Made by a program: the position numbers and the translations under genes
Assembly: GCF_032854445.1 (NCBI RefSeq)
Contig: NC_088301.1
Location: forward strand, 14,132,281 to 14,196,280
Direction of reading: 5' to 3'
DNA length: 64,000 nt
Source of the DNA: Liolophura sinensis
Lineage: Eukaryota > Mollusca > Polyplacophora > Chitonida > Chitonidae
Notes under the pieces: model-generated
Seen by the model: only the letters and a program-made list of their open reading frames with translations
What the model was told of the DNA's origin: nothing
The model's database searches: none
Shown here: in pieces, positions 1 to 64,000 of the stretch
Position numbering within the stretch: the first letter of the stretch is position 1
Layout of the letters: the number at the start of each line of letters is the position of its first letter

Positions 1-500
1 AGGGAGTGGGTCGTGGCTTGCCTGTAAATCAATAGGACACATGAGGTGTGGGTTCAAACCTGCCGTTGGATAGTGAATTTGTACCTTTCACTGCTCTCCA
101 CTGCTTGTAGGGCCCTAGGTTGTTCAAAACTGTTAGAACACTTAATATCACATTTAACTTTTAATTAAGTCTTTAAGTTTGTACCTAGCCCAAAAATAAT
201 TGCATAATAGTATATTAAGAATGTATTAATTCTGCTGCTGTTATACTTTAGACTTTGGTCAGCTGTATTGGCTGCTGAAATTGGCTTAAATCTTGTACGA
301 AATTTGACTAAATACCAGTATTAGCTAAAATGCTTTCGAACAACCGGGCCCTGTTGGTACTAAGTGATGGATGGCAGCTGTGAGGCCATTAGCACTGTCC
401 AGTGTTTGTTGAAGACCACTTGTCTTCCACCAGTATGGTGTACACATCTCTATTCATCACATGTGATTAAGTTCATCAGTAACGTGACAGTGGTAGATGG
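1..500 (+). repeat. SINE-like family B, diverged copy or copies
   Basis: This lies in a HEATR1 intron. Bases 40-65 hold a box-B-like GGGTTCAAACC behind a tRNA-like head. Bases 415-500 (CTTCCACCAGTATGGTG and following) match the tail part of similar elements near 13.1-13.4, 23.5 and 45.2 kb. I see no coding exon between 1 and 1035. Confidence 0.4.
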
Positions 501-639
501 TTTATGACAGACACTCAGTTATCCTTCACCCCTACAGCTGGCATTGTAAAAGTGAAAAATTCTTGAATATCGTGTTGAAATAAGATTGAAATAAATAAAA
601 ATAAATGAAATCCTCTGGTTCGTTTTGGCCATTTTTGGA

Positions 640-868
640 GAAACACTGGTTCTGCAGCCATCTGCAGGCAGAGACTAGTCCAGCTTGGGTTATACATGTA
701 ACTACATGTATATCCTCTTCCTGACCTCCTCTCCATTTCTACATGGGAAGATCTGCCGGCGAAAACCCATTTAGCTCTCACCATAACGCTGGCTGCCATC
801 GTATAAGAGAAATATTCTTGAGTACGACATAAAACACCAATCAAATAAATAAATAAATAAATTAACTG
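640..868 (+). mobile_element. SINE family A, diverged copy
   Basis: The 3' body (CACCATAACGCTGGCTGCC, then GTATAAG, TTCTTGAGTACG, AAACACCAATCAAATAAAT) matches the full copy at 19478-19745. The 5' part is poorly preserved. Confidence 0.75.
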
Positions 869-1035
869 TCTTGGGTTAGCCTTGTGGGATTGGCTGAATA
901 CAGTGTCGGTACGCTGTGAGTGTACCCAATAAACCATTTTACTGTTGTCCAAAAGAAATAATGCTGACAGTAACATTAAATAACAGCAGTAAACTGAATA
1001 TATATGACTTTAGTTTATGTTGTTGTCCTTGGCAG

Positions 1036-4000
1036 ACACATTTCTCTGATCCTGTCACGTTAATGAAGTTCCTGGGCATGCTCTGGTGTTCTCACGCCAG
1101 TGATCAGGATGTTGCCATGGCGCTGAACCTTCGTCTCCAGGTGAGAGCGTTACACATCGGCCGGGTCCAGTTAGCACACCTGAGCCAGGAGAGCTTAACG
1201 AGTTTGACCCATTCGGCCTGTCCAGGTAAGACATAAGTTATAATGTGAAAATTCTGGAAGACTGTAATTCTTAGTATGTGGGAACTCAAATATAGCAATA
1301 GTCTAATCCATATGAAGACATGGTATTCATTTAATTTGTTAAAACTGGAGAAAGGACGATTCAAAAATCAGAAATTCTGTTTACGTTGCGTGTAGTGAAA
1401 TCTGTGGAAAGTGTCTTATTTCTGGTTTTTGTGTTCCTACTGTGTGCCGTCCGTGACCAATCATGTCACAGAGTGATTTCTTGGCTACTTCTGGTACAGC
1501 TGCGTGTATAACTCTAAAGGTGTTACAAGTATTTTATAAAGGGAGGTAATCTAAATGTAACTCAAGCTCATGTATTCTGGTTTTTCCAATTCGTTAACCT
1601 GACTGCAGTGGTATGATAAATTAGAAATTCTCTAAATAGCAGTCAACTAAATAAATTAAAGAGTTCTGAACTGATTCTGTTTTTACCTGTATAGTTAAAA
1701 CAAGCGTGAGAGAAAACTTTTTGTTTTGGTTATCATTGATAAGACCTGTTAACACAAACATTATCATTGCTTTCAGTTTTTTTGCCCTTGTTTGTGGGTC
1801 TGAGCAGCCCCGTAGCTGTAGTACGAGAGATGTGTGTGAAGTGTCTGACGGTGATTCACAACACCTGTGATAAATCCAGCACACCTTATCTACCTGTAAT
1901 CAAGAAAATTGTCAGGTGTCGGGAAGAGATTGAAGCTGATCAAACCTTTATTCTTCAGGTAAAGAAATATTCAGTATTTTTGATATACATATTTTCAGGA
2001 GAAGTGATAAGAATTCAAAACTCACACACAAAGCTTCTTGACTGATTTTCATGCAAATTTAAGCGTTTGGTAAAATTCAACTTTCTGCAGAAAATACAAG
2101 TACAGGATAAGTATAAAATGGAGGAATTTGTTTCACAAAAACTCACTGATTTTTGGTGTGTCTTTCCCTTCAGGCTTTAAAATTGGCCTTTGGAAAACTC
2201 GTAGACAGCCCGGAAACTCCGTCGAAAAGAAAGAGATCTGGATCCAAAAAAGCTGCTGTGAAATCAGCTTTGAGTGATCTTGTGGAAACCATTATCAATG
2301 AGAATATACCTGTTTATGTGGCTGCATCTTTACTGCAGAGTCTGAGTCTCCATAACAACGAGGTACATTGGTCATTGACTTTTAATTTAGGTACACACTA
2401 CGTAAATAGTTTCTTGTGATAATTTAAAAGTAATATTTCAAGTGAAATTTGACCTACATATATATTTTTACACGTACATGTATATATTCAGCGTGTAAAG
2501 TATTTAAATGTGGCATTTTTTCAGCGAAGTTAATAAGCTTAAATGGCTATTTTTAAGTGTTTATTACCAATTTATTCCAAATAAAGAAAAATTTTTATGG
2601 TTTTGGTGGAATAAATTGGGCAATATATCTTAGCGAAAATCTTTGATAAATGGAGCAGTGTGAAAGCTGACCTTTGTAGAATCCTAGAAACACTTGATGA
2701 ACTACATGTAGACCTGTCATCGTTACATGTGTTCATTTTTAAATCTCCTCGGTAAAAAGTGTTTTGAAAGTTGCTAGATTGTCGATGCATTTTGAAAGCT
2801 GTAGAGAACTGTAAGTGAACGTGGGACGATGATGAGAGGTAGAATTAAAATGGAATGAAACTTGTTAGTTTCCACAGTCATCCATGTTTTCCAAAAACAT
2901 CATAATGTCAGCATTAGGTTTCTTTTTTTTTTTCGGGCAACTAATGGCAACAAGATATATTTTTACATGTAACCTGTTTTCAGTGAGACGCATTAAATAT
3001 CTATTAGTTTAACAGTGTTTGAAATTTTATACAGAGTGGTAGTTCTCGGCAGCTTTGTGTGATTGCAGATCAATGAATTTGCTTGAAGAGAATATATTCA
3101 TTTTTTTTTTCACATTCATCTCCATTTCTGTTCTTGTAACATTTGCAGGAAATGGTTACAGGGTTACTTCCCTTGTTGATAAGACTTTTGTCACTTCCTG
3201 TGGCAGAGGTTACTGCTGATCATGTGACTGCCCTCCACCTCCTGTTGGCTCGCTTCGGTCCTGAAACAGGTCATGTGATAACAGCTGACAGTGAGAGTCT
3301 GTCTGCCCTGTTAAGAGCTTTGAAATCTCCGCTCAGATGTGAGGGCTTTGTGTCCGTTCAGGAATTCACTCTCAAACAGGTATGTATTGTGTCACAGAAT
3401 CCAGTGTTTCACTAACCATTCTTTTGATAATGATAGTTGCCATTCCATTGACATGTAAGCAGTTATAACATGACACTGCAGAAATATTAAACACGTATAA
3501 CCAGTGCGAGGGATTTCCGATTTGCCTCTTTGTAATGGTATTGTTTATGATTGCCATTGGTCAGCTGTATGTTTTTCAAACGGTGGATTTTTTTTTGAGC
3601 AGCTGACTAATGCTGTAGTTTGTTTATTAAGAGTTTATCAGGTACCCAGTGAATCCTCCCTGAGCCCTGCTTTTCTTTCTATCTCCATTAATCCTGAATA
3701 TTGTTCTGTAAATGCAAAATTCTTAAGTGGATTAAAAAACATCATATGTAAAAACATTGTTGCTGTTAATGTTTGTTCCTCAGCATCCTTAAACTGGAAA
3801 CTTGAGGTCAGCTGGGAGACTTTACTGGTCAAGTTGTCTAACATGCTGTCCTTAAGGTTGGCATTGAGCAATCAGAATGAAGCATTGTGTTCAATGATCG
3901 CTCCAGCCCGTGGACTTCTGGCACTTAGCCAGGAGATTTATCTGGTGTCTTGTGAAGTGTTGGTTTTGGTTTGTGCATCCGTAAACCTTGGGCCCATTTC

Positions 4001-7000
4001 ACAAAATGCAGCTAGTGAGTTAAGCAGATAGCTACCATGATGAGATAATACCTACAGTACTGTTGGCTGTGGAAGTTATTTAGATGTGATTCGAGGTGCA
4101 CTTTATGATATGGTCTCAGACGGTGGTGATGTAAGACAAATATTCTGCATTGTGGTAGACATTATGGCTGAAAAACATGTATTGTTGATGTGATTTTTTA
4201 CCATCATCATCATTGCTTGTTTCATACTGAGTCAAATCCACAGAACGCGCAGCATTCGAGGGATCTGATGAGACAAAGGTGTTTAAGTCTGTTCTGCCCA
4301 AGACATACCTGCCTGTGTGTTGCGTAAGACACTTGATGTTGTTTGAAAGGTCATCTCTATTAAATATGTTTATTTGCACACGACCCGCAACTAACAGTAG
4401 AGTAGAATGAAGTACAGTGTACTGTTCTATATTTTCAGATAACAAAGAAGTTTTATGACAGCATTGTGGATGGTGACAGTAAATTGAAGATATTGTCCTG
4501 TCTGTTGGACATTCTGGTGAAGGCGGAGTCTGTTGCCATAGCTACTCTAGTCAGGAAAATTCTCAAACATGTAAGTGTTATTGATTTTTATTTTCTGATA
4601 GCTTAGATAGAGTTTCCTAAACTCTGCAGCTTAGGTCATGCTTAAATACTTGTAAATCAGCCATACCTAAACTTCAGCTAAGGCTAGGCATAGCCTGCAC
4701 TTGTCACCCTTTCACATGAGCCAATCAGAATTGATTGTCTATCCCTATAAAACAGAAAAAGTTTTTCCTCCAAATTCTGGTTGTCATAACTGAAGCCAAG
4801 TGTTCAATAAGTTTAAGTGGGTTTCAAATGAGTGTCAAATTCTGGTTGTCATGACTGAAGCCAAGTGTTCAATAAGTGGGTCAATAAATGGGTATGAAAT
4901 GAGTGCACAGATAATGTTTGTCTGGGTTTATGGATGTTTTGTGGTTTTTAGTGTCCTTGGCATGATATTTCAGTGGTGGCAGCACTTTGGCAACATGAGC
5001 TAAAGTCTGGAAATCACTACTGAACAAAAGCATGGAAATACACTGCAAATCGCACTTCTAACTCATTCTCTTCAAATAAAAAGCATTACAATGGAATCCA
5101 ATTACTGAACAGTGATTCTACCTAAGACTGTGTCAAGCCTAGTAGCCTGGGTCATAAGATGAAAAAGAAATTGTGGTTTTTGAATTGCCACAGTTTGGTT
5201 TCTTCTAGTTGGTTTTAAAAAAAATATTTTTGTTTGATTTGGATTTTTTGGATTTTCACATTATTGTTTATGCTGTTTCCTTGATGATTTATTTGTTCTT
5301 ATCCTTGATAAACCAAAGCAGCGTAAAGCCTCAATCGTTCAATCGTTGAAAAATTTGTGGAAATACTCCATGGGTGGAAATGTATACAAGATCAAACAGA
5401 TTATATTTAAATGCAAATAAATAATTCGGACTTCTGGAGATGTTGTCAGATTGGTTTTTACTGTTGTAGGTGAGCTTGGAGGCAGGTCACATTTCCGCAG
5501 AACTCAGCTCCGTTCTCAAGTCTGTAGGTGCAGTGTCATTTAAAGATGTCAAAAAGCTGAGAACGTAAGTGAAACTGCTAATTGAGACCCTTTAAAGTTC
5601 CAAACGTTCAAAATCTACAAATGGTTTTACTCTTTATATTGATCTAGCTTTCTCTCCGGACATGCTTGGGAAGGTCTGCCAGCAACCTGTGGATGATCAT
5701 GGGTTCCCCCCAGGTTCTGTTGGAGAAGTAAAATATTTTTCAGTATGGCATAAAACACCAATGAAATAAATAAATAAACCTTTAGCTCAGGAAAATACAG
5801 TTACAGTTTGCATGTATGACTAATTTGATATGACAGTTATTTGTTTGTTTCTTTGTTTACTTTGTTAACAAATTAAGATCCTCTGAGGTTTTGGGAATCC
5901 TTTATAAGGAATTTTTGAGGATAACATTAAACAATCAAAGCTAAGAGAACAAATTTCCTTTCATCAAAACAGAATGTCTGTTCTTGTTTAGGTACTATTT
6001 TAGTGTATATGGTGCATCAGTTTACAGAGGGAATTGCAATAATTGGGCTTTCCAATTTTGCATCATGAAGGTTTTTGATTTTGAGCTGTAAACAAATGCG
6101 TTATGACCACAATTTGTCTACCAATGAACTGTACCATTAATTCTGTGAATGATAACCAGAAATAATTCTAACAGAATTACCAAAATCTGACTCTGGGATA
6201 ACCCTCAACCATGGATTGATAATTAACCTTGCGATGTTATGCATTAATCAAATAATGAGTTGTCCAAGGTGAAGTGAGGAGTGATGAATAATAAATCTAG
6301 ATATACTTTTTGAGAATTTATCGGAAAAGTGACCCATGAATGAAGGTCGGACACAGAAATGATCAACATCCTCTACATACTGATGACCGAGTCACTGTGA
6401 AGACGACAACCGAGGCCTCCATTGCCGAGGTGGCTGGCATGCAATTACCCAAGAGCCTCTTACCAACACAGTCGCTGTGAGTTCAAGTCTAGCTCATGCT
6501 GGCTTCCTCTCTGGCCAACCTCCAGATGGTTGTGTACTTCCAGAGGGCAGTTTCCTCCAACCATAATGCTGGTCACCGTTGTATTAGTGAAATATTCTTG
6601 AGTATTGCTTAAAACACCGATCAAACCAGACAACAACCAGATTCTGTAAGACAGATTCACTGAGATATATGAATGGAAAAAAAGCAACCAAAATGCAACA
6701 GCTGCTATATAAATATATCAAAGATTGCAATTCCCTGTATATCTCTATATGCTTTTCATTATTTCTTTAGTATTAAATCTCACCTATTATGTTGATTACA
6801 GCAAAACATCTTCACAGGCAGCAGAACAACCAGTGTCTGTGCCTGAACTAGAGAACTCTCATTGGCAGAGAATCACACAAGTCCTGGAAGTTGTACAGGG
6901 GAAAAAAAAGATTAACAACGCACAGAAATTAGTGCCAGTGTTTTTCAAGTTAATAGCAAGGTAAGTCATGGTTACATGGTGATACTGTTTGTTACATGTT

Positions 7001-10000
7001 TGTTTGAATGTGTTTTTCAATGCTGTCTGCAATATTTAACCTTTGGTGGGTAAACTGGAAATTTAGCTAAACTGGAAATATCTTTAGATTGTATCAGAGG
7101 TTGCCAAAGGCAGCTGTAGGCCATGTCAGCTGAAAGTCTTCCAGTGCGTTTTGAGGGATGCAACCATCCATGTGATATATGGGGGACTTGTCTTGGCGAT
7201 GCTTGTCTTACATACATTTTAGCTCTGTTTCACCAACTTCACCAATAATACTGCCGTCACATTGCATGTGTTTGAATATTGTTAATATTGTAAAATGGGC
7301 GAAGGTAGTACAGAAGTGCAGGATTGTTAAAGAAAACCTTATATGCTGGTACACTGTTAAGATATACTGACCAGTAATCAGAGTTTTGATGTAAATAAAA
7401 AAAGAAATAGGTTGGAACTTCTGTACTAAGGGTGTAAGTTTGCAGTAGTGTACAGAAGAATTCCACGTGTAAGAAGGCCTGAAAAGGAAACACTTTTTTT
7501 TGCTTTAACAGAATAATGGAGCTGGAGGAAGATGGATCAGGAGAATACCTTAAGCAGGTGCTACTGAGCTGTATTTACAATGTGACAGCCAGGCACATCA
7601 GCAAGTTAGAGAGTGGTAAGTTAGTTATTACTGTCATGCAGATCTGTAATGCTTGAAGGATTTAGTTTGTGGGTCACACTTGGATTTGAACTTAAATCTT
7701 CACATCCTATGTCTAGCCGAAATTCCTTGTACATGTATAAGCACTGGAAAGCTGCTCCCACGTAACTCTTCCCCAGTTAAATCGCTCCTCTCTCCCAGTA
7801 GGCTTCCATTGTTTGGTAATTTTTATGTCTAGCCTCAAGCTTAGTAAACATTTTGTTACCAGCTTTGTCAGTGTTAGGGTCAAACTAGTTACTATGTCTT
7901 TCATTCACAGATTTCATTTCCACATTGGAAGTCCAGTGCTGTACAAGCTCTGCTAAAGGGAAATTGCTTTAGCTGCTGCTGTTACTGGTATGAAAAACTG
8001 GAAAGCTGCTTCCATTACAAGTGTACTAATGCAAAGCAGACCTCCAGATGACCTCACTACTTTATCAATCACTTGTTTTCTGTGTGTTACAGATGAAACA
8101 GAAGAGCTGGAGCTGAACGTAGAGTTGATTGTGCAGTGTATTCGGTCATCTGATAACCCCCAGACCCATCACCACGCCCTACTAGTGCTGACCCAGGGGG
8201 CCAAACTACAACCGGTAAGTCAGGAGAGCACAACCACTGACTTTGTCTTTGATTTTTTTTTAACGCAATGCTCAAGAAGTTTTCTCTTATATTACTGTGG
8301 TTTATGGGTGGTCTATACCAGAGTACTTGGGGGTAAACAACTGAGGTACCTGGCAAACATCTGGACTTAAATCCATAGCTAAAAGAGAGAGGGCTGGATT
8401 ACGCAACCTCATTGGCCAAGGGCTTGATAGCCGCATCGAGGCGGCTCTTTAATCGTCTTAGCCAGCGAGGTTTCTTTGGGTGTTTAAACAGGTTCCTGCT
8501 AGGACTTGTAAAGTCTAAGTTGAACTTATACTCTCTCGAAAAAAGAAACTGAAATTGTGTATTGCAGATGCAAATTATAGACTGATGACATCACAGATGA
8601 GCACTGCATATGTACATATAATGTAAATGTTCAGTCAATAAATAATGAAATTGTTGACAATGATACCCAGAATACAGTTTAAGCAAAAGATAACCATAAA
8701 CTTTAAAACCCATAAAAAACAAATTCTGTATAAATATAAATAATTTTTGGATATGCCCCGTCATTAGGCGGTGGATATTTTTTCTGTCTGTCTGTCCGTG
8801 TTCGTGCCCCGGCTATACCTCCAGAGACTTTCAATATTTGATGGATACGCAGATGACACGACTCACATTTGTCCCTTTCGGTGGTTGTCATAGTGACCAT
8901 ACCTGGGCTATAACTTCAGCTGTTTTCTGCATAGAGTTTTAATTTTTGTTGGATGCAAACATGCACAGACGAAGATGTGTCGTACCATGATAACCAGATT
9001 GCTATTTTCCTGATATCTACTGTATAGTAAGGCATGAACTTTGTGTCCTGGCTACAACTCCGATGTATACTGGATACTTTGATACAGAGGTGACAATGTG
9101 TTGTGCCTAATATTTGTGCATTTTTACCGTTGACAAGGTAACCAATACATCTACATAAATATATATATATATATATCATGTCTGGGCTATAACTGTTTAT
9201 TTCCCACGTGCAAGTTTAATTTTTGGTGGATACATAGATACAGATGCAATGATATGGTGTGACTCCCATTTGTTCATTGCGACGGTTGCCATTGTAACCG
9301 CATACCTATCATCAACACTCATGAAGATTCACTTCAGGGGTTATACTAACCACAATGCTACTGGTATTCTTTTATACATTTCAAACAAATGCATTTGTTC
9401 AGACATATGTTGTGTTCACCTGAACTCTTATCTTATTTTATTTTTTTGGTGAAACAGACTACAGGTGATTTATTTCAGCATAATCTGTTTTATGTATATG
9501 AAATATTATTGAATAAGAATTGGGTGGGTGGACCAAGGAGGACTTGAGAGAGTTTAAAATTTGTTCATAGATACTCCCTCTCTTGGTAGGTAGAGAGTAT
9601 GCTACTCTGTAACAAAAATTATTATAGATAATAATCAGCTCAGAGTTCATCAATAAACTTAATGATTTGAATCTTTCTATAAATGAGAATTAATTATTTC
9701 TGTTTTTAGGAGCATTTACTTCACAACGTGATGTCAATTTTCACATTTATGGGAGCAAACATTCTGCGTCAGGATGACAGTTACAGTTTTCACGTCATGA
9801 GCCAAATTCTGGAGACTGTTATTCCGTCCCTTGTAAAGGTAAGCAGCTTTGGAGACAGTATTCCTTCCCTTGTGAAGGTAAGCAGCTTTGGAGACCAGTA
9901 TTCCTTCCCTTGTAAAGGTAAGCAGCTTTGGAGACCATTATTCTGCCCCTTGTGAAGGTAAGCAGCTTTGGAGACCAGTATTCCTTCCCTTGTGAAGGTA

Positions 10001-13000
10001 AGCGGCCTTAGAGACCATTATTCTGTCCCTTGTGAAGGTAAGCAGCTTTGGAGACCATTATTTCGCCCCTTGCAAAGGTAAGCAGCTTTGGAGACCATTC
10101 CGCCCCTTGTGAAGGTAAGCAGCCTTGGAGACAGTTATTCCGCCCCTTGTGAAGGTAAGGAGCTTTGGAGACCATTATTTCGCCCCTTGTGAAGGTAAGG
10201 AGCTTTGGAGACCATTATTCCGCCCCTTGTAAAGGTAAGCAGCCTTGGAGACAGTTATTCCGCCCCTTGTGAAGGTAAGCAGCTTTGGAGACCATTATTC
10301 CGCCCCTTGTGAAGGTAAGCAGCCTTGGAGACAGTTATTCCGCCCCTTGTTAAGGTAAGCAGCTTTGGAGACCATTATTCCGCCCTTCGTGTAGGTAAGC
10401 AGCCTTGGAGACAGTTATTCCGCCCCTTGTGAAGGTAAGCAGCTTTGGAGACCATTATTCTGTCCATTGTGAAGGTAAGCAGCCTTAGAGACTACTATTC
10501 TGTCCCTTGCGAAGGTAAGCAGCCTTGGAGACCATTATTCTGTCCCTTGTGAAGGTAAGCAGCTTTGGAGACCATTATTCCTTCCCTTGTGAAGGTAAGC
10601 AGCTTTGGAGACCATTATTCTGTCCATTGTGAAGGTAAGCAGCCTTAGAGACTATTATTCTGTCCATTGTGAAGGTAAGCAGCCTTGGAGACTACTATTC
10701 TGTCCCTTGTGAAGGTAAGCAGCCTTGGAGACCATTATTCTGTCCCTTGTGAAGGTAAGCATCCTTGGAGACCATTATTCTGTCCCTTGTGAAGGTAAGC
10801 AACTTTGGAGACCATTATTCTGTCCCTTGTGAAGGTAAGCAGCTTTGGAGACTATTATTCTGTCCCTTGTTGACATATATGTAATAAAATAAGATTTTGA
10901 ATGAACCGTCACCATCACTGCTGCCATAATTTATTTCAAGCATAGTGATACTGCTACACTCTTTTTTACCACATGACCTAGCTGTGTATTCCTGAAATCG
11001 CTTCCTCTGTTTGTTTGGGTCTGCCAGCAGACAGCTGGTATAAGTGAAATATCCTACAGTGCAAAATACCAATCAAATAAAGAAATATATAAATCATTTT
11101 GCCTATTTCCATAGGCCTGTGAAACACAGAAAATGGCTGAGGTGGAAGAGGTGATTACCCTGGTGATTCGTGTGTTTGTGGACTCCTATCCTCACATTCC
11201 ATCCCATCGCCGCCTCATGCTCTTTACCAAGTTAGTGAGGATTGTGGGAGAAGACAAGTACTTATGGAGGATACTGCTGATGCTGACAAACTTTATGATC
11301 ACCAAGGTCACGCCAAGGTCACAGGAGATGGTGGAAGCAGAGGATAGTAAAGTAAGATAGAGTAAAGAAAATTGAGGAGATAGAGTGATGAAAGCATTGT
11401 CTGCAATAACAATTTCCGCATTTGAAATTTCAAGAAGCAGTTTTAGGAATGAGTATTTGTAAGAGATTCTTTTTTGAAATGAAAATTGACTTAATTTAAT
11501 AGAACTCAGTGGAAAAAAAACCTAAGCAGACAACTTACTTCAATAAAAATTCTGTTCTATTTTTAGGCCTCCAATCTGATTGGTATCTCTGACATGGAGT
11601 TCTACTTGAGACTGTCAACAAGTTTTCCTCCTGGCCAGCAGTTAATGGCTGCTAAGGATGCTTTGGTCTACCTGGCGTCACTTCCTGAAAGGAAACAGGA
11701 TAAAGGTGAGATCTGGCAAGTTACTAACCAACTCGCCAACATGTAATGTACTGATATGCACGCCATGGAAGTGATCTTTAACCGATGTTACAATTTTGTC
11801 ACCAAGGCCCCATAAGCAGTCAGAGGATGGGAATCTAAAGTTCCCATACCTATTGTGTCATATCGACTGAAAGGCAAGATGCTCTAAGCACTAGACAACG
11901 GCTCACCACACTCCCATAATAGCGATGTGGAATTTTGTCAAAAGTGGTTTAGGTATACTGATGGGAACTATTTTTTTTTTCTTTGTGAAAGGTTTATGAA
12001 ATGGAACTAAAATTATGAAGAAAATGATTTTTAGAGGAGATCCAAAATGTTAGGCACCTTCTTCCTCTTCCTTCCCCCACCCCAAATAAAAAAGAATTCA
12101 TTGTTGAGGCATGTTTTATGTATCATAACAACTACTCCGTTTTATGGATGTTTTCAGTCAGTAGTCAGAAATTTTTGGGATCATTGATTTCCAAATGGAA
12201 AATTGGAATCAGTTTAGTGCCTTTTCCCCTTAGGGCCTTAGGAAAGCAGTAGTTTAAAGCCATATGTTTGCGTGAAGAGAGAAGATGAGAAGCTTTTTGT
12301 ACTTTTTATATTAGGACAAATTATATACACTGCACATTAAAAAAGAAAAAGCTAAATGTTTTGTGCATCCTTTAAGTTCTTGTGGACCTGTGTGATAGAC
12401 AAAGCAGGCCACACGCGAGTACTGTCGTCTGATACATGATTATGTCTCTTTCTAGTGGTTACGCCTAAAAGAAGTCCTAAAGGTGTGACCTTAAGGACAA
12501 GTGCAGGAGAGAAATATGATACCGAAATCTTCAGCGTTGATGTACACACAGCCAAACAGTTGCGTCATTTCAAATACGCTGCAGTCAGCCTATTGGTCAG
12601 TTTATTTGAAAGTGACAGTTTCATTGGTCAGGTGAGTGAGTGTTCAAATGACAAATGATTTTATGTGTTTTGGTGCCTGCAGTGTAACTAACAGATGTCC
12701 TGTGTGGTCATAAGGTTGATAGCTCTCTCTGTGTACGTTAGGTCATCAGATTACATGTTTTTCTTCATTGCCGATGCGGTGTTAAGCAGTAATCATTCAT
12801 TCAGTGCAGTCTGTGACAACATTTTGTGTGAAGAACTTGTAGGAACTTATTGGGAACATATGTGGCCTGATGATGTTTTTATGTTAATGATGATATAAAA
12901 CCATCCTCAGCAAAATGAAGGAGACGTGGAGGGAGGATATATGTGCCAAGCCCAGTCTCTTTGGCTTTAGGTGTCATTGAGGCAGCATCGTAAATATCTT

Positions 13001-16000
13001 GATGTTGATACTGAACATTTCAAGGAGGCAGCCAACAAATAATGTTGGAAGCAGAGCTAAATCTCAACAAACTGTCATCTAAGCATTCCTAGAGGTAAGG
13101 TGTAAGTGGCTTGCCTTCCATCACTAGGAGACTCTTCCTCAGGTTCAAACCCAGCCTTGAAAAGGGAATTTGTAGATTCTACTGGTCTAATTTTTTGTGG
13201 GACCTTAGCTAGAGCGCTAATTTGACCTGTTCCACATTTGGATGCTCATTGAAAATCACTTGTTTTCCACCAATTTGGAATGTATGTCTGTGTTTGACAT
13301 GTGGGAAAGTTTGTCACTGATTTGCCAGAGGTTGGTGGTTTGGGCAGGGCATTCTTATTTCCGCCACCTGTAAAATTGACTGCCTTCATATAAGCAAATA
13401 AGTCTTGATCAAGGCTTTAAGGAGCATTCAGATAAATAAATAAATATAAAAAGTATTTAAAAAAGAATTTTTGGCATCATTTGAAACCAAATGTTAATGT
13501 TCTATTATTTGCTGGAAAGTTTTTTTTTTGAAGACATCTGAATGAAGTGCTTTAGATGTATTTAATAGTTGTGTACATTAGTGTTTGATAAATTTACAAT
13601 TGATTATGTGCCCGCCTTTCTGTCATCTGTAAAAATAAATTTGCTCTGAAATTTCCGTGAAACACAGTTTTTAAAGGTTTGAGAATTCTTTACAGGAATA
13701 GCATGAAAAAACAGGTACTGAGTACATGTACATGTAAAAATTGCAAATGGAGGTGGGTCATGTACCTGATAAAGGGTGCTAGAGCATGATTGTAACTCCC
13801 AACTTGATGGAGTATGGCGTAAAGCTGTGATCTCCTGTGCTCTGACACGTTTCCTCCTACCATCGTGCTGGCAACCATCATATAAGTAAAATATTCTTGA
13901 ATACAGTGTGAAAGACACTAATAAAGTGAAATAGTCAAATAAGTAAAACTCATCAAATAAATGAATACTGTACTTCACCTAAAGATTGATATGTAAAAAT
14001 GCATATTCAGAAGCACATAAAAGCCTTAAAATTATACTTCTGATTCCAACACTAAAGCCTTTCTGACAAGAAATTGATCGAACTTCAGAAAATGACATTT
14101 AATTGGCCATAAGGGATGGATGGATCATTCAGGACGAAGCAAAATGTGTCTCTTGAAAGAAAGTTAACTTGATGTAAAATAAAGTTCATCAAAACTGTAT
14201 TAAGAAAGGTTGACTTATATGGTTCATTGCAAATGTGAGAATGTACATCATTTACAGTCCAGTGGTCGGTTGTTGTCACAGGTGGCTGAGTGTGAAGAGG
14301 CTGACATGCTGTCATATTATAAGGAATTGTTGAAGACCATCATGGAATACATCACCAAGCTGTCGCGGAGTGCGGAGGAAAACCAGAGCAATCCTACCTC
14401 CAGGTTCTGGAGAGCTCTTCTACACAAGGTGTATGATCTCTTGGAGAAGGTGAGAACTAATTGTCACCAAGAGATTGCTATGGAAATGAGTACTGTTTGG
14501 TTAATCAGTGTAAAGTTTTTATGGCTAGATCAATAAATTAAAGTCAATGAAAGCTTCCTGACATTTTTGACAAGTCACATGATACGGCAGCACATTTTAA
14601 ACCTTCATCGACAAGAGAGTTTGATCTCAAAAATTTCCTGTTAAATCAATAGGTGTTGACTTCATACCAAGCCCTTTGCTGCCTTAGCTGTCCAAAGCAA
14701 GCCAGTCAGCCCCTCATTGTGTGGTAGCAGGCCCAGATGCTCTTGCTTTTGCTTTGTTAACGGTTTTGTTAGGTTTGTTAAAAACAAAACAAAAACAGAG
14801 TAGTTTTTTTTTCTGGGCGTTCCAAAAATTTTGAATACAGCATTGAATACCAATCAAATACGGGAAAAGTATAAAAAGATAAAGAAGTGTTACTCATCAG
14901 CTCACATTTTGCATTTAATAACCTGGAATTTCTGTGTCCAATTTTACCTGGTTTAGCACTTCCTTTTTCGTTTGTAATTTTGCTCAGTGCTTTAGTAATT
15001 TCCCATATAATCCATGTATTCTTGCCATGGGTGAAATAGTCATTAAGGCGAAAATATGCCATGCATAAATTTTGAAGCCTTGGTGACGTTACAAATAAAT
15101 ATTGTAAACATACATGTAGTAATGGGAGGGATGTAAACTGCTGTTGTTGTTGTAGGTGGTGTCGCTGTTGCAAAACCAGACTTTCTATGATGTGATCTCT
15201 GCCCTGATCATGCATGATTTGCCCCATGTTCAGAGGCGTGCCATGGAGCTACTGAACGCCAAACTACAAACACAGAAGGAGATCGCATCAGATACAGAGG
15301 TCAGCGGCCATTTCATATGTTACTTAACAAAGCCAGCTTTATACATGTACTTCCTCATTTAATTGTTTCACCCTCTCATTATAATTTTTCAGCACTTCTT
15401 TGTGTTTACCTTAAGTACAAAGATCAAATCAAAGTTTCGTTGCGTGATATACATCACTGACTTCACAAGTAAGGACATACTGTAACACTTCAACGTTTTC
15501 ACATGTTTGCGAGGTGTTTATTCAAGCATGTTCTGAAGGCATTATTGTGTGTAGACTCATAAAATATATTTTTTGTATCTATATTTTTTGTGATGCCCTG
15601 AAATTGGCCAACCCAACCAATATAGTTTTGTCTCAAAGATCAAAATAAAAGTGTGCATAAATTGCATTGAAAATTGCTCTTTCATGTGCAAAAAGGTTGA
15701 GGAATTATGGTAACATGACTGTCCATACATGCACTGCTTCGATGTCAAAATCAGTCCTGCTGTATTTGTAGTTATCTTGGTAATGGAGTTACTTTTTCGC
15801 TCACGATGGGGATTCAGGCCCAAGCCAGGATGACCACGGTTCCTTTGCCATACATAAGCACTACATTACCAGTTTTTCCGAGAGAATATTAAAGCAAATT
15901 CAGAAATGAACAATCACTTTGCGTGGGAAAGCTATAGCATTGAATTTACTGTTTGCTTTGTTGTTGATCTCCATAATTAAAGAGGTATAATGTTTGTATT

Positions 16001-19000
16001 TCAGGTTAACATACTGCTGTCGGTTGTCCATGAACTGTCAGATATTGTCACTCAGACGGTCTTACGTTCAAATGTTGGCGAGGAGAATGCTGTTAATGGA
16101 CAGACAGCCTTGTTTGGGTTGAAACTGCTCTCCAGACATCTCGCAAGCAAACACCCACAGCCATTCCTTAAGGTAAATTCTTCATTATAAACTCGTATCC
16201 AGTTCATGCTGGCTTCCTCTTCGGGGGAATGTCAGCCAGCTGCCCCCGGGGTCGTTCGCTTCCCCTGAGCTCTGCCAGGTCTGCTGTCATCATAATTTTG
16301 GTCATCGTCGTATTATTTTTTAAACATTTAAATTTAAGGCAGGTTTAATTGTTTGATTCTTAGATTTTGTGTTTGAATGACTGTATCTGTTTTATAAATT
16401 TGCCTGAAAGAGTTCATTATTAGAGGCAAGGAAAGGCCAAGAAATATTAATTTTGGGCTAAAACTTAATTTTTCCAGTTGGGTATCATCCTGCCTTTTGT
16501 CAACAGCAAACAGAGTCAAAACACCTTTTTTTTTAGATCAGTAGACTCCATGAGTCTATTGATCTACAGAGTCCTGGAAAACGAATAACTTAGTCATTGA
16601 GAAAATCAAATAAGTGCAACTAAAAGGATAACTTTTGAGGCTTCGCTTATAATTAAGCTTTTCCTTATAACAGGTGTTACAGTTAGCAACGCATGTATTT
16701 GAGACGAGAAGTGACAACCCCCAGGTGGCAGCCTGCGGCTTGCTGTGTTTAGCGGAGGCGTGTAACAGCCTAAAGGTTCATGCCATTCAGCTACTGTCCA
16801 CCTTTGTGCCCAAACTTCTCCAGGTGTTCCAGGATGGAGAGGCACTGCTCAGGTTAGTTTTGTCTGTAAAAGGCTTGGGTATCGTTAAGATATACATGGA
16901 GTACTTGTAGGTCACAATAAGCAGAGTCATGCACATTGAGACAACTTAAAGTGCCACAATGTTATTGGCTTTATTCAGTCAGTCAGTTATTTGTAAAACT
17001 CGTGGACATGCCTGTTTCTACTTACTTCACAAAATCCGTGTTTTGTGTTTTAACCATATGAGTGGCACAACGTTGTGTTTCCAGTGGCTCTAACATGGTG
17101 CATGTAAGAATGTTTTTTTCCAGTTGCTCATTTTGCATGGCCTTGTAAGAATTCCTTATTAGAATTTGATTTATAGAGCTTTGGAATTAATGTCTGTGAT
17201 CGTATAAATCTGTTTCTTCTAGTCTTCCTAAATAAGTCATGTTATGTTATTTGTTGTATTTTCTTATAAATAAATGTATTTTGTATTTCTTTTTCACCGG
17301 TTTTGTAGGATGTGTCGTCACATTCACTGTGCCTTCTGGCCAGTGGTAGTCAAGTGTCATGTTATCAATTGCCTATATCAAGTTTGTGATAAAACATTTT
17401 TTTTCCCCTCTTTATATATATTTGAATTTGTTTCGAACACATATTTTAATCATTCCATATGACGTATTGTTTTTGTTTTCAGTAAGGAACTTCTTGCATT
17501 GAGTGCTGCCACAGCCCTACACAAACTTGTGGAGAATCTCACATACTTCATTAGTCCATATCTTCTGGATATCCTTCACCAGGTGAGGTTCTATACCTAC
17601 TGAATATCCTTCACCAGGTGAGGTTCTATACCTACTGAATATCCTTTACCAGGTGAGGTTCTGTATCTACTGGATATCCTTCACCAGGTGAGCCCCTATA
17701 TCTACTGAATATCCTTCTCCAGGTGAGGCTCTATATCTACTGAATATCATTCTCCAGGTGAGGCTCTATATCTGCTGACTATCCCTCACCAGGTGAGGTC
17801 CTATATCTACTGGATATCCTTCACCAGGTGAGGCCCTATATCTACTGGATATCCTTCACCAGGTGAGGTTCTGTATCTGCTGGATATTCTTCATCAGGTG
17901 AGGCTCTTTAGCCTACTGAATATCCTTCACTAGATGAGGTTCTATATCTACTTGATATCCTTCACCAGGTGAGGCCCTGTATCTACTGAATATCCCTCAC
18001 CAGGCAAGGCCCTATATCTATTGGATACCCTTCACCAGGTGAGGCTCTATATCTACTGGATATCCGTCACCAGGTGAGGCTCTGTATCTATTGGATATCC
18101 TTCACCAGGTGAGGCTCTGTATCTACTGGATATCCTTCACCAGGTGAGATCTTATATCTACTGGATATCCTATATCTACTGGATATCCTTCACCAGGTGA
18201 GGCCCTATATCTACTGGATATCCTTCACCAGTTGAGGCCGTACATCTACTGGATATCCTTCGCCAGGTGAGGCTCTATATCTACTGGATATCTTTCACCA
18301 GGTGTGGCCTTATATCTACTGGATATCCTTCACCAGGTGAGGCCCTATATCTACTGGATATCCCTCACCAGGTGAGGCCCTATATCTACTGGATATCCTT
18401 CACCAGGTGAGGCCCTATATATACTAGATATCCTTCACCAGGTGAGGCTCTGTATCTACTGGATATCCTTCACCAGGTGAGGCTCCATATCTACTGGATA
18501 TCTTTCACCAGGTGAGGCTCTCACACTATTTCTGCTATGGATTTACAGAATTATGCATAAAAGGATACTTGAAAAGTAACTCTCCATAGACTTCTTTCAC
18601 ACCTATCACTGTTGACCTCAACGTTGCAGGCTACTTAATTTCTGGACTGGCCACTTAAGACACGAGGAAAACTGTATTTCAAAGCCTGGATTTTAGATAT
18701 CTAACGTCCATTGTGATCGGACCGTATGCCCATGGTCCAGTCATTCGGCTGTGATCCACTCCCTAAAGCCATCCTGACACTATGTCTGCCTATAGTGGGC
18801 CCATCACGGTACCACCATGGGCGTATCATCCTGCCATCCTGATGAGAATTTGCTGTGGTTGTTACAAACTTATTCACGGCAAATGCATTGTGTCTCCATG
18901 TATCAACAAGAACTATTTTTTTCCTAATAGACAATCTCACAAAATTTGAATCCATATGAAAAGCATTTTTTTCATAAAGCATACATATGCTGAGTATATA

Positions 19001-22000
19001 TAATGCAATATAGTTTTTAATCTTGCATGTTCAGTACAGATTAGGTACACAACTGACTCATAAGTTATTCTAGATATTGTGCAAAAAGTACATTGTTGTA
19101 GTGTTTTCATGGTGATTTCGGGCAGGATACATATACATGTAGATAAAGTTTGAAACTGGATGTCTAACTAAGGAAAAATTCTACAGGCAAGCAGACTCTT
19201 GGATTTTAATACAGAATATTATTATATGTGAAGTGAATATATTTAATAGTAAGAGAAATCCTGCTGCCAGCAGCCAATGAAATGACTGGCTTTCAGACCA
19301 ATCAGGTGTACAGTAACCAGTCACAGGGACGGTCATGTTGACCAACCAATAAAAGAGCAGGCAGTCTCTTAACCAACCAGTCAGATGAGGGCAGGATACA
19401 TATAGATCAGACACCTGCAGCACATGACCTAGTCTCCATAGTGAAGCTTATCAGGGCAGTCACAATTTAAAAGTTAGGGGCCCTCCGTGGCTCAGTCGGT
19501 TAGCGCGCTAGCACAGCGTAATGACCCAGGAGCCTCCCACCAATGCTGTCGCTGTGAGTTCAAGTCCAGCTCATGCTGGCTTCCTCTCCGGCCGTAAGTG
19601 GGAAGGTCTTCCAGCAACCTGCGGATTGTCGTGGGTTTCCCCCAGGCTGTGCCCGGTTTCCACCCACCATAATGCTGGCCGCCGTCGTATAAGTGAAATG
19701 TTCTTGAGTATGGCTTAAAACACCAATCAAATAAATAAATAAATAAATTTAAAAGTTAGTGTGGCTCCAAATTTGAATGCTGAAAAGTTTGAAAGGAAAT
19801 AGCCAATTGAAGCTCTCAGCTCTCATCAACCAACCCCATCTCCACCAATAAAATGGCTGGGCTTCTTTTTAGGTCATAATATGTCATTTCTCTGGTAAGG
19901 TATTTCATGTCGGTCATTGTGTCAGTGCATTCGGTCATGACCATGGCACCTACTAACATGAACAACAGTCCACCACATGTCATTAGGTAATGTTCTTTTG
20001 TTATTAATAATTTTCTTCATATATTTTTGTCAGGTGTGTCATATGACCAGTTTGATGGAGAGAAGTCCCAATCTACAGAAACCTCAGCTCACCTTTAGAT
20101 TGACAGCAATCAGGTCAGCTTAGGGACGGGTACATAAAAAATGTGTAGGCCTTGATGGGCAGTATTATCATGGTGTCTAACTTTTTAGCTCACCTGTACG
20201 AAGTAAATTGAGGTATTCTCAAAAGGTGGAAAAGTGGGGGTGTCGGTGTTGGTGTCTTGGTAAGCTCTATTTTTTTAGCTCCTGTATAGTGGGATCTTTT
20301 GGATGGAAAGTTAAGCTTTTTTTTTTAGACCTACCAAGAAGGCTATTTGCTCAACCAATCATAAAGTTGCAATAGCCACCTGTTGTACACTGATAGCCAA
20401 TCATGGGTAGCAATTTGCATATCAAAGACCACTCAAGCGAGTTGGTGCTCTAACTCCCCACAAGGAATTATTGTACTATCATAGCTCAACATTTGCTCAG
20501 CCTCTCATATCAGCCTTTTTGCACATCAAAGATCTCTGCCTTAAGTTTGTGCACTGGCTCCCCACAATGATGTCTTTCGCCACAGCACTGATTTACAACA
20601 TACAAAGTCACCGCTGAGTGCTCCGCAATCTTTATGCATATGATAAACAGTCATATTTGTGACAGTGTAATACTTTTGGCCTTTCTTGTTGAATTAGTTG
20701 CAAGATCTTATCTATTTACACCATCTAGTTAGAGGCTAATGCCTGTGTCTGACGATGTCATTCTACTTTATTGTGGCTTAGATGTCAGTATTTGAACACA
20801 TTACCTGACTTAAGAATCAAGCAGCTTTACTAACTGCTCAGTCAGAAAATCCACAGGTGTTCTGTAATTCCTTTGATTACACATATTATGTCATGCACGT
20901 ATTTAGTAAAACACCAGTCAAATAAGGTAAATAAATATTTAGTGCAATTGCACTCAGTGAGGTTACAGTAAAATGTAAGTGCATTATTTTCTATCTGAAA
21001 ATTGGGTGATCACACATACAAAATTTCCAGTTATATGGAGTGTTACTGGCTTTTTAGCCACTTTGCTTTTTAACCACTTTGCACATTTATAATTTTGTTA
21101 ATTGGTTATGTTTTTTGTAGTATTTGTAAAAATCAGTACTGTAATACTGAAGGATCCCTGTGTGACCCTACTGAAACGAAGTATTCTCCTGTTACTATGG
21201 TTACCGCTGTACAGCGCAAGAACTGGAATACAGTGTATGTGTGTGAATCCTACAATGGTGACTTTATTGTGTGTTTTAATCCGGTTAAATCTGTTTACAT
21301 ACTGATTGTGTACATACTATATGTTGTTTTCTTTTATTACCCCAGAAACATCCTGGCTACTAATGTCCCCAGCAGAGTCCTGATTCCTTCCCTTGTCCAG
21401 TGTTATGACAAAATGTCCGCCAGTGATTGGGTATGTATTATGCTAATGACCTAATTTAGACCCCCAAAATTGAATTTTAAGGGGCAAACAAACGGCATAT
21501 AGTACCACTGTTAGTGGTAAGACATTTTTCTGGCAGGATATCGTCCTACCTTCTGTAGAAACCTCATAGCAACTTCCTAAGATCACTAGAACTTTCAGGA
21601 TCAGGTTGTTGTGAAACATAGTCATGGCTAAAAGTTTTAGGCCATTTGGAGACTGAGGGAGTATAGGGCCTATTACGGATTCAGGTTCTCGGGAGTTCCA
21701 TGTTGGGGCGCTTGCGCATATACTGGAAATTGGGGTTAGAATCCTGGCGGGTGATGGCCTTCGCGTACAGAAGTGTTGGGCGAAATGGAGTGTGTTCTCA
21801 GTTAAAAAAAAACAACTGCCCTACCTTTGCTGATGACTTATTTGTTTTCTTATCTTTTGTGGTGATGTCCATGTGTGTCAGTAGTTTATTTAGATCAGAC
21901 TAAGCATTATCCAGCACACCTGTCACGATCTAAGGTTACCGCATGAAGGCCTAAAAAACAGGCTTCCCGGTAACACATGGGCATAAGGTCAAACGTCAAA

Positions 22001-25000
22001 GTTTAGGAATGAATTAAGTATCCATGTAAGGACTATTTATAAAATATAGGCCTATATTAAATCCGTTTTTGATTTTAAATTTTTCGTATAGACAAATTTG
22101 TTTTTGAGAAGAGAGGGAACACTGAAATGCACCCAGAGAGGTAGGGCCCAGGCTAAGCTGTGCTGGTACTGGTGGAAGTTCATATCCTTGAGCATGCCTT
22201 CACTAACCTGACAAAATGGGTTTATGAGATTAAAGCTAATCTGATTAAGAACTGGTACGACAACCCCTACCCCTCTCCATCCACCAAGACATAATCTAGA
22301 TTTAGATTTTATCAGTATAATCCTTTTGATTTGAACAATGTACATCTTCTGGCATTAACCACTCATATGTACTTACAAATCTAGAACACCATGTAAAATG
22401 ATGACTTTCTCCATATTCCACTTCAAACAAAATTCGTCATGGATGCGTTAAGTGAGAACACGCTCCAGTCACCCAACACTTCTGTACGCGAAGGCCGTTA
22501 ACTGCCGGGATTCTAACCCCAAGTTCCGGTATATATGCGTGAGCGCCCCTACGTGGAACTCCTGAAAACCTGAATCCGTAATAGGCCCTATAGATGTTCA
22601 TGGTCAGAGTACTGCTCTGTAGTCAAAGCGTTCACGGCCTGTTCCAAGAAGCCATTTCTGTCTTAATTCAAGGTATGCTGTGGACTATGATGTGTGTAAT
22701 CTATGTTGTTCTTGTTTTGTTACAGCAGTGTGTTATTCCGCTGATGGCGCTGTTAGCAGAACACTTCAGGCAGATAAACAAGGACCAGTTAAACAGCTAT
22801 CACTCTCAGATTGTAGACTTCTTCTACACCTGCCTGGATTTCAGATTTCTTCATTCACAGGTATGGGTACAAATTTTGAGAAGCCAGTCTCAGATGATTG
22901 TTGTGTGTTGTGCTCATAGGTGAACTGAAAATTACTGGTTTTGTATTTCAGATTACTTGTTAGTCCAGTGTGGAGTAGTAATTACCATAATGATAACTGA
23001 AAACTATATCCTCTTGTTTTTTTTTTTTAAATTATTTTACTTAATGGTCGAAATTAATGTAGACAAATGTCAGAATTGTTCAGTGGATTGTATGTTAACA
23101 AAGAAACCATTCTGACATACCTAAGTAATGAGTCACGACCTCATTTTTCAGATCCTTGTCTTTCAATTGCAAGGACATTAAAAGTGGGGATTCAGTGCAG
23201 CTAATTTATAGATTTCCCTGCTCTCATTATTCATATTGTCTTGGTAACAGCATTTATTTATTTATGCGATTGGTGTTTTTTCGAGGTACTCAAGAATATT
23301 TCACTTATACGGCTGCGGTCAGCATTCTGGTGGGAGGAAACTGGGCAGAGCCCAGGGGAAACCCACAACCATTGGCTGGTTTCTGCCAGACCTTCTCACA
23401 TACCGCCTTAGTGGAAGCCAACATAAGCGGGGATTTGAACTCACAGCGACCACATTGGTGAGAGGCTCCTGGGTTATTGCACAGCGCTGATGCGCTAATC
23501 ACCTTGGCCATATAGGCCTCTGTGTTTACGGGAAGCGATGGAGGGTGCTTGTGTGGCTGTTCGCGCAATCTAACTTTCACCAGTGTGGCATACAAGTGTG
23601 TACATCACGTGTCTGTCAGTAACTTGCCAAAGGATGGTGCTTTACCCAAGGACACTCTGGTTTCCTCCGCAAATAAAAGTGATCACTATCATATAAGTGA
23701 CAAATTTTTGAACTTCATTCAAATAAATATGATGACAAATAATCCTGAGTGTGTCTTGAGATTTTCTATTGGCAATGAAGTCAGAATTAACTCTGAAGTC
23801 TGGACTAAAGTGCCTTTAGTTTTGTGTTAGGCCAAGACTGGTATTATAAGATTTAATACACTTTTGACAACCATAATATTTTTGCTAATGTCAGGTACCA
23901 TCTAGTGCTGTGTCAGCCGTTGAGGCCAGTGTGATAGAAGCAATCATTACCATGGTGATGAAAATGTCAGAAGCCACTTTTAGACCAATGATATTCAAGG
24001 TAAGACTGTCAACAAACATTTCTTCAGCTAAAACAGAACTCATTTATAATCAGATAGTTAAGTGATGTGGCTTAGAGTTTCTCTGTGTAACCATGATGCA
24101 GAAGATGAGTTACAAAAATCGATACGAACCCAATCTGCAGATTTTACATAAGCTATGAGTGTTACGCTAGGCCTGGGTCAGCTGTAGTTGATGTTACTGT
24201 AATTCTTCAACAGTTGGGCATATTTCCACTGTGTTTATTCAAGCATATTCTGAAGGCAATACTGGATGTAGACGGATAAAATTATACTTTTTGTGAAGCC
24301 CTGAAGTTGGCTAGTCCAACCAATGTAGTTTTATGTCCAAAATCAAATTAAAAAGGTGCATAAATAGTGTTGAAAATTGCTTTTTCATATGCGAAAAGAT
24401 TGAGGAATTAGGGCACTTGTGGCATTAGTTGTCTTAGACTTAACTGATAGCCCCTATACCTAATTACATCATTGTCTGTCGCAAGACATTGTGGCTAAAA
24501 GTTGCTTTCATGCCTTGTTAGTATGTTAGGGGAGGAGTCATTTGAGTTGTGGATTCACAATATGGACGGTTAACATGTGGCATGGTAAATTTAAGACGGT
24601 TAACATGTGGCATGGTAAATTTAAGACGGTTAACATGTGGCATGGTAAATTTAAGACGGTTAACATGTGGCATGGTAAATTTAAGACAGTTTACATGTGG
24701 CATGGTAAATTTAAGAAGCTCCCGAAAACCACATATGCTACTCATATACAAAATCTACTCATACTAACCAGATAATAAAGAAAAACGGTGCCTTCACACG
24801 TTGATCTGAAAGTTATAATGTTGTCAATTGGATATCCTTCCTGGCTTCCACATAAACCTCCAAACACCACTCGACAGTCAATACATCTCTCAGAATCAGG
24901 CAAAATTAGTCAAATTATGGACAAAATTTTAGATCATTTAGTGTAATTTTGATATATTTATTTATTCGATTGGTGTCTTACACTGTACTCAAGGATGTTT

Positions 25001-28000
25001 CACTTTTACGACAGCGGCCAGCATTACGGTTGTAGGATGCAGTATTTTTGAAAGTGATGTTTAATCTTGAGGAATCAAACCAGCTTTGTCCAGTTATTGG
25101 GTAATTACTCATAATGCTTCATGGTTTTTCAGCTCTGCGACTGGGCAACCCGCCACGAAGAGAACAAAGACCGGGTCTTGGTGTTCTACAGACTTGCAGA
25201 CAGGTACGGGTTTTGGACTTTCGGAGCACACCTCGACTAATTTTGGTGTAAAAACAAAATATTTTCTTCTTTGTATCTTGATCACAATTGGCTTGTTCCT
25301 TTTGTTCCATAACATATACGAGGAATTTCATAATAATCACCCAGGCATTGGCACGCCTTGATGAAGACACGAAAAGTAACTTGATGAATGTATGCTGCTT
25401 GCTCTGGTTTCTCCCTCCATAAGACCGACTGCCATTGGATAAGTGAAAAACTTCTTGCGTGTGGTGTTAAGCCAAATTGAATCAAATACATAAATGATGG
25501 GGGCCTTCTGAAGCCTCATGCTGGCTTCTTCTCTGGCTGTATGTGGGAAGGTGTAACAGCAACCTGCAGATGATTCTAGCTTTTCCCTGGGTTCCGCCTG
25601 TTTTCCTCCTAACATAATGATGGTCACCGTCATGTCTGGTGTGTCATGTCTGGTGTAATTATACTGTGACTGGATCGAGTGTCATGTCTGGTGTCCATAT
25701 GTTGTTGCAAGGTTATGTGTCATGTCTGGTGGTGCGACCTGCCCCGATGGCTCATTTGGTAGAATGTCTGCTTCAGGGAGGTAGATCCAGGGTCAGTCCT
25801 GAGTCGGGTCACATCTAAGGCCTTACGAGAGGAAGTTGTGGCTGCCTCGTTTGGCATTCAGCCTTAAGGGGATAGTGCAACGACTGGTTGACCTGTATCA
25901 GTATAAAGGCTTGGGTGGGGCACCTTACTTGCCTTGAGTAAGTCATCTCAGTGAAGCATCACTTGACAAGAGTGATGGAAATCCGTCCTGCAACAAGGAG
26001 GCAAATCACATTATACTGTGATTAAACTCCATCATACATTTTTCTGTCTCATCGGCACCAATGCGGCCGTACATGGAAAGGTCTGGCAGCAGCCTGCGGA
26101 TGGTTTGGGGTTTCCCGCAAGCTCTGCTTGGTTTCCTTCCACCATAATGCTGGGCACTATCGTACCAATGAAATATTCTTGAGTACGGCATAAAACACCA
26201 ATCAAATAAATAAATCAAATATTGGCACCAATGGGTGTATGACTTCAGTACGGATGTGCTGACATGTACATTGTTAGATATTATCTGTCAAAACAACCAG
26301 TGCCATGCAACTAGTGGAGTGATAACAACACATACCCCATCATTGTCATTTTGTAATATGTAACTTAAATAAGGAAACAAATTACACTTTGTGGTGTATT
26401 TGACATAATTAAATTTTCACCTGGATTTATGTGATTAAATTTGTATTATGACAACTAATATTTTGTTTTGTAGGTTGGCAGAGAAGCTGCGTAGTTTATT
26501 CACTTTATTTGCTGGTCACATTATCAAACACACAGCCAGGATGCTGGATGAGAACAACAATTCCAAAGATGGTAAACAATAACCCAGAATTCTACACTTT
26601 TGTTATTTTTATAATTTGATCTTCCTTCAGTAATTTTTGTTCGTAATCAAATTCCCTGAACGTAAAAAACTGACAGTCAGTTTTAAAGTGTATTTTGACA
26701 TGGTAAGTAAGTACAAAATAATTTTCTAAGCATAAACTGAGTGTCGATTGGTCAAGATGAGCAACACTTGATCAGTTGTGTTTGAAGTTCAAATCCACCT
26801 CAGCTGAATTTTTTATTTATTAGAAAGTTGTTTGGGAGGGAATGTTTTTTCTTCTCCATTTAAATAATAATGAATGATGAATGTAAGCTTGTGAAATAGA
26901 AAGAGAAAAAAAACAATAACGGAAAGTGGAAGTAATTTATTTTCTCTGCGCTTGTTAAGCATCATCAAGCGGTCAGTTATCCGTCAGTTGTCAGATGTTG
27001 CATGGTTTTTTAATTGTCATTTCTTTAGGTGATCTATTCTTTGGAAGTGGTAGAGAAGCTGAGCAGAAGGCCGATCAATTGCTGATATACTTGTACAGTT
27101 ATCTATACAAGTGCTTCCTTTATGACAGCGAGGGATTTGTCAGCAAAGAGAGATTTCAGACACTGATGCAGCCGTTATGTGACCAGGTGAGAACAATTGG
27201 CCAGGTGAGAACCTTCGGCAAGGTTATGTAACAAGGTGAGAATCATTGAGGTTATGTAGCTAGGGGAGAGTCAAGTTATATGATCAGGTGAGAACAATTG
27301 GCCAGCTTATGTGACCTGGTGAGAACATTCAGCCAAGTTATGTGACCAGATGAGAACATTTAGCCAGGCTGTGTGACCAGATGAGAACATACAGCCAGGT
27401 TATGTTATGAGTTGAGAACCATCAGCCTGGCTATGTAACCAGGTGAGAACAATTAGCAGGGTTATGTGACAAGTTGAGACAATCAGCCAGATTATATGAC
27501 TAGGTGAGAACAATCAGCCAGATTGTGTGACCATTTGAGAACAATCAGCCAGATTGTGTGGCCGGGTGAGAACAATCAGTCAGGTTATGTGATCCAGGTG
27601 TGAACAGTCGACCAGGTTTTGTGACCAAGTGAGAGCGTTCAGCCAGGTTAGGTACCAAGGTGAGATCAGTCAGTTAAGCTCTGTGACCAGTTGAGAACAA
27701 TCAGCTAGGTTGTGTGACCAGGTGAGACCAATCAGTCAGGTTGTGTGACCAGGTAAGAACTATCAGCCAGGACATGTGACTAGGCGCGAACAACCAGCCA
27801 AACTATGTGATGAGGTGGGAATATTGTGTATTTGTACTTCATGCACAAGTTATGTGACCAGGTGAGAATATTCAGCCAAACTAATATGACAAAACATTGT
27901 ATCCCTCAAAGGGGGGTAGCAGTTTTGAAATTCAGCTACTGTTCGTTTCCTCTTGGCTCTGCCTAGTCTTCCACCCATATGTGTAAATCTGATGACCGGT

Positions 28001-30271
28001 ATGTTTTTCTGATTACTCTCATGGGAGTGAAATATTCATGAGAATGACATGAAAGACCAATGGTCTGTAAACATGTACAAATTTGTGGAGTGCAACATAG
28101 TTACTATTTATGGGGTATTTCGAACTAGAGTGCAAGGTTGTTGTGTAACGAAAATGCTATACCCCTGCCATTGATTTGTAAGTGTGTTTATCTTGGCAGA
28201 TTGAGAACACTGTTGGGGGAGAGGATCTGTTTGAGAAGAGGGTGGGGACACACCTGGTGCCCTGCCTGGCTCAGTTTGCTGTAGCAGCTCAGGATGATGC
28301 CTTATGGAGATCTCTCAACTATCAAATCCTTCTCAAAACACGCAGTCCATCGGCTGAGGTAGGTCTTAACTGTTTGAATTCTGGCTTGGTTTTGATTCTG
28401 GTAGAGGTTGGGGGCCTTTTTCAACAAAGTAATTATTGCCGCTGTGGATGTCTTGGCGAAAATGGTTATGAGAAGCTTCTCGCTGGCACCAGATCTTCAA
28501 GCCATAACCTGCTGTAGGTCTTCGTAGAATCTCAGTCTTCCCAGTGGAATGTGAAATCATGTAACCACACATGCGTGGTCTTCCACCAGTATGGTAGGCG
28601 TATCACAAATGGGAAATTTCAACAGTAACTTGCCAGTTGCTAGTTTACCCCAGCACTCAAGTTTCCACTGCCCATGAAGCTGATTACCATCGTATAATGG
28701 CAAAATTCTTGCTTGAGGCGGTATAAAGCAATAACCGGATAAATTTAAAATTCTGAATCGTGAGGTAGCTGATAGACATAAAAATAAAAAAATTTTATGT
28801 AGAGCAAAAAACAGCGTGCTAAATAAACAAGGGCTAATTCGTAATAGCAGAGGCAGCCGGTATAGGGCTTCATCTAGTCTTGTTAAAAGTGAAAGGCACA
28901 TCTAGGAAGGATGTGAATCAAAAAGTCAGACATAGCGAGTTTAACATAGAACCGCTTGTTCTAGCTGATAACTTCCAGTAATGATGTATTTGAAACATGA
29001 ACTAACCATTAAACATGATTCGGCAGAGAATTGAGAAATGATTGTGTTATGAATATATGAGTTAGAGATTCATGGTTTGACATCATGTACACCTGATATA
29101 GAAGACTCTCATGTCGTCAGGTGTCAGTAGGTACACATGTAAGTTCCGAGTTGTTTTTCCTCTTACAGGTGAGATTTGCGGCCCTCCTGGTTCTGGATGA
29201 ACTTCACAAGAAGTTAGGGGAGGATTACATGTCCTTGTTACCGGAGACCATCCCGTTCTTGGCAGAACTCATGGAGGGTAAGTCACTCCTTTGTCATCGA
29301 CTGCATTGAGGTTAATAGATAGAATGGAAGGTTCACCTGGCTAAGAGACTGTTTATGCGTACGGACTCATTTGTTTTGACACTTTGTTCATTTGTTGTAC
29401 AGACTGGCCTGGTTGACAGGCTTTGTTCATGCGTATTGGTTCACCATTTGTGAGGCTTTGTACACGAGTACATTCTCACCTGGTTGAGAGACTTCGTTTA
29501 TGTGTACCTTCTCACCTGGTCGAGACATTTAGTTCATACTTTAATTCCTCAGCTTTTTCACATTTTGGAGAAAAAATACTTTGGTTGGATTGGTAAGATG
29601 TGTAATCATCACTCTACCCAGAATAATGAATTCACAGCATGCTTGAATAAACTCCTTGCAACCGTAAGAAAAGGTTGAAGAATTACAACATGTAGTCTCA
29701 CCTGGTTGAGGGCCTTTGTTCATATGTACAAGGTCACCTGCTAGAGAGGCTTTCTTCTGGGTCTTGTTTTGGCTCTCAGTTCTGGGCCCATATTTATCAA
29801 GCAACTTATAAAGACTTAAATCATATGTTGTCCTTAAAAAGCCAAACTCACTAGAGGGAAAAACTCAAATCGTTGTCTGCAGTGAAGAACCAGTGTACAA
29901 ATTATGAACATTTTAGAGTGAAACATTTCAAGTGTAGCTGTGTTTGAATTTTTGACTTGCATCGGAGGACGTTTGATGAATATGGGCCCTGGTTCTGAGA
30001 TAATGGTCAACAGTTGTCGTATTTAATGTGTCACCAACAAGATCCAGAGAATTTTTATCTTTTTGGCTGCATCATAAAATTAACAAAATGTACTTTTGAA
30101 TGATTTGGAAGCTCTGTATTGTTAGTTCCTGTGTTCCCATAGAAAACTTCAAATTTTTGATGGAGGACTTGTTTGTTTGCAGATGATTCGGATGAAGTTG
30201 AGAAGAAGTGCCAGAGTGTTATTGCTGAAATGGAGAAGACATTAGGGGAACCACTTCAGAAATACTTCTGA
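1036..30271 (+). CDS. HEATR1: HEATR1 / UTP10 homologue, 3' part (28 coding exons)
   Basis: HEATR1 (BAP28, yeast Utp10) is a large nucleolar HEAT-repeat scaffold of the t-UTP part of the small-subunit processome, needed for pre-18S rRNA transcription and processing. Exons: 1036-1225, 1777-1958, 2174-2362, 3149-3379, 4439-4570, 5470-5564, 6802-6960, 7512-7615, 8093-8214, 9710-9838, 11115-11351, 11567-11705, 12456-12631, 14282-14449, 15156-15299, 16005-16172, 16674-16852, 17483-17582, 20034-20113, 21346-21430, 22726-22860, 23895-23999, 25133-25203, 26474-26571, 27029-27186, 28200-28358, 29169-29277, 30183-30271. They total 3933 nt, giving 1310 residues and a TGA, colinear with roughly residues 835-2144 of the human protein as I remember it. 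Recognisable blocks: LNVELIVQCIR and THHHALL (8.1 kb), MSIFTFMGAN (9.7 kb), HTAKQLRHFK (12.5 kb), the BP28CT-like region (20.0-24.0 kb), LFTLFAGH (26.5 kb), LNYQILLKTR (28.3 kb) and the terminal LGEPLQKYF. Three introns start with donor-bearing minisatellites. The 5' exons are off the left edge. Identity is very secure; single junctions could be off by a few bases. Confidence 0.95.
4771..4905 (+). repeat. Two-copy tandem duplication, about 65 bp
   Basis: The block beginning CAAATTCTGGTTGTCAT at 4771 is repeated from 4836 with a few substitutions. It is intronic in HEATR1 and has no visible function. Confidence 0.8.
5655..5776 (+). mobile_element. SINE family A fragment
   Basis: GGGAAGGTCTGCCAGCAACC, then the tail ATAAAACACCAATGAAATAAAT. 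The head is missing and part of the body is deleted. Confidence 0.7.
6425..6615 (+). mobile_element. SINE family A copy
   Basis: The box-B region GTGAGTTCAAGTCTAGCTC, the body CATAATGCTGGTCACCG and the tail GAAATATTCTTGAGTATTG are all present. It sits about 190 bp before the HEATR1 exon at 6802. Confidence 0.8.
8745..9310 (+). repeat. Degenerate tandem repeat, period about 110-140 bp, about 4 copies
   Basis: Each copy starts near a variant of CTGGGCTATAACT (about 8810, 8905, 9046 and 9181). It continues through a variant of AATTTTTGGTGGATAC and ends with a variant of GACGGTTGCCATTGTAACC. Intronic in HEATR1. Confidence 0.6.
9811..10870 (+). repeat. Minisatellite 1: 40-bp unit containing an exon end and a splice donor, about 26 units
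   Basis: The unit is about 40 bp. The founder copy (9811-9850) is the last 28 bases of the HEATR1 exon ending at 9838 plus the first 12 bases of its intron (GTAAGCAGCTTT). I count 26 units, nearly all with an intact AAG-GTAAG donor, then a truncated final unit at 10846-10870. Units drift in blocks. From about 10100 to 10440, AGCTTT...CATT and AGCCTT...CAGTT versions alternate, giving an 80-bp higher-order period. The unit length is not a multiple of 3, apart from the 39-bp second unit. Confidence 0.97.
11010..11090 (+). mobile_element. SINE family A, 3' fragment
   Basis: TCTGCCAGCAGACAGCTGG, then GTATAAGTGAAATATCC and ACCAATCAAATAAAG. Only a short 3' remnant is present. Confidence 0.55.
11760..11925 (-). 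repeat. Possible tRNA-like SINE head on the minus strand
   Basis: Read on the minus strand, GTGAGCCGTTGTCTAGTGC, then AGAGCATCTTGCC and a downstream GATTCCC-type box look like a tRNA-derived Pol III head. It appears once in the window, so the family assignment is weak. Confidence 0.35.
13085..13445 (+). mobile_element. SINE family B copy
   Basis: A tRNA-like head (GTGGCTTGCC and, about 30 bases later, the box-B-like CAGGTTCAAACCCAGCC), a middle with CTTGTTTTCCACCAATTTGG, and a tail ending in (AAAT)n. Related segments occur near 1-500, 38.3-38.6 and 41.3-41.4 kb. Intronic in HEATR1. Confidence 0.6.
13790..13945 (+). mobile_element. SINE family A, 3' half
   Basis: GTTTCCTCCTACCATCGTGC, CATCATATAAGTAAAATATT and CTTGAATACAGTGTGAAAG match the body and tail of family A. 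The head is missing. Confidence 0.65.
15483..15725 (+). repeat. Dispersed repeat family C, copy 1
   Basis: It shares GTTTATTCAAGCATGTTCTG, CCAACCAATATAGTTTTG, GTGCATAAAT and GTTGAGGAATTA with 24199-24416. An inverted copy lies at 29536-29695. All three are in HEATR1 introns. No coding capacity seen. Confidence 0.8.
16200..16320 (+). mobile_element. SINE family A, internal fragment
   Basis: CCAGTTCATGCTGGCTTCCT begins the fragment, followed by diverged body sequence to GTCATCGTCGTATTA. It begins right after the HEATR1 exon ending at 16172. Confidence 0.65.
17559..18520 (+). repeat. Minisatellite 2: 35-bp unit containing an exon end and a splice donor, about 27 units
   Basis: The founder is the last 24 bases of the HEATR1 exon ending at 17582 (TATCTTCTGG ATATCCTTCA, then CCAG) plus 11 intron bases (GTGAGGTTCTA). 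The 35-bp unit repeats about 27 times. About 23 units keep a CAG-GTGAG donor; altered ones include TAGATGAG (about 17931), CAGGCAAG (about 18001), CAGTTGAG (about 18229) and CAGGTGTG (about 18299). A partial unit sits near 18165. Reading past the true donor meets an in-frame stop (TGA) after six codons. Confidence 0.97.
19478..19745 (+). mobile_element. SINE family A, full-length with perfect target-site duplication
   Basis: This is the best copy of the family. The head has Pol III box A (TGGCTCAGTCGG) and box B (GAGTTCAAGTCC), so it is tRNA-derived. A long conserved body follows (CATGCTGGCTTCCTCTCCGG, CCACCATAATGCTGGCCGCC, GTCGTATAAGTGAAATG), then the tail AAACACCAATC(AAAT)n. It is flanked by an identical 14-bp duplication AATTTAAAAGTTAG (19464-19477 and 19746-19759), which shows LINE-mediated and fairly recent insertion into a HEATR1 intron. 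Confidence 0.95.
21662..22592. mobile_element. 931-bp non-autonomous DNA element with about 147-bp inverted arms
   Basis: The left arm (21662-21808) is the inverted complement of the right arm (22446-22592) with scattered mismatches. Ends read TATAGGGCCTATTACGG and CCGTAATAGGCCCTATA. If the TIR starts at TAGGGCC, the flanks give a TA duplication, as in Tc1/mariner-like elements. No transposase reading frame is visible between the arms. It lies in a HEATR1 intron. Confidence 0.88.
23253..23520 (-). mobile_element. SINE family A, near full-length
   Basis: Minus-strand copy. It reads from a (TTTA)n tail through GTACTCAAGAATATTTCACT and GGTGGGAGGAAACTGGGC to the head region TTTGAACTCACAGCG and GGCCATATAGGCCTC. 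No clear target-site duplication. Confidence 0.88.
23530..23730 (+). repeat. SINE family B, 3' fragment
   Basis: CACCAGTGTGGCATACAAG, GTCAGTAACTTGCC and GACACTCTGGTTTCCTCC match the distal part of family B copies. Confidence 0.5.
24199..24416 (+). repeat. Dispersed repeat family C, copy 2
   Basis: TGTAATTCTTCAACAG, GTTTATTCAAGCATATTCTG, CCAACCAATGTAGTTTTATG and GATTGAGGAATTA align along the length of 15483-15725. Confidence 0.8.
24569..24718 (+). repeat. 30-bp minisatellite, 5 units
   Basis: Thirty-base units containing TTAACATGTGGCATGG and TAAATTTAAGAC. The first four are identical and the fifth has small changes, so expansion was recent. As 30 is divisible by 3 and the unit has no stop in several frames, it gives open frames on both strands (for example TVNMWHGKFK repeated). 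I read these as artefacts of the repeat, not a gene. It is intronic in HEATR1 and is not built on an exon end. Confidence 0.95.
24955..25040 (-). mobile_element. SINE family A, 3' fragment
   Basis: (TTTA)n, GATTGGTGTCTTACACTG, TACTCAAGGATGTTTCACTT and GCGGCCAGCATTACGG: the tail and the start of the body only. Confidence 0.7.
25505..25640 (+). mobile_element. SINE family A, internal fragment
   Basis: CCTCATGCTGGCTTCTTCTC, TGTGGGAAGGTG, CAACCTGCAGATGATTC and CATAATGATGGTCACCGTC. The tail is missing. Confidence 0.7.
25735..26030 (+). mobile_element. Third tRNA-headed SINE
   Basis: The head has box-A-like TGGCTCATTTGGTAGAATG and box-B-like GGGTCAGTCCTG. The body (GTATAAAGGCTTGGGTGGGG, CACTTGACAAGAGTGATGG) is unlike families A and B. 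It occurs once in the window. Just upstream, the word GTCATGTCTGGTG recurs irregularly (25640-25735). Confidence 0.65.
26040..26217 (+). mobile_element. SINE family A, head-deleted copy
   Basis: ACCAATGCGGCCGTACATGG, CACCATAATGCTGGGCAC and GAAATATTCTTGAGTACGG, ending in CCAATCAAATAAATAAATC. Confidence 0.8.
27174..27890 (+). repeat. Minisatellite 3: 31-bp unit containing an exon end and a splice donor, about 22 diverged units
   Basis: The founder is the last 13 bases of the HEATR1 exon ending at 27186 (GTTATGTGACCAG) plus 18 intron bases (GTGAGAACAATTGGCCAG). The about 31-bp unit repeats about 22 times with more divergence than the other two arrays. Many units keep CAG-GTGAG and others have decayed to CAGATGAG, AGTTGAG and similar. 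It ends near the isolated unit at about 27849-27885. Confidence 0.93.
28395..28745 (+). repeat. Diverged SINE B/A-like sequence
   Basis: CTTCCACCAGTATGGTAG (28580), CAGTAACTTGCCAGTTGC and a tail-like CATCGTATAATGGCAAAATT suggest an old family B element whose 3' end resembles family A. Intronic in HEATR1. Confidence 0.4.
29325..29765 (+). repeat. Degenerate tandem repeat, about 40 bp, interrupted by a family C insertion
   Basis: Copies of a motif like CTCACCTGGTTGAGAGACTT followed by TGTTCATGTGTAC lie at 29325-29540 and 29690-29765. A family C element (29536-29695) separates the two parts. Unlike the three arrays above, it starts about 50 bp after the donor and I see no exon sequence in it. 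Confidence 0.65.
29536..29695 (-). repeat. Dispersed repeat family C, copy 3 (inverted)
   Basis: Its reverse complement contains TGTAATTCTTCAACC, GTTTATTCAAGCATGC and CCAATCCAACCAAAGTA, matching copies 1 and 2. Confidence 0.7.
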
Positions 30272-30934
30272 GATAATCTGCTTTGTATTGCCCTACTTTC
30301 ACAGAAAAAAAAATATATAACAGTATCAAAGAATCCAGATAGTTATGTTGTTTTATTACAGTGTTAATGTACACAAGTTGAAGCATTTACGTTATGATTG
30401 GTTCTGTACAGTGAGTCAAGTATTTTACAGCAACATGGTCCTGTTGTTGAAATGTCAGACGGAGGAAGATTCTTCATTTTCCTCACAGAGAACGTTTGAT
30501 GACATTATGGTCAGGAGGAGTTGTCACCCATGGTTCTAGCTGTCAATAATTCCTAAAATGAGAAAACAGAAAAGTTTTATTTACACAAGCTACCTTCATA
30601 TACAAGAGTGTGGGATATCACTACAGCCAGTCATATGCCAAAGGGCCCATGCATGGCTCTCTACATTCCCTTTACATCACTGCCAACACCAGCTAATCTT
30701 GAACAACGCTGAAGTGACTTTGGTCACGCTGAGTCAGGAAGTGATGTCACAAACCACTGAGCTCTGTGTCAACCTTTGGTTATAATACAATATGCACAAG
30801 TCTGGGAGTTTGACCGGGGGAGGCGTAAGCAGGTCTCATCTTCTCATTAAGCCCCTCTGGTCATGATGCCATTTTCAACCAATGACAGAAACCATAAACA
30901 AGGGAATATCCAGGGATATAGAATGTGCCTCAAA

Positions 30935-30940
30935 AATAAA
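30935..30940 (+). terminator. Candidate HEATR1 polyadenylation signal
   Basis: AATAAA (repeated once just downstream) about 665 bases after the stop codon. A T/G-rich stretch follows (TTGTTTTATTTT). Chosen by position only; transcript data would be needed to confirm it. Confidence 0.35.
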
Positions 30941-31284
30941 AATAAAAAAGTTGTTTTATTTTAACTTATTGGTAAATCTTTCCTTACCCTTAAAAAACAA
31001 CAATCTTCTTTTAGAGTTCCTTTTCATGTATCCCTTAACTATGTCATCAAATGCAATCTCACAGCACAAGTCTTCAGTGACATGTTGTTCCTATAAGTCT
31101 ATGTTGTGTGACCTTTAAGTACACTATAATAATATGGACATAATATGGTTGATCACAGCAGCTCCTTTGCTCTAGCACTTCACTGGTCAAAATGTCTCAT
31201 TCATGTATTTGATTTGAATTAAACTTACCTAGTAAAGTTGCCCAAGTCAAGCCTGAAGAGATGTATACACTCTCTGGTGTAGTG

Positions 31285-31555
31285 AGGGATGATGATTATT
31301 TGTTTGAATGGGGTTTTCCGCCGTACGTAAGAATATTTCACTTACGCGACGACGACCAGCATTATGATGGGAGGAAAACGAGCAGAGCCTAGGGGAAACA
31401 CACCACCATCTGCAGGTTGCTGTCACACCTTCCCACTTACAGACAGAGAGGAAGCCAGCACGAGCTGGACTTAAACTCACAGCCACCACATTGGTGAGAG
31501 GCTCGTGGGTCATTGAGCCACCCTGGCTCCCTAACCACCTCGGCCACTGGGTGAT
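31285..31555 (-). mobile_element. SINE family A, near full-length
   Basis: From GTAAGAATATTTCACTTACG through GGGGAAACACACCACCATC to TTAAACTCACAGCC and CCTCGGCCACTGG. It lies between the HEATR1 and POLE4 3' ends. Confidence 0.88.
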
Positions 31556-31775
31556 TATGGACATTGGCAACCTGATTGTTAAGCACATTGATAACCTAAT
31601 GCTTGCTACTGTTCAGAACTTGCATAAAAGAAAAAATGCCAGAGCAAAATTACATGTACAATAGGGTAACACCAGCTTTCAGAAACCCGTAAATTTAATT
31701 TACGCACTCCCAAATGTGGAGAGTAAAACTGTTGTTGTTTAATTTCAAAACAAGTACTGTTCATTCGAAGAGGGA

Positions 31776-34145
31776 TTAATCTGAAGTACCTTCTAAGAAA
31801 GAGTAGCAGTCTCTGGCATCCAGGATATTGTCTGAAAGAAATTAAATACATGGAATTAATACTCATCCTACTGTTTAACCTAAACATCTATATGCTTAAT
31901 AATAATGGAAATGCTGGGGGATAGAATTATTTAGGTTATTTCAGACATCCAGATTATGACGATCAGTTCAATCTTTTCAAAGTTCTCACCTTCAGGTACT
32001 TGCTGGAGGTGGGACATATTTTAGACACCACATTATGAATTAGATTTCTTTTTGACTAAATAAAATAAACTCTATGGGTGTGAATCCTTTAAAAATGAAA
32101 TCTACTTGGATCTACTTTTCAATGGTCTTCACTATTTTCATTACTTTTTTTTTACCAAAATGTAAATACATTTCCATAGATGTGCTTTGTGGGAAATCGC
32201 CAGAATCTAGTCCAAATCTTACCATGAAGTCATAGCCCCACATGTGAATGCATATAAGATGCAGATTTTGGGGATTCCATGTTCATGACTTAATGATGTG
32301 AAACAATGTATGCCAGTATACTTTACTGTTGTAAAGCAGTCTGTATGTGACTTCCAAGATTCCCGATTCCGATCAAAAGTAAAGTCATGTCTTTTAACCT
32401 GATGCTTACTTACTCTGGAATCACCAGCATTCTTTCGCTTCAACGTATCAAAATTTCAAACAATTCCATACATCAGTCTGCACAAGACACCTGAAGATTG
32501 GTACTGGTGTTCTGCTGTTTACCATCACAGTCAAGAATATTATATGAGATAGTGATAGGTTCCACATGTGCATGAAACAAGATTTTTATTTCACTTATAC
32601 GACGGCGGCCAGCATTATTGTGGGAGGAAACCGGGCAGTCCCCAGGGGAACCCACAACCATCTGCAGGTTGCTGAACGCCGGAGAGGAAGATAGCATGAG
32701 CTGGACTTGAGCTTGCAGCCACCACATTGGTGAGAGGCTCCTGGGTCATTGCGCCGTGCTGGTGTGCTGGCGTGCTAACCCCCTCAGCCAAGGAGGCCTC
32801 CACCCACTTTTGGTAACTAACAAACTTTGCCCCAAGTGAGACACAGGAGGCTTGGTTTTCACCACTACGGCTTTATTGGTGGAAGACAAGTAATTTCCCA
32901 CCGACCAGCTAAAACTACCTACTTGTACACAAGCCTTAATTTGAGTCCTGTCCACTACATACAAGGCTCCAAAAAACAAAGGAGGCAAATGAATCCTGAA
33001 AATGCTAAGTTCAATCCATCAAACACTTTGCTGTAGTGTAAAGAAACAAAGGAAAAGGGACACGTTGCTGTCACAACCAGGACTGCAAAAACGTACAGAG
33101 GGAACCTGTCTTAAATCTCATTCTGTCTGTGCTGGCAGGAGAAATGGTGCAGTTGATAGATGTCTGTCCTGACTGGTACATGTTCTTGACTCCGAAATGA
33201 ATGGGCCCAAGTATCTTTACTGTAAAGTCAGTTGCGAGCACCACCCACTCTCGTTATTTGTACTACTCACCCAAATCTTTCCTCTGAAGGGTTTTCCGCT
33301 TGCTCTGAACTGTGTGAGTTACAGCATCAGCTGATAACATGTGCACAAACAATTCCTGTAAACAAGAGTACAAAATGAAGAATCAAAAAGATATTTTTAA
33401 CAGAATTAGTCTGATGGTCCTACACAAAGGGAAACAAATCTTATAACTCACAAATCAGCTGTGCCCTCCTGTACAAATAACGATACTAACGATTTAAATA
33501 ACATATAATCGTGAATATTTATTTATTAATAAATTAGATTGGTTTTTGCGGCATACTCAAGAATAATCCACTTATACAACAGCTTCCAGCATTAAGGTGT
33601 GAGAAGACAAGACGCAGCCCGCGGGGAAACCCACAACCATCCGCAGGTTACTGAAAGACCTTTTCATGTACGGCCAAAGAGGAAGCACACATGGGTATTA
33701 CTCGGAGCAACTGCATTGGTGACAGGCTCCCGAGTCATTGTACTTACCGGTATTTATAATTTCAGATACTTGGGGAAATTTTAGTGCAGATCTAAAATGA
33801 ATGTGTATGTTTGGGAACGGATTTAAACGTACTCATGTGTAAATAGTTCAGTCCAAAGTAAATATGCATACAAGACAACATCCGAGGATAAGAAAACTAA
33901 AAGTAAACGACATGTTTGGGATTTCTCACCGTGGCTTTTGCCAGCATGACAACGGCTTCTTGACTAGACAGTGTCACGTCTGGGTCCGACTTCATGATGT
34001 GCTTAATTCTAGTTAACGGCAAGCGAATAAGTTTATCGCTTGTCTCTTGATCAGCAGTGGCTCCATTTCCCGGGTCATCGTTAGTTATTTTGTCATCTTC
34101 TTCCATCAACGTCGCAGGCTCCTCTTCCTTCTCATTACCCGCCAT
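31776..34145 (-). CDS. POLE4: POLE4, DNA polymerase epsilon subunit 4 (histone-fold), complete
   Basis: POLE4 pairs with POLE3 as an H2A/H2B-like histone-fold dimer in the DNA polymerase epsilon holoenzyme (leading-strand synthesis and handling of parental histones). Three exons on the minus strand: 34145-33930, 33355-33271, 31831-31776, giving 118 residues and TAA (human 117). The start ATG has a purine at -3 and G at +4 and opens an acidic, disordered tail. The histone fold begins at RLPLTRIKHIMKSDPDVTL (exon 1), continues with ELFVHML and SKRKTLQRKDL (exon 2), and ends with the C-terminal helix and SFLEGTSD (exon 3). This is the same order as human LPLARVK, DPDVTL, KRKTLQRRDL and FLEGTLD. 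The last helix (NILDARDCYS) is more diverged. It is head-to-head with the carrier gene at 34705. Confidence 0.95.
32580..32805 (-). mobile_element. SINE family A copy
   Basis: CACTTATACGACGGCGGCC, GTGGGAGGAAACCGGGCAG, CCACATTGGTGAGAGGCTCC and CAGCCAAGGAGGCCTCC. The AAAT tail side is truncated and a middle part is deleted. It lies in POLE4 intron 2. Confidence 0.85.
33510..33740 (-). mobile_element. SINE family A copy
   Basis: (TTTA)n tail, GCATACTCAAGAATAATCC, GGGGAAACCCACAACCATCC, and GGTGACAGGCTCCCGAGTC near the head. It is diverged and lies in POLE4 intron 1. Confidence 0.8.
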
Positions 34146-34704
34146 TTCTGAACTTGCAACGCACTAAAAGACATGTGTGTTGATTGGCTAGTTACAGAAC
34201 GTAGCGCCGATTTCATTGGAAGATGTGTGTTGATGCGTGCAGGAGTATGTAGAAAACACAATGTTCAAAGTAGGACACTGCTTTGTCAAAATGCATGTGT
34301 GATTTTCACGTCAGGCCTTAGGGTTACAGTTGTGTACCAGTGGTGACCTGGGAGGACATCACCAGTTAAATACCACCTTTTTTTCGCCTGTAGTGTATTT
34401 TACTTGGAATCAAGCGGTGCAGCGCTGAATCGTGATGGTTGACTTTAGCTAGGCCTTTGCCTGGACGTCATGTTTAGCATTTTGTGTCAACACTGTTTAT
34501 ATGTATATCTGTAGGTCACCAGATTTTCTACAAGAGAATCACTGTGCACAAACTAACAACAATAGTGCACTATTAATGTCATCCTAGTGCTGGAGCTGAG
34601 CTGGTACTTAATTTTTATGCCCGTCCGTTGTGGTCTGTAAACTTGCTGTTCTTTTGCATTCACATGTTAAAGAGTCCTGCCACAAGCACCATCCTTTCAG
34701 CGAA
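34146..34704. promoter_or_regulatory. Shared divergent promoter region of POLE4 and the SLC25 gene
   Basis: 559 bp separate the two start codons, which are transcribed away from each other. This is the usual layout of a bidirectional promoter. I see no obvious TATA box near either start. It is free of the SINEs that fill the flanking introns. The promoter role is inferred from layout alone. Confidence 0.5.
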
Positions 34705-37700
34705 ATGACGCACAACGAAGAAAGAACTCACTGGTTTAAGGAAGCTGGCATTGGCTTGGGAGGTATTTATAGGTCTCTAGTTTGTACGCGTAGTAACGTA
34801 TAAACTCATCAAGGTCAGACAAGTATTTATACTGTATGATATGATGGCTGCTACGATATATATCATGCAAGTTATGTATTGATAAACATAATGATGCACA
34901 ATGATGAATCCTGGATCAAACTATATGTGTTCTAGGTACAGGAAATTTAACTCTGGCTTGGCAGACTATTTTAAATTACCATCTTGAAGGCATTCAGAGT
35001 CTTATGAAGGTGAAATTAAATCAAGAATCAAGAACTTAATTGTAGGCCTAATGTTTAAATGTTATACAGTTAAAATTTCAGCTATTCATTATATAAGTTT
35101 GGCAAGTGCCATCTGTCCCATTGTGTTATATTCCTTGTCAGAAATTGCTATATATATATATATTCAATAAATTCTATTTTAAATAAATCAGTGATAGCAT
35201 TGAAAATCGATTTTATAGATTGTCTGAACATTAAAAATATTCAATGTAAGAATTGAGATCTTGTATACACATGCAATGTTAATTTGTCTGTGTCAAGTAT
35301 AGGCTTGCTACCTCTGTATTTATACATAAGATATTCACTCAGTCAGTAAACAGATCATTTGGCTCTCTGAATTAATGCATTGTATGACTCGATCAGTAGT
35401 CCTTGAACAAAATCGCAAATTAATTTATGCAGATTAATGAACACGTCATCTGCTAGTTAATTAATTGAATTTAATTTTGTCTTCAACAGTTGGTTTCCTG
35501 TATGGCATTACCAATGTGGTGGTAGGTCATCCCTTTGACACAATAAAGACCAAAATGCAAGCTCAGGCTGGGTTTGAAAAGACCAGTATGTTTCAGTCAT
35601 TTGTAAAGACAGTAAGGACACAAGGTGTGATTGGCTTATACAGGTACAGTCTGCAGTCTCTGTCCTCCACAACAAGGGTGTCATTAAAAATATGTGTGTT
35701 GGGCCTACCCTCCAAAAAGGCCCAAGTTTGTTTTATTTTTATTTTTTCATTTTATTATTATTTTTCTGTCCTTGTTAATATTGTTAAAGTCGCCATCTTT
35801 TTCATTAGTCATACAAAAACATTTCCTACGAACAAGTACATGGAGGCCTACCTTGCTCCTCTTTTCTCAATCAGCTGCCTTTGGTTGGTTACAAAAAAAG
35901 CATTTGTCATTAGTATGGTGTAATATGTCTTAGATTAAAATGTTTATATATATCCTTTTGTACACTTTTCTGGTATGCGAAGAATGAAAAAAAAATTATT
36001 TATCATAAATTTATACATGTAAGCTACTTAATAATGCCTGTTGAATGTATAGAGCCTATAGTATTGGTATCTTTGTGATTTTCAGGGGCTGTGTACCACC
36101 CTTGTGGGGATCAGGAATATATAGATCTACACAGTTTGCTGTTTTTGAGGGAGTGTAAGTTATACAATCTTATTAGGTATTAGTCCCCTACCAGAGGTTT
36201 ACATCTCATCTGTCCGTCAGTCTGTCTGTCTGCCAAGAATCGATTTTTCAGATATGTATTCAAAAACAATTAATCATGTTGAGTTTTAGGCCGTTTCACT
36301 CATTTTCATCAATACTATGGCCATTTTTAGACTTTGACAGTTTTCCAGAATGGTTCATCATTTTGAATTAAAACTTCTTAAATGGCATGACAAATTTAGT
36401 TGGCCAGCACAGTTATGTCCATTATTATTCTGTTTTAGGCTATTGTTCTGATAGCTCAAACTGATTGTGAAAGTTTTTCACTTTTGCAAGGCTTCCAGAA
36501 TGCTTGTTGATCAAGATTTCTACCCTATTTCTTGTAATATTTGGGACAGCTGGTCTGCTCTTTTGAGCCAGTACAGATGTAATGGTAGCAGGAATATTTA
36601 GTTTCTGTTATCTCACATTGTAAGTCCATCTAAGCAACCACATACTCATATCTTTACTTTTCCAAAAAGCTGGGAAAGAAATGAAATATTCTGCTTTCAG
36701 CGATAATAATATCTGTCCCCAAAATAAGAAGAATGAGGGTAGTCTGTAATTAACCTGTAAAGTTAAACCATGACAGCAGTTCACTGTAACCATGCAGTGT
36801 CATGTTTCTGTATACCAGTAGTATGTATGTAAAGCAAATGTAACATTTGTGTTTGCATAAGTCTTCCCAGTACGTAGGCTGCATGTAACAGCAAGCTGTT
36901 GCCATTGGATGGGTCAGCTTTTAGGTTACAGGAGTGCATTGATTTTCCTTATTATTTATGCAGTAAATTTGTCCACTTTAACCTAAAACAATTTGTATCC
37001 TGTATGAACTTTCACGTGGTACCATGCCATACCTCCATGGCAGGTTACATGTTCTCAACATTTCAAAAAATCAATCTAGCATGACCTTTATTTTCTTGAG
37101 CTGCCATTGCTGGAAGTGAAGTGATAACATTTTGTTACCTTGGTAACCTTCACGGGGGGAAAGAGGGGATGGGGTGGGGTGGGGGGTTGTGGGTTGTGGT
37201 AATAGAACTGGGCAAACAGATTTCAGTTTTATCCAGAACTAACAAAATTCTGATCTAGTTGAACTAGGTGCAAAATAGCAGTGCAGAAATTTATGAGGTT
37301 GTTGATGGACAATCTAAATTGTCAGTGTGGCAGTACTATCCAATCAGTGCTCCTTCACACTTCAGTTCCAAGACAAATCTTGGACCCAGTTGGCCAAATT
37401 GCAAATGCGTAACTGTTCTGCCCTTACCTCAACTGATTGGGGACTAGAAATGCAGATGTTTGGGGATAGAGAAGTCCGCATTGCTTAGGCTGTGCTTTAA
37501 CAGCCATAACATAACAGTGTGCTATTGATGGTTTCCATGTCCGATCAACCTAACCATTGCTTACGTGATTAATTAAGAAATGAAAGACGAATTTGGATGA
37601 ATTCAGTTGAAAACAGGCAATTAAAGTATAACAACAAGGAATAAAAGTATAAAATCTTTGTGTTGGATTCTTACACTTTACCACACACATACACACACAC

Positions 37701-37724
37701 ACACATATATATATATACACACAA

Positions 37725-37788
<64 letters not shown>

Positions 37789-40700
37789 TTTCATCTGGGA
37801 TCTTCATTCACTGGGCTAATTTTACAAAAGGCAAATGAAATTTTTTACCTCAAGTGACTTTCATTACAGTATCAAGTTCACCGTTAATTAAATTTGTGCT
37901 GTTGGCAGGGTGCTGTTCTTCATTAACAGTGGTCTGATGATACGATGTAGTTGTCTTGAAGTTTACATGTCCATAGTCCATTTTGCATCTGTCTTGAGTT
38001 TCATCATGAAAATTTTCATTGGATTTTCAAGAAACTTGGGAGATGTGTTAAGGCTTTTAAATTTATCTGGATACTGCTTCTAGAAAATCAGCAAGTTTTG
38101 ACAGTGATAAACTGTATGTGTGATATCAAATTTATCTAAAACAGTATTCATTGATTCATTCTAAACATATTTTTTTTTTGTAACTTATACAGATACACCT
38201 ATCTTGATAAGCCTGGCTGGAGAGGGGAAATCCCAGGCACTGCTGGATTACAAGTGTAAGTTTGTCAGGTGATTTCTGTACATGTATAACGGCCGGTACT
38301 TCAGGGGGTGGTTAGTGGCCTAGTGTTTGCCTTTGTCTTTACACTGCTTATATTAAGATCTTGGTTCAATCCCAGCATTGGCCAGTGAAAGCAATTATCG
38401 GTTGATAGGGCCACTTACAGGAAATTTGTTCCATATCTTTTACTTTCAACCAATATGACATAATCCACCTTGGGTATGCTCTGCAGATTAAATTACGAAA
38501 GTTACCCAGTTACTTGCCAATGGCTAGTGGTTCTCTCCAGGGACTCCAGTTCCTTTAACTCATAAAACTGTGTTAACCCAGGTGAAATATGTATATATAA
38601 ATAAGTGTAGACACCAAAATTTCTGAGGGACCTCCGCGGCTTGGTTAGCATGCTAGTGCAGTATAATGACCCAGGATCCTCTCACCAATGCGGTTGCTGT
38701 GAGTTCAAGTCCAACTTATGCTGGCTTCCTCACCGGCTGTATGTGGGAAGGTCTGTCAGCTACCTGCGGATGATTGTGGGTTTCTCCCAGGCTCTGCTTG
38801 GTTTCCTCTCACCATAATGCTGGCCACTGTCGTATAAGTGAAATATTCTAGAGTACGGTGTAAAACACCCATCAAATAAATAAATGAACAAAATTTCTGA
38901 CGATGGTTTAGCCAAAGCTCATGGTTCACCTACTGGTTGTTCAGTTGATATATAATTGACGTTGAAGGCCACAACTATCAGATCATTAGATATGGCCACA
39001 ATCGGCATTCAGTTTTATTGAATTATTGGTCCAACACACTCGACTGAATTATAATTGTTTTCTCTTTTCCAGTACACATTAGGTTAATTTTATTCCACTC
39101 TAGATCCAGGTAAGCTGAAAGAGTACAAGTAGGAGAGACTCCAGATTGGTAATACTTTTCCTATTTTGTAAGACAGCCCGGAAGCCAGAGACCACGTGAT
39201 CTCCTTTGTAACAGACTGCGTGGTGCAGAAAAATGCCCTCTTTATGTTTATCATAAATAAACAAATATTTTTGAATTGCTGTTAGGGATAAAATCTACAT
39301 TGGATTTGAATAATTTGTAGCTTTCAGATAACCAGAGTATTTCTGGTTATCTGAAGTTATGTGATGTTTTCTTGTACAATCAGGTCATACTGATCACTGA
39401 CATAGTGGCTAACATGCGCCATTTTTCTTTACGACTCACGCTAAGGCGATCAAGTGATTGCCAACTTCCAGGCTGTCTTATAGAATAATCTGGAAATTAA
39501 TCAGAAAATGGATTATAAAAACTAACTTTTTCTCCCCTTGTTTCAGAAGAGAACGTCTCCAGACCTTACATTGTAAAACAGACATCTTGTGTAAAAGAAG
39601 ACAGTGAGTACATGGGTATTCTTCACTAAGTTTTGCAGCCATTGCTGTTCCAGGCGTGTTATTGCCGGAGGGTTGGTTGCTTCTACGGCCAGAGCTATTA
39701 TAGAAACTCCGCTGGATTACTGCAAGGTGATTGAGCTTGAAAATTGGTGTCTTTTATATATATGTACCCAGATTATCTTGATACCGTAATTCTTTTTTTT
39801 AGCCAATGAACATGTTGTCATAGCAGAAATGTTCAGTTTCTTTTTTTTTTTTATAAATGTTTAGTCCATTTAAGAAACAACATATTGATATCTTTACTTT
39901 TCCAAGAGAAGTATAATTCTGTGCCTTCAACACTGCGACAGGAACCTGCGGATGGTCGTAGGTTTTCCCCAGGTTCTAACCAGTCTGCCCTTAAAATTAG
40001 AAGAATTAGCCACATATAAAGCAGATACCGGTAATTAAATATTAAAAATGTGTGATGACTTCTCCAACTAATTTCCCCGTCTGAGCTTCTGTTTTGTACT
40101 TTATTGTATCAGTTTATTGCCGGCCTTCTGATGATCTGAAAGGCCCTGCTATAAAATTAAACTTTATCTTGCAGGTCAAAGGGCAAACACAACAGAAATG
40201 GCAACTCAGGGCTCTATACACGGTGCGTTAGATATATTATTACAAATAATCAGAATGTGTAAGGGTGAAAAGCACCTGAAAAATTTCTAGCAGTGACTAA
40301 GCATCCCTATAATTAAGTCACTCATTCTGTCAAATGTTTGAATCTTGCGTTTTAAGATTAGTCTCCTACAGCATGGTCCATTTACTTAACAAGGATTGTA
40401 TATGTGGAGGATGTCGCAGATAGTGTGAATTTACACTTGTTTTACCCATGAAGATTAAAAAATTTGCATAAAGAAATTTTATACAAGGTAATGCCAAATG
40501 CTTTCTTAGAAGTTTATGAATGAAAGAAATTTGCATGGAAACTAAATTCTTTATTGGTAAACCATCATACCTTGGTTAACTTTACTTGTTACTCCAAGTA
40601 AAGGCTTGGGAGCCTTATCGTGTTCCGGAACTAAAATGGCTCTACATGCGGCTCAGGAAAAAGTATTGTTTTTACTAGGGATTTGGAGTCACATGGTGTA

Positions 40701-42943
40701 GAACAGTTGGACTGATGACCACCTACTTCGTTCTGTTGGATTCTGGGAGGAGGCATTTTCCTGAACATTTCAAAAGACCTCTCTTGGGACCATTTCTGAC
40801 ATCTGGGATTGCTGCTACTTTGGCTTGGTGGATTGTTTGGCCTTTGGAGTACATGAAATGTCAAGTACAAACTGGATATGGACAGTAAGTAACTGCGATA
40901 AACGAACTAAAATTTCGACCATGAATATTTTGTCTGATTCTGGGAGTTCAATTGATCTTTAACAGGTGTTTTGAGGTTTGTTCACGGTTTGGAAGGTAAG
41001 GCGATCTACAATTGGAAACGTGTAAGTTACAGCACCAAAGGTATATTTTTTTACTTACCTGCCTCTAAAAAGGCATCTTTTGGCAGTGAAATTTTAGCTA
41101 TTTTCCATAAAGCTAAGGTCATTTCGTCAAGTTTTTTAGGTAGCACATGTAGGCCCCTACTGTGCTGTCCATTGGCCTGGCTAGCAGAGGACTGTGCCCT
41201 TATCATCTGTGTTTGCATGTGAACAGTGCTCGCAGAATCATTTTAACGTATGCTTTTAATTACATGAGTGATTTTGTTGGAGATAACTTGTTGCCGAGAA
41301 ATATAACATGCACTTTGAGCTGGCTCTGCATGTGAAAGTCTGTGGGCCAAATAGTGGTAAAGTTGGTCAGTTACTTGCTTGAAGGCTGGTGGCTTACTTC
41401 AGGCACTCCATTTTCCTCAATTCATAAAACTAGCCGAGCTTTTGTACCCCCCCCCCCCCAAAAAAAATTGACAAAATTAAAAAACAACTTAAAGGATTAG
41501 TGTCCAGATTTACTGTTTATTCATAATTAGCTACCCCTGTATATATTGGTAAATTGAGTGTAAAAAATATTTATAAAGGGTACATTAATCTGAGTAATAT
41601 GGCATTTAAAATCACTACATAATAAGTCTGGTTAATAAGAAATGGTTTGCTGTTTTGCATACGTTTGCAAAAACAGGTCGTCCAAGAAACTGGGGGTTAG
41701 TTTTGTCAGGTTTCCAGATGATTTGGCCCTCAGGAAGGCATGGATTTACAGCACAACACGGAAGTATTTTGAACTCATCAAACAAGCCATACCTACTCTC
41801 GTCATTATACAGCTGAAAGCTACGAGAGAAATACAGCTGAATTCCAAAATGGCACCTGTACACAGTAGTTATGAAATACTTTTAACTGAACTGAAAACTG
41901 ATAGTTTAGTAAATTTCTGTACACTAAAGCCAGTATCCACATTGTACCCTATTTCTTAATATAATATTGAGTTTCTTTTTCCTCACACTGTTAGACCATG
42001 TAATGAACTACATACTCATGTTGACTTTTCCATAAGGCAGGTAAGGAAATGCAATATTCTACTTTCAGCACTATGTACACCATGTATTTATATTGTATAC
42101 GACTATAAGCTGCTATGGCCGCTGTGGGCTTAGGCAATATGCCGACAAAAACGTGTACCGGTATAGTTATCATCACATATGAATAGAATGATATTTATTG
42201 TGAAGTGGAAGGAGGGAGAGAATAGTGAATAAATATTATATCTTAAGATAAACACACGAAATGTCCATTGTAACACAGGATAAAGCTATAGCTTACCAGT
42301 ATGTGTAGCCAGGGTGGTCAGAAATGCCTGAACAAATTAAGATCAACTTCAGTGTCTGAAAATTTGGAATCTGAAGTCTGGCCAGAGATGTCAATGTCAT
42401 AAATCAGATTCAGATTGATATGACAGAATATTTTCTTTTATGTAGCTAAAATCCATCTCGAAAATGAATTTGTTTTGATATGAATTAGGCCAGCTAGATT
42501 TGGGATTAGGGCAATAAATGTATTGCTTTTGGTGGATTTAAAGTCACTATTTGTTTCTTGGAAACCCTTTCAGTAACATAATGTTTAAACAGGATATAAT
42601 TTTTATTATTAGGACCAGCAGCTAATTGTGGACACAAATCCTTTAAAAACACCAATCATATTAATACTATTTTCAACAACAAACTTATTATGGTGGCCAT
42701 TAATGCATTGTTTAAAAACTACAAATGGGTGTTAAATACATGCACTTTGCGGTATGTCTTATTTTTAGGCACTTGTCTGTAATTGAGAGAATGCGGCTGA
42801 CTGTTCGTGACAGGGGAGGATTTTTGGCCTTATACAGAGGCCTTTTACCAGGCTCCATCAGAAGTTTTGCAGCGAATGGAACAAGTATGATAGTGATGAC
42901 TTTTGCTCAGAAAAAAGTTTCCGAGTGGGGATTACGAGACTAA
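34705..42943 (+). CDS. Mitochondrial solute carrier, SLC25 family, complete (8 exons)
   Basis: Inner-membrane carrier with the tripartite SLC25 fold. Exons: 34705-34762, 35490-35643, 36086-36154, 38193-38255, 39654-39726, 40175-40222, 40679-40884, 42769-42943, all in frame, giving 281 residues and TAA. The ATG (purine at -3) opens a short hydrophilic N-terminus before helix 1. The three signature motifs are PFDTIKTKMQ (residues 34-43, after VGH), PLDYCKVKGQ (134-143) and PLEYMKCQVQ (210-219). The half-repeat motifs GLYRG, ALYTG and ALYRG follow each. The first motif resembles acylcarnitine/basic amino acid type carriers (SLC25A20/29/45/47/48), but the second and third (ETPLDYCK, VWPLEYMK) do not fit a subfamily I know, so the substrate is unassigned. 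Introns carry SINEs, a foldback element and a THAP fragment. Confidence 0.93.
36610..36765 (+). repeat. Dispersed repeat family D, copy 1
   Basis: AAGTCCATCTAAGCAACC, ATATCTTTACTTTTCC and GAAATATTCTGCTTTCAGC. It shares order and sequence with 39855-39935 and 41985-42095, all in introns of the carrier gene. Confidence 0.7.
37682..37784. repeat. Compound (CA)n/(TA)n microsatellite
   Basis: About 100 bp of CA tracts interrupted by TA, then an uninterrupted TA run of about 45 bp. It sits in intron 3 of the carrier gene. Open frames here are repeat artefacts. Confidence 0.99.
38300..38600 (+). mobile_element. SINE family B copy
   Basis: A tRNA-like head with GTGGTTAGTGGCCTAGTG and box-B-like TTGGTTCAATCCCAGC. 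The distal part has CAGTTACTTGCC, GGACTCCAGTTCC and CATAAAACTG. It sits directly upstream of a SINE A copy. Confidence 0.65.
38627..38889 (+). mobile_element. SINE family A, full-length with target-site duplication
   Basis: Head (CCTCCGCGGCTTGGTTAGC), box B (GAGTTCAAGTCC), body and (AAAT)n tail. It is flanked by the 11-bp duplication AAAATTTCTGA (38616-38626 and 38890-38900). It lies in intron 4 of the carrier gene. Confidence 0.93.
39141..39493. mobile_element. Foldback (MITE-like) element, about 353 bp
   Basis: The ends are CCAGATT and AATCTGG. After a roughly 15-bp indel, the arms pair again over TAAGACAGCC-C/T-GGAAG and beyond. The interior holds a perfect 14-bp hairpin (39323-39336 with 39342-39355, TTCAGATAACCAGA and its complement). 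No coding potential. Carrier gene intron 4. Confidence 0.7.
39855..39935 (+). repeat. Dispersed repeat family D, copy 2, fused to a SINE A scrap
   Basis: TTTAGTCCATTTAAGAAAC and ATATCTTTACTTTTCC match copy 1. At about 39938 the sequence switches to SINE A body (GGAACCTGCGGATGGTCG, to about 39980). Confidence 0.6.
41642..41750 (+). pseudogene. THAP zinc-finger domain fragment
   Basis: An ATG opens about 36 codons resembling the start of a THAP domain: MVCCFAYVCKNR, then SKKLGVSFVRFP and LRKAWI. THAP domains begin with a Met and a C-x(2-4)-C pair, followed by FP and then W. The expected downstream C-x2-H part does not follow; the frame runs into unrelated sequence and ends at 41959. THAP domains occur in P-element transposases and host THAP genes. 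It lies inside an intron of the carrier, so it is probably a transposon remnant or stray exon copy. Confidence 0.6.
41985..42095 (+). repeat. Dispersed repeat family D, copy 3
   Basis: TTAGACCATGTAATGAAC, TTGACTTTTCCATAAGG and CAATATTCTACTTTCAGCAC align with copy 1. Confidence 0.65.
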
Positions 42944-44865
42944 TATCTGCTTGTTTTATAAGTTTTAAATGATCCTCTGTACATTTTTTTGTCAAAGTCT
43001 TAGGGAAGACTTCAGAGACCAGAACTATATTGATAAGATATAGGTCTTTCCCTCGGTATGTGAAAGGATGAAGTCAAGAGTACTCAATGTTAATCAGCAG
43101 TATTTATTTTCACCAGATAAAGATAAAGATATTAAATAAATGCTCAATTTTTTTCCTTTTCTACCTATGGGCAAGGCAACACTAAAAAATCTTTTCATTT
43201 CGTTCAATGTAAATATTTGATTTCCCTATTTTTCAAGGTTTTCCAACCACTTAAATATGTCTTTAACAGGAAGAACGGTAGGGACATTCCACAGATTAGA
43301 TGATTTTTCATTTTTATTCTTATTTTTATATCATCCTCCGACATTAAAAAAAAAGATTCCTTGTGCCCATAAAACAAAAACTTTAATTGGTGTGGCCTAA
43401 ATATATATGCTGTGAATTATCTTTGTTATTGTTTTTATGTGTACAGGCAATGGGATAGGTTGCCCTAAAACATATCACAGTGCTTCATAATCTAATTGTA
43501 TTGTTGAGATAATGCACTTTTTTTATTGTGCATATTATTCATCCTTATTTACATGAGAATCTCATGTTCATTTTTTGCACTTTTCCTCAGTTCGAGATTT
43601 GTCACTAAAATTATTTGATACTACCCGCAGGTAGATGTTGTGAATGAAGGGTATTGCAAGACCAGTTATTTCTATTTGTATAATGCGTTTTTACTTCCTT
43701 GACTTGCCACATGTCGCATATCATCATATCCTTTATCATGTCTGCCAGGATTATTTCTCACAGAGGTTGAGGATCTACTCTTAAACAACATAAACGTTTT
43801 ATGTAAACATGTTTTTAGATTTTTTGAATGTGAATATACTGATCTAAAGAAAAAGTGGCTTTGTACATGGCTTCTGTTTTTGACTATTATGAACAAAATG
43901 TATAATATTTCTGGAGATTTAATTACTGTAATCAGGCATTTATTGTGGGAACAAAAACTCACTCTGTGGTAATGTCGTCCAATTAACCACATTCCACCAC
44001 CTGACCGTCCTGGAGTAATATTGGATCCCGAAGAGTCATATTATTTTCATGTTGTATGGTAGCAATTAAGGGCAGTAATTTTATATGCTAAAGCATTTTG
44101 AGGTGCTGCGGTGTGTATCATTTCCTTACCTCGTTTCTTGAAATGTTGATTGAGGGAATAAATTTCATTATTTGTTAATTTCCAAATTTGGCAAAATACT
44201 CTTGTGAAGATCGAACACAACTTCACAACTTATATTCAAGCGCCGAGTACAGACTGCTTTACCTGACGAGAACAGGGAGAAAATTGTCTCCACTCCAGGC
44301 CAGCTAAATCTGTATGTGTATCTTTGGCGTTTGTAGGGGACGTGAAAGTCCTTGGACAGGTTGAGCTATATAATAAATAGGTCATTGTAAAATGATTTGT
44401 ACATTATCGGGTGGTATTGTACTCGTCATGTTGTGTTGGAAATCTGCTCTGGATACGCATTGTCAACGCAACATGGACGGGTACAGTACCATTCCGTAAT
44501 GTACAAAACACTTCACGATAACCTCATATTAGATCACTACATGATGTGTATGTGATAGCTCAGTTTGGACTTTGTCTAAGCCTTTATCTGAATTATGGCC
44601 ATCATTACGGGGATAAACAAATTGCCTGCATTTGTCTCAGGATGGTGAAAGAGATAAAACCTGTACACATGTATCCGATGTGTTTTCTTTTTACATGTAT
44701 TCAAAACAAAGTCAGGTTTAAGGGATTTAATGTTGTCATGGTATCTAACCAAATCAACTTCGGTAATCTATATCAAATAAATATTTACAGGAGAAGACAG
44801 GATCTTAACTGTCAGAAAATGGCAACTCTCCCTTTATCATCTTTACAGACGGTTGACAACAGGTT
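42944..44865. other. Convergent 3' intergenic region between the carrier and CCDC152
   Basis: AT-rich sequence with both 3' untranslated regions. I recognise no further gene or repeat. A carrier polyadenylation signal is suggested at 43135. Confidence 0.6.
43135..43140 (+). terminator. Candidate polyadenylation signal of the SLC25 gene
   Basis: AATAAA about 190 bases after the carrier stop codon, followed by a T-rich stretch. Position-based call only. Confidence 0.45.
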
Positions 44866-47800
44866 TCAATATCTCCGCTTCTTGCCAATAGATAATGAAA
44901 GTTTGGTAGGCTCTCGCTGCAGATTCGTTACTTTTTGTCGTAGTTCAGCAATAGTCTGTTTCAATGCTGAAATCTCTTTCTCTGATTCAGCTTTCATAAA
45001 CTGCAGTTTCTGGAATATGGAAAGAATCAATTCCTTTTCATTTAGCATTCATTCAATAACCTATTCATTTTACACCAAATATTAAACAATTTAAATAGGG
45101 AGTAAAGTTTAGTAAATTTTAATCATCAAAAATGAACATTTGACAGAAAGATGTAACATCTTTATTAATATTATTAATATTAATATTTATTAAAGACCAC
45201 CTGTCTTCCACCAGCGTGGTATGCATATTTGTTCAACACACATAAGAAAATTCAGCTGTAAACAACAAATACATCTGCAACACCTCATTATGACAGGCAT
45301 TTCATCAAAGAAACACAGATGCTACAGAATTTCAAGGTAAAAGGTAATTTCAATACAATGCATTGAGGAAGTTCTGCTTTTTCATTCAAAAAGATGCACA
45401 TTATAATTTTTTTTTCTTTCTTGAAGATCTTGTAATAGATCAGTTTTGAAAGGAACTCTCAACCATTAAAAGTTTTGAATCAAAAAATACAGAATGTGAT
45501 TTAAGTGCCAGAAAGGCTGCAACCCAAAGGGTGCTAAGACAATATTTGTCTGTATCCCAGATTAAAGTAAGGCAATCTATCCCACTACTCCATTTGCATG
45601 ATAAATCTTCAATAAGGACAACCTTACCTTTCTGAAAATTTCCTGTGCTGCAGCTGATGACTGAGCAGCACTACAACTCTGTAACTTTTGCCTCTGAAGC
45701 TTGGCAATTTTGCTCTCAAACTACAACAGAGAGAATATTATTAAGCAAAGTGAAAAACACTAAAAAAAAACGGACATTTTTTTATGAAATAACTCCTTAT
45801 TTATTCTGGCAAAAATTGAGTCATGTAATGCAAAATACAGTGACTGCTGAACAGGATCCTGAATATCAACCTCAAAATACTACAAAATGAACTGTGGTCA
45901 CTGTAAACTGGAAAGAATGTGACTGTTGCTCTCGTTTTCTCGCCTAATTAATTGAAAGAACATAAAGATTATGTGGGTCCACCATGGTAATGTGTAAGCT
46001 GGAATATACTATACTATATCCCAGGTGTAAGGTATCTATAAAGAAACAAGTTTCATGATAAAGTCATTTTTGAGATACAGCTCAGAACATAAAACTGAGG
46101 TATTGAAAAACAGATGAACTGGGAGACATATACAGCTTTTGTGAAATATGAGCAGAGAAAGTTTCAGTTTCGTGTTCAAAACTGTCAGCAAAACACATGC
46201 TCGCACCAAAGGCAACAGTTCACACAGCAAAGAATCCAGCTTAAAATGCAGAGTTTTGCAAGACATATTAATACAGAGGAGATTCTACCCATGCAACCCA
46301 TACCCACAAAATTTTAAGTTATGCTGATGGCAATTTGAGATTCATGCCTTGTGATAGACTATGTAGCTGAAAGCTTGGGAATGTTAATATACAAATTAAT
46401 CATTATTAAGACAAATACCTCCATGGTTATTCTCACAACCTCAGCCTGTTTCTCACTCTCAGCCTGTTGTAGCTGGCCATGCAAGCCATTTATAGTGATG
46501 TCTCTCTCAGACAAAGCACGGTTTAATTTGTCAATCAGTAGATGTCCTGAAAAAGGAATGGTCACAGATAAGCTTTAAGATAATAAGAATTTGGAGGAAA
46601 ATGCCTTGTAGTTGGTATCTGAGAAAACCCCATGACTTCAGACTGCCGCCAAACCTGAGGACTGTTTCTCAGAGAAGTATGCGACATCATGGTGATTAGG
46701 CCAGCGTAACGTTATGATCTCTTTCAGAATCAGCCCCGAGCACTCAGACATGAGCTGATTCAAACATGTGGCCTCATTGGTGGTTACTGGATGCAGATGT
46801 GGTTACTGATTAAGAGAATGGTACATCTGTATATTAATTATGAAAAAAATTTGAAAAAAAAAAATAGAACAGTTTTTAAGACATCTCAAAACTACCTACC
46901 CTCAGCTTTTGAAGACTCAACAGCTGTTTGCATGTCTGTGTTGTGTTTTTCCTTCAGTTCCACAATTTCTTGTTCATGCTGTTCCTGCATGTCAGCTACT
47001 TTCTTGGAGTTTCAAAGAAAGATGCAAATCAGCATTGGTTACCTCTGAACATGTACATGTATGTAAATTATCCAATATGTCACCCAAGACTTGCACATTT
47101 TGCCTGATTCTGAGAATACTGTTGATCTTAGAAAGCTGCTTTTTGGTTATAGAAAAATAGAAAAATGTAAACTTCAGCACCAAAAATATAACCATATTAA
47201 TTACATAATGTTTAGGGTGATGTGTGCAAGCAAGCACAAGAAAATAGAGATCAAGGAAACACACCACACAGCAAGTAAATAAATATGTGTGTTACTTTCT
47301 ATCAAAAAAAGTACACTAAGTACACAGCATAGTAATGTTTGTGAAGTAATAATTTTACCTTGTTTAGGTCATCTGTCTTGTGCTTCTCTAAATGCAATTT
47401 TGATTTAAGAGTTTCAACATCATCTGCAGTAAAAACATGAAATCAGTTACAAAAAAAATTAAATCATAGCCTTAGGTAAAACAGATGATTTATCCTTCAA
47501 CATTTTAAATATGGATGTTATTTATATTTATTTCACAACATCTGAATGCATTAAAATCAAACTGATGTATTCCACTACCTGAGCAGGCAAACTGATAGAT
47601 TCTGAATGCACTATGAAGTTTGATAGTGACAGCCAAGTATGATGCTGTACCTGGAAACACTGGGAGTCATTCCTAAGTCATTCATGACAACAGAATTGCC
47701 TGGTCTGACCTTGCATCTGCTGACATCAGCATTTTTAATTAGTTACAAATTATAAATGAACTTTTTTCGTATTATAGTAAAAAAAATATATAATAATAAT

Positions 47801-50090
47801 AATACATGTAACTGTCAGTGTAAGTTCTGCACTTGTAGTATCACTTACAGAAGTGAAGATTATTTTTAACCAGGACTGACTAGAAAAAATTTTAAACAAG
47901 AAAAATTTATTTATTTGATTGGCGTCTTATGCCGTACTCAAGAATATTTCACTCATACAACGGCGGCCAGCATTATGGCATGAGGAAACCAGGCACAGCC
48001 CAGGGGAAACCCACAACTATCTGCAGGTAACTGGCAGACCATCCCATGAACAAGAAACATGAAAACAAATCTTTAATTAGTTACTATCAACATCAACACT
48101 TCTTCATCACAGCTTACACAGTGATGAACATAAATTTAGTAATTTAATGCAAACACATGACCAGGCAGCTTGAACTTGGGCACTAACTAACCTTGTAAGG
48201 TGCATATATACTGCAACTGTTTCTGGATGCCATCAATTGCCTCGTGCATATCTGTTAATTCTAAAAGGACAAAACAAACAATCAGTTAAACTAATCTTTC
48301 TGTAACAACCTTATATCTAAATTACAAATAAAAATACCACACTCATCTGTTAGTTAATAATTTAAATTTTAGTAAGTGTAGACCATCAAATTCTTAACGA
48401 GGCAAAACCAGGCTAAACACTTGCACAACCTGAAATAATTTAAATGTAGCAGCATTCCAAATTAAATACTCATTAAATTAAAAGACCTTGAGTATATTAC
48501 ACTTATTGCAAAGTAAAGTATTAAATTGTAAATACACTATGCACAGTATGATAAAGAAAGATATATTCACAATGACATCCTGTATTTTTTTAGTTTCTCA
48601 TAAGGAAACTTGGGATGCTCCTTTGCAGAAATTCACCTTGTCGCAATTTTACATTCCTTTGCTGTAGTTCTTGGTTTTCTTTTCCTTTGGCTGCTAACTT
48701 GTCCATTAAGTCTGACCTTGTCCTCTGTAAACTCATCACAGCCTGTTTCGAGGTGAAAAATTTATTTTGTGGGAGCTTTATACTATGCTCTGTCACAAGA
48801 ATATTAGAGAGAAAACAGGAACTTCAAAATAGTGAATAAATATAGAAATGATGTGATGAAAAATGATCAAACCACTATATGGATGACCAGTGGTGAAAGC
48901 ATCAGATTGGTAAAGAACAGAATCAAACCATAATGAAGGCCTAAACAATGTCATTTTCACTTCTTGTGGGGGTTTGTATTTTCAGTGTACAGTACTTAAT
49001 ATGCTCACACAGCAACCACAATGGAATATTCCACTCACCTTATTCTACTTTACATGTATGTACAACCTGGACTTAATGCATCCAGTACTTTTTAAGATAC
49101 CACCCCTAACATTTACGTAAATGGACAACTGAAAAGGATGTCTAAAACAATGTTTTTAAAACAAGCCAATTCTAATTTTTGTGGTATTTTGCACACCTGT
49201 TACACCTCTATTTTGTGCAAATTTCCATCAATCGTCGGATTTTTGCGCAAATTAACCCAAGTGCAGCAAACAACCCTGACAATGTTAATTTCATTCTGTC
49301 CCCGACGAAAGCTGGTGTTCAGCAGTGTTCATTTTATGGTGAGAAATGTGTCACTGTCGAAGATTACAAGCAGACCGCTACCAAGGAATGTTTCACCTTT
49401 CAAAACACTTCACAGATTATGCAATGCTACTTCGTATGGGTGTTGAAGTGTTTACATGACTGGAGTTTGTCTCATTTAATTACGTATTACCCATATTATT
49501 CGTTTTGCAGATGGTTGCAGAATTGAAATTATGTTTCCTATGGATCTCTAGCGGCAGTTTTATAGTCAATAAGGAGGACGAAGTTAAAAAATTTTACATC
49601 TCGGGTTACGGCTTCGACCTAAAATAATACCCTCGTCCACCTTACTGACTTTTAACTTGCCGCTAGACACCCATAGCACTAGCAGGAAACATTATTTGTT
49701 AATTTTATGGGCGAAGTCTTAGGTCATTTACCGTACACCATGAGCACAACAATGTGATACAGAAACCGTGAACAAGGGTTCACCGCTGGGACAGACATGT
49801 TTTGGGCACAATAAAATACTCCCCACTGTGCTTGTTCCATTTCTTAGTAAGATGACAATAATTTCATATCCTTAGTTTACTGCACGTAAGTAAAGTATTT
49901 TAATTTTGCATGGGTAAATGTCAGCTAAGCTCCCGAATGGCGTTATGCCCAACTCATGAACAAAGGTTTAAGAAGTGGGAGTGCCGTAATAGGCCTGTAC
50001 CTGTTGCCAATGATCAAACTGCTTCAGAACCATTTCCACTTCCACTTGATCTATTGCAGAGTTTCCCACTTCTTGAGCTTCTGTGGCCAT
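44866..50090 (-). CDS. CCDC152: CCDC152-like coiled-coil protein, complete (8 exons)
   Basis: Function not established. Eight minus-strand exons stay in frame: 50090-50001, 48742-48637, 48260-48192, 47423-47359, 47002-46900, 46546-46419, 45720-45628, 45009-44866, giving 265 residues and TGA (human CCDC152 is 254 as I recall). The ATG has A at -3 and G at +4. Nearly the whole protein after residue 30 is charged heptad sequence (LEKHKTDDLNK, EIVELKEKHN). The C-terminal third matches my memory of human CCDC152 in order: ERDITINGL, ESEKQAEVVRI, EFESKIAKLQ, FRKKLQFMKAESEKEI, LKQTIAEL, and a basic aromatic end KKRRY (human KRRRF). The N-terminal exon is assigned by phase, start context and total length. 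In vertebrates CCDC152 adjoins SELENOP; I see no selenoprotein P here. Confidence 0.85.
47903..48045 (-). mobile_element. SINE family A, 5'-truncated copy
   Basis: (TTTA)n tail, GCCGTACTCAAGAATATTTC and GGGGAAACCCACAACTATC, stopping at CAGACCATCCCATG. It lies in a CCDC152 intron. Confidence 0.88.
49526..49697. mobile_element. Foldback (MITE-like) element, 172 bp
   Basis: Arms of about 60 bp are inverted complements with small indels: AAATTATGTTTCCTATGG... on the left and ...AGCAGGAAACATTATTT on the right, both containing TCTAGCGGCA and a GTCCTCCTTA/GTCCACCTTA-type core. The loop is short and the element is non-coding. It lies in CCDC152 intron 1. Confidence 0.85.
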
Positions 50091-50589
50091 CGTTCGTTCA
50101 AGGCATTGATGATGATGAGGTATATTCAGGCGAGAAATCAAAGATTGCCGTGTTCATATGCTGTCAACGCCATCGTCTGCTTCCTTCTTCGTATGCGCCC
50201 CCTGTCTGCTACATAGTTGGCAAGGGACATAACTATGATTCAAGTGATAAATTCAACAGCGGACTGGGCTACTTCCACGTGTATTGTTCGATCCAACAAC
50301 GTGTGGTTCATGAGAAGTCATACAGCCAATGTTTACGCTTGTTTTTGGTTTCAAGCAGAAAAGTTGTATAGGTAAATGGTTGTTTTTGTCATTCAACAAG
50401 TGATGTTGTCCAAAGGGCTGGTACAATTCCATCTTATCCCCGCTTCCATCTGGCGTCAAACAAAAATAAGGATATAGGCATGCAGGTTTACTTTTATTGA
50501 GTTCTCGTAACAGTAAGAAAATAGTTTGTTACCGGTATCACTGTCAGATATACAAGTGCCTTAGTTGGTAAGGGCAGTTCTATCAGGAA

Positions 50590-50800
50590 TATTTATTTAT
50601 TTGATAGGTTCCATGCCGTATTGGTATTCAAGAATATTTCACTGATACAAGAGCAGCTAGCATTATGGTGGGAAGAAACCAGATAGAACCTAGTGGAGAT
50701 CCATGACTATTCGCTGGTTGCTGGCAGACCTTCCCATGTACAACTGAACAGAAAGCCAGCATGTGCTGGGCTCACAGCGATAACATGCTAGCCACTTCAT
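50590..50800 (-). mobile_element. SINE family A copy, diverged
   Basis: TTTATTTATTTGATAGG, TTCAAGAATATTTCACTG, CATTATGGTGGGAAG and CCAGCATGTGCTGGGCTC. It lies about 500 bp upstream of the CCDC152 start. Confidence 0.8.
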
Positions 50801-51277
50801 AACTGCAGTATATGTATCTAATATTCTTCTGCCTTGGTGTCTTCTACCACAGTTGGTTAATCAGGCACAAGTCAATAAAATATCTGACCATCAAAATTAA
50901 CATATCTTGGAATCAATGTTGTTTTGGGATGCAGGTACCATATTTGCTGAAGGGAGTTTGTCAGATACCTGAAAGTCAGCAGTGTCACTCCTTGCACTCC
51001 CCTTTTCTTCAATAACAGACTTGGTCCCTATCATATAAGTGAAGCATTCTCCAGTATGTTTTTCATCACCAATCAAATAAACAAATAATTTACGATCAAT
51101 GACTTAATAGATTGGAGAATTAACCTTTTTCAGGCATGACTCCACAAAGTGACCTTTTAGCTTTAATAACTTCTAAGTCACTTGATATACATTGCTAGGA
51201 TCATGTACATGGATACCCAAACTTGATCAGAGCATCTATTTTCCTGTATTATTTCCACAACACTGAGCATACGTGTA

Positions 51278-51459
51278 CTCCTTACCACGCATGCGTCGCT
51301 CTCTACCTTTCGCTTTACATCACTTGTGTCTTCCCGCAGAACTATTTAATCAGCATTCATTAATAAAATTGTCATTATTCAATATTTCTGTACAAAATTT
51401 ACTGGTGGTGGGAGTGACATTAAGCGAAAGGTAGAGAGCGATGCTTGCGCTGTAAGGAG
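51278..51459. mobile_element. Foldback (MITE-like) element, 182 bp
   Basis: 46-bp inverted arms (51278-51323 and 51414-51459) share a central perfect block CGCTCTCTACCTTTCGCTT and its complement, with mismatches towards both ends (CTCCTTAC at the tips). About 90 bp of AT-rich loop separates them. No coding potential. Confidence 0.88.
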
Positions 51460-51573
51460 AATGAATGCCAAGAAGGATGTCAAACATTGATCTAATTCTA
51501 CCTCATAAATCCAGTGCCTTTAATTCTTCAACAGAAATGTCAAATGGCAAAATAAATATACACGTAGCAGTGG

Positions 51574-51579
51574 TTTATT
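51574..51579 (-). terminator. Candidate ASXL polyadenylation signal
   Basis: AATAAA on the minus strand (TTTATT on plus), about 1 kb past the ASXL stop. It would imply a 1-kb 3' untranslated region. Other AT-rich hexamers are possible. Confidence 0.35.
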
Positions 51580-52570
51580 TCCATACAATCATCCATGTAC
51601 ACCTTACGTTAGAACAATCTCATTAAATGCATTAGGGTTTATGTACAATATATATGACTGTGAATGAAACTTCGGAGAGAAAAAAAAATCAGAAACACAA
51701 ACCATTCTGCAAAACAAAAGAAAAAAAAAAAACTAAATAAGGAAAAAAAAATGAATACTACAAAGACTTACTCCTCAGTATAAAACTTTTGTTCACAACA
51801 TCTTTGTTAAGAATAAAATGACAAATATGGTGTGTTAAAATCACTTCATGTTGTGGCTATGTACATCTTTCACAATGATTCAATGGTATTTCTTACAACA
51901 GCTTTTCTCACAGTTTAACATTGTCAACATTACTTGCATCTCTTTCTTGGTAACCTAACAAAGTTTGGTGTTCAAAATGTTAGGTTTGTATGATTTGCAA
52001 ATTCTGCATCAACCAACCCTGTTCATTGATAGCATTGGTTACAGCAAACTAATCTAAACAAGTACCAGTTAAGTAAAAAACTCATTCATGAATTTGTCAT
52101 TTAACATGAAATTGTCCAAAAACTTCAATTATCTTTTGTTTCCATAGGTTACCAATCTTTAAATCACTTCAAGAACATATGAAAACACAGGTTATTGTAT
52201 AAAGATTCAATGATAGAGGAAGATGTATCATGGAACACAATTCTAACGCTTAGCTAAACCTTCACACGATTTCAATCCACTCTGCTTTTCATGATATTCA
52301 AATTGTTCCAAAATAAGTGAGAAAGAAGGAAAATGTAGCGCTAATGCATGCAAAGGGAGGCAACTATAATTTTATGAGTAGCTTCTGCCAAGACAAAAAC
52401 TGACAACAGTTCTTCACAGTTGATAAACATTTAACACTGTTCATTCACAGAAATTTGCATAGCTAGCTACAGAGTCTAAGCATGAGATTTCTTCTGTGAA
52501 ATAGCACCACCCAGTTTGCTTCTGATAATTTCTTGGTGTTCCCTGCTGGAGAGTCCGCGTTAGGCTTGTG

Positions 52571-52681
52571 TCACGTGGTTATCAAACATGTGACGCACAG
52601 TTTAGAAGGTCCTATACAGTCGTCATGGCAGAAGGCCCCACACTTCTTGCACATGACTAAAGCTTTCAGACTGCAGGCACA
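52571..52681 (-). other. ASXL: ASXL C-terminal PHD finger (domain)
   Basis: The last 36 codons hold the Cys/His pattern C-x-C ... C-x2-C ... H ... C ... C-x2-C ([26 protein letters not shown]), almost residue-for-residue as in vertebrate ASXL1. The protein ends four residues after the last Cys. Confidence 0.95.
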
Positions 52682-55600
52682 TGAAGATCCTCCACTGGTG
52701 GTCTGCACAGAAGTCCTGACCGGGGCAGTGGTCAATGCATTGCCCGATGAGGTGACCAGCATAGTAGAGGGCACCCGACTTTGGGACATTAAACTGAGCA
52801 CGGGAGCAGCCGTAGCTATCACAGATACCGTCTCCGATCGCTGCTTCAATAACTGGGTCACTTTAGCCTCCATTTGCTTACTGACTTTGAGATCAACCTT
52901 CTTGACACTGCTGACTGCATTGGCTTGATGGACAGAAGCTGCCAAGGGGTGAAGACTGATGCTGCCCGAAACCAAGGTCTGAATGTGACCATTGGACTCA
53001 GGGAGTACCACCTCACCCATCTTGACACCAGACCTACCTACGACGGTTGGAGGCTTGGGGAGGTCTGGCGCAGTAGCAGTGCCAGCTTTGGATAAAAAAT
53101 TGATCTCTTCTGGGCTGAGATTTCTGCTGTGGTTTTCCCTACGCTCTGGAGGAGTGGGTATATGGCCACTGTTTGTCACAGTAATGGGTGTGTCAATGTC
53201 CAGACTGGCACAGCCCACTCCACCAACACTGGCTGAGCGCGACACTTCTGCTGGTTGTACTATCACACGTGGCTGGGCATCTGTCGGGGGAGGAGCACTT
53301 GACGCCCTTGTGGGAATAGCAGCCCCCAGGGAACCTGGTGGGTGCGACAGTACAATTTGCTGGGGTATCAGCACTTGAGTCCAGTTTGGGCCAGCCAGGG
53401 CCACCTTAGCGGGCTGAGCGGCAGCCGGCACAGGTGTGACAAATGTAACATTGGGATTGGTCACCGCGTTGTTCACAGTGCTACCACTTGCCACCTGTAA
53501 TATCAACTGCTGCCCGGTCCCAGCCAGGGTAATTGGCACCATGGTAGTGCCCTGACCGCAGTCCTCCAGTGCTGCAGACGTCGTCGTGAAAACCGTGGCT
53601 GTCTCTGCACCACTCTTTACCACGTTTTGAACCGTGACGTTTTGTACAGGGACATCCACAGCAGGCTGAGGCGCAGCAGTGACTGAAGCAGCCTGACTCG
53701 CTTGTGAGAAGAGAAGTTTTGATGCACTCATCTGCGACTGGTTGACAGCCGGCTGCACTTTGCTGCTCGCAACAGCAGACACAACTGCATTGCTGGTGAG
53801 ATTCGGGGAATTTGCAGTGACAAGCTGTGGACTGGTGCAGTGTGTGGCGGGCGAAGGGGAGCCACCCTTACCTTGAAGTATAGACACCATGGAACTGTTG
53901 TTTCTGCTCCGCTCTATCATCTTCTGACAGATCTCTCGTGACCGTTGAACGTTGATACCATCCGCATTCATCTGTGGGGAGTCGGAGCCTGAGCTTGACC
54001 CACTGCGTGTGGACTGCTTGGGGCGGCTGGCACCCATGATATTTGGCTGGTGTTTTCCGTTACTGCCTGGGACATTCTGCGGACTTCGAGCCTGCACTTT
54101 TGCCTTAGTCTGAGCCTTTATCTGTGCCAGCGTCCGTGTGCGCGTCTGGCCGTGGAGAGCTCTGGCAGCTTTAGTTTGTGCTCGAATCTGAGCCAGCGTT
54201 CTGGTTTGTCCCTGAGCTTGTGGGGAAGCAGGTTGGGTGGGGGAGGCAGTGCCCTGGGGAGGAGGGGAGGCTGAGGTGGCCAGAGCACCGGCTAATGAGG
54301 TCTGTACACTGGACTGCTGCACACTAGTGCCAGGGTAAACTGTCACACACACAGCTCGGGACGCATTGCTCGGCGGCTTGTGCACTCGCGCCGCCTGCGT
54401 CTGGGCCTTGATCTGCGCTAGGGTCTTGGCTTGCGATTGTCTACCCTGACTTCCCGAGGTCACCACACGAGAGCGCTTGGGTGGACTTAATCTTTCCTGA
54501 GTAATTCTTCCTGTGTCGGCTGTTGGCACAGACAATGGACGTTTTGTTGTAGACACACTCTCCTGAAGCATACGCTCTCTCCCTGTGGTGAGACTTCCTT
54601 GCGCGTTCGCCTTTGGTGTATTCAGAAGTGCTTGGATACTGGAGGCCTTGGGGACTGTGGCATGGTTAGCCGTGGAGGCTGCTACATTCTGGGATATAGA
54701 CCTCTGCTTCAGCATAGTGGAGACAAGCTTTGGCCGCTTCACCTGAGGCTTCACCTTAAGGGGTGACACAGTAGGCTGTAGGGGTGACATGGGTCGAGCC
54801 TGGTGTATCGGGGATGTGGCCTTAGGGACATCATATGGGGTTCTGGCAAAACAGACAGACAAGAAAAATGATCGAGAGTCGTCACAACTCTAATGTCAAT
54901 GAATGTGTATTAGTGACCTCTCTTATGTCGCATAATGAAGTGAGGAATATTTCTCACCTAAATAAGTTTGTTCTAAACTGTATAAAAATACATCAGTCTC
55001 CTACACTGCTTGTGTATTAACTCATATTTATTTATTTATTATTTTCCTACTGTTTACATGCTTACTACTTATTCAGGGAACAGCAAAATCTATTTGTTCT
55101 ATTTGACAATCCTCCTCAAATCAATCCATTTCATTTCCAATTATATCATTATCAAATTAACCTTTTCCACATCTAAGCTGATATTTTCATGTTAATTTAT
55201 CAATTCATTTATTTGTTTGGTGTTTTTATGCCGTACTGAAGAATATTTCTTTTACACAACGGCCAGCAGCAATATGATGGGAGGAAACCGATTTTCAAGT
55301 TTAGTATCAGATATTATTCCCAGAATTAAGCACACTATAAAAATACTACATTATGTTATTTCTTAATGACCACCTGATCAATACAAAAACTCACGCAACC
55401 TTTCAAATTAAAAAAAGAACTGAAATTGGTTACCAGATATTTGCAAACTAAAACACTGAAATCATTTACCCCAAAAAACAAGTATGTAAATAAAACTAAT
55501 AATCATAGAACTCATACCTTTTCCCCCATGCGGGCTCAAAATGCTTTGTCTGAAAGAAAACAAAAATAGCTTGCTATGTACATGTATTAAAATGCATTAC

Positions 55601-58600
55601 AAACATTAATTTCAGAGTCACAAATTCTGTGTACATTTGGTCTTGATCAAATATTCAATTTATATGCAAATATAGAACTTAACTTTTCATAAACGTTATT
55701 GTCTGTTTTAGTACAACATAAGTACAACATATCATTTACCAGCAAGTTTTACAACAAATGCCCAGGTCCTCTAAAGTACAAAAACTTTTGTACACTTTTA
55801 ATAACCAACGTTACCTTCCAAGGGTCCAGCTTATTCTGTTCTTTCTCCTCTTCCTGGTTTAACCTCTGTTGATTTTCTGGTGTAAATTCACCTGACAACC
55901 CATAACACAAATAAGTCTTAAGTCTGGATAGAACATTCCAAAACAAGCTGAAAGCTGGTTACCTCCCCTTAAATATTACCTTTACACTATGACCCCAAAG
56001 CCATGCTTTCATACAATGTATTAAGAAATCGAAGCATGGCATTAAAGATTGAAGCACAAGTGAAAAAAACTTAACACAAAAACAGCTGAACAGTGCTTCT
56101 TGAAACATGCTGAAATGTAGCAAGAACACAGTAGCTGATGACAATCTAAACTGAAGCAATCGTAGATTATGTCATCACATGATGATGTTAAACGTGTGCT
56201 TTCTAACCAAGGTATCATTCTCACCTTCTGATAACCTCTCCCTCCATTCCTCACATGCTTTGGCAAAGAACTCGTTATTTAGAGCCGTGGAGCTCAGTCT
56301 GAGGGCAAGGAAAGATAGGAACGCTTTAATGCCAAATACAGTACAATGAAACATGACATACATTACTAGGCAAAAAAGAAACACACATCTTTTATACTTA
56401 CCATCCATAAGAACTAGCAAAATAGTTTACCTTTATGTATTAAATAGATGATAGGACATTCAGTGTGGACCAGTTCCAGGTTGAACAACTGATAACCAGT
56501 ATTACGACTTCATAACAAGGGAGACAACCAATCATTACTTTCATCCCAATAATCCAATGGAAAGGTTGTCTTCCCTGATACAATTTAATAAGCTAGACAG
56601 CTGTTTCCAGCATGCATGACTGCCCTTTCATTACTGCGGGACAAACAAACCCATGTGGCTATTTTAAACTATTGTAACCCTCAATAGTTCGAATTGAATT
56701 CAGCAAATTTTGTTCATTTTATACGTCTTTGTGAAATCTGAGACTTTAGTGGGGCTTGATCAAGTCAAAATCTTTCAGATAAAAAAAATTAGAGGTCGGT
56801 CACTGGGATGTTGCCAAAATCTGTACAGTTCAGTTTATCACACGCGTACTGATACACTACTCAAAGCAGCTATCTGGCTTTTCCATGAATCTTTAATCCA
56901 ACTGTTTATTCTATCATAGTAACACGTCAAAACTGTTTATTCAAGCAAAAAAAGGACAACGTTATATGATAGAATTTGACAAATCACATCATACTCATAT
57001 TAATTTTGCACAAATCAAATTTTATGAATTTTATGAAGTTAAGACTTGTGTTCGCGTGTTTAGGTCCACTCACCTTGAAGAGCCATCACTCCCCACCAGT
57101 CTGTCACACTCTGGCAGGAGCTGGAGTAACTTGTACTGATAATAAGCCGGTAAATCTGCAAACGTCTGCTTGTTAATTAGCTCCTGTAGAAACACAACAC
57201 AACAATGGCTTGTATCACTTCAAAGTACATTAATCTAATCACGCAGACTGAAATTTTATTCATTTGAGAGCCCGGTTTTCTCCCACCATAATGCTGGCTG
57301 CCATCAGACAAGGGATTGTTCTTAAGAACAATGTAAAACACCAATTAAATAAATGAAGAACAATTTTTAATTGTTGTTTAATGTTATACTGAAGAATTTT
57401 TCTACATATTTGATGACAGTCAGTATTAAAGGTAGAGGAAAATGGAGAACCAGGGGTAAACCACTGACCTTTGGCAAGGCACTGACAAACTTTTCCACAT
57501 GAAGTACAGATTATGCACACCATATTTGTGGAACACAAATGGTCTTCAACACACATTAAGCAGAGTGGAATTATCTAATACTTAACTTCAGATGTAAAAA
57601 TATACAAATGTCAACAGAAAAACACCCATTAACATACTGTGATTCACTCCAATCTGCAATTTTCTGTAAGATTTTTGGTCTCAGAAACAAAATCATCAGA
57701 GCTATTACATGTCAAAATTTGGGTTAAACAAATCACCATTTTTCTTTTCCTACATGATATCTTACCCTTAAGTTTGTGTTGACCAGAATGGAGTCTGGAG
57801 TTTCCAGGTCAATACAGCCCTCTTTGGTTTGTTCAATCTGAGCTGCAGCACTCAGCTTTCTGTGAGTCCTTTTCCTTGGCTTCAAAAACAACAGCACAAT
57901 ATATTTACCCTAAATCACACAAAGTAAAAATTGCACTTTTCGAGGCAAATAAATGTTGTAAGGCCATAAAAAATTAATTAAATGTTTCTCAGACACTTTT
58001 TTTTAAATGGGCGGGTGGGTGGAGGTTTTTTAGTTATTTTCCTTTTTTGGTTCTACATTACCGATGCGGCTCCTTCGGAATAAAAGAAGTTCTAAAAAGT
58101 ACTTTATATCCTTGTATCTGTACTGAACAACTCAAACTCCAATGAATATGCCAATCTTTGTATCCATGTGGAGGTAGAACTGAACATGATATGGGGCAGT
58201 CCGAAGGCTGATACAAAGCAGTATGAATGATACAATGTTAAGAAAATAAATGTCACAGAGTATTTCTGGAACTTATTGTCAGAACAGCCTCTGTGTCACT
58301 ATCCCACTTTTTAACCTTTTTGCAGCAATTTTTTGCCTGGCAGAGGCACAAATGTTTTCTCTTTTGTGTGTATGGCATCTCAAGATCAGGCACTGTTCAC
58401 AGCATGGGTACATGTCTGACTTCTTAACCAGGTCTTTGCCAGTAGCACAGAAGTAACACAAAACTATGAAGCCCTTGAAAGTGAAATATGTTATCTTGAG
58501 AGGAGAAATACATCTGACATTTTGCCTTAATGCATTAATGATAGGGGTTTTGAAATGAACCAGTTATATCCTCAGGGAAATCCAAAATCATGCCGACCGA

Positions 58601-61600
58601 TTTTACAATGGAAAACTTGGTGTAGTTGTGATCAGAAACATTAATTTTTTATGGCTTAAAATATTATTTTTGGTGCTGAAACTAAAAATTTCCCAGCTGG
58701 ATAACATACTACCTTCCAAACAAACATCAAAGTCATATTTAACAATATTCATTTGCCTCTAAAAATGTACTTTTTCAGTTGGCCTTTTATGGCAAATACA
58801 GTGAAAAGTGAGAAGGAAGGCTCGATGTACCTTTCCTAAATAGGGGATGACCTTGAGGAACAGGTAAACCCCATGGCCATGGGGCTGCATTCGGTCCACA
58901 GGGCATGAATTTCTTAACCATGACCAAGTGGATCTTTGGTTTCACATTACCCAACTGTCCCTAGATATCTGGAGTAATTGTATCCACAAGTTCTTTGAGT
59001 AAAGGAAGGTGGAATCAGTACCCTATTAGCACTTCCGTTTCTCAGGCGGGACGAATGTAATTCTGTGTATTTTAGAGTGTAAAGTCTTCTTTTTGCAGCC
59101 AGCCTACCATTTTTGGTGTACAGGTACATGCTTGGTATCAAAATGATGGAAATTGTCTAAACTTTGGGCAGGTATGAGTTTTAATGATGAAAATTTCAAA
59201 TTCTAGGCAAGAGGACACAAGGAGACAGGTGGTGACAAGGCTGCAAGTGACGTCCCCTTGATGTTGCCAGGCACCCCTACCAGTTGCCGGCCTAGAAATG
59301 TCCAGATTTTTACAGTCAACCTATGTCAGGATTTTTTGGGCTTCTTTCTCACAGGATGGGCCAAGTATGCACTAAAGTTTATTGGCCACGGAATGTTTGG
59401 GACTGAGCTACAGCACTAAACATTAACATTGTCGCTTATGGAAAATTTATAGGGGTCTGCCAAGTCATAGTACAACAGGAAATAATGCGCATTTACCTCC
59501 CTTGACCATGGGATTATCTCCCCTGGTAAACCTGTGCAGCGATACGTTTTGATTCATCTATCCAAGAAAAGTTTACAAAGACAAAAGACTGCTGGTCTGT
59601 TTTCTCAGTTAAAAAAAAGAAGTTCACATTTTTATGCTCATTTTTTACGATCAATATAGCCAGACAACTTCTACACTCCTAACAGTCCAGCAATTTTTAA
59701 ACAGTATTTGTATAGATGAATAAATAATCGTATAAATAGTTTTCCCACTTACATCAAATTTTTTTCCGATCAAAAAGCAAAACCAAAAATTTATTCCACT
59801 TATGTGTCAAATGTCAAAGTAACACATATGTAAAAATGTGATTTAAAAAAATACCAGTAGCAGAAAAAGAGAATCAGCAATACCTTTCCTCTTGAGAATG
59901 GTATAAACGTGAGCCTTTCCTTCAGCGTAGGCGCAGGCTGTTTACTGAGGCTAGGCTGTAGCACTGGAGCCTGATGGTTTTTTTCTTCCTTTTTCTTCTC
60001 TGGCTGACTAATACTAGACGAGGATGTACCACTCACACCAGATTGCTGACCGTCATTCTGCTCTGCCACTGTCAGCAAAAACAACATGCCAATCAATTAT
60101 ATGTGACATCAAGGTGTCCATGTTGCCTACTTTTATGAGCTCTTCAAAACTGGAGCACCTCTTTGATGGGTTAAATATATGCAACCCTGTGACTGACCAA
60201 CAAACTGAGACTGCATGAGCCCCAAAAGTCAAAAGAAAGCCATATTTTCAGGGACAGAGTACTGTTAAAGTGAGAACTCCAGTCAAGGAAGTCTGTACTA
60301 GAATGAAATAAAAAGATGAAAAGAAGAAAAGAGGAGGAAAACCTATTTAATAAGGTACACAAGAAACTCATCTTATACCTTTCTATGATGGAAAAATATA
60401 CTGGAAATTTAGTACATGAAAGTCAATCATCTATATTGTGGTAAAGAAAAGAACATCCATAAATATTAGAAAATGACTCCAGACATCACTGATACATGGC
60501 CTGCCACTTAGCCTCTGGACAATATCAAGACAGGCCATTACAAATGATTGAGGCATGTGTAAAAAGCAAAGGATTGCTGACAATATATTTAGTTTAAAAC
60601 GAAAGCATCTACAAACATGTTGCAAAATGCATAAATCAAGACTTGATTCCACTTTTATCTTTTTTATGTCAGGAGTTTATTTCTCTATTTTATAATATTT
60701 ACAGGCAAAGATAATTCTCAGATCAGTTAAACTGGACATGAAAGTCCATGGCCTATAGTTCCTACAGCAACAGGTTTAATTAGGCAATGTCTTAATCAAG
60801 CAAAAAAGAAATTACAAGGCTCCAAAGACAGCAAAGCAAACAAAAGCTGTCACTCTAGTGGGAGGTTGAGTGTGAACCTATATTTAGATCTGTGGTGAGT
60901 TAGCCAATGAGCATCCAGAAATATGGTAAATCACATTGTCACAGATAAAAAAAGTTACACAGCGCCCTCTAGTGGACATGTGGCAGTAAACAGACAGCAA
61001 GGTGAATATGGATAAGCACTGAAGGCTATCCAATATATTCAATATTATCTATTGTTCATATATAATTTTTACTCCAAATAAATTAAAAACCAAGCAGCAC
61101 AAACATGTACATGTCATAGAAGACAAGCTTTACTCGAACACGAATCGAAGTCAGAAACCAGAGATGTGTAATGTTCACCCAGAAACAGATATAACAGCTT
61201 GGTACAAAGTACTGTTAGTACTAAAAGCGAAAATGAGATGGCCAAAGTTGTGTTAGTTAGCAGAAATAACAACAACAACAACACTGACCATTACCCTCTG
61301 ACCGATGCAACGACACGACACTTATCCCTGGGAATGAATTCTTACGGCGTTTTTGTCTCTGGGACTGGCGCACTGATCGTCTGGCCTGCATTTCTGCTGG
61401 CGCTCCACTAGCTTGAGGTTGGTGATTGACCATGACTGTCGATGGCTGACCGCTGCTGAGGCTGTTTCGGCGTTCAGGACATTCACCATTCTGCTGGGCA
61501 ACAGATTCCCCTACCTGACCCTCAGCTGGGGGGATTGTCTGGGCATGATCCGGCAACTTAACACACATGACTGAAAATACAGGAATCAACACAGCATAAT

Positions 61601-63888
61601 CTATTGATTTTCATAGTAAAACTACCTTTATTTAACGAAAAGTTGGTATCCATTAACAAAGAAATTTTTCTTCTCCTTCTAGGTACGTCATAATAATACC
61701 AAAGAGCTTACACGAAGGAAACACAGGAGACCAAAACTTCAGCTCAATACATATAGTACTTAATTCATGAATTCGGTTATTCACAGTAATTATGCACATA
61801 GCGCACCCTCCTCAATTTATTATGCTCTACATGTGTGCATAACCTGAGCTCTATACATGTAGTGCTTTTTAAGATACCACCCGTAACATCTTGTTTAACA
61901 TTGATTCTCATACATGAACTCGTGAATTTTGGTTTTTTATGGTAATTGATATGGACACAGTGCACCAATCAATGACCATCCCCCAAGTGGTTAGTGATAT
62001 TGTGGTTCACATGTATGCATAGCCTGAGCTCAACACCTGGAGTACTTTTTAAGATGACACCCATAGCATTTTGTTTAACACTTCTTTCCATGTTATTGAA
62101 TTGGGTGTGACATAAGCTATGTTTGCATTTTGTACAGGAGAGCTAAAATACATAAGTTTGTAAATTACCAAATCCAAAAGATTCCATTTCAAGAAACTTG
62201 TCACAAGTTGAAGATCATATGAACTCACACTTAAACACAGACAAATCTTCTCACTCACCTTTTTCCTTCTTGCGTTCCCTCATGGGTTTCTCGCGGCCGG
62301 TGGGATTGCCATCCAGAGCCTCTGCATCCTCCTCTGCTATGTCTGTCTGATCATCATCCATCTCAAGCAGAGAGGAGCCCTCAGGCCTGTCAGACTGAGC
62401 AAGGGAGATTACCAACACATTAGGCACTAATCTCAGCAAATCTCATATGCTGCTCACGGCGAACCAGCTGGAACCATTTCTAGCTGGAATTATGGACTTA
62501 AAACTTCCCACAGAAATGCAGACTACTGATAGGTGCATTAAGCTAAAGTTGAACCAGCTACTCATTTCTATACTATACAGATAAAGAACTTCAGAATTGA
62601 ATCAAGGAAATACTATAACTGTGCAAGACCTGTCCATGGCAAAGTTACTTATTTTGCCAAATTCTGAGAGATGTAATGATCTCAGAAAAAGTTTCCACCT
62701 TTGTTAAGAACTTAGGATGATATGCTACTGGAAAAATGCATTTTTCAGCAACACAAATACTGTTGTATGACATTTATTTGCATCTTAAATGCACTTTTGG
62801 GGTGAGATTTTAGGTTGTTTATAACAGGAAAGAAAGAGTAAATCTGCATGGAAAACAGATATATAGCCGACTCTCAACACGGACACCTTTATTAAGCGAC
62901 ATCTTTTCAAAACCGACAACATTCAGTGGTCCATTTTCTGCTCCATTTGATAATAATGTTAATAGCCTTCATTAACCGACTCTTGTCTATTCTGAACACC
63001 GACAGTGGTTTGTAGTACAAATATTCTCAGTGAGTGTTAATCTGTCTTGTCTAATCCAACACAGCGTGTAGTACAAAGTCTGAGTTTAGCTTCAACTTGC
63101 CTGCTCACCAGGTGATTGAAGGTCAGGGAATTCACATCTGCTTATGGTCTCTGCGGAGACAGAGCCTGACAATGAGTAGCTCAGTGACTCAATAAAAATG
63201 CCTCAAACACTAACTGGCGTAACAATTTCCCCTGCTATTGCCCTGACAACATCCGACCATGGCCAGTAGACCAGCGAAGCGTCACCGAGTGGAAATGAAC
63301 TTGAGTGATAAAGTTCAGCTTATCAAAGCTTACGAAACATTACGAAAGAAGGGTTATTCTAAAGTCTTAGCAAATTTATGAATGCTGAGGAATTTTTCTG
63401 CAGCAAAAGACCAGCGATTGTTGGATCAAATCCAAATCATAACCTCCATCACCGCAGAGATGATAGTCCACCAGCGCATAAAGAAGCAATCTACCCTGGA
63501 TCGATTATGCGCATGCACTAAAGTAAAGTTTAGATCAACTTCTTTCCATATTCGCTATACATCACTGTACTTTACCAAGTTTGATTAAACGTATGTACTA
63601 CACACATGTTGTTGTTGTTGTAGGCTACATGCCCATGTTTAATGCACCGACATTTTTATTCGGTCCCGAGTACAGTAGGTTAACAGAGAGTCTACTGTAC
63701 ATGGCCAATAATAATGATTTCAACAAATCAGATACAATAGGACTTCCGGCCACAGAAATGAATCTCTTCATGAACTTACCATGAGCCCATATACTCCTAG
63801 GCGACCTGCCACCTTGTAGAAAATGCTGTCCTTCCCTCGCGAGTACACGTGTAGACATGAGTTCAGGCTGGCTGAGGGTGCATTGCCA
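52571..63888 (-). CDS. ASXL: ASXL / Additional sex combs-like, 5'-partial (10 exons seen)
   Basis: ASXL is the cofactor that activates the BAP1/Calypso deubiquitinase on H2A-K119ub (PR-DUB, Polycomb group). Exons: 63888-63780, 62394-62259, 61570-61295, 60068-59884, 57879-57766, 57183-57074, 56298-56225, 55891-55815, 55549-55518, 54842-52571, all phase-consistent, about 1127 residues to the TGA. Domains in order: second half of the HARE-HTH ([13 protein letters not shown]), acidic and basic linkers, DEUBAD from [14 protein letters not shown] through [12 protein letters not shown] and [11 protein letters not shown] to EPAWGK, then a 757-codon terminal exon of Ser/Thr/Pro/Gln-rich sequence with three TLAQI-K/R-AQT motifs, ending in the C-terminal PHD ([20 protein letters not shown]). 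This order is diagnostic of the family. The 32-nt exon at 55549 is unusually short. The start and the first HARE exon are beyond the right edge. Introns hold a Tigger remnant and SINE scraps. Confidence 0.96.
54095..54440 (-). other. ASXL: Triplicated TLAQIKAQT motif in ASXL
   Basis: Three copies of a TLAQI-K/R-AQT-x-A motif (about 54373-54440, 54155-54215 and 54097-54150) separated by Ala/Pro/Gln-rich linkers. Human ASXL1 has one related RTLADIKARA. Confidence 0.85.
55205..55292 (-). mobile_element. SINE family A, 3' fragment
   Basis: TTTATTTGTTTGGTG, GCCGTACTGAAGAATATTTC and ATGATGGGAGGAAACC. ASXL intron. Confidence 0.7.
55518..57879 (-). other. ASXL: ASXL DEUBAD (ASXH) domain exons
   Basis: Five small exons (114, 110, 74, 77 and 32 nt) encode the BAP1-binding DEUBAD. 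The ALNNEFF segment, at the family's NEF motif, is intact, as are [27 protein letters not shown] and [13 protein letters not shown]. Confidence 0.94.
57262..57350 (+). mobile_element. SINE family A, 3' fragment
   Basis: CCCGGTTTTCTCCCACCAT, AATGCTGGCTGCCATC and AAACACCAATTAAATAAATG. ASXL intron, opposite to the gene. Confidence 0.65.
61745..62110 (+). repeat. Degenerate tandem repeat, about 140-170 bp, 2-3 copies
   Basis: Two good copies share ATGTGTGCATAACCTGAGCT / ATGTATGCATAGCCTGAGCT and CTTTTTAAGAT-A/G-CCACCC-type runs. A further partial copy is at 61745. A dispersed relative lies at 49052-49115 (GTACTTTTTAAGATACCACC). ASXL intron. Confidence 0.65.
62863..63700 (+). mobile_element. Internally deleted Tigger/pogo-like DNA transposon
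   Basis: The left end (TAGCCGACTCTCAACACGG, ACACC) and the inverted right end (GAGAGTCTACTG) carry the GACTCTC-type ends of this family. The interior shows repeated ACCGAC/AACACCGAC words typical of Tigger 5' regions, then fused remnants of a transposase (63259-63525). It lies in the ASXL intron between the HARE exon and the next exon. Confidence 0.75.
63259..63525 (+). pseudogene. Tigger-like transposase remnant (start fused to end)
   Basis: An ATG opens 40 codons of a CENP-B/pogo-type N-terminal helix-turn-helix ([18 protein letters not shown]). One TGA (63379-63381) follows. The same frame then continues with what looks like the transposase C-terminus ([27 protein letters not shown]). The catalytic DDE core is gone. 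This is a typical deletion derivative that would be mobilised by a full-length relative elsewhere. Confidence 0.7.
63780..63888 (-). other. ASXL: ASXL HARE-HTH second-half exon
   Basis: Minus-strand exon between TTGTAG and GTAAGT. It encodes [18 protein letters not shown] and, after three residues, [14 protein letters not shown]. This matches the vertebrate pattern SPLACLNAMLH ... LFYKLPGRISLF and is the 5'-most ASXL exon I can find. Confidence 0.93.
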
Positions 63889-64000
63889 CTACAACATAGA
63901 AACATGCAAGTAGATGCAAGGACAGGCGGCTGTCAAATGTCTGACCCTACCGAATCAATGCCTTTTTAACAACTCTTTACATAGTTTGATTGTCAGTGAT

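Follow-up and report, generated by a model that had tools for sequence, protein, structure and literature searches.

Minisatellites that span exon–intron boundaries, known as 'mirages', were reportedly first described in amphioxus by Canestro and others in 2002, and a study of human genes by Zhuo et al. in 2007 is said, by its title, to concern introns derived from tandem arrays, a likeness to the arrays presented here that reaches as far as that title. Two amphioxus papers place mirages at both 5′ and 3′ boundaries and name Adh3, the globin genes BflGb6 and BflGb9, PGBD5 and, by citation, troponin C as carrying them; copy number varies from haplotype to haplotype, and splicing is regarded there as undisturbed (PMC3087553, PMC3902484). 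It has also been proposed that introns can be gained by the tandem duplication of AGGT-containing segments (PMC4974935; Rogers 1989, as cited in PMC3087553). For molluscs, we found no report of a boundary-spanning minisatellite in the openly licensed literature. An abalone minisatellite is intronic and, in the excerpt at hand, has a printed unit without AGGT (PMC6905558), and the terms 'tandem repeat' and 'satellite' are absent from the available part of the text of a comparative chiton genome paper (PMC12005716).

The HEATR1 gene of the chiton Liolophura sinensis contains three arrays of this kind, which are a real and striking feature of the 64 000-nucleotide stretch of contig NC_088301.1 analysed here (hereafter the window). 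The assembly (PMC11068029) first appeared under the name L. japonica, which has since been corrected to Liolophura sinensis (PMC12441733). Its mitochondrial genes are ordered as would suit a mollusc of the chiton type. The three minisatellites, all read on the forward strand, have unrelated units of 40, 35 and 31 bp, each begins within an exon, and in each the founder copy straddles a real splice donor, as seen from TRF calls and the sequence itself. Array 1 (9810–10870; period 40, 26.6 copies) has a unit of 29 exon and 11 intron bases; its first copy takes up the end (9810–9838) of the coding exon at 9710–9838, and the real donor, GTAAGC, follows directly from 9839. Array 2 (17559–18521, called from 17558 by TRF) consists of ∼27 copies of a 35-bp unit of 24 exon and 11 intron bases, together with an 18-bp internal partial copy; here the first copy begins in the last bases (17559–17582) of the coding exon at 17483–17582, and the donor GTGAGG starts at 17583. 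Array 3 (27174–27878), which appears in TRF as two rows (27185–27224 and 27275–27821, 31 bp), comprises ∼24 decayed copies of a unit of 13 exon and 18 intron bases, with its first copy beginning at 27174–27186, the end of the coding exon at 27029–27186, and the donor GTGAGA from 27187. By unit alignment and motif scan, decoy copies with an intact AGGTRAG number 25 of 25 in array 1, 22 of 27 in array 2 and 9 of 23 in array 3.

The exons were assigned to HEATR1 through matches to the human protein as represented among known structures (7mq8_LM). When joined, the exons flanking array 1 match this protein at E = 5.6e-22 and those flanking array 3 at E = 1.5e-31; in both cases joining them at the first donor keeps the reading frame, and the protein is continuous across the junction. 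For array 2, the preceding 33-aa exon by itself matches human HEATR1 at E = 0.0023. The Pfam family HEAT_HEATR1 was also found in the exon that follows array 1 and in one further exon stretch, and an Rfam search of the window at gathering thresholds gave zero matches. TRF, sequence and protein matches together bear out the sequence-only reading, which had described three arrays of unrelated units whose founders cross a HEATR1 junction and include the donor. Two of its details need slight correction: array 1 starts at 9810 rather than 9811, and array 3 is decayed, AGGTRAG being found in 10 of 24 copies in all.

Set beside the accessible descriptions of amphioxus mirages, the chiton arrays share boundary-spanning, minisatellite-like copies in which AG/GT signals are repeated many times, and differ in that they belong to a mollusc, that three occur in one gene, and that their excess has been measured genome-wide. 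Since amphioxus mirages span exon–intron boundaries too, the kind itself has precedent, and the earlier remark that no description of such a trio was known fails for the kind (PMC3087553, PMC3902484); the novelty, as far as the openly licensed literature shows, lies in the animal group and in the scale. With intron gain from duplicated AGGT segments, as set out in the accessible text, the arrays have in common a starting event that is a duplication holding a splice signal; in the chiton, however, an existing boundary has been copied into an existing intron, and a new intron is not shown.

Across the window, the motif scan found 90 occurrences of AGGTRAG against 15.3 expected from shuffles; 59 of the 90 fall inside the three arrays, three of these 59 being the real donors. 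As a counter-example, a fourth minisatellite of the HEATR1 region (24565–24716, forward strand; 30-bp unit, 5.1 copies in TRF) was found by motif count and reading of the sequence to lack AGGTRAG, and no exon was recognised there. Among the arrays seen in HEATR1, the splice boundaries carrying them are donors only. That a donor-placed trio has a small chance of arising, as had been supposed, agrees with the finding that three of the four arrays of the region sit at junctions (p about 0.005 if arrays are placed uniformly and the 29 kb hold 45 introns, an assumed number based on human).

Genome-wide, three tandem copies of CAGGTRAG spaced 12 to 42 bases apart were sought on both strands of 632 contigs (609 464 459 bases), the longest of which is referred to as C1. 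There were 2668 matches, compared with 562 for the reversed motif. Changing the +1 G gave 2273 matches over three motifs, or 758 per motif (reversed, 683), and changing the +2 T gave 1198 over three motifs, or 399 per motif (reversed, 730). The donor triples are therefore 4.6 times commoner than the mean of the six one-base-changed motifs, and 3.5- to 6.7-fold above these neighbours, counts on which chance tandem repeats unrelated to splicing were rejected. A scrambled motif, AGTGGRCA, had 1131 matches genome-wide, which is above the mean share of a neighbour motif; its reverse had 1513, but includes ACAGGTGA and is therefore not a clean control. When clusters in C1 were entered by hand from the matches listed, with the interval ending at the last donor match listed, the first 4.54 Mb held, among those matches, 14 separate donor-motif arrays vs 21 for the six neighbour motifs (3.5 each; p = 1.7e-4) and seven for AGTGGRCA. 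As the last array sets the end of the interval, the comparison was also made without it (13 of 34, p = 5e-4). For the acceptor-like motif TTTYCAGG, tandem matches numbered 682 vs 144 for the reversed motif, which was the only control. Not all donor-motif arrays in C1 are junction arrays: two of the 14 clearly start in an exon by eye, one (in piece L049) in a 70-aa open exon with no match in Pfam or PDB, the other (in L050) in a short exon after an acceptor. The remaining 12 are unassigned, and for some of them the analysed piece stops before the start of the array.

Arrays were further surveyed, independently of the motif, in 130 kb made up of 13 stretches of 10 kb from 18 positions drawn; the sample is non-uniform, with six stretches lying in contig C7 and the rest within the initial 20 Mb of their contigs. 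It contained 30 arrays, and minisatellites made up 15.9 % of its bases. Three or more AGGTRAG were present in four of the 30 arrays; for 420 permuted motifs the mean number of such arrays was 0.62, and a fraction of 0.019 reached four. At least seven of the 30 have one edge within a coding exon, at its splice site, with the outermost copy exonic, two at donors and five at acceptors; these were chosen by eye among edge open frames without a blind rule, and seven is a lower bound. One (L058:6074) is at a donor of a gene which we take to be STX16-like. Two belong to what is presumably the fumarate hydratase (FH) gene, the first (L059:1) at the acceptor of one exon and the second (L059:1606) at the donor of a different exon, into which the Pfam domain of the first extends. 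Three (L039:3179, L039:6614 and L039:8892) are at acceptors, all on one strand, and the last (L037:1349) is at the acceptor of an ankyrin exon, with a mind-bomb SH3 exon elsewhere in the stretch (mind-bomb-like gene). Pfam supports both FH arrays (Lyase_1) and the mind-bomb-like array. A TPR match, weak and below cut-off, was obtained for one of the three L039 junction exons; Pfam gave no match for the other two or for the L058 exon, and PDB none for the L058 exon or for one of the two Pfam-negative L039 exons. The first FH array holds AGGTGAG although it is an acceptor array, because the acceptor CAG meets an exon beginning GTGAG. An array at L037:4031 has 13 AGGTGAG, and no coding exon was seen there. 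Both boundaries are thus represented at the level of the genome, donors in HEATR1, FH and the STX16-like gene and acceptors in FH, the mind-bomb-like gene and the three L039 exons. As five of the seven sampled junction arrays are at acceptors, it is the exon–intron junction that is special rather than the donor; the sequence-only reading's focus on donors was too narrow, and a donor-only explanation is ruled out by these arrays together with the TTTYCAGG excess.

The HEATR1 arrays are probably mirages, i.e. tandem duplications across a junction that expand often in this chiton and are tolerated where the copies become intron. The founder unit would be a short tandem duplication across an exon–intron boundary, of a sort that may arise and expand often in the chiton. 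A duplication lying wholly within an exon would break the protein and be lost, and one across a donor or acceptor would spare the exon if splicing keeps the outermost (exon-side) site; all extra copies would then be intronic and free to drift. Weighing against this reading are the AGTGGRCA counts and the donor-motif arrays of C1, of which two of 14 clearly start in an exon. A mutational bias is likely, by which duplication strikes exons or their junctions more often than the inside of introns; the earlier suggestion of a junction-favouring process finds support in the genome-wide motif excess and the sampled junction arrays. Without such a bias, tandem duplication would be uniform and very frequent, exon-internal arrays would be purged, and those at junctions would simply be survivors. 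The share of the sample occupied by minisatellites speaks for this account, as do the 23 of 30 arrays without a recognised junction, counted over a partly examined set. Under uniform placement, however, 1.4 to 3.6 junction arrays are expected among 30, against the seven or more observed (P 0.0007 to 0.07, using the gene number in the consulted part of PMC11068029 and an assumed number of introns per gene); under the strictest assumption, that all arrays lie in genes filling half the genome, 3.6 are expected and the difference is not significant (P = 0.07). The excess of the donor motif over its one-base neighbours and the placement of the HEATR1-region arrays also count against uniform duplication, which we regard as unlikely. 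That the arrays are errors of assembly or sequencing is scarcely credible: tandem repeats are a usual site of such errors, and nothing specific was found in favour; the assembly was built, according to the part of PMC11068029 available, from PacBio HiFi reads averaging 8347 bp, arrays measure about 0.7 to 1.1 kb, and the copies within each differ from one another.

A further question is whether the donor arrays are themselves useful, with dense copies holding U1 snRNP and shielding a long gene from early polyadenylation, or backing up the real donor, the first of which the sequence-only reading had raised along with a decoy role. The conservation of donor columns favours this in part: AGGTAAG persists throughout the 26 full copies of array 1, where conservation is higher in the donor columns than elsewhere in the unit (0.987 vs 0.905, p = 0.043), as it is in the STX16-like array (0.994 vs 0.892, p = 0.010). 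Of the five donor arrays, four show higher conservation in the donor columns (pooled p = 0.017), although for arrays 2 and 3 there is no significant advantage (p = 0.29 and 0.23). Over ten arrays pooled, splice-motif columns exceed the rest with a Fisher p of 0.038, which stands against pure neutrality, as the latter does not predict it; acceptor arrays by themselves give 0.36, and splice columns are better kept in seven of the ten (sign test, 0.17). As the columns of related copies are non-independent, this excess is read as a hint at most. In disagreement with a useful role, most decoys of array 3 have been lost, and the junction arrays recognised in the sample are mostly at acceptors. Furthermore, the founder of the FH donor array has GTGAGT, and among the 11 decoys that keep CAGGTRA, ten have GTGACT and one GTGATT; the +5 G is thus lost in 11 of 11, a pattern at odds with selection for strong decoys, and one that, with the decay of array 3, tells against a landing strip for U1. 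On the unit alignments and this loss, strong selection for decoy donors is rejected. A role for donor arrays is possible, with weak support, although that usefulness explains the arrays appears quite improbable; under the preferred reading of tolerated junction duplications, they would have no function of their own.

Few natural systems are at hand for studying where minisatellites are born and how introns grow and are gained. In a chiton genome sequenced with long reads, and rich in arrays of varied age that were born at junctions, the excess, the birth rate and the decay of decoy splice sites would become measurable, and amphioxus mirages would be no cephalochordate peculiarity. Somewhat speculatively, a germ-line process coupled to exons, or to splicing or transcription, might repeatedly duplicate exactly at junctions in the chiton; perhaps a quarter of its minisatellites would then be overgrown splice junctions, and the process, having arisen independently in amphioxus and chitons, would continually supply longer, and possibly new, introns. 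This more far-reaching proposal we consider doubtful.

The same genome would also allow one to measure which splice site is chosen where dozens of donors are almost identical. The outermost site is presumably the one used, and splicing of the mRNA may be left undisturbed by the HEATR1 arrays, going by the reading frame: use of a decoy AGGTRAG would cause a frameshift or stop in 54 of 56 HEATR1 cases, and by this logic the outermost donor should therefore be the productive one.

Within the sampled stretch L039, one of 13 stretches of 10 kb taken from the L. sinensis genome, we found three unrelated minisatellites on the minus strand, each situated at the acceptor of a different exon. This arrangement, spread over a 10-kb stretch, is the mirror image of the three donor arrays of the HEATR1 gene. 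Downstream of HEATR1, the window contains exons of two further genes: one for a mitochondrial carrier (35465-35923, plus strand) and one encoding an Asx-type PHD domain (52571-54889, minus strand). That half of the window yielded no TRF arrays with at least three copies and a unit of at least 12 bp.

Across all 13 sampled stretches (L037-L046 and L058-L060), 30 minisatellite arrays made up 15.9% of the bases. This share far exceeds the 0.08% assigned to simple repeats, microsatellites and RNA together in the repeat table of the published L. sinensis assembly paper (PMC11068029). That table also lists an unclassified class of 14% (PMC11068029), within which the minisatellites may have been counted.

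In the genome-wide scan for tandem motifs, the first 5 Mb of contig C1 was dense in matches to both the donor motif and its scrambled control, among the matches listed. Approximately 100 of the 2668 donor-motif matches fell within the first 4.54 Mb, the reach of the matches listed for that motif. Of the 1131 scrambled-motif matches, 82 fell within the first 3.2 Mb; from there to 22 Mb, the scrambled-motif matches listed numbered zero. The region near the chromosome end may be enriched in minisatellites.

Separately, COX1 was present seven times on contig C99 (108,685 bases; pieces L035 and L036), at a spacing of ∼15.5 kb. This contig looks like a mitochondrial genome copied head-to-tail, and is probably an assembly concatemer of it. 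The mitochondrial DNA also carries a long repeat of short units adjoining cox3.
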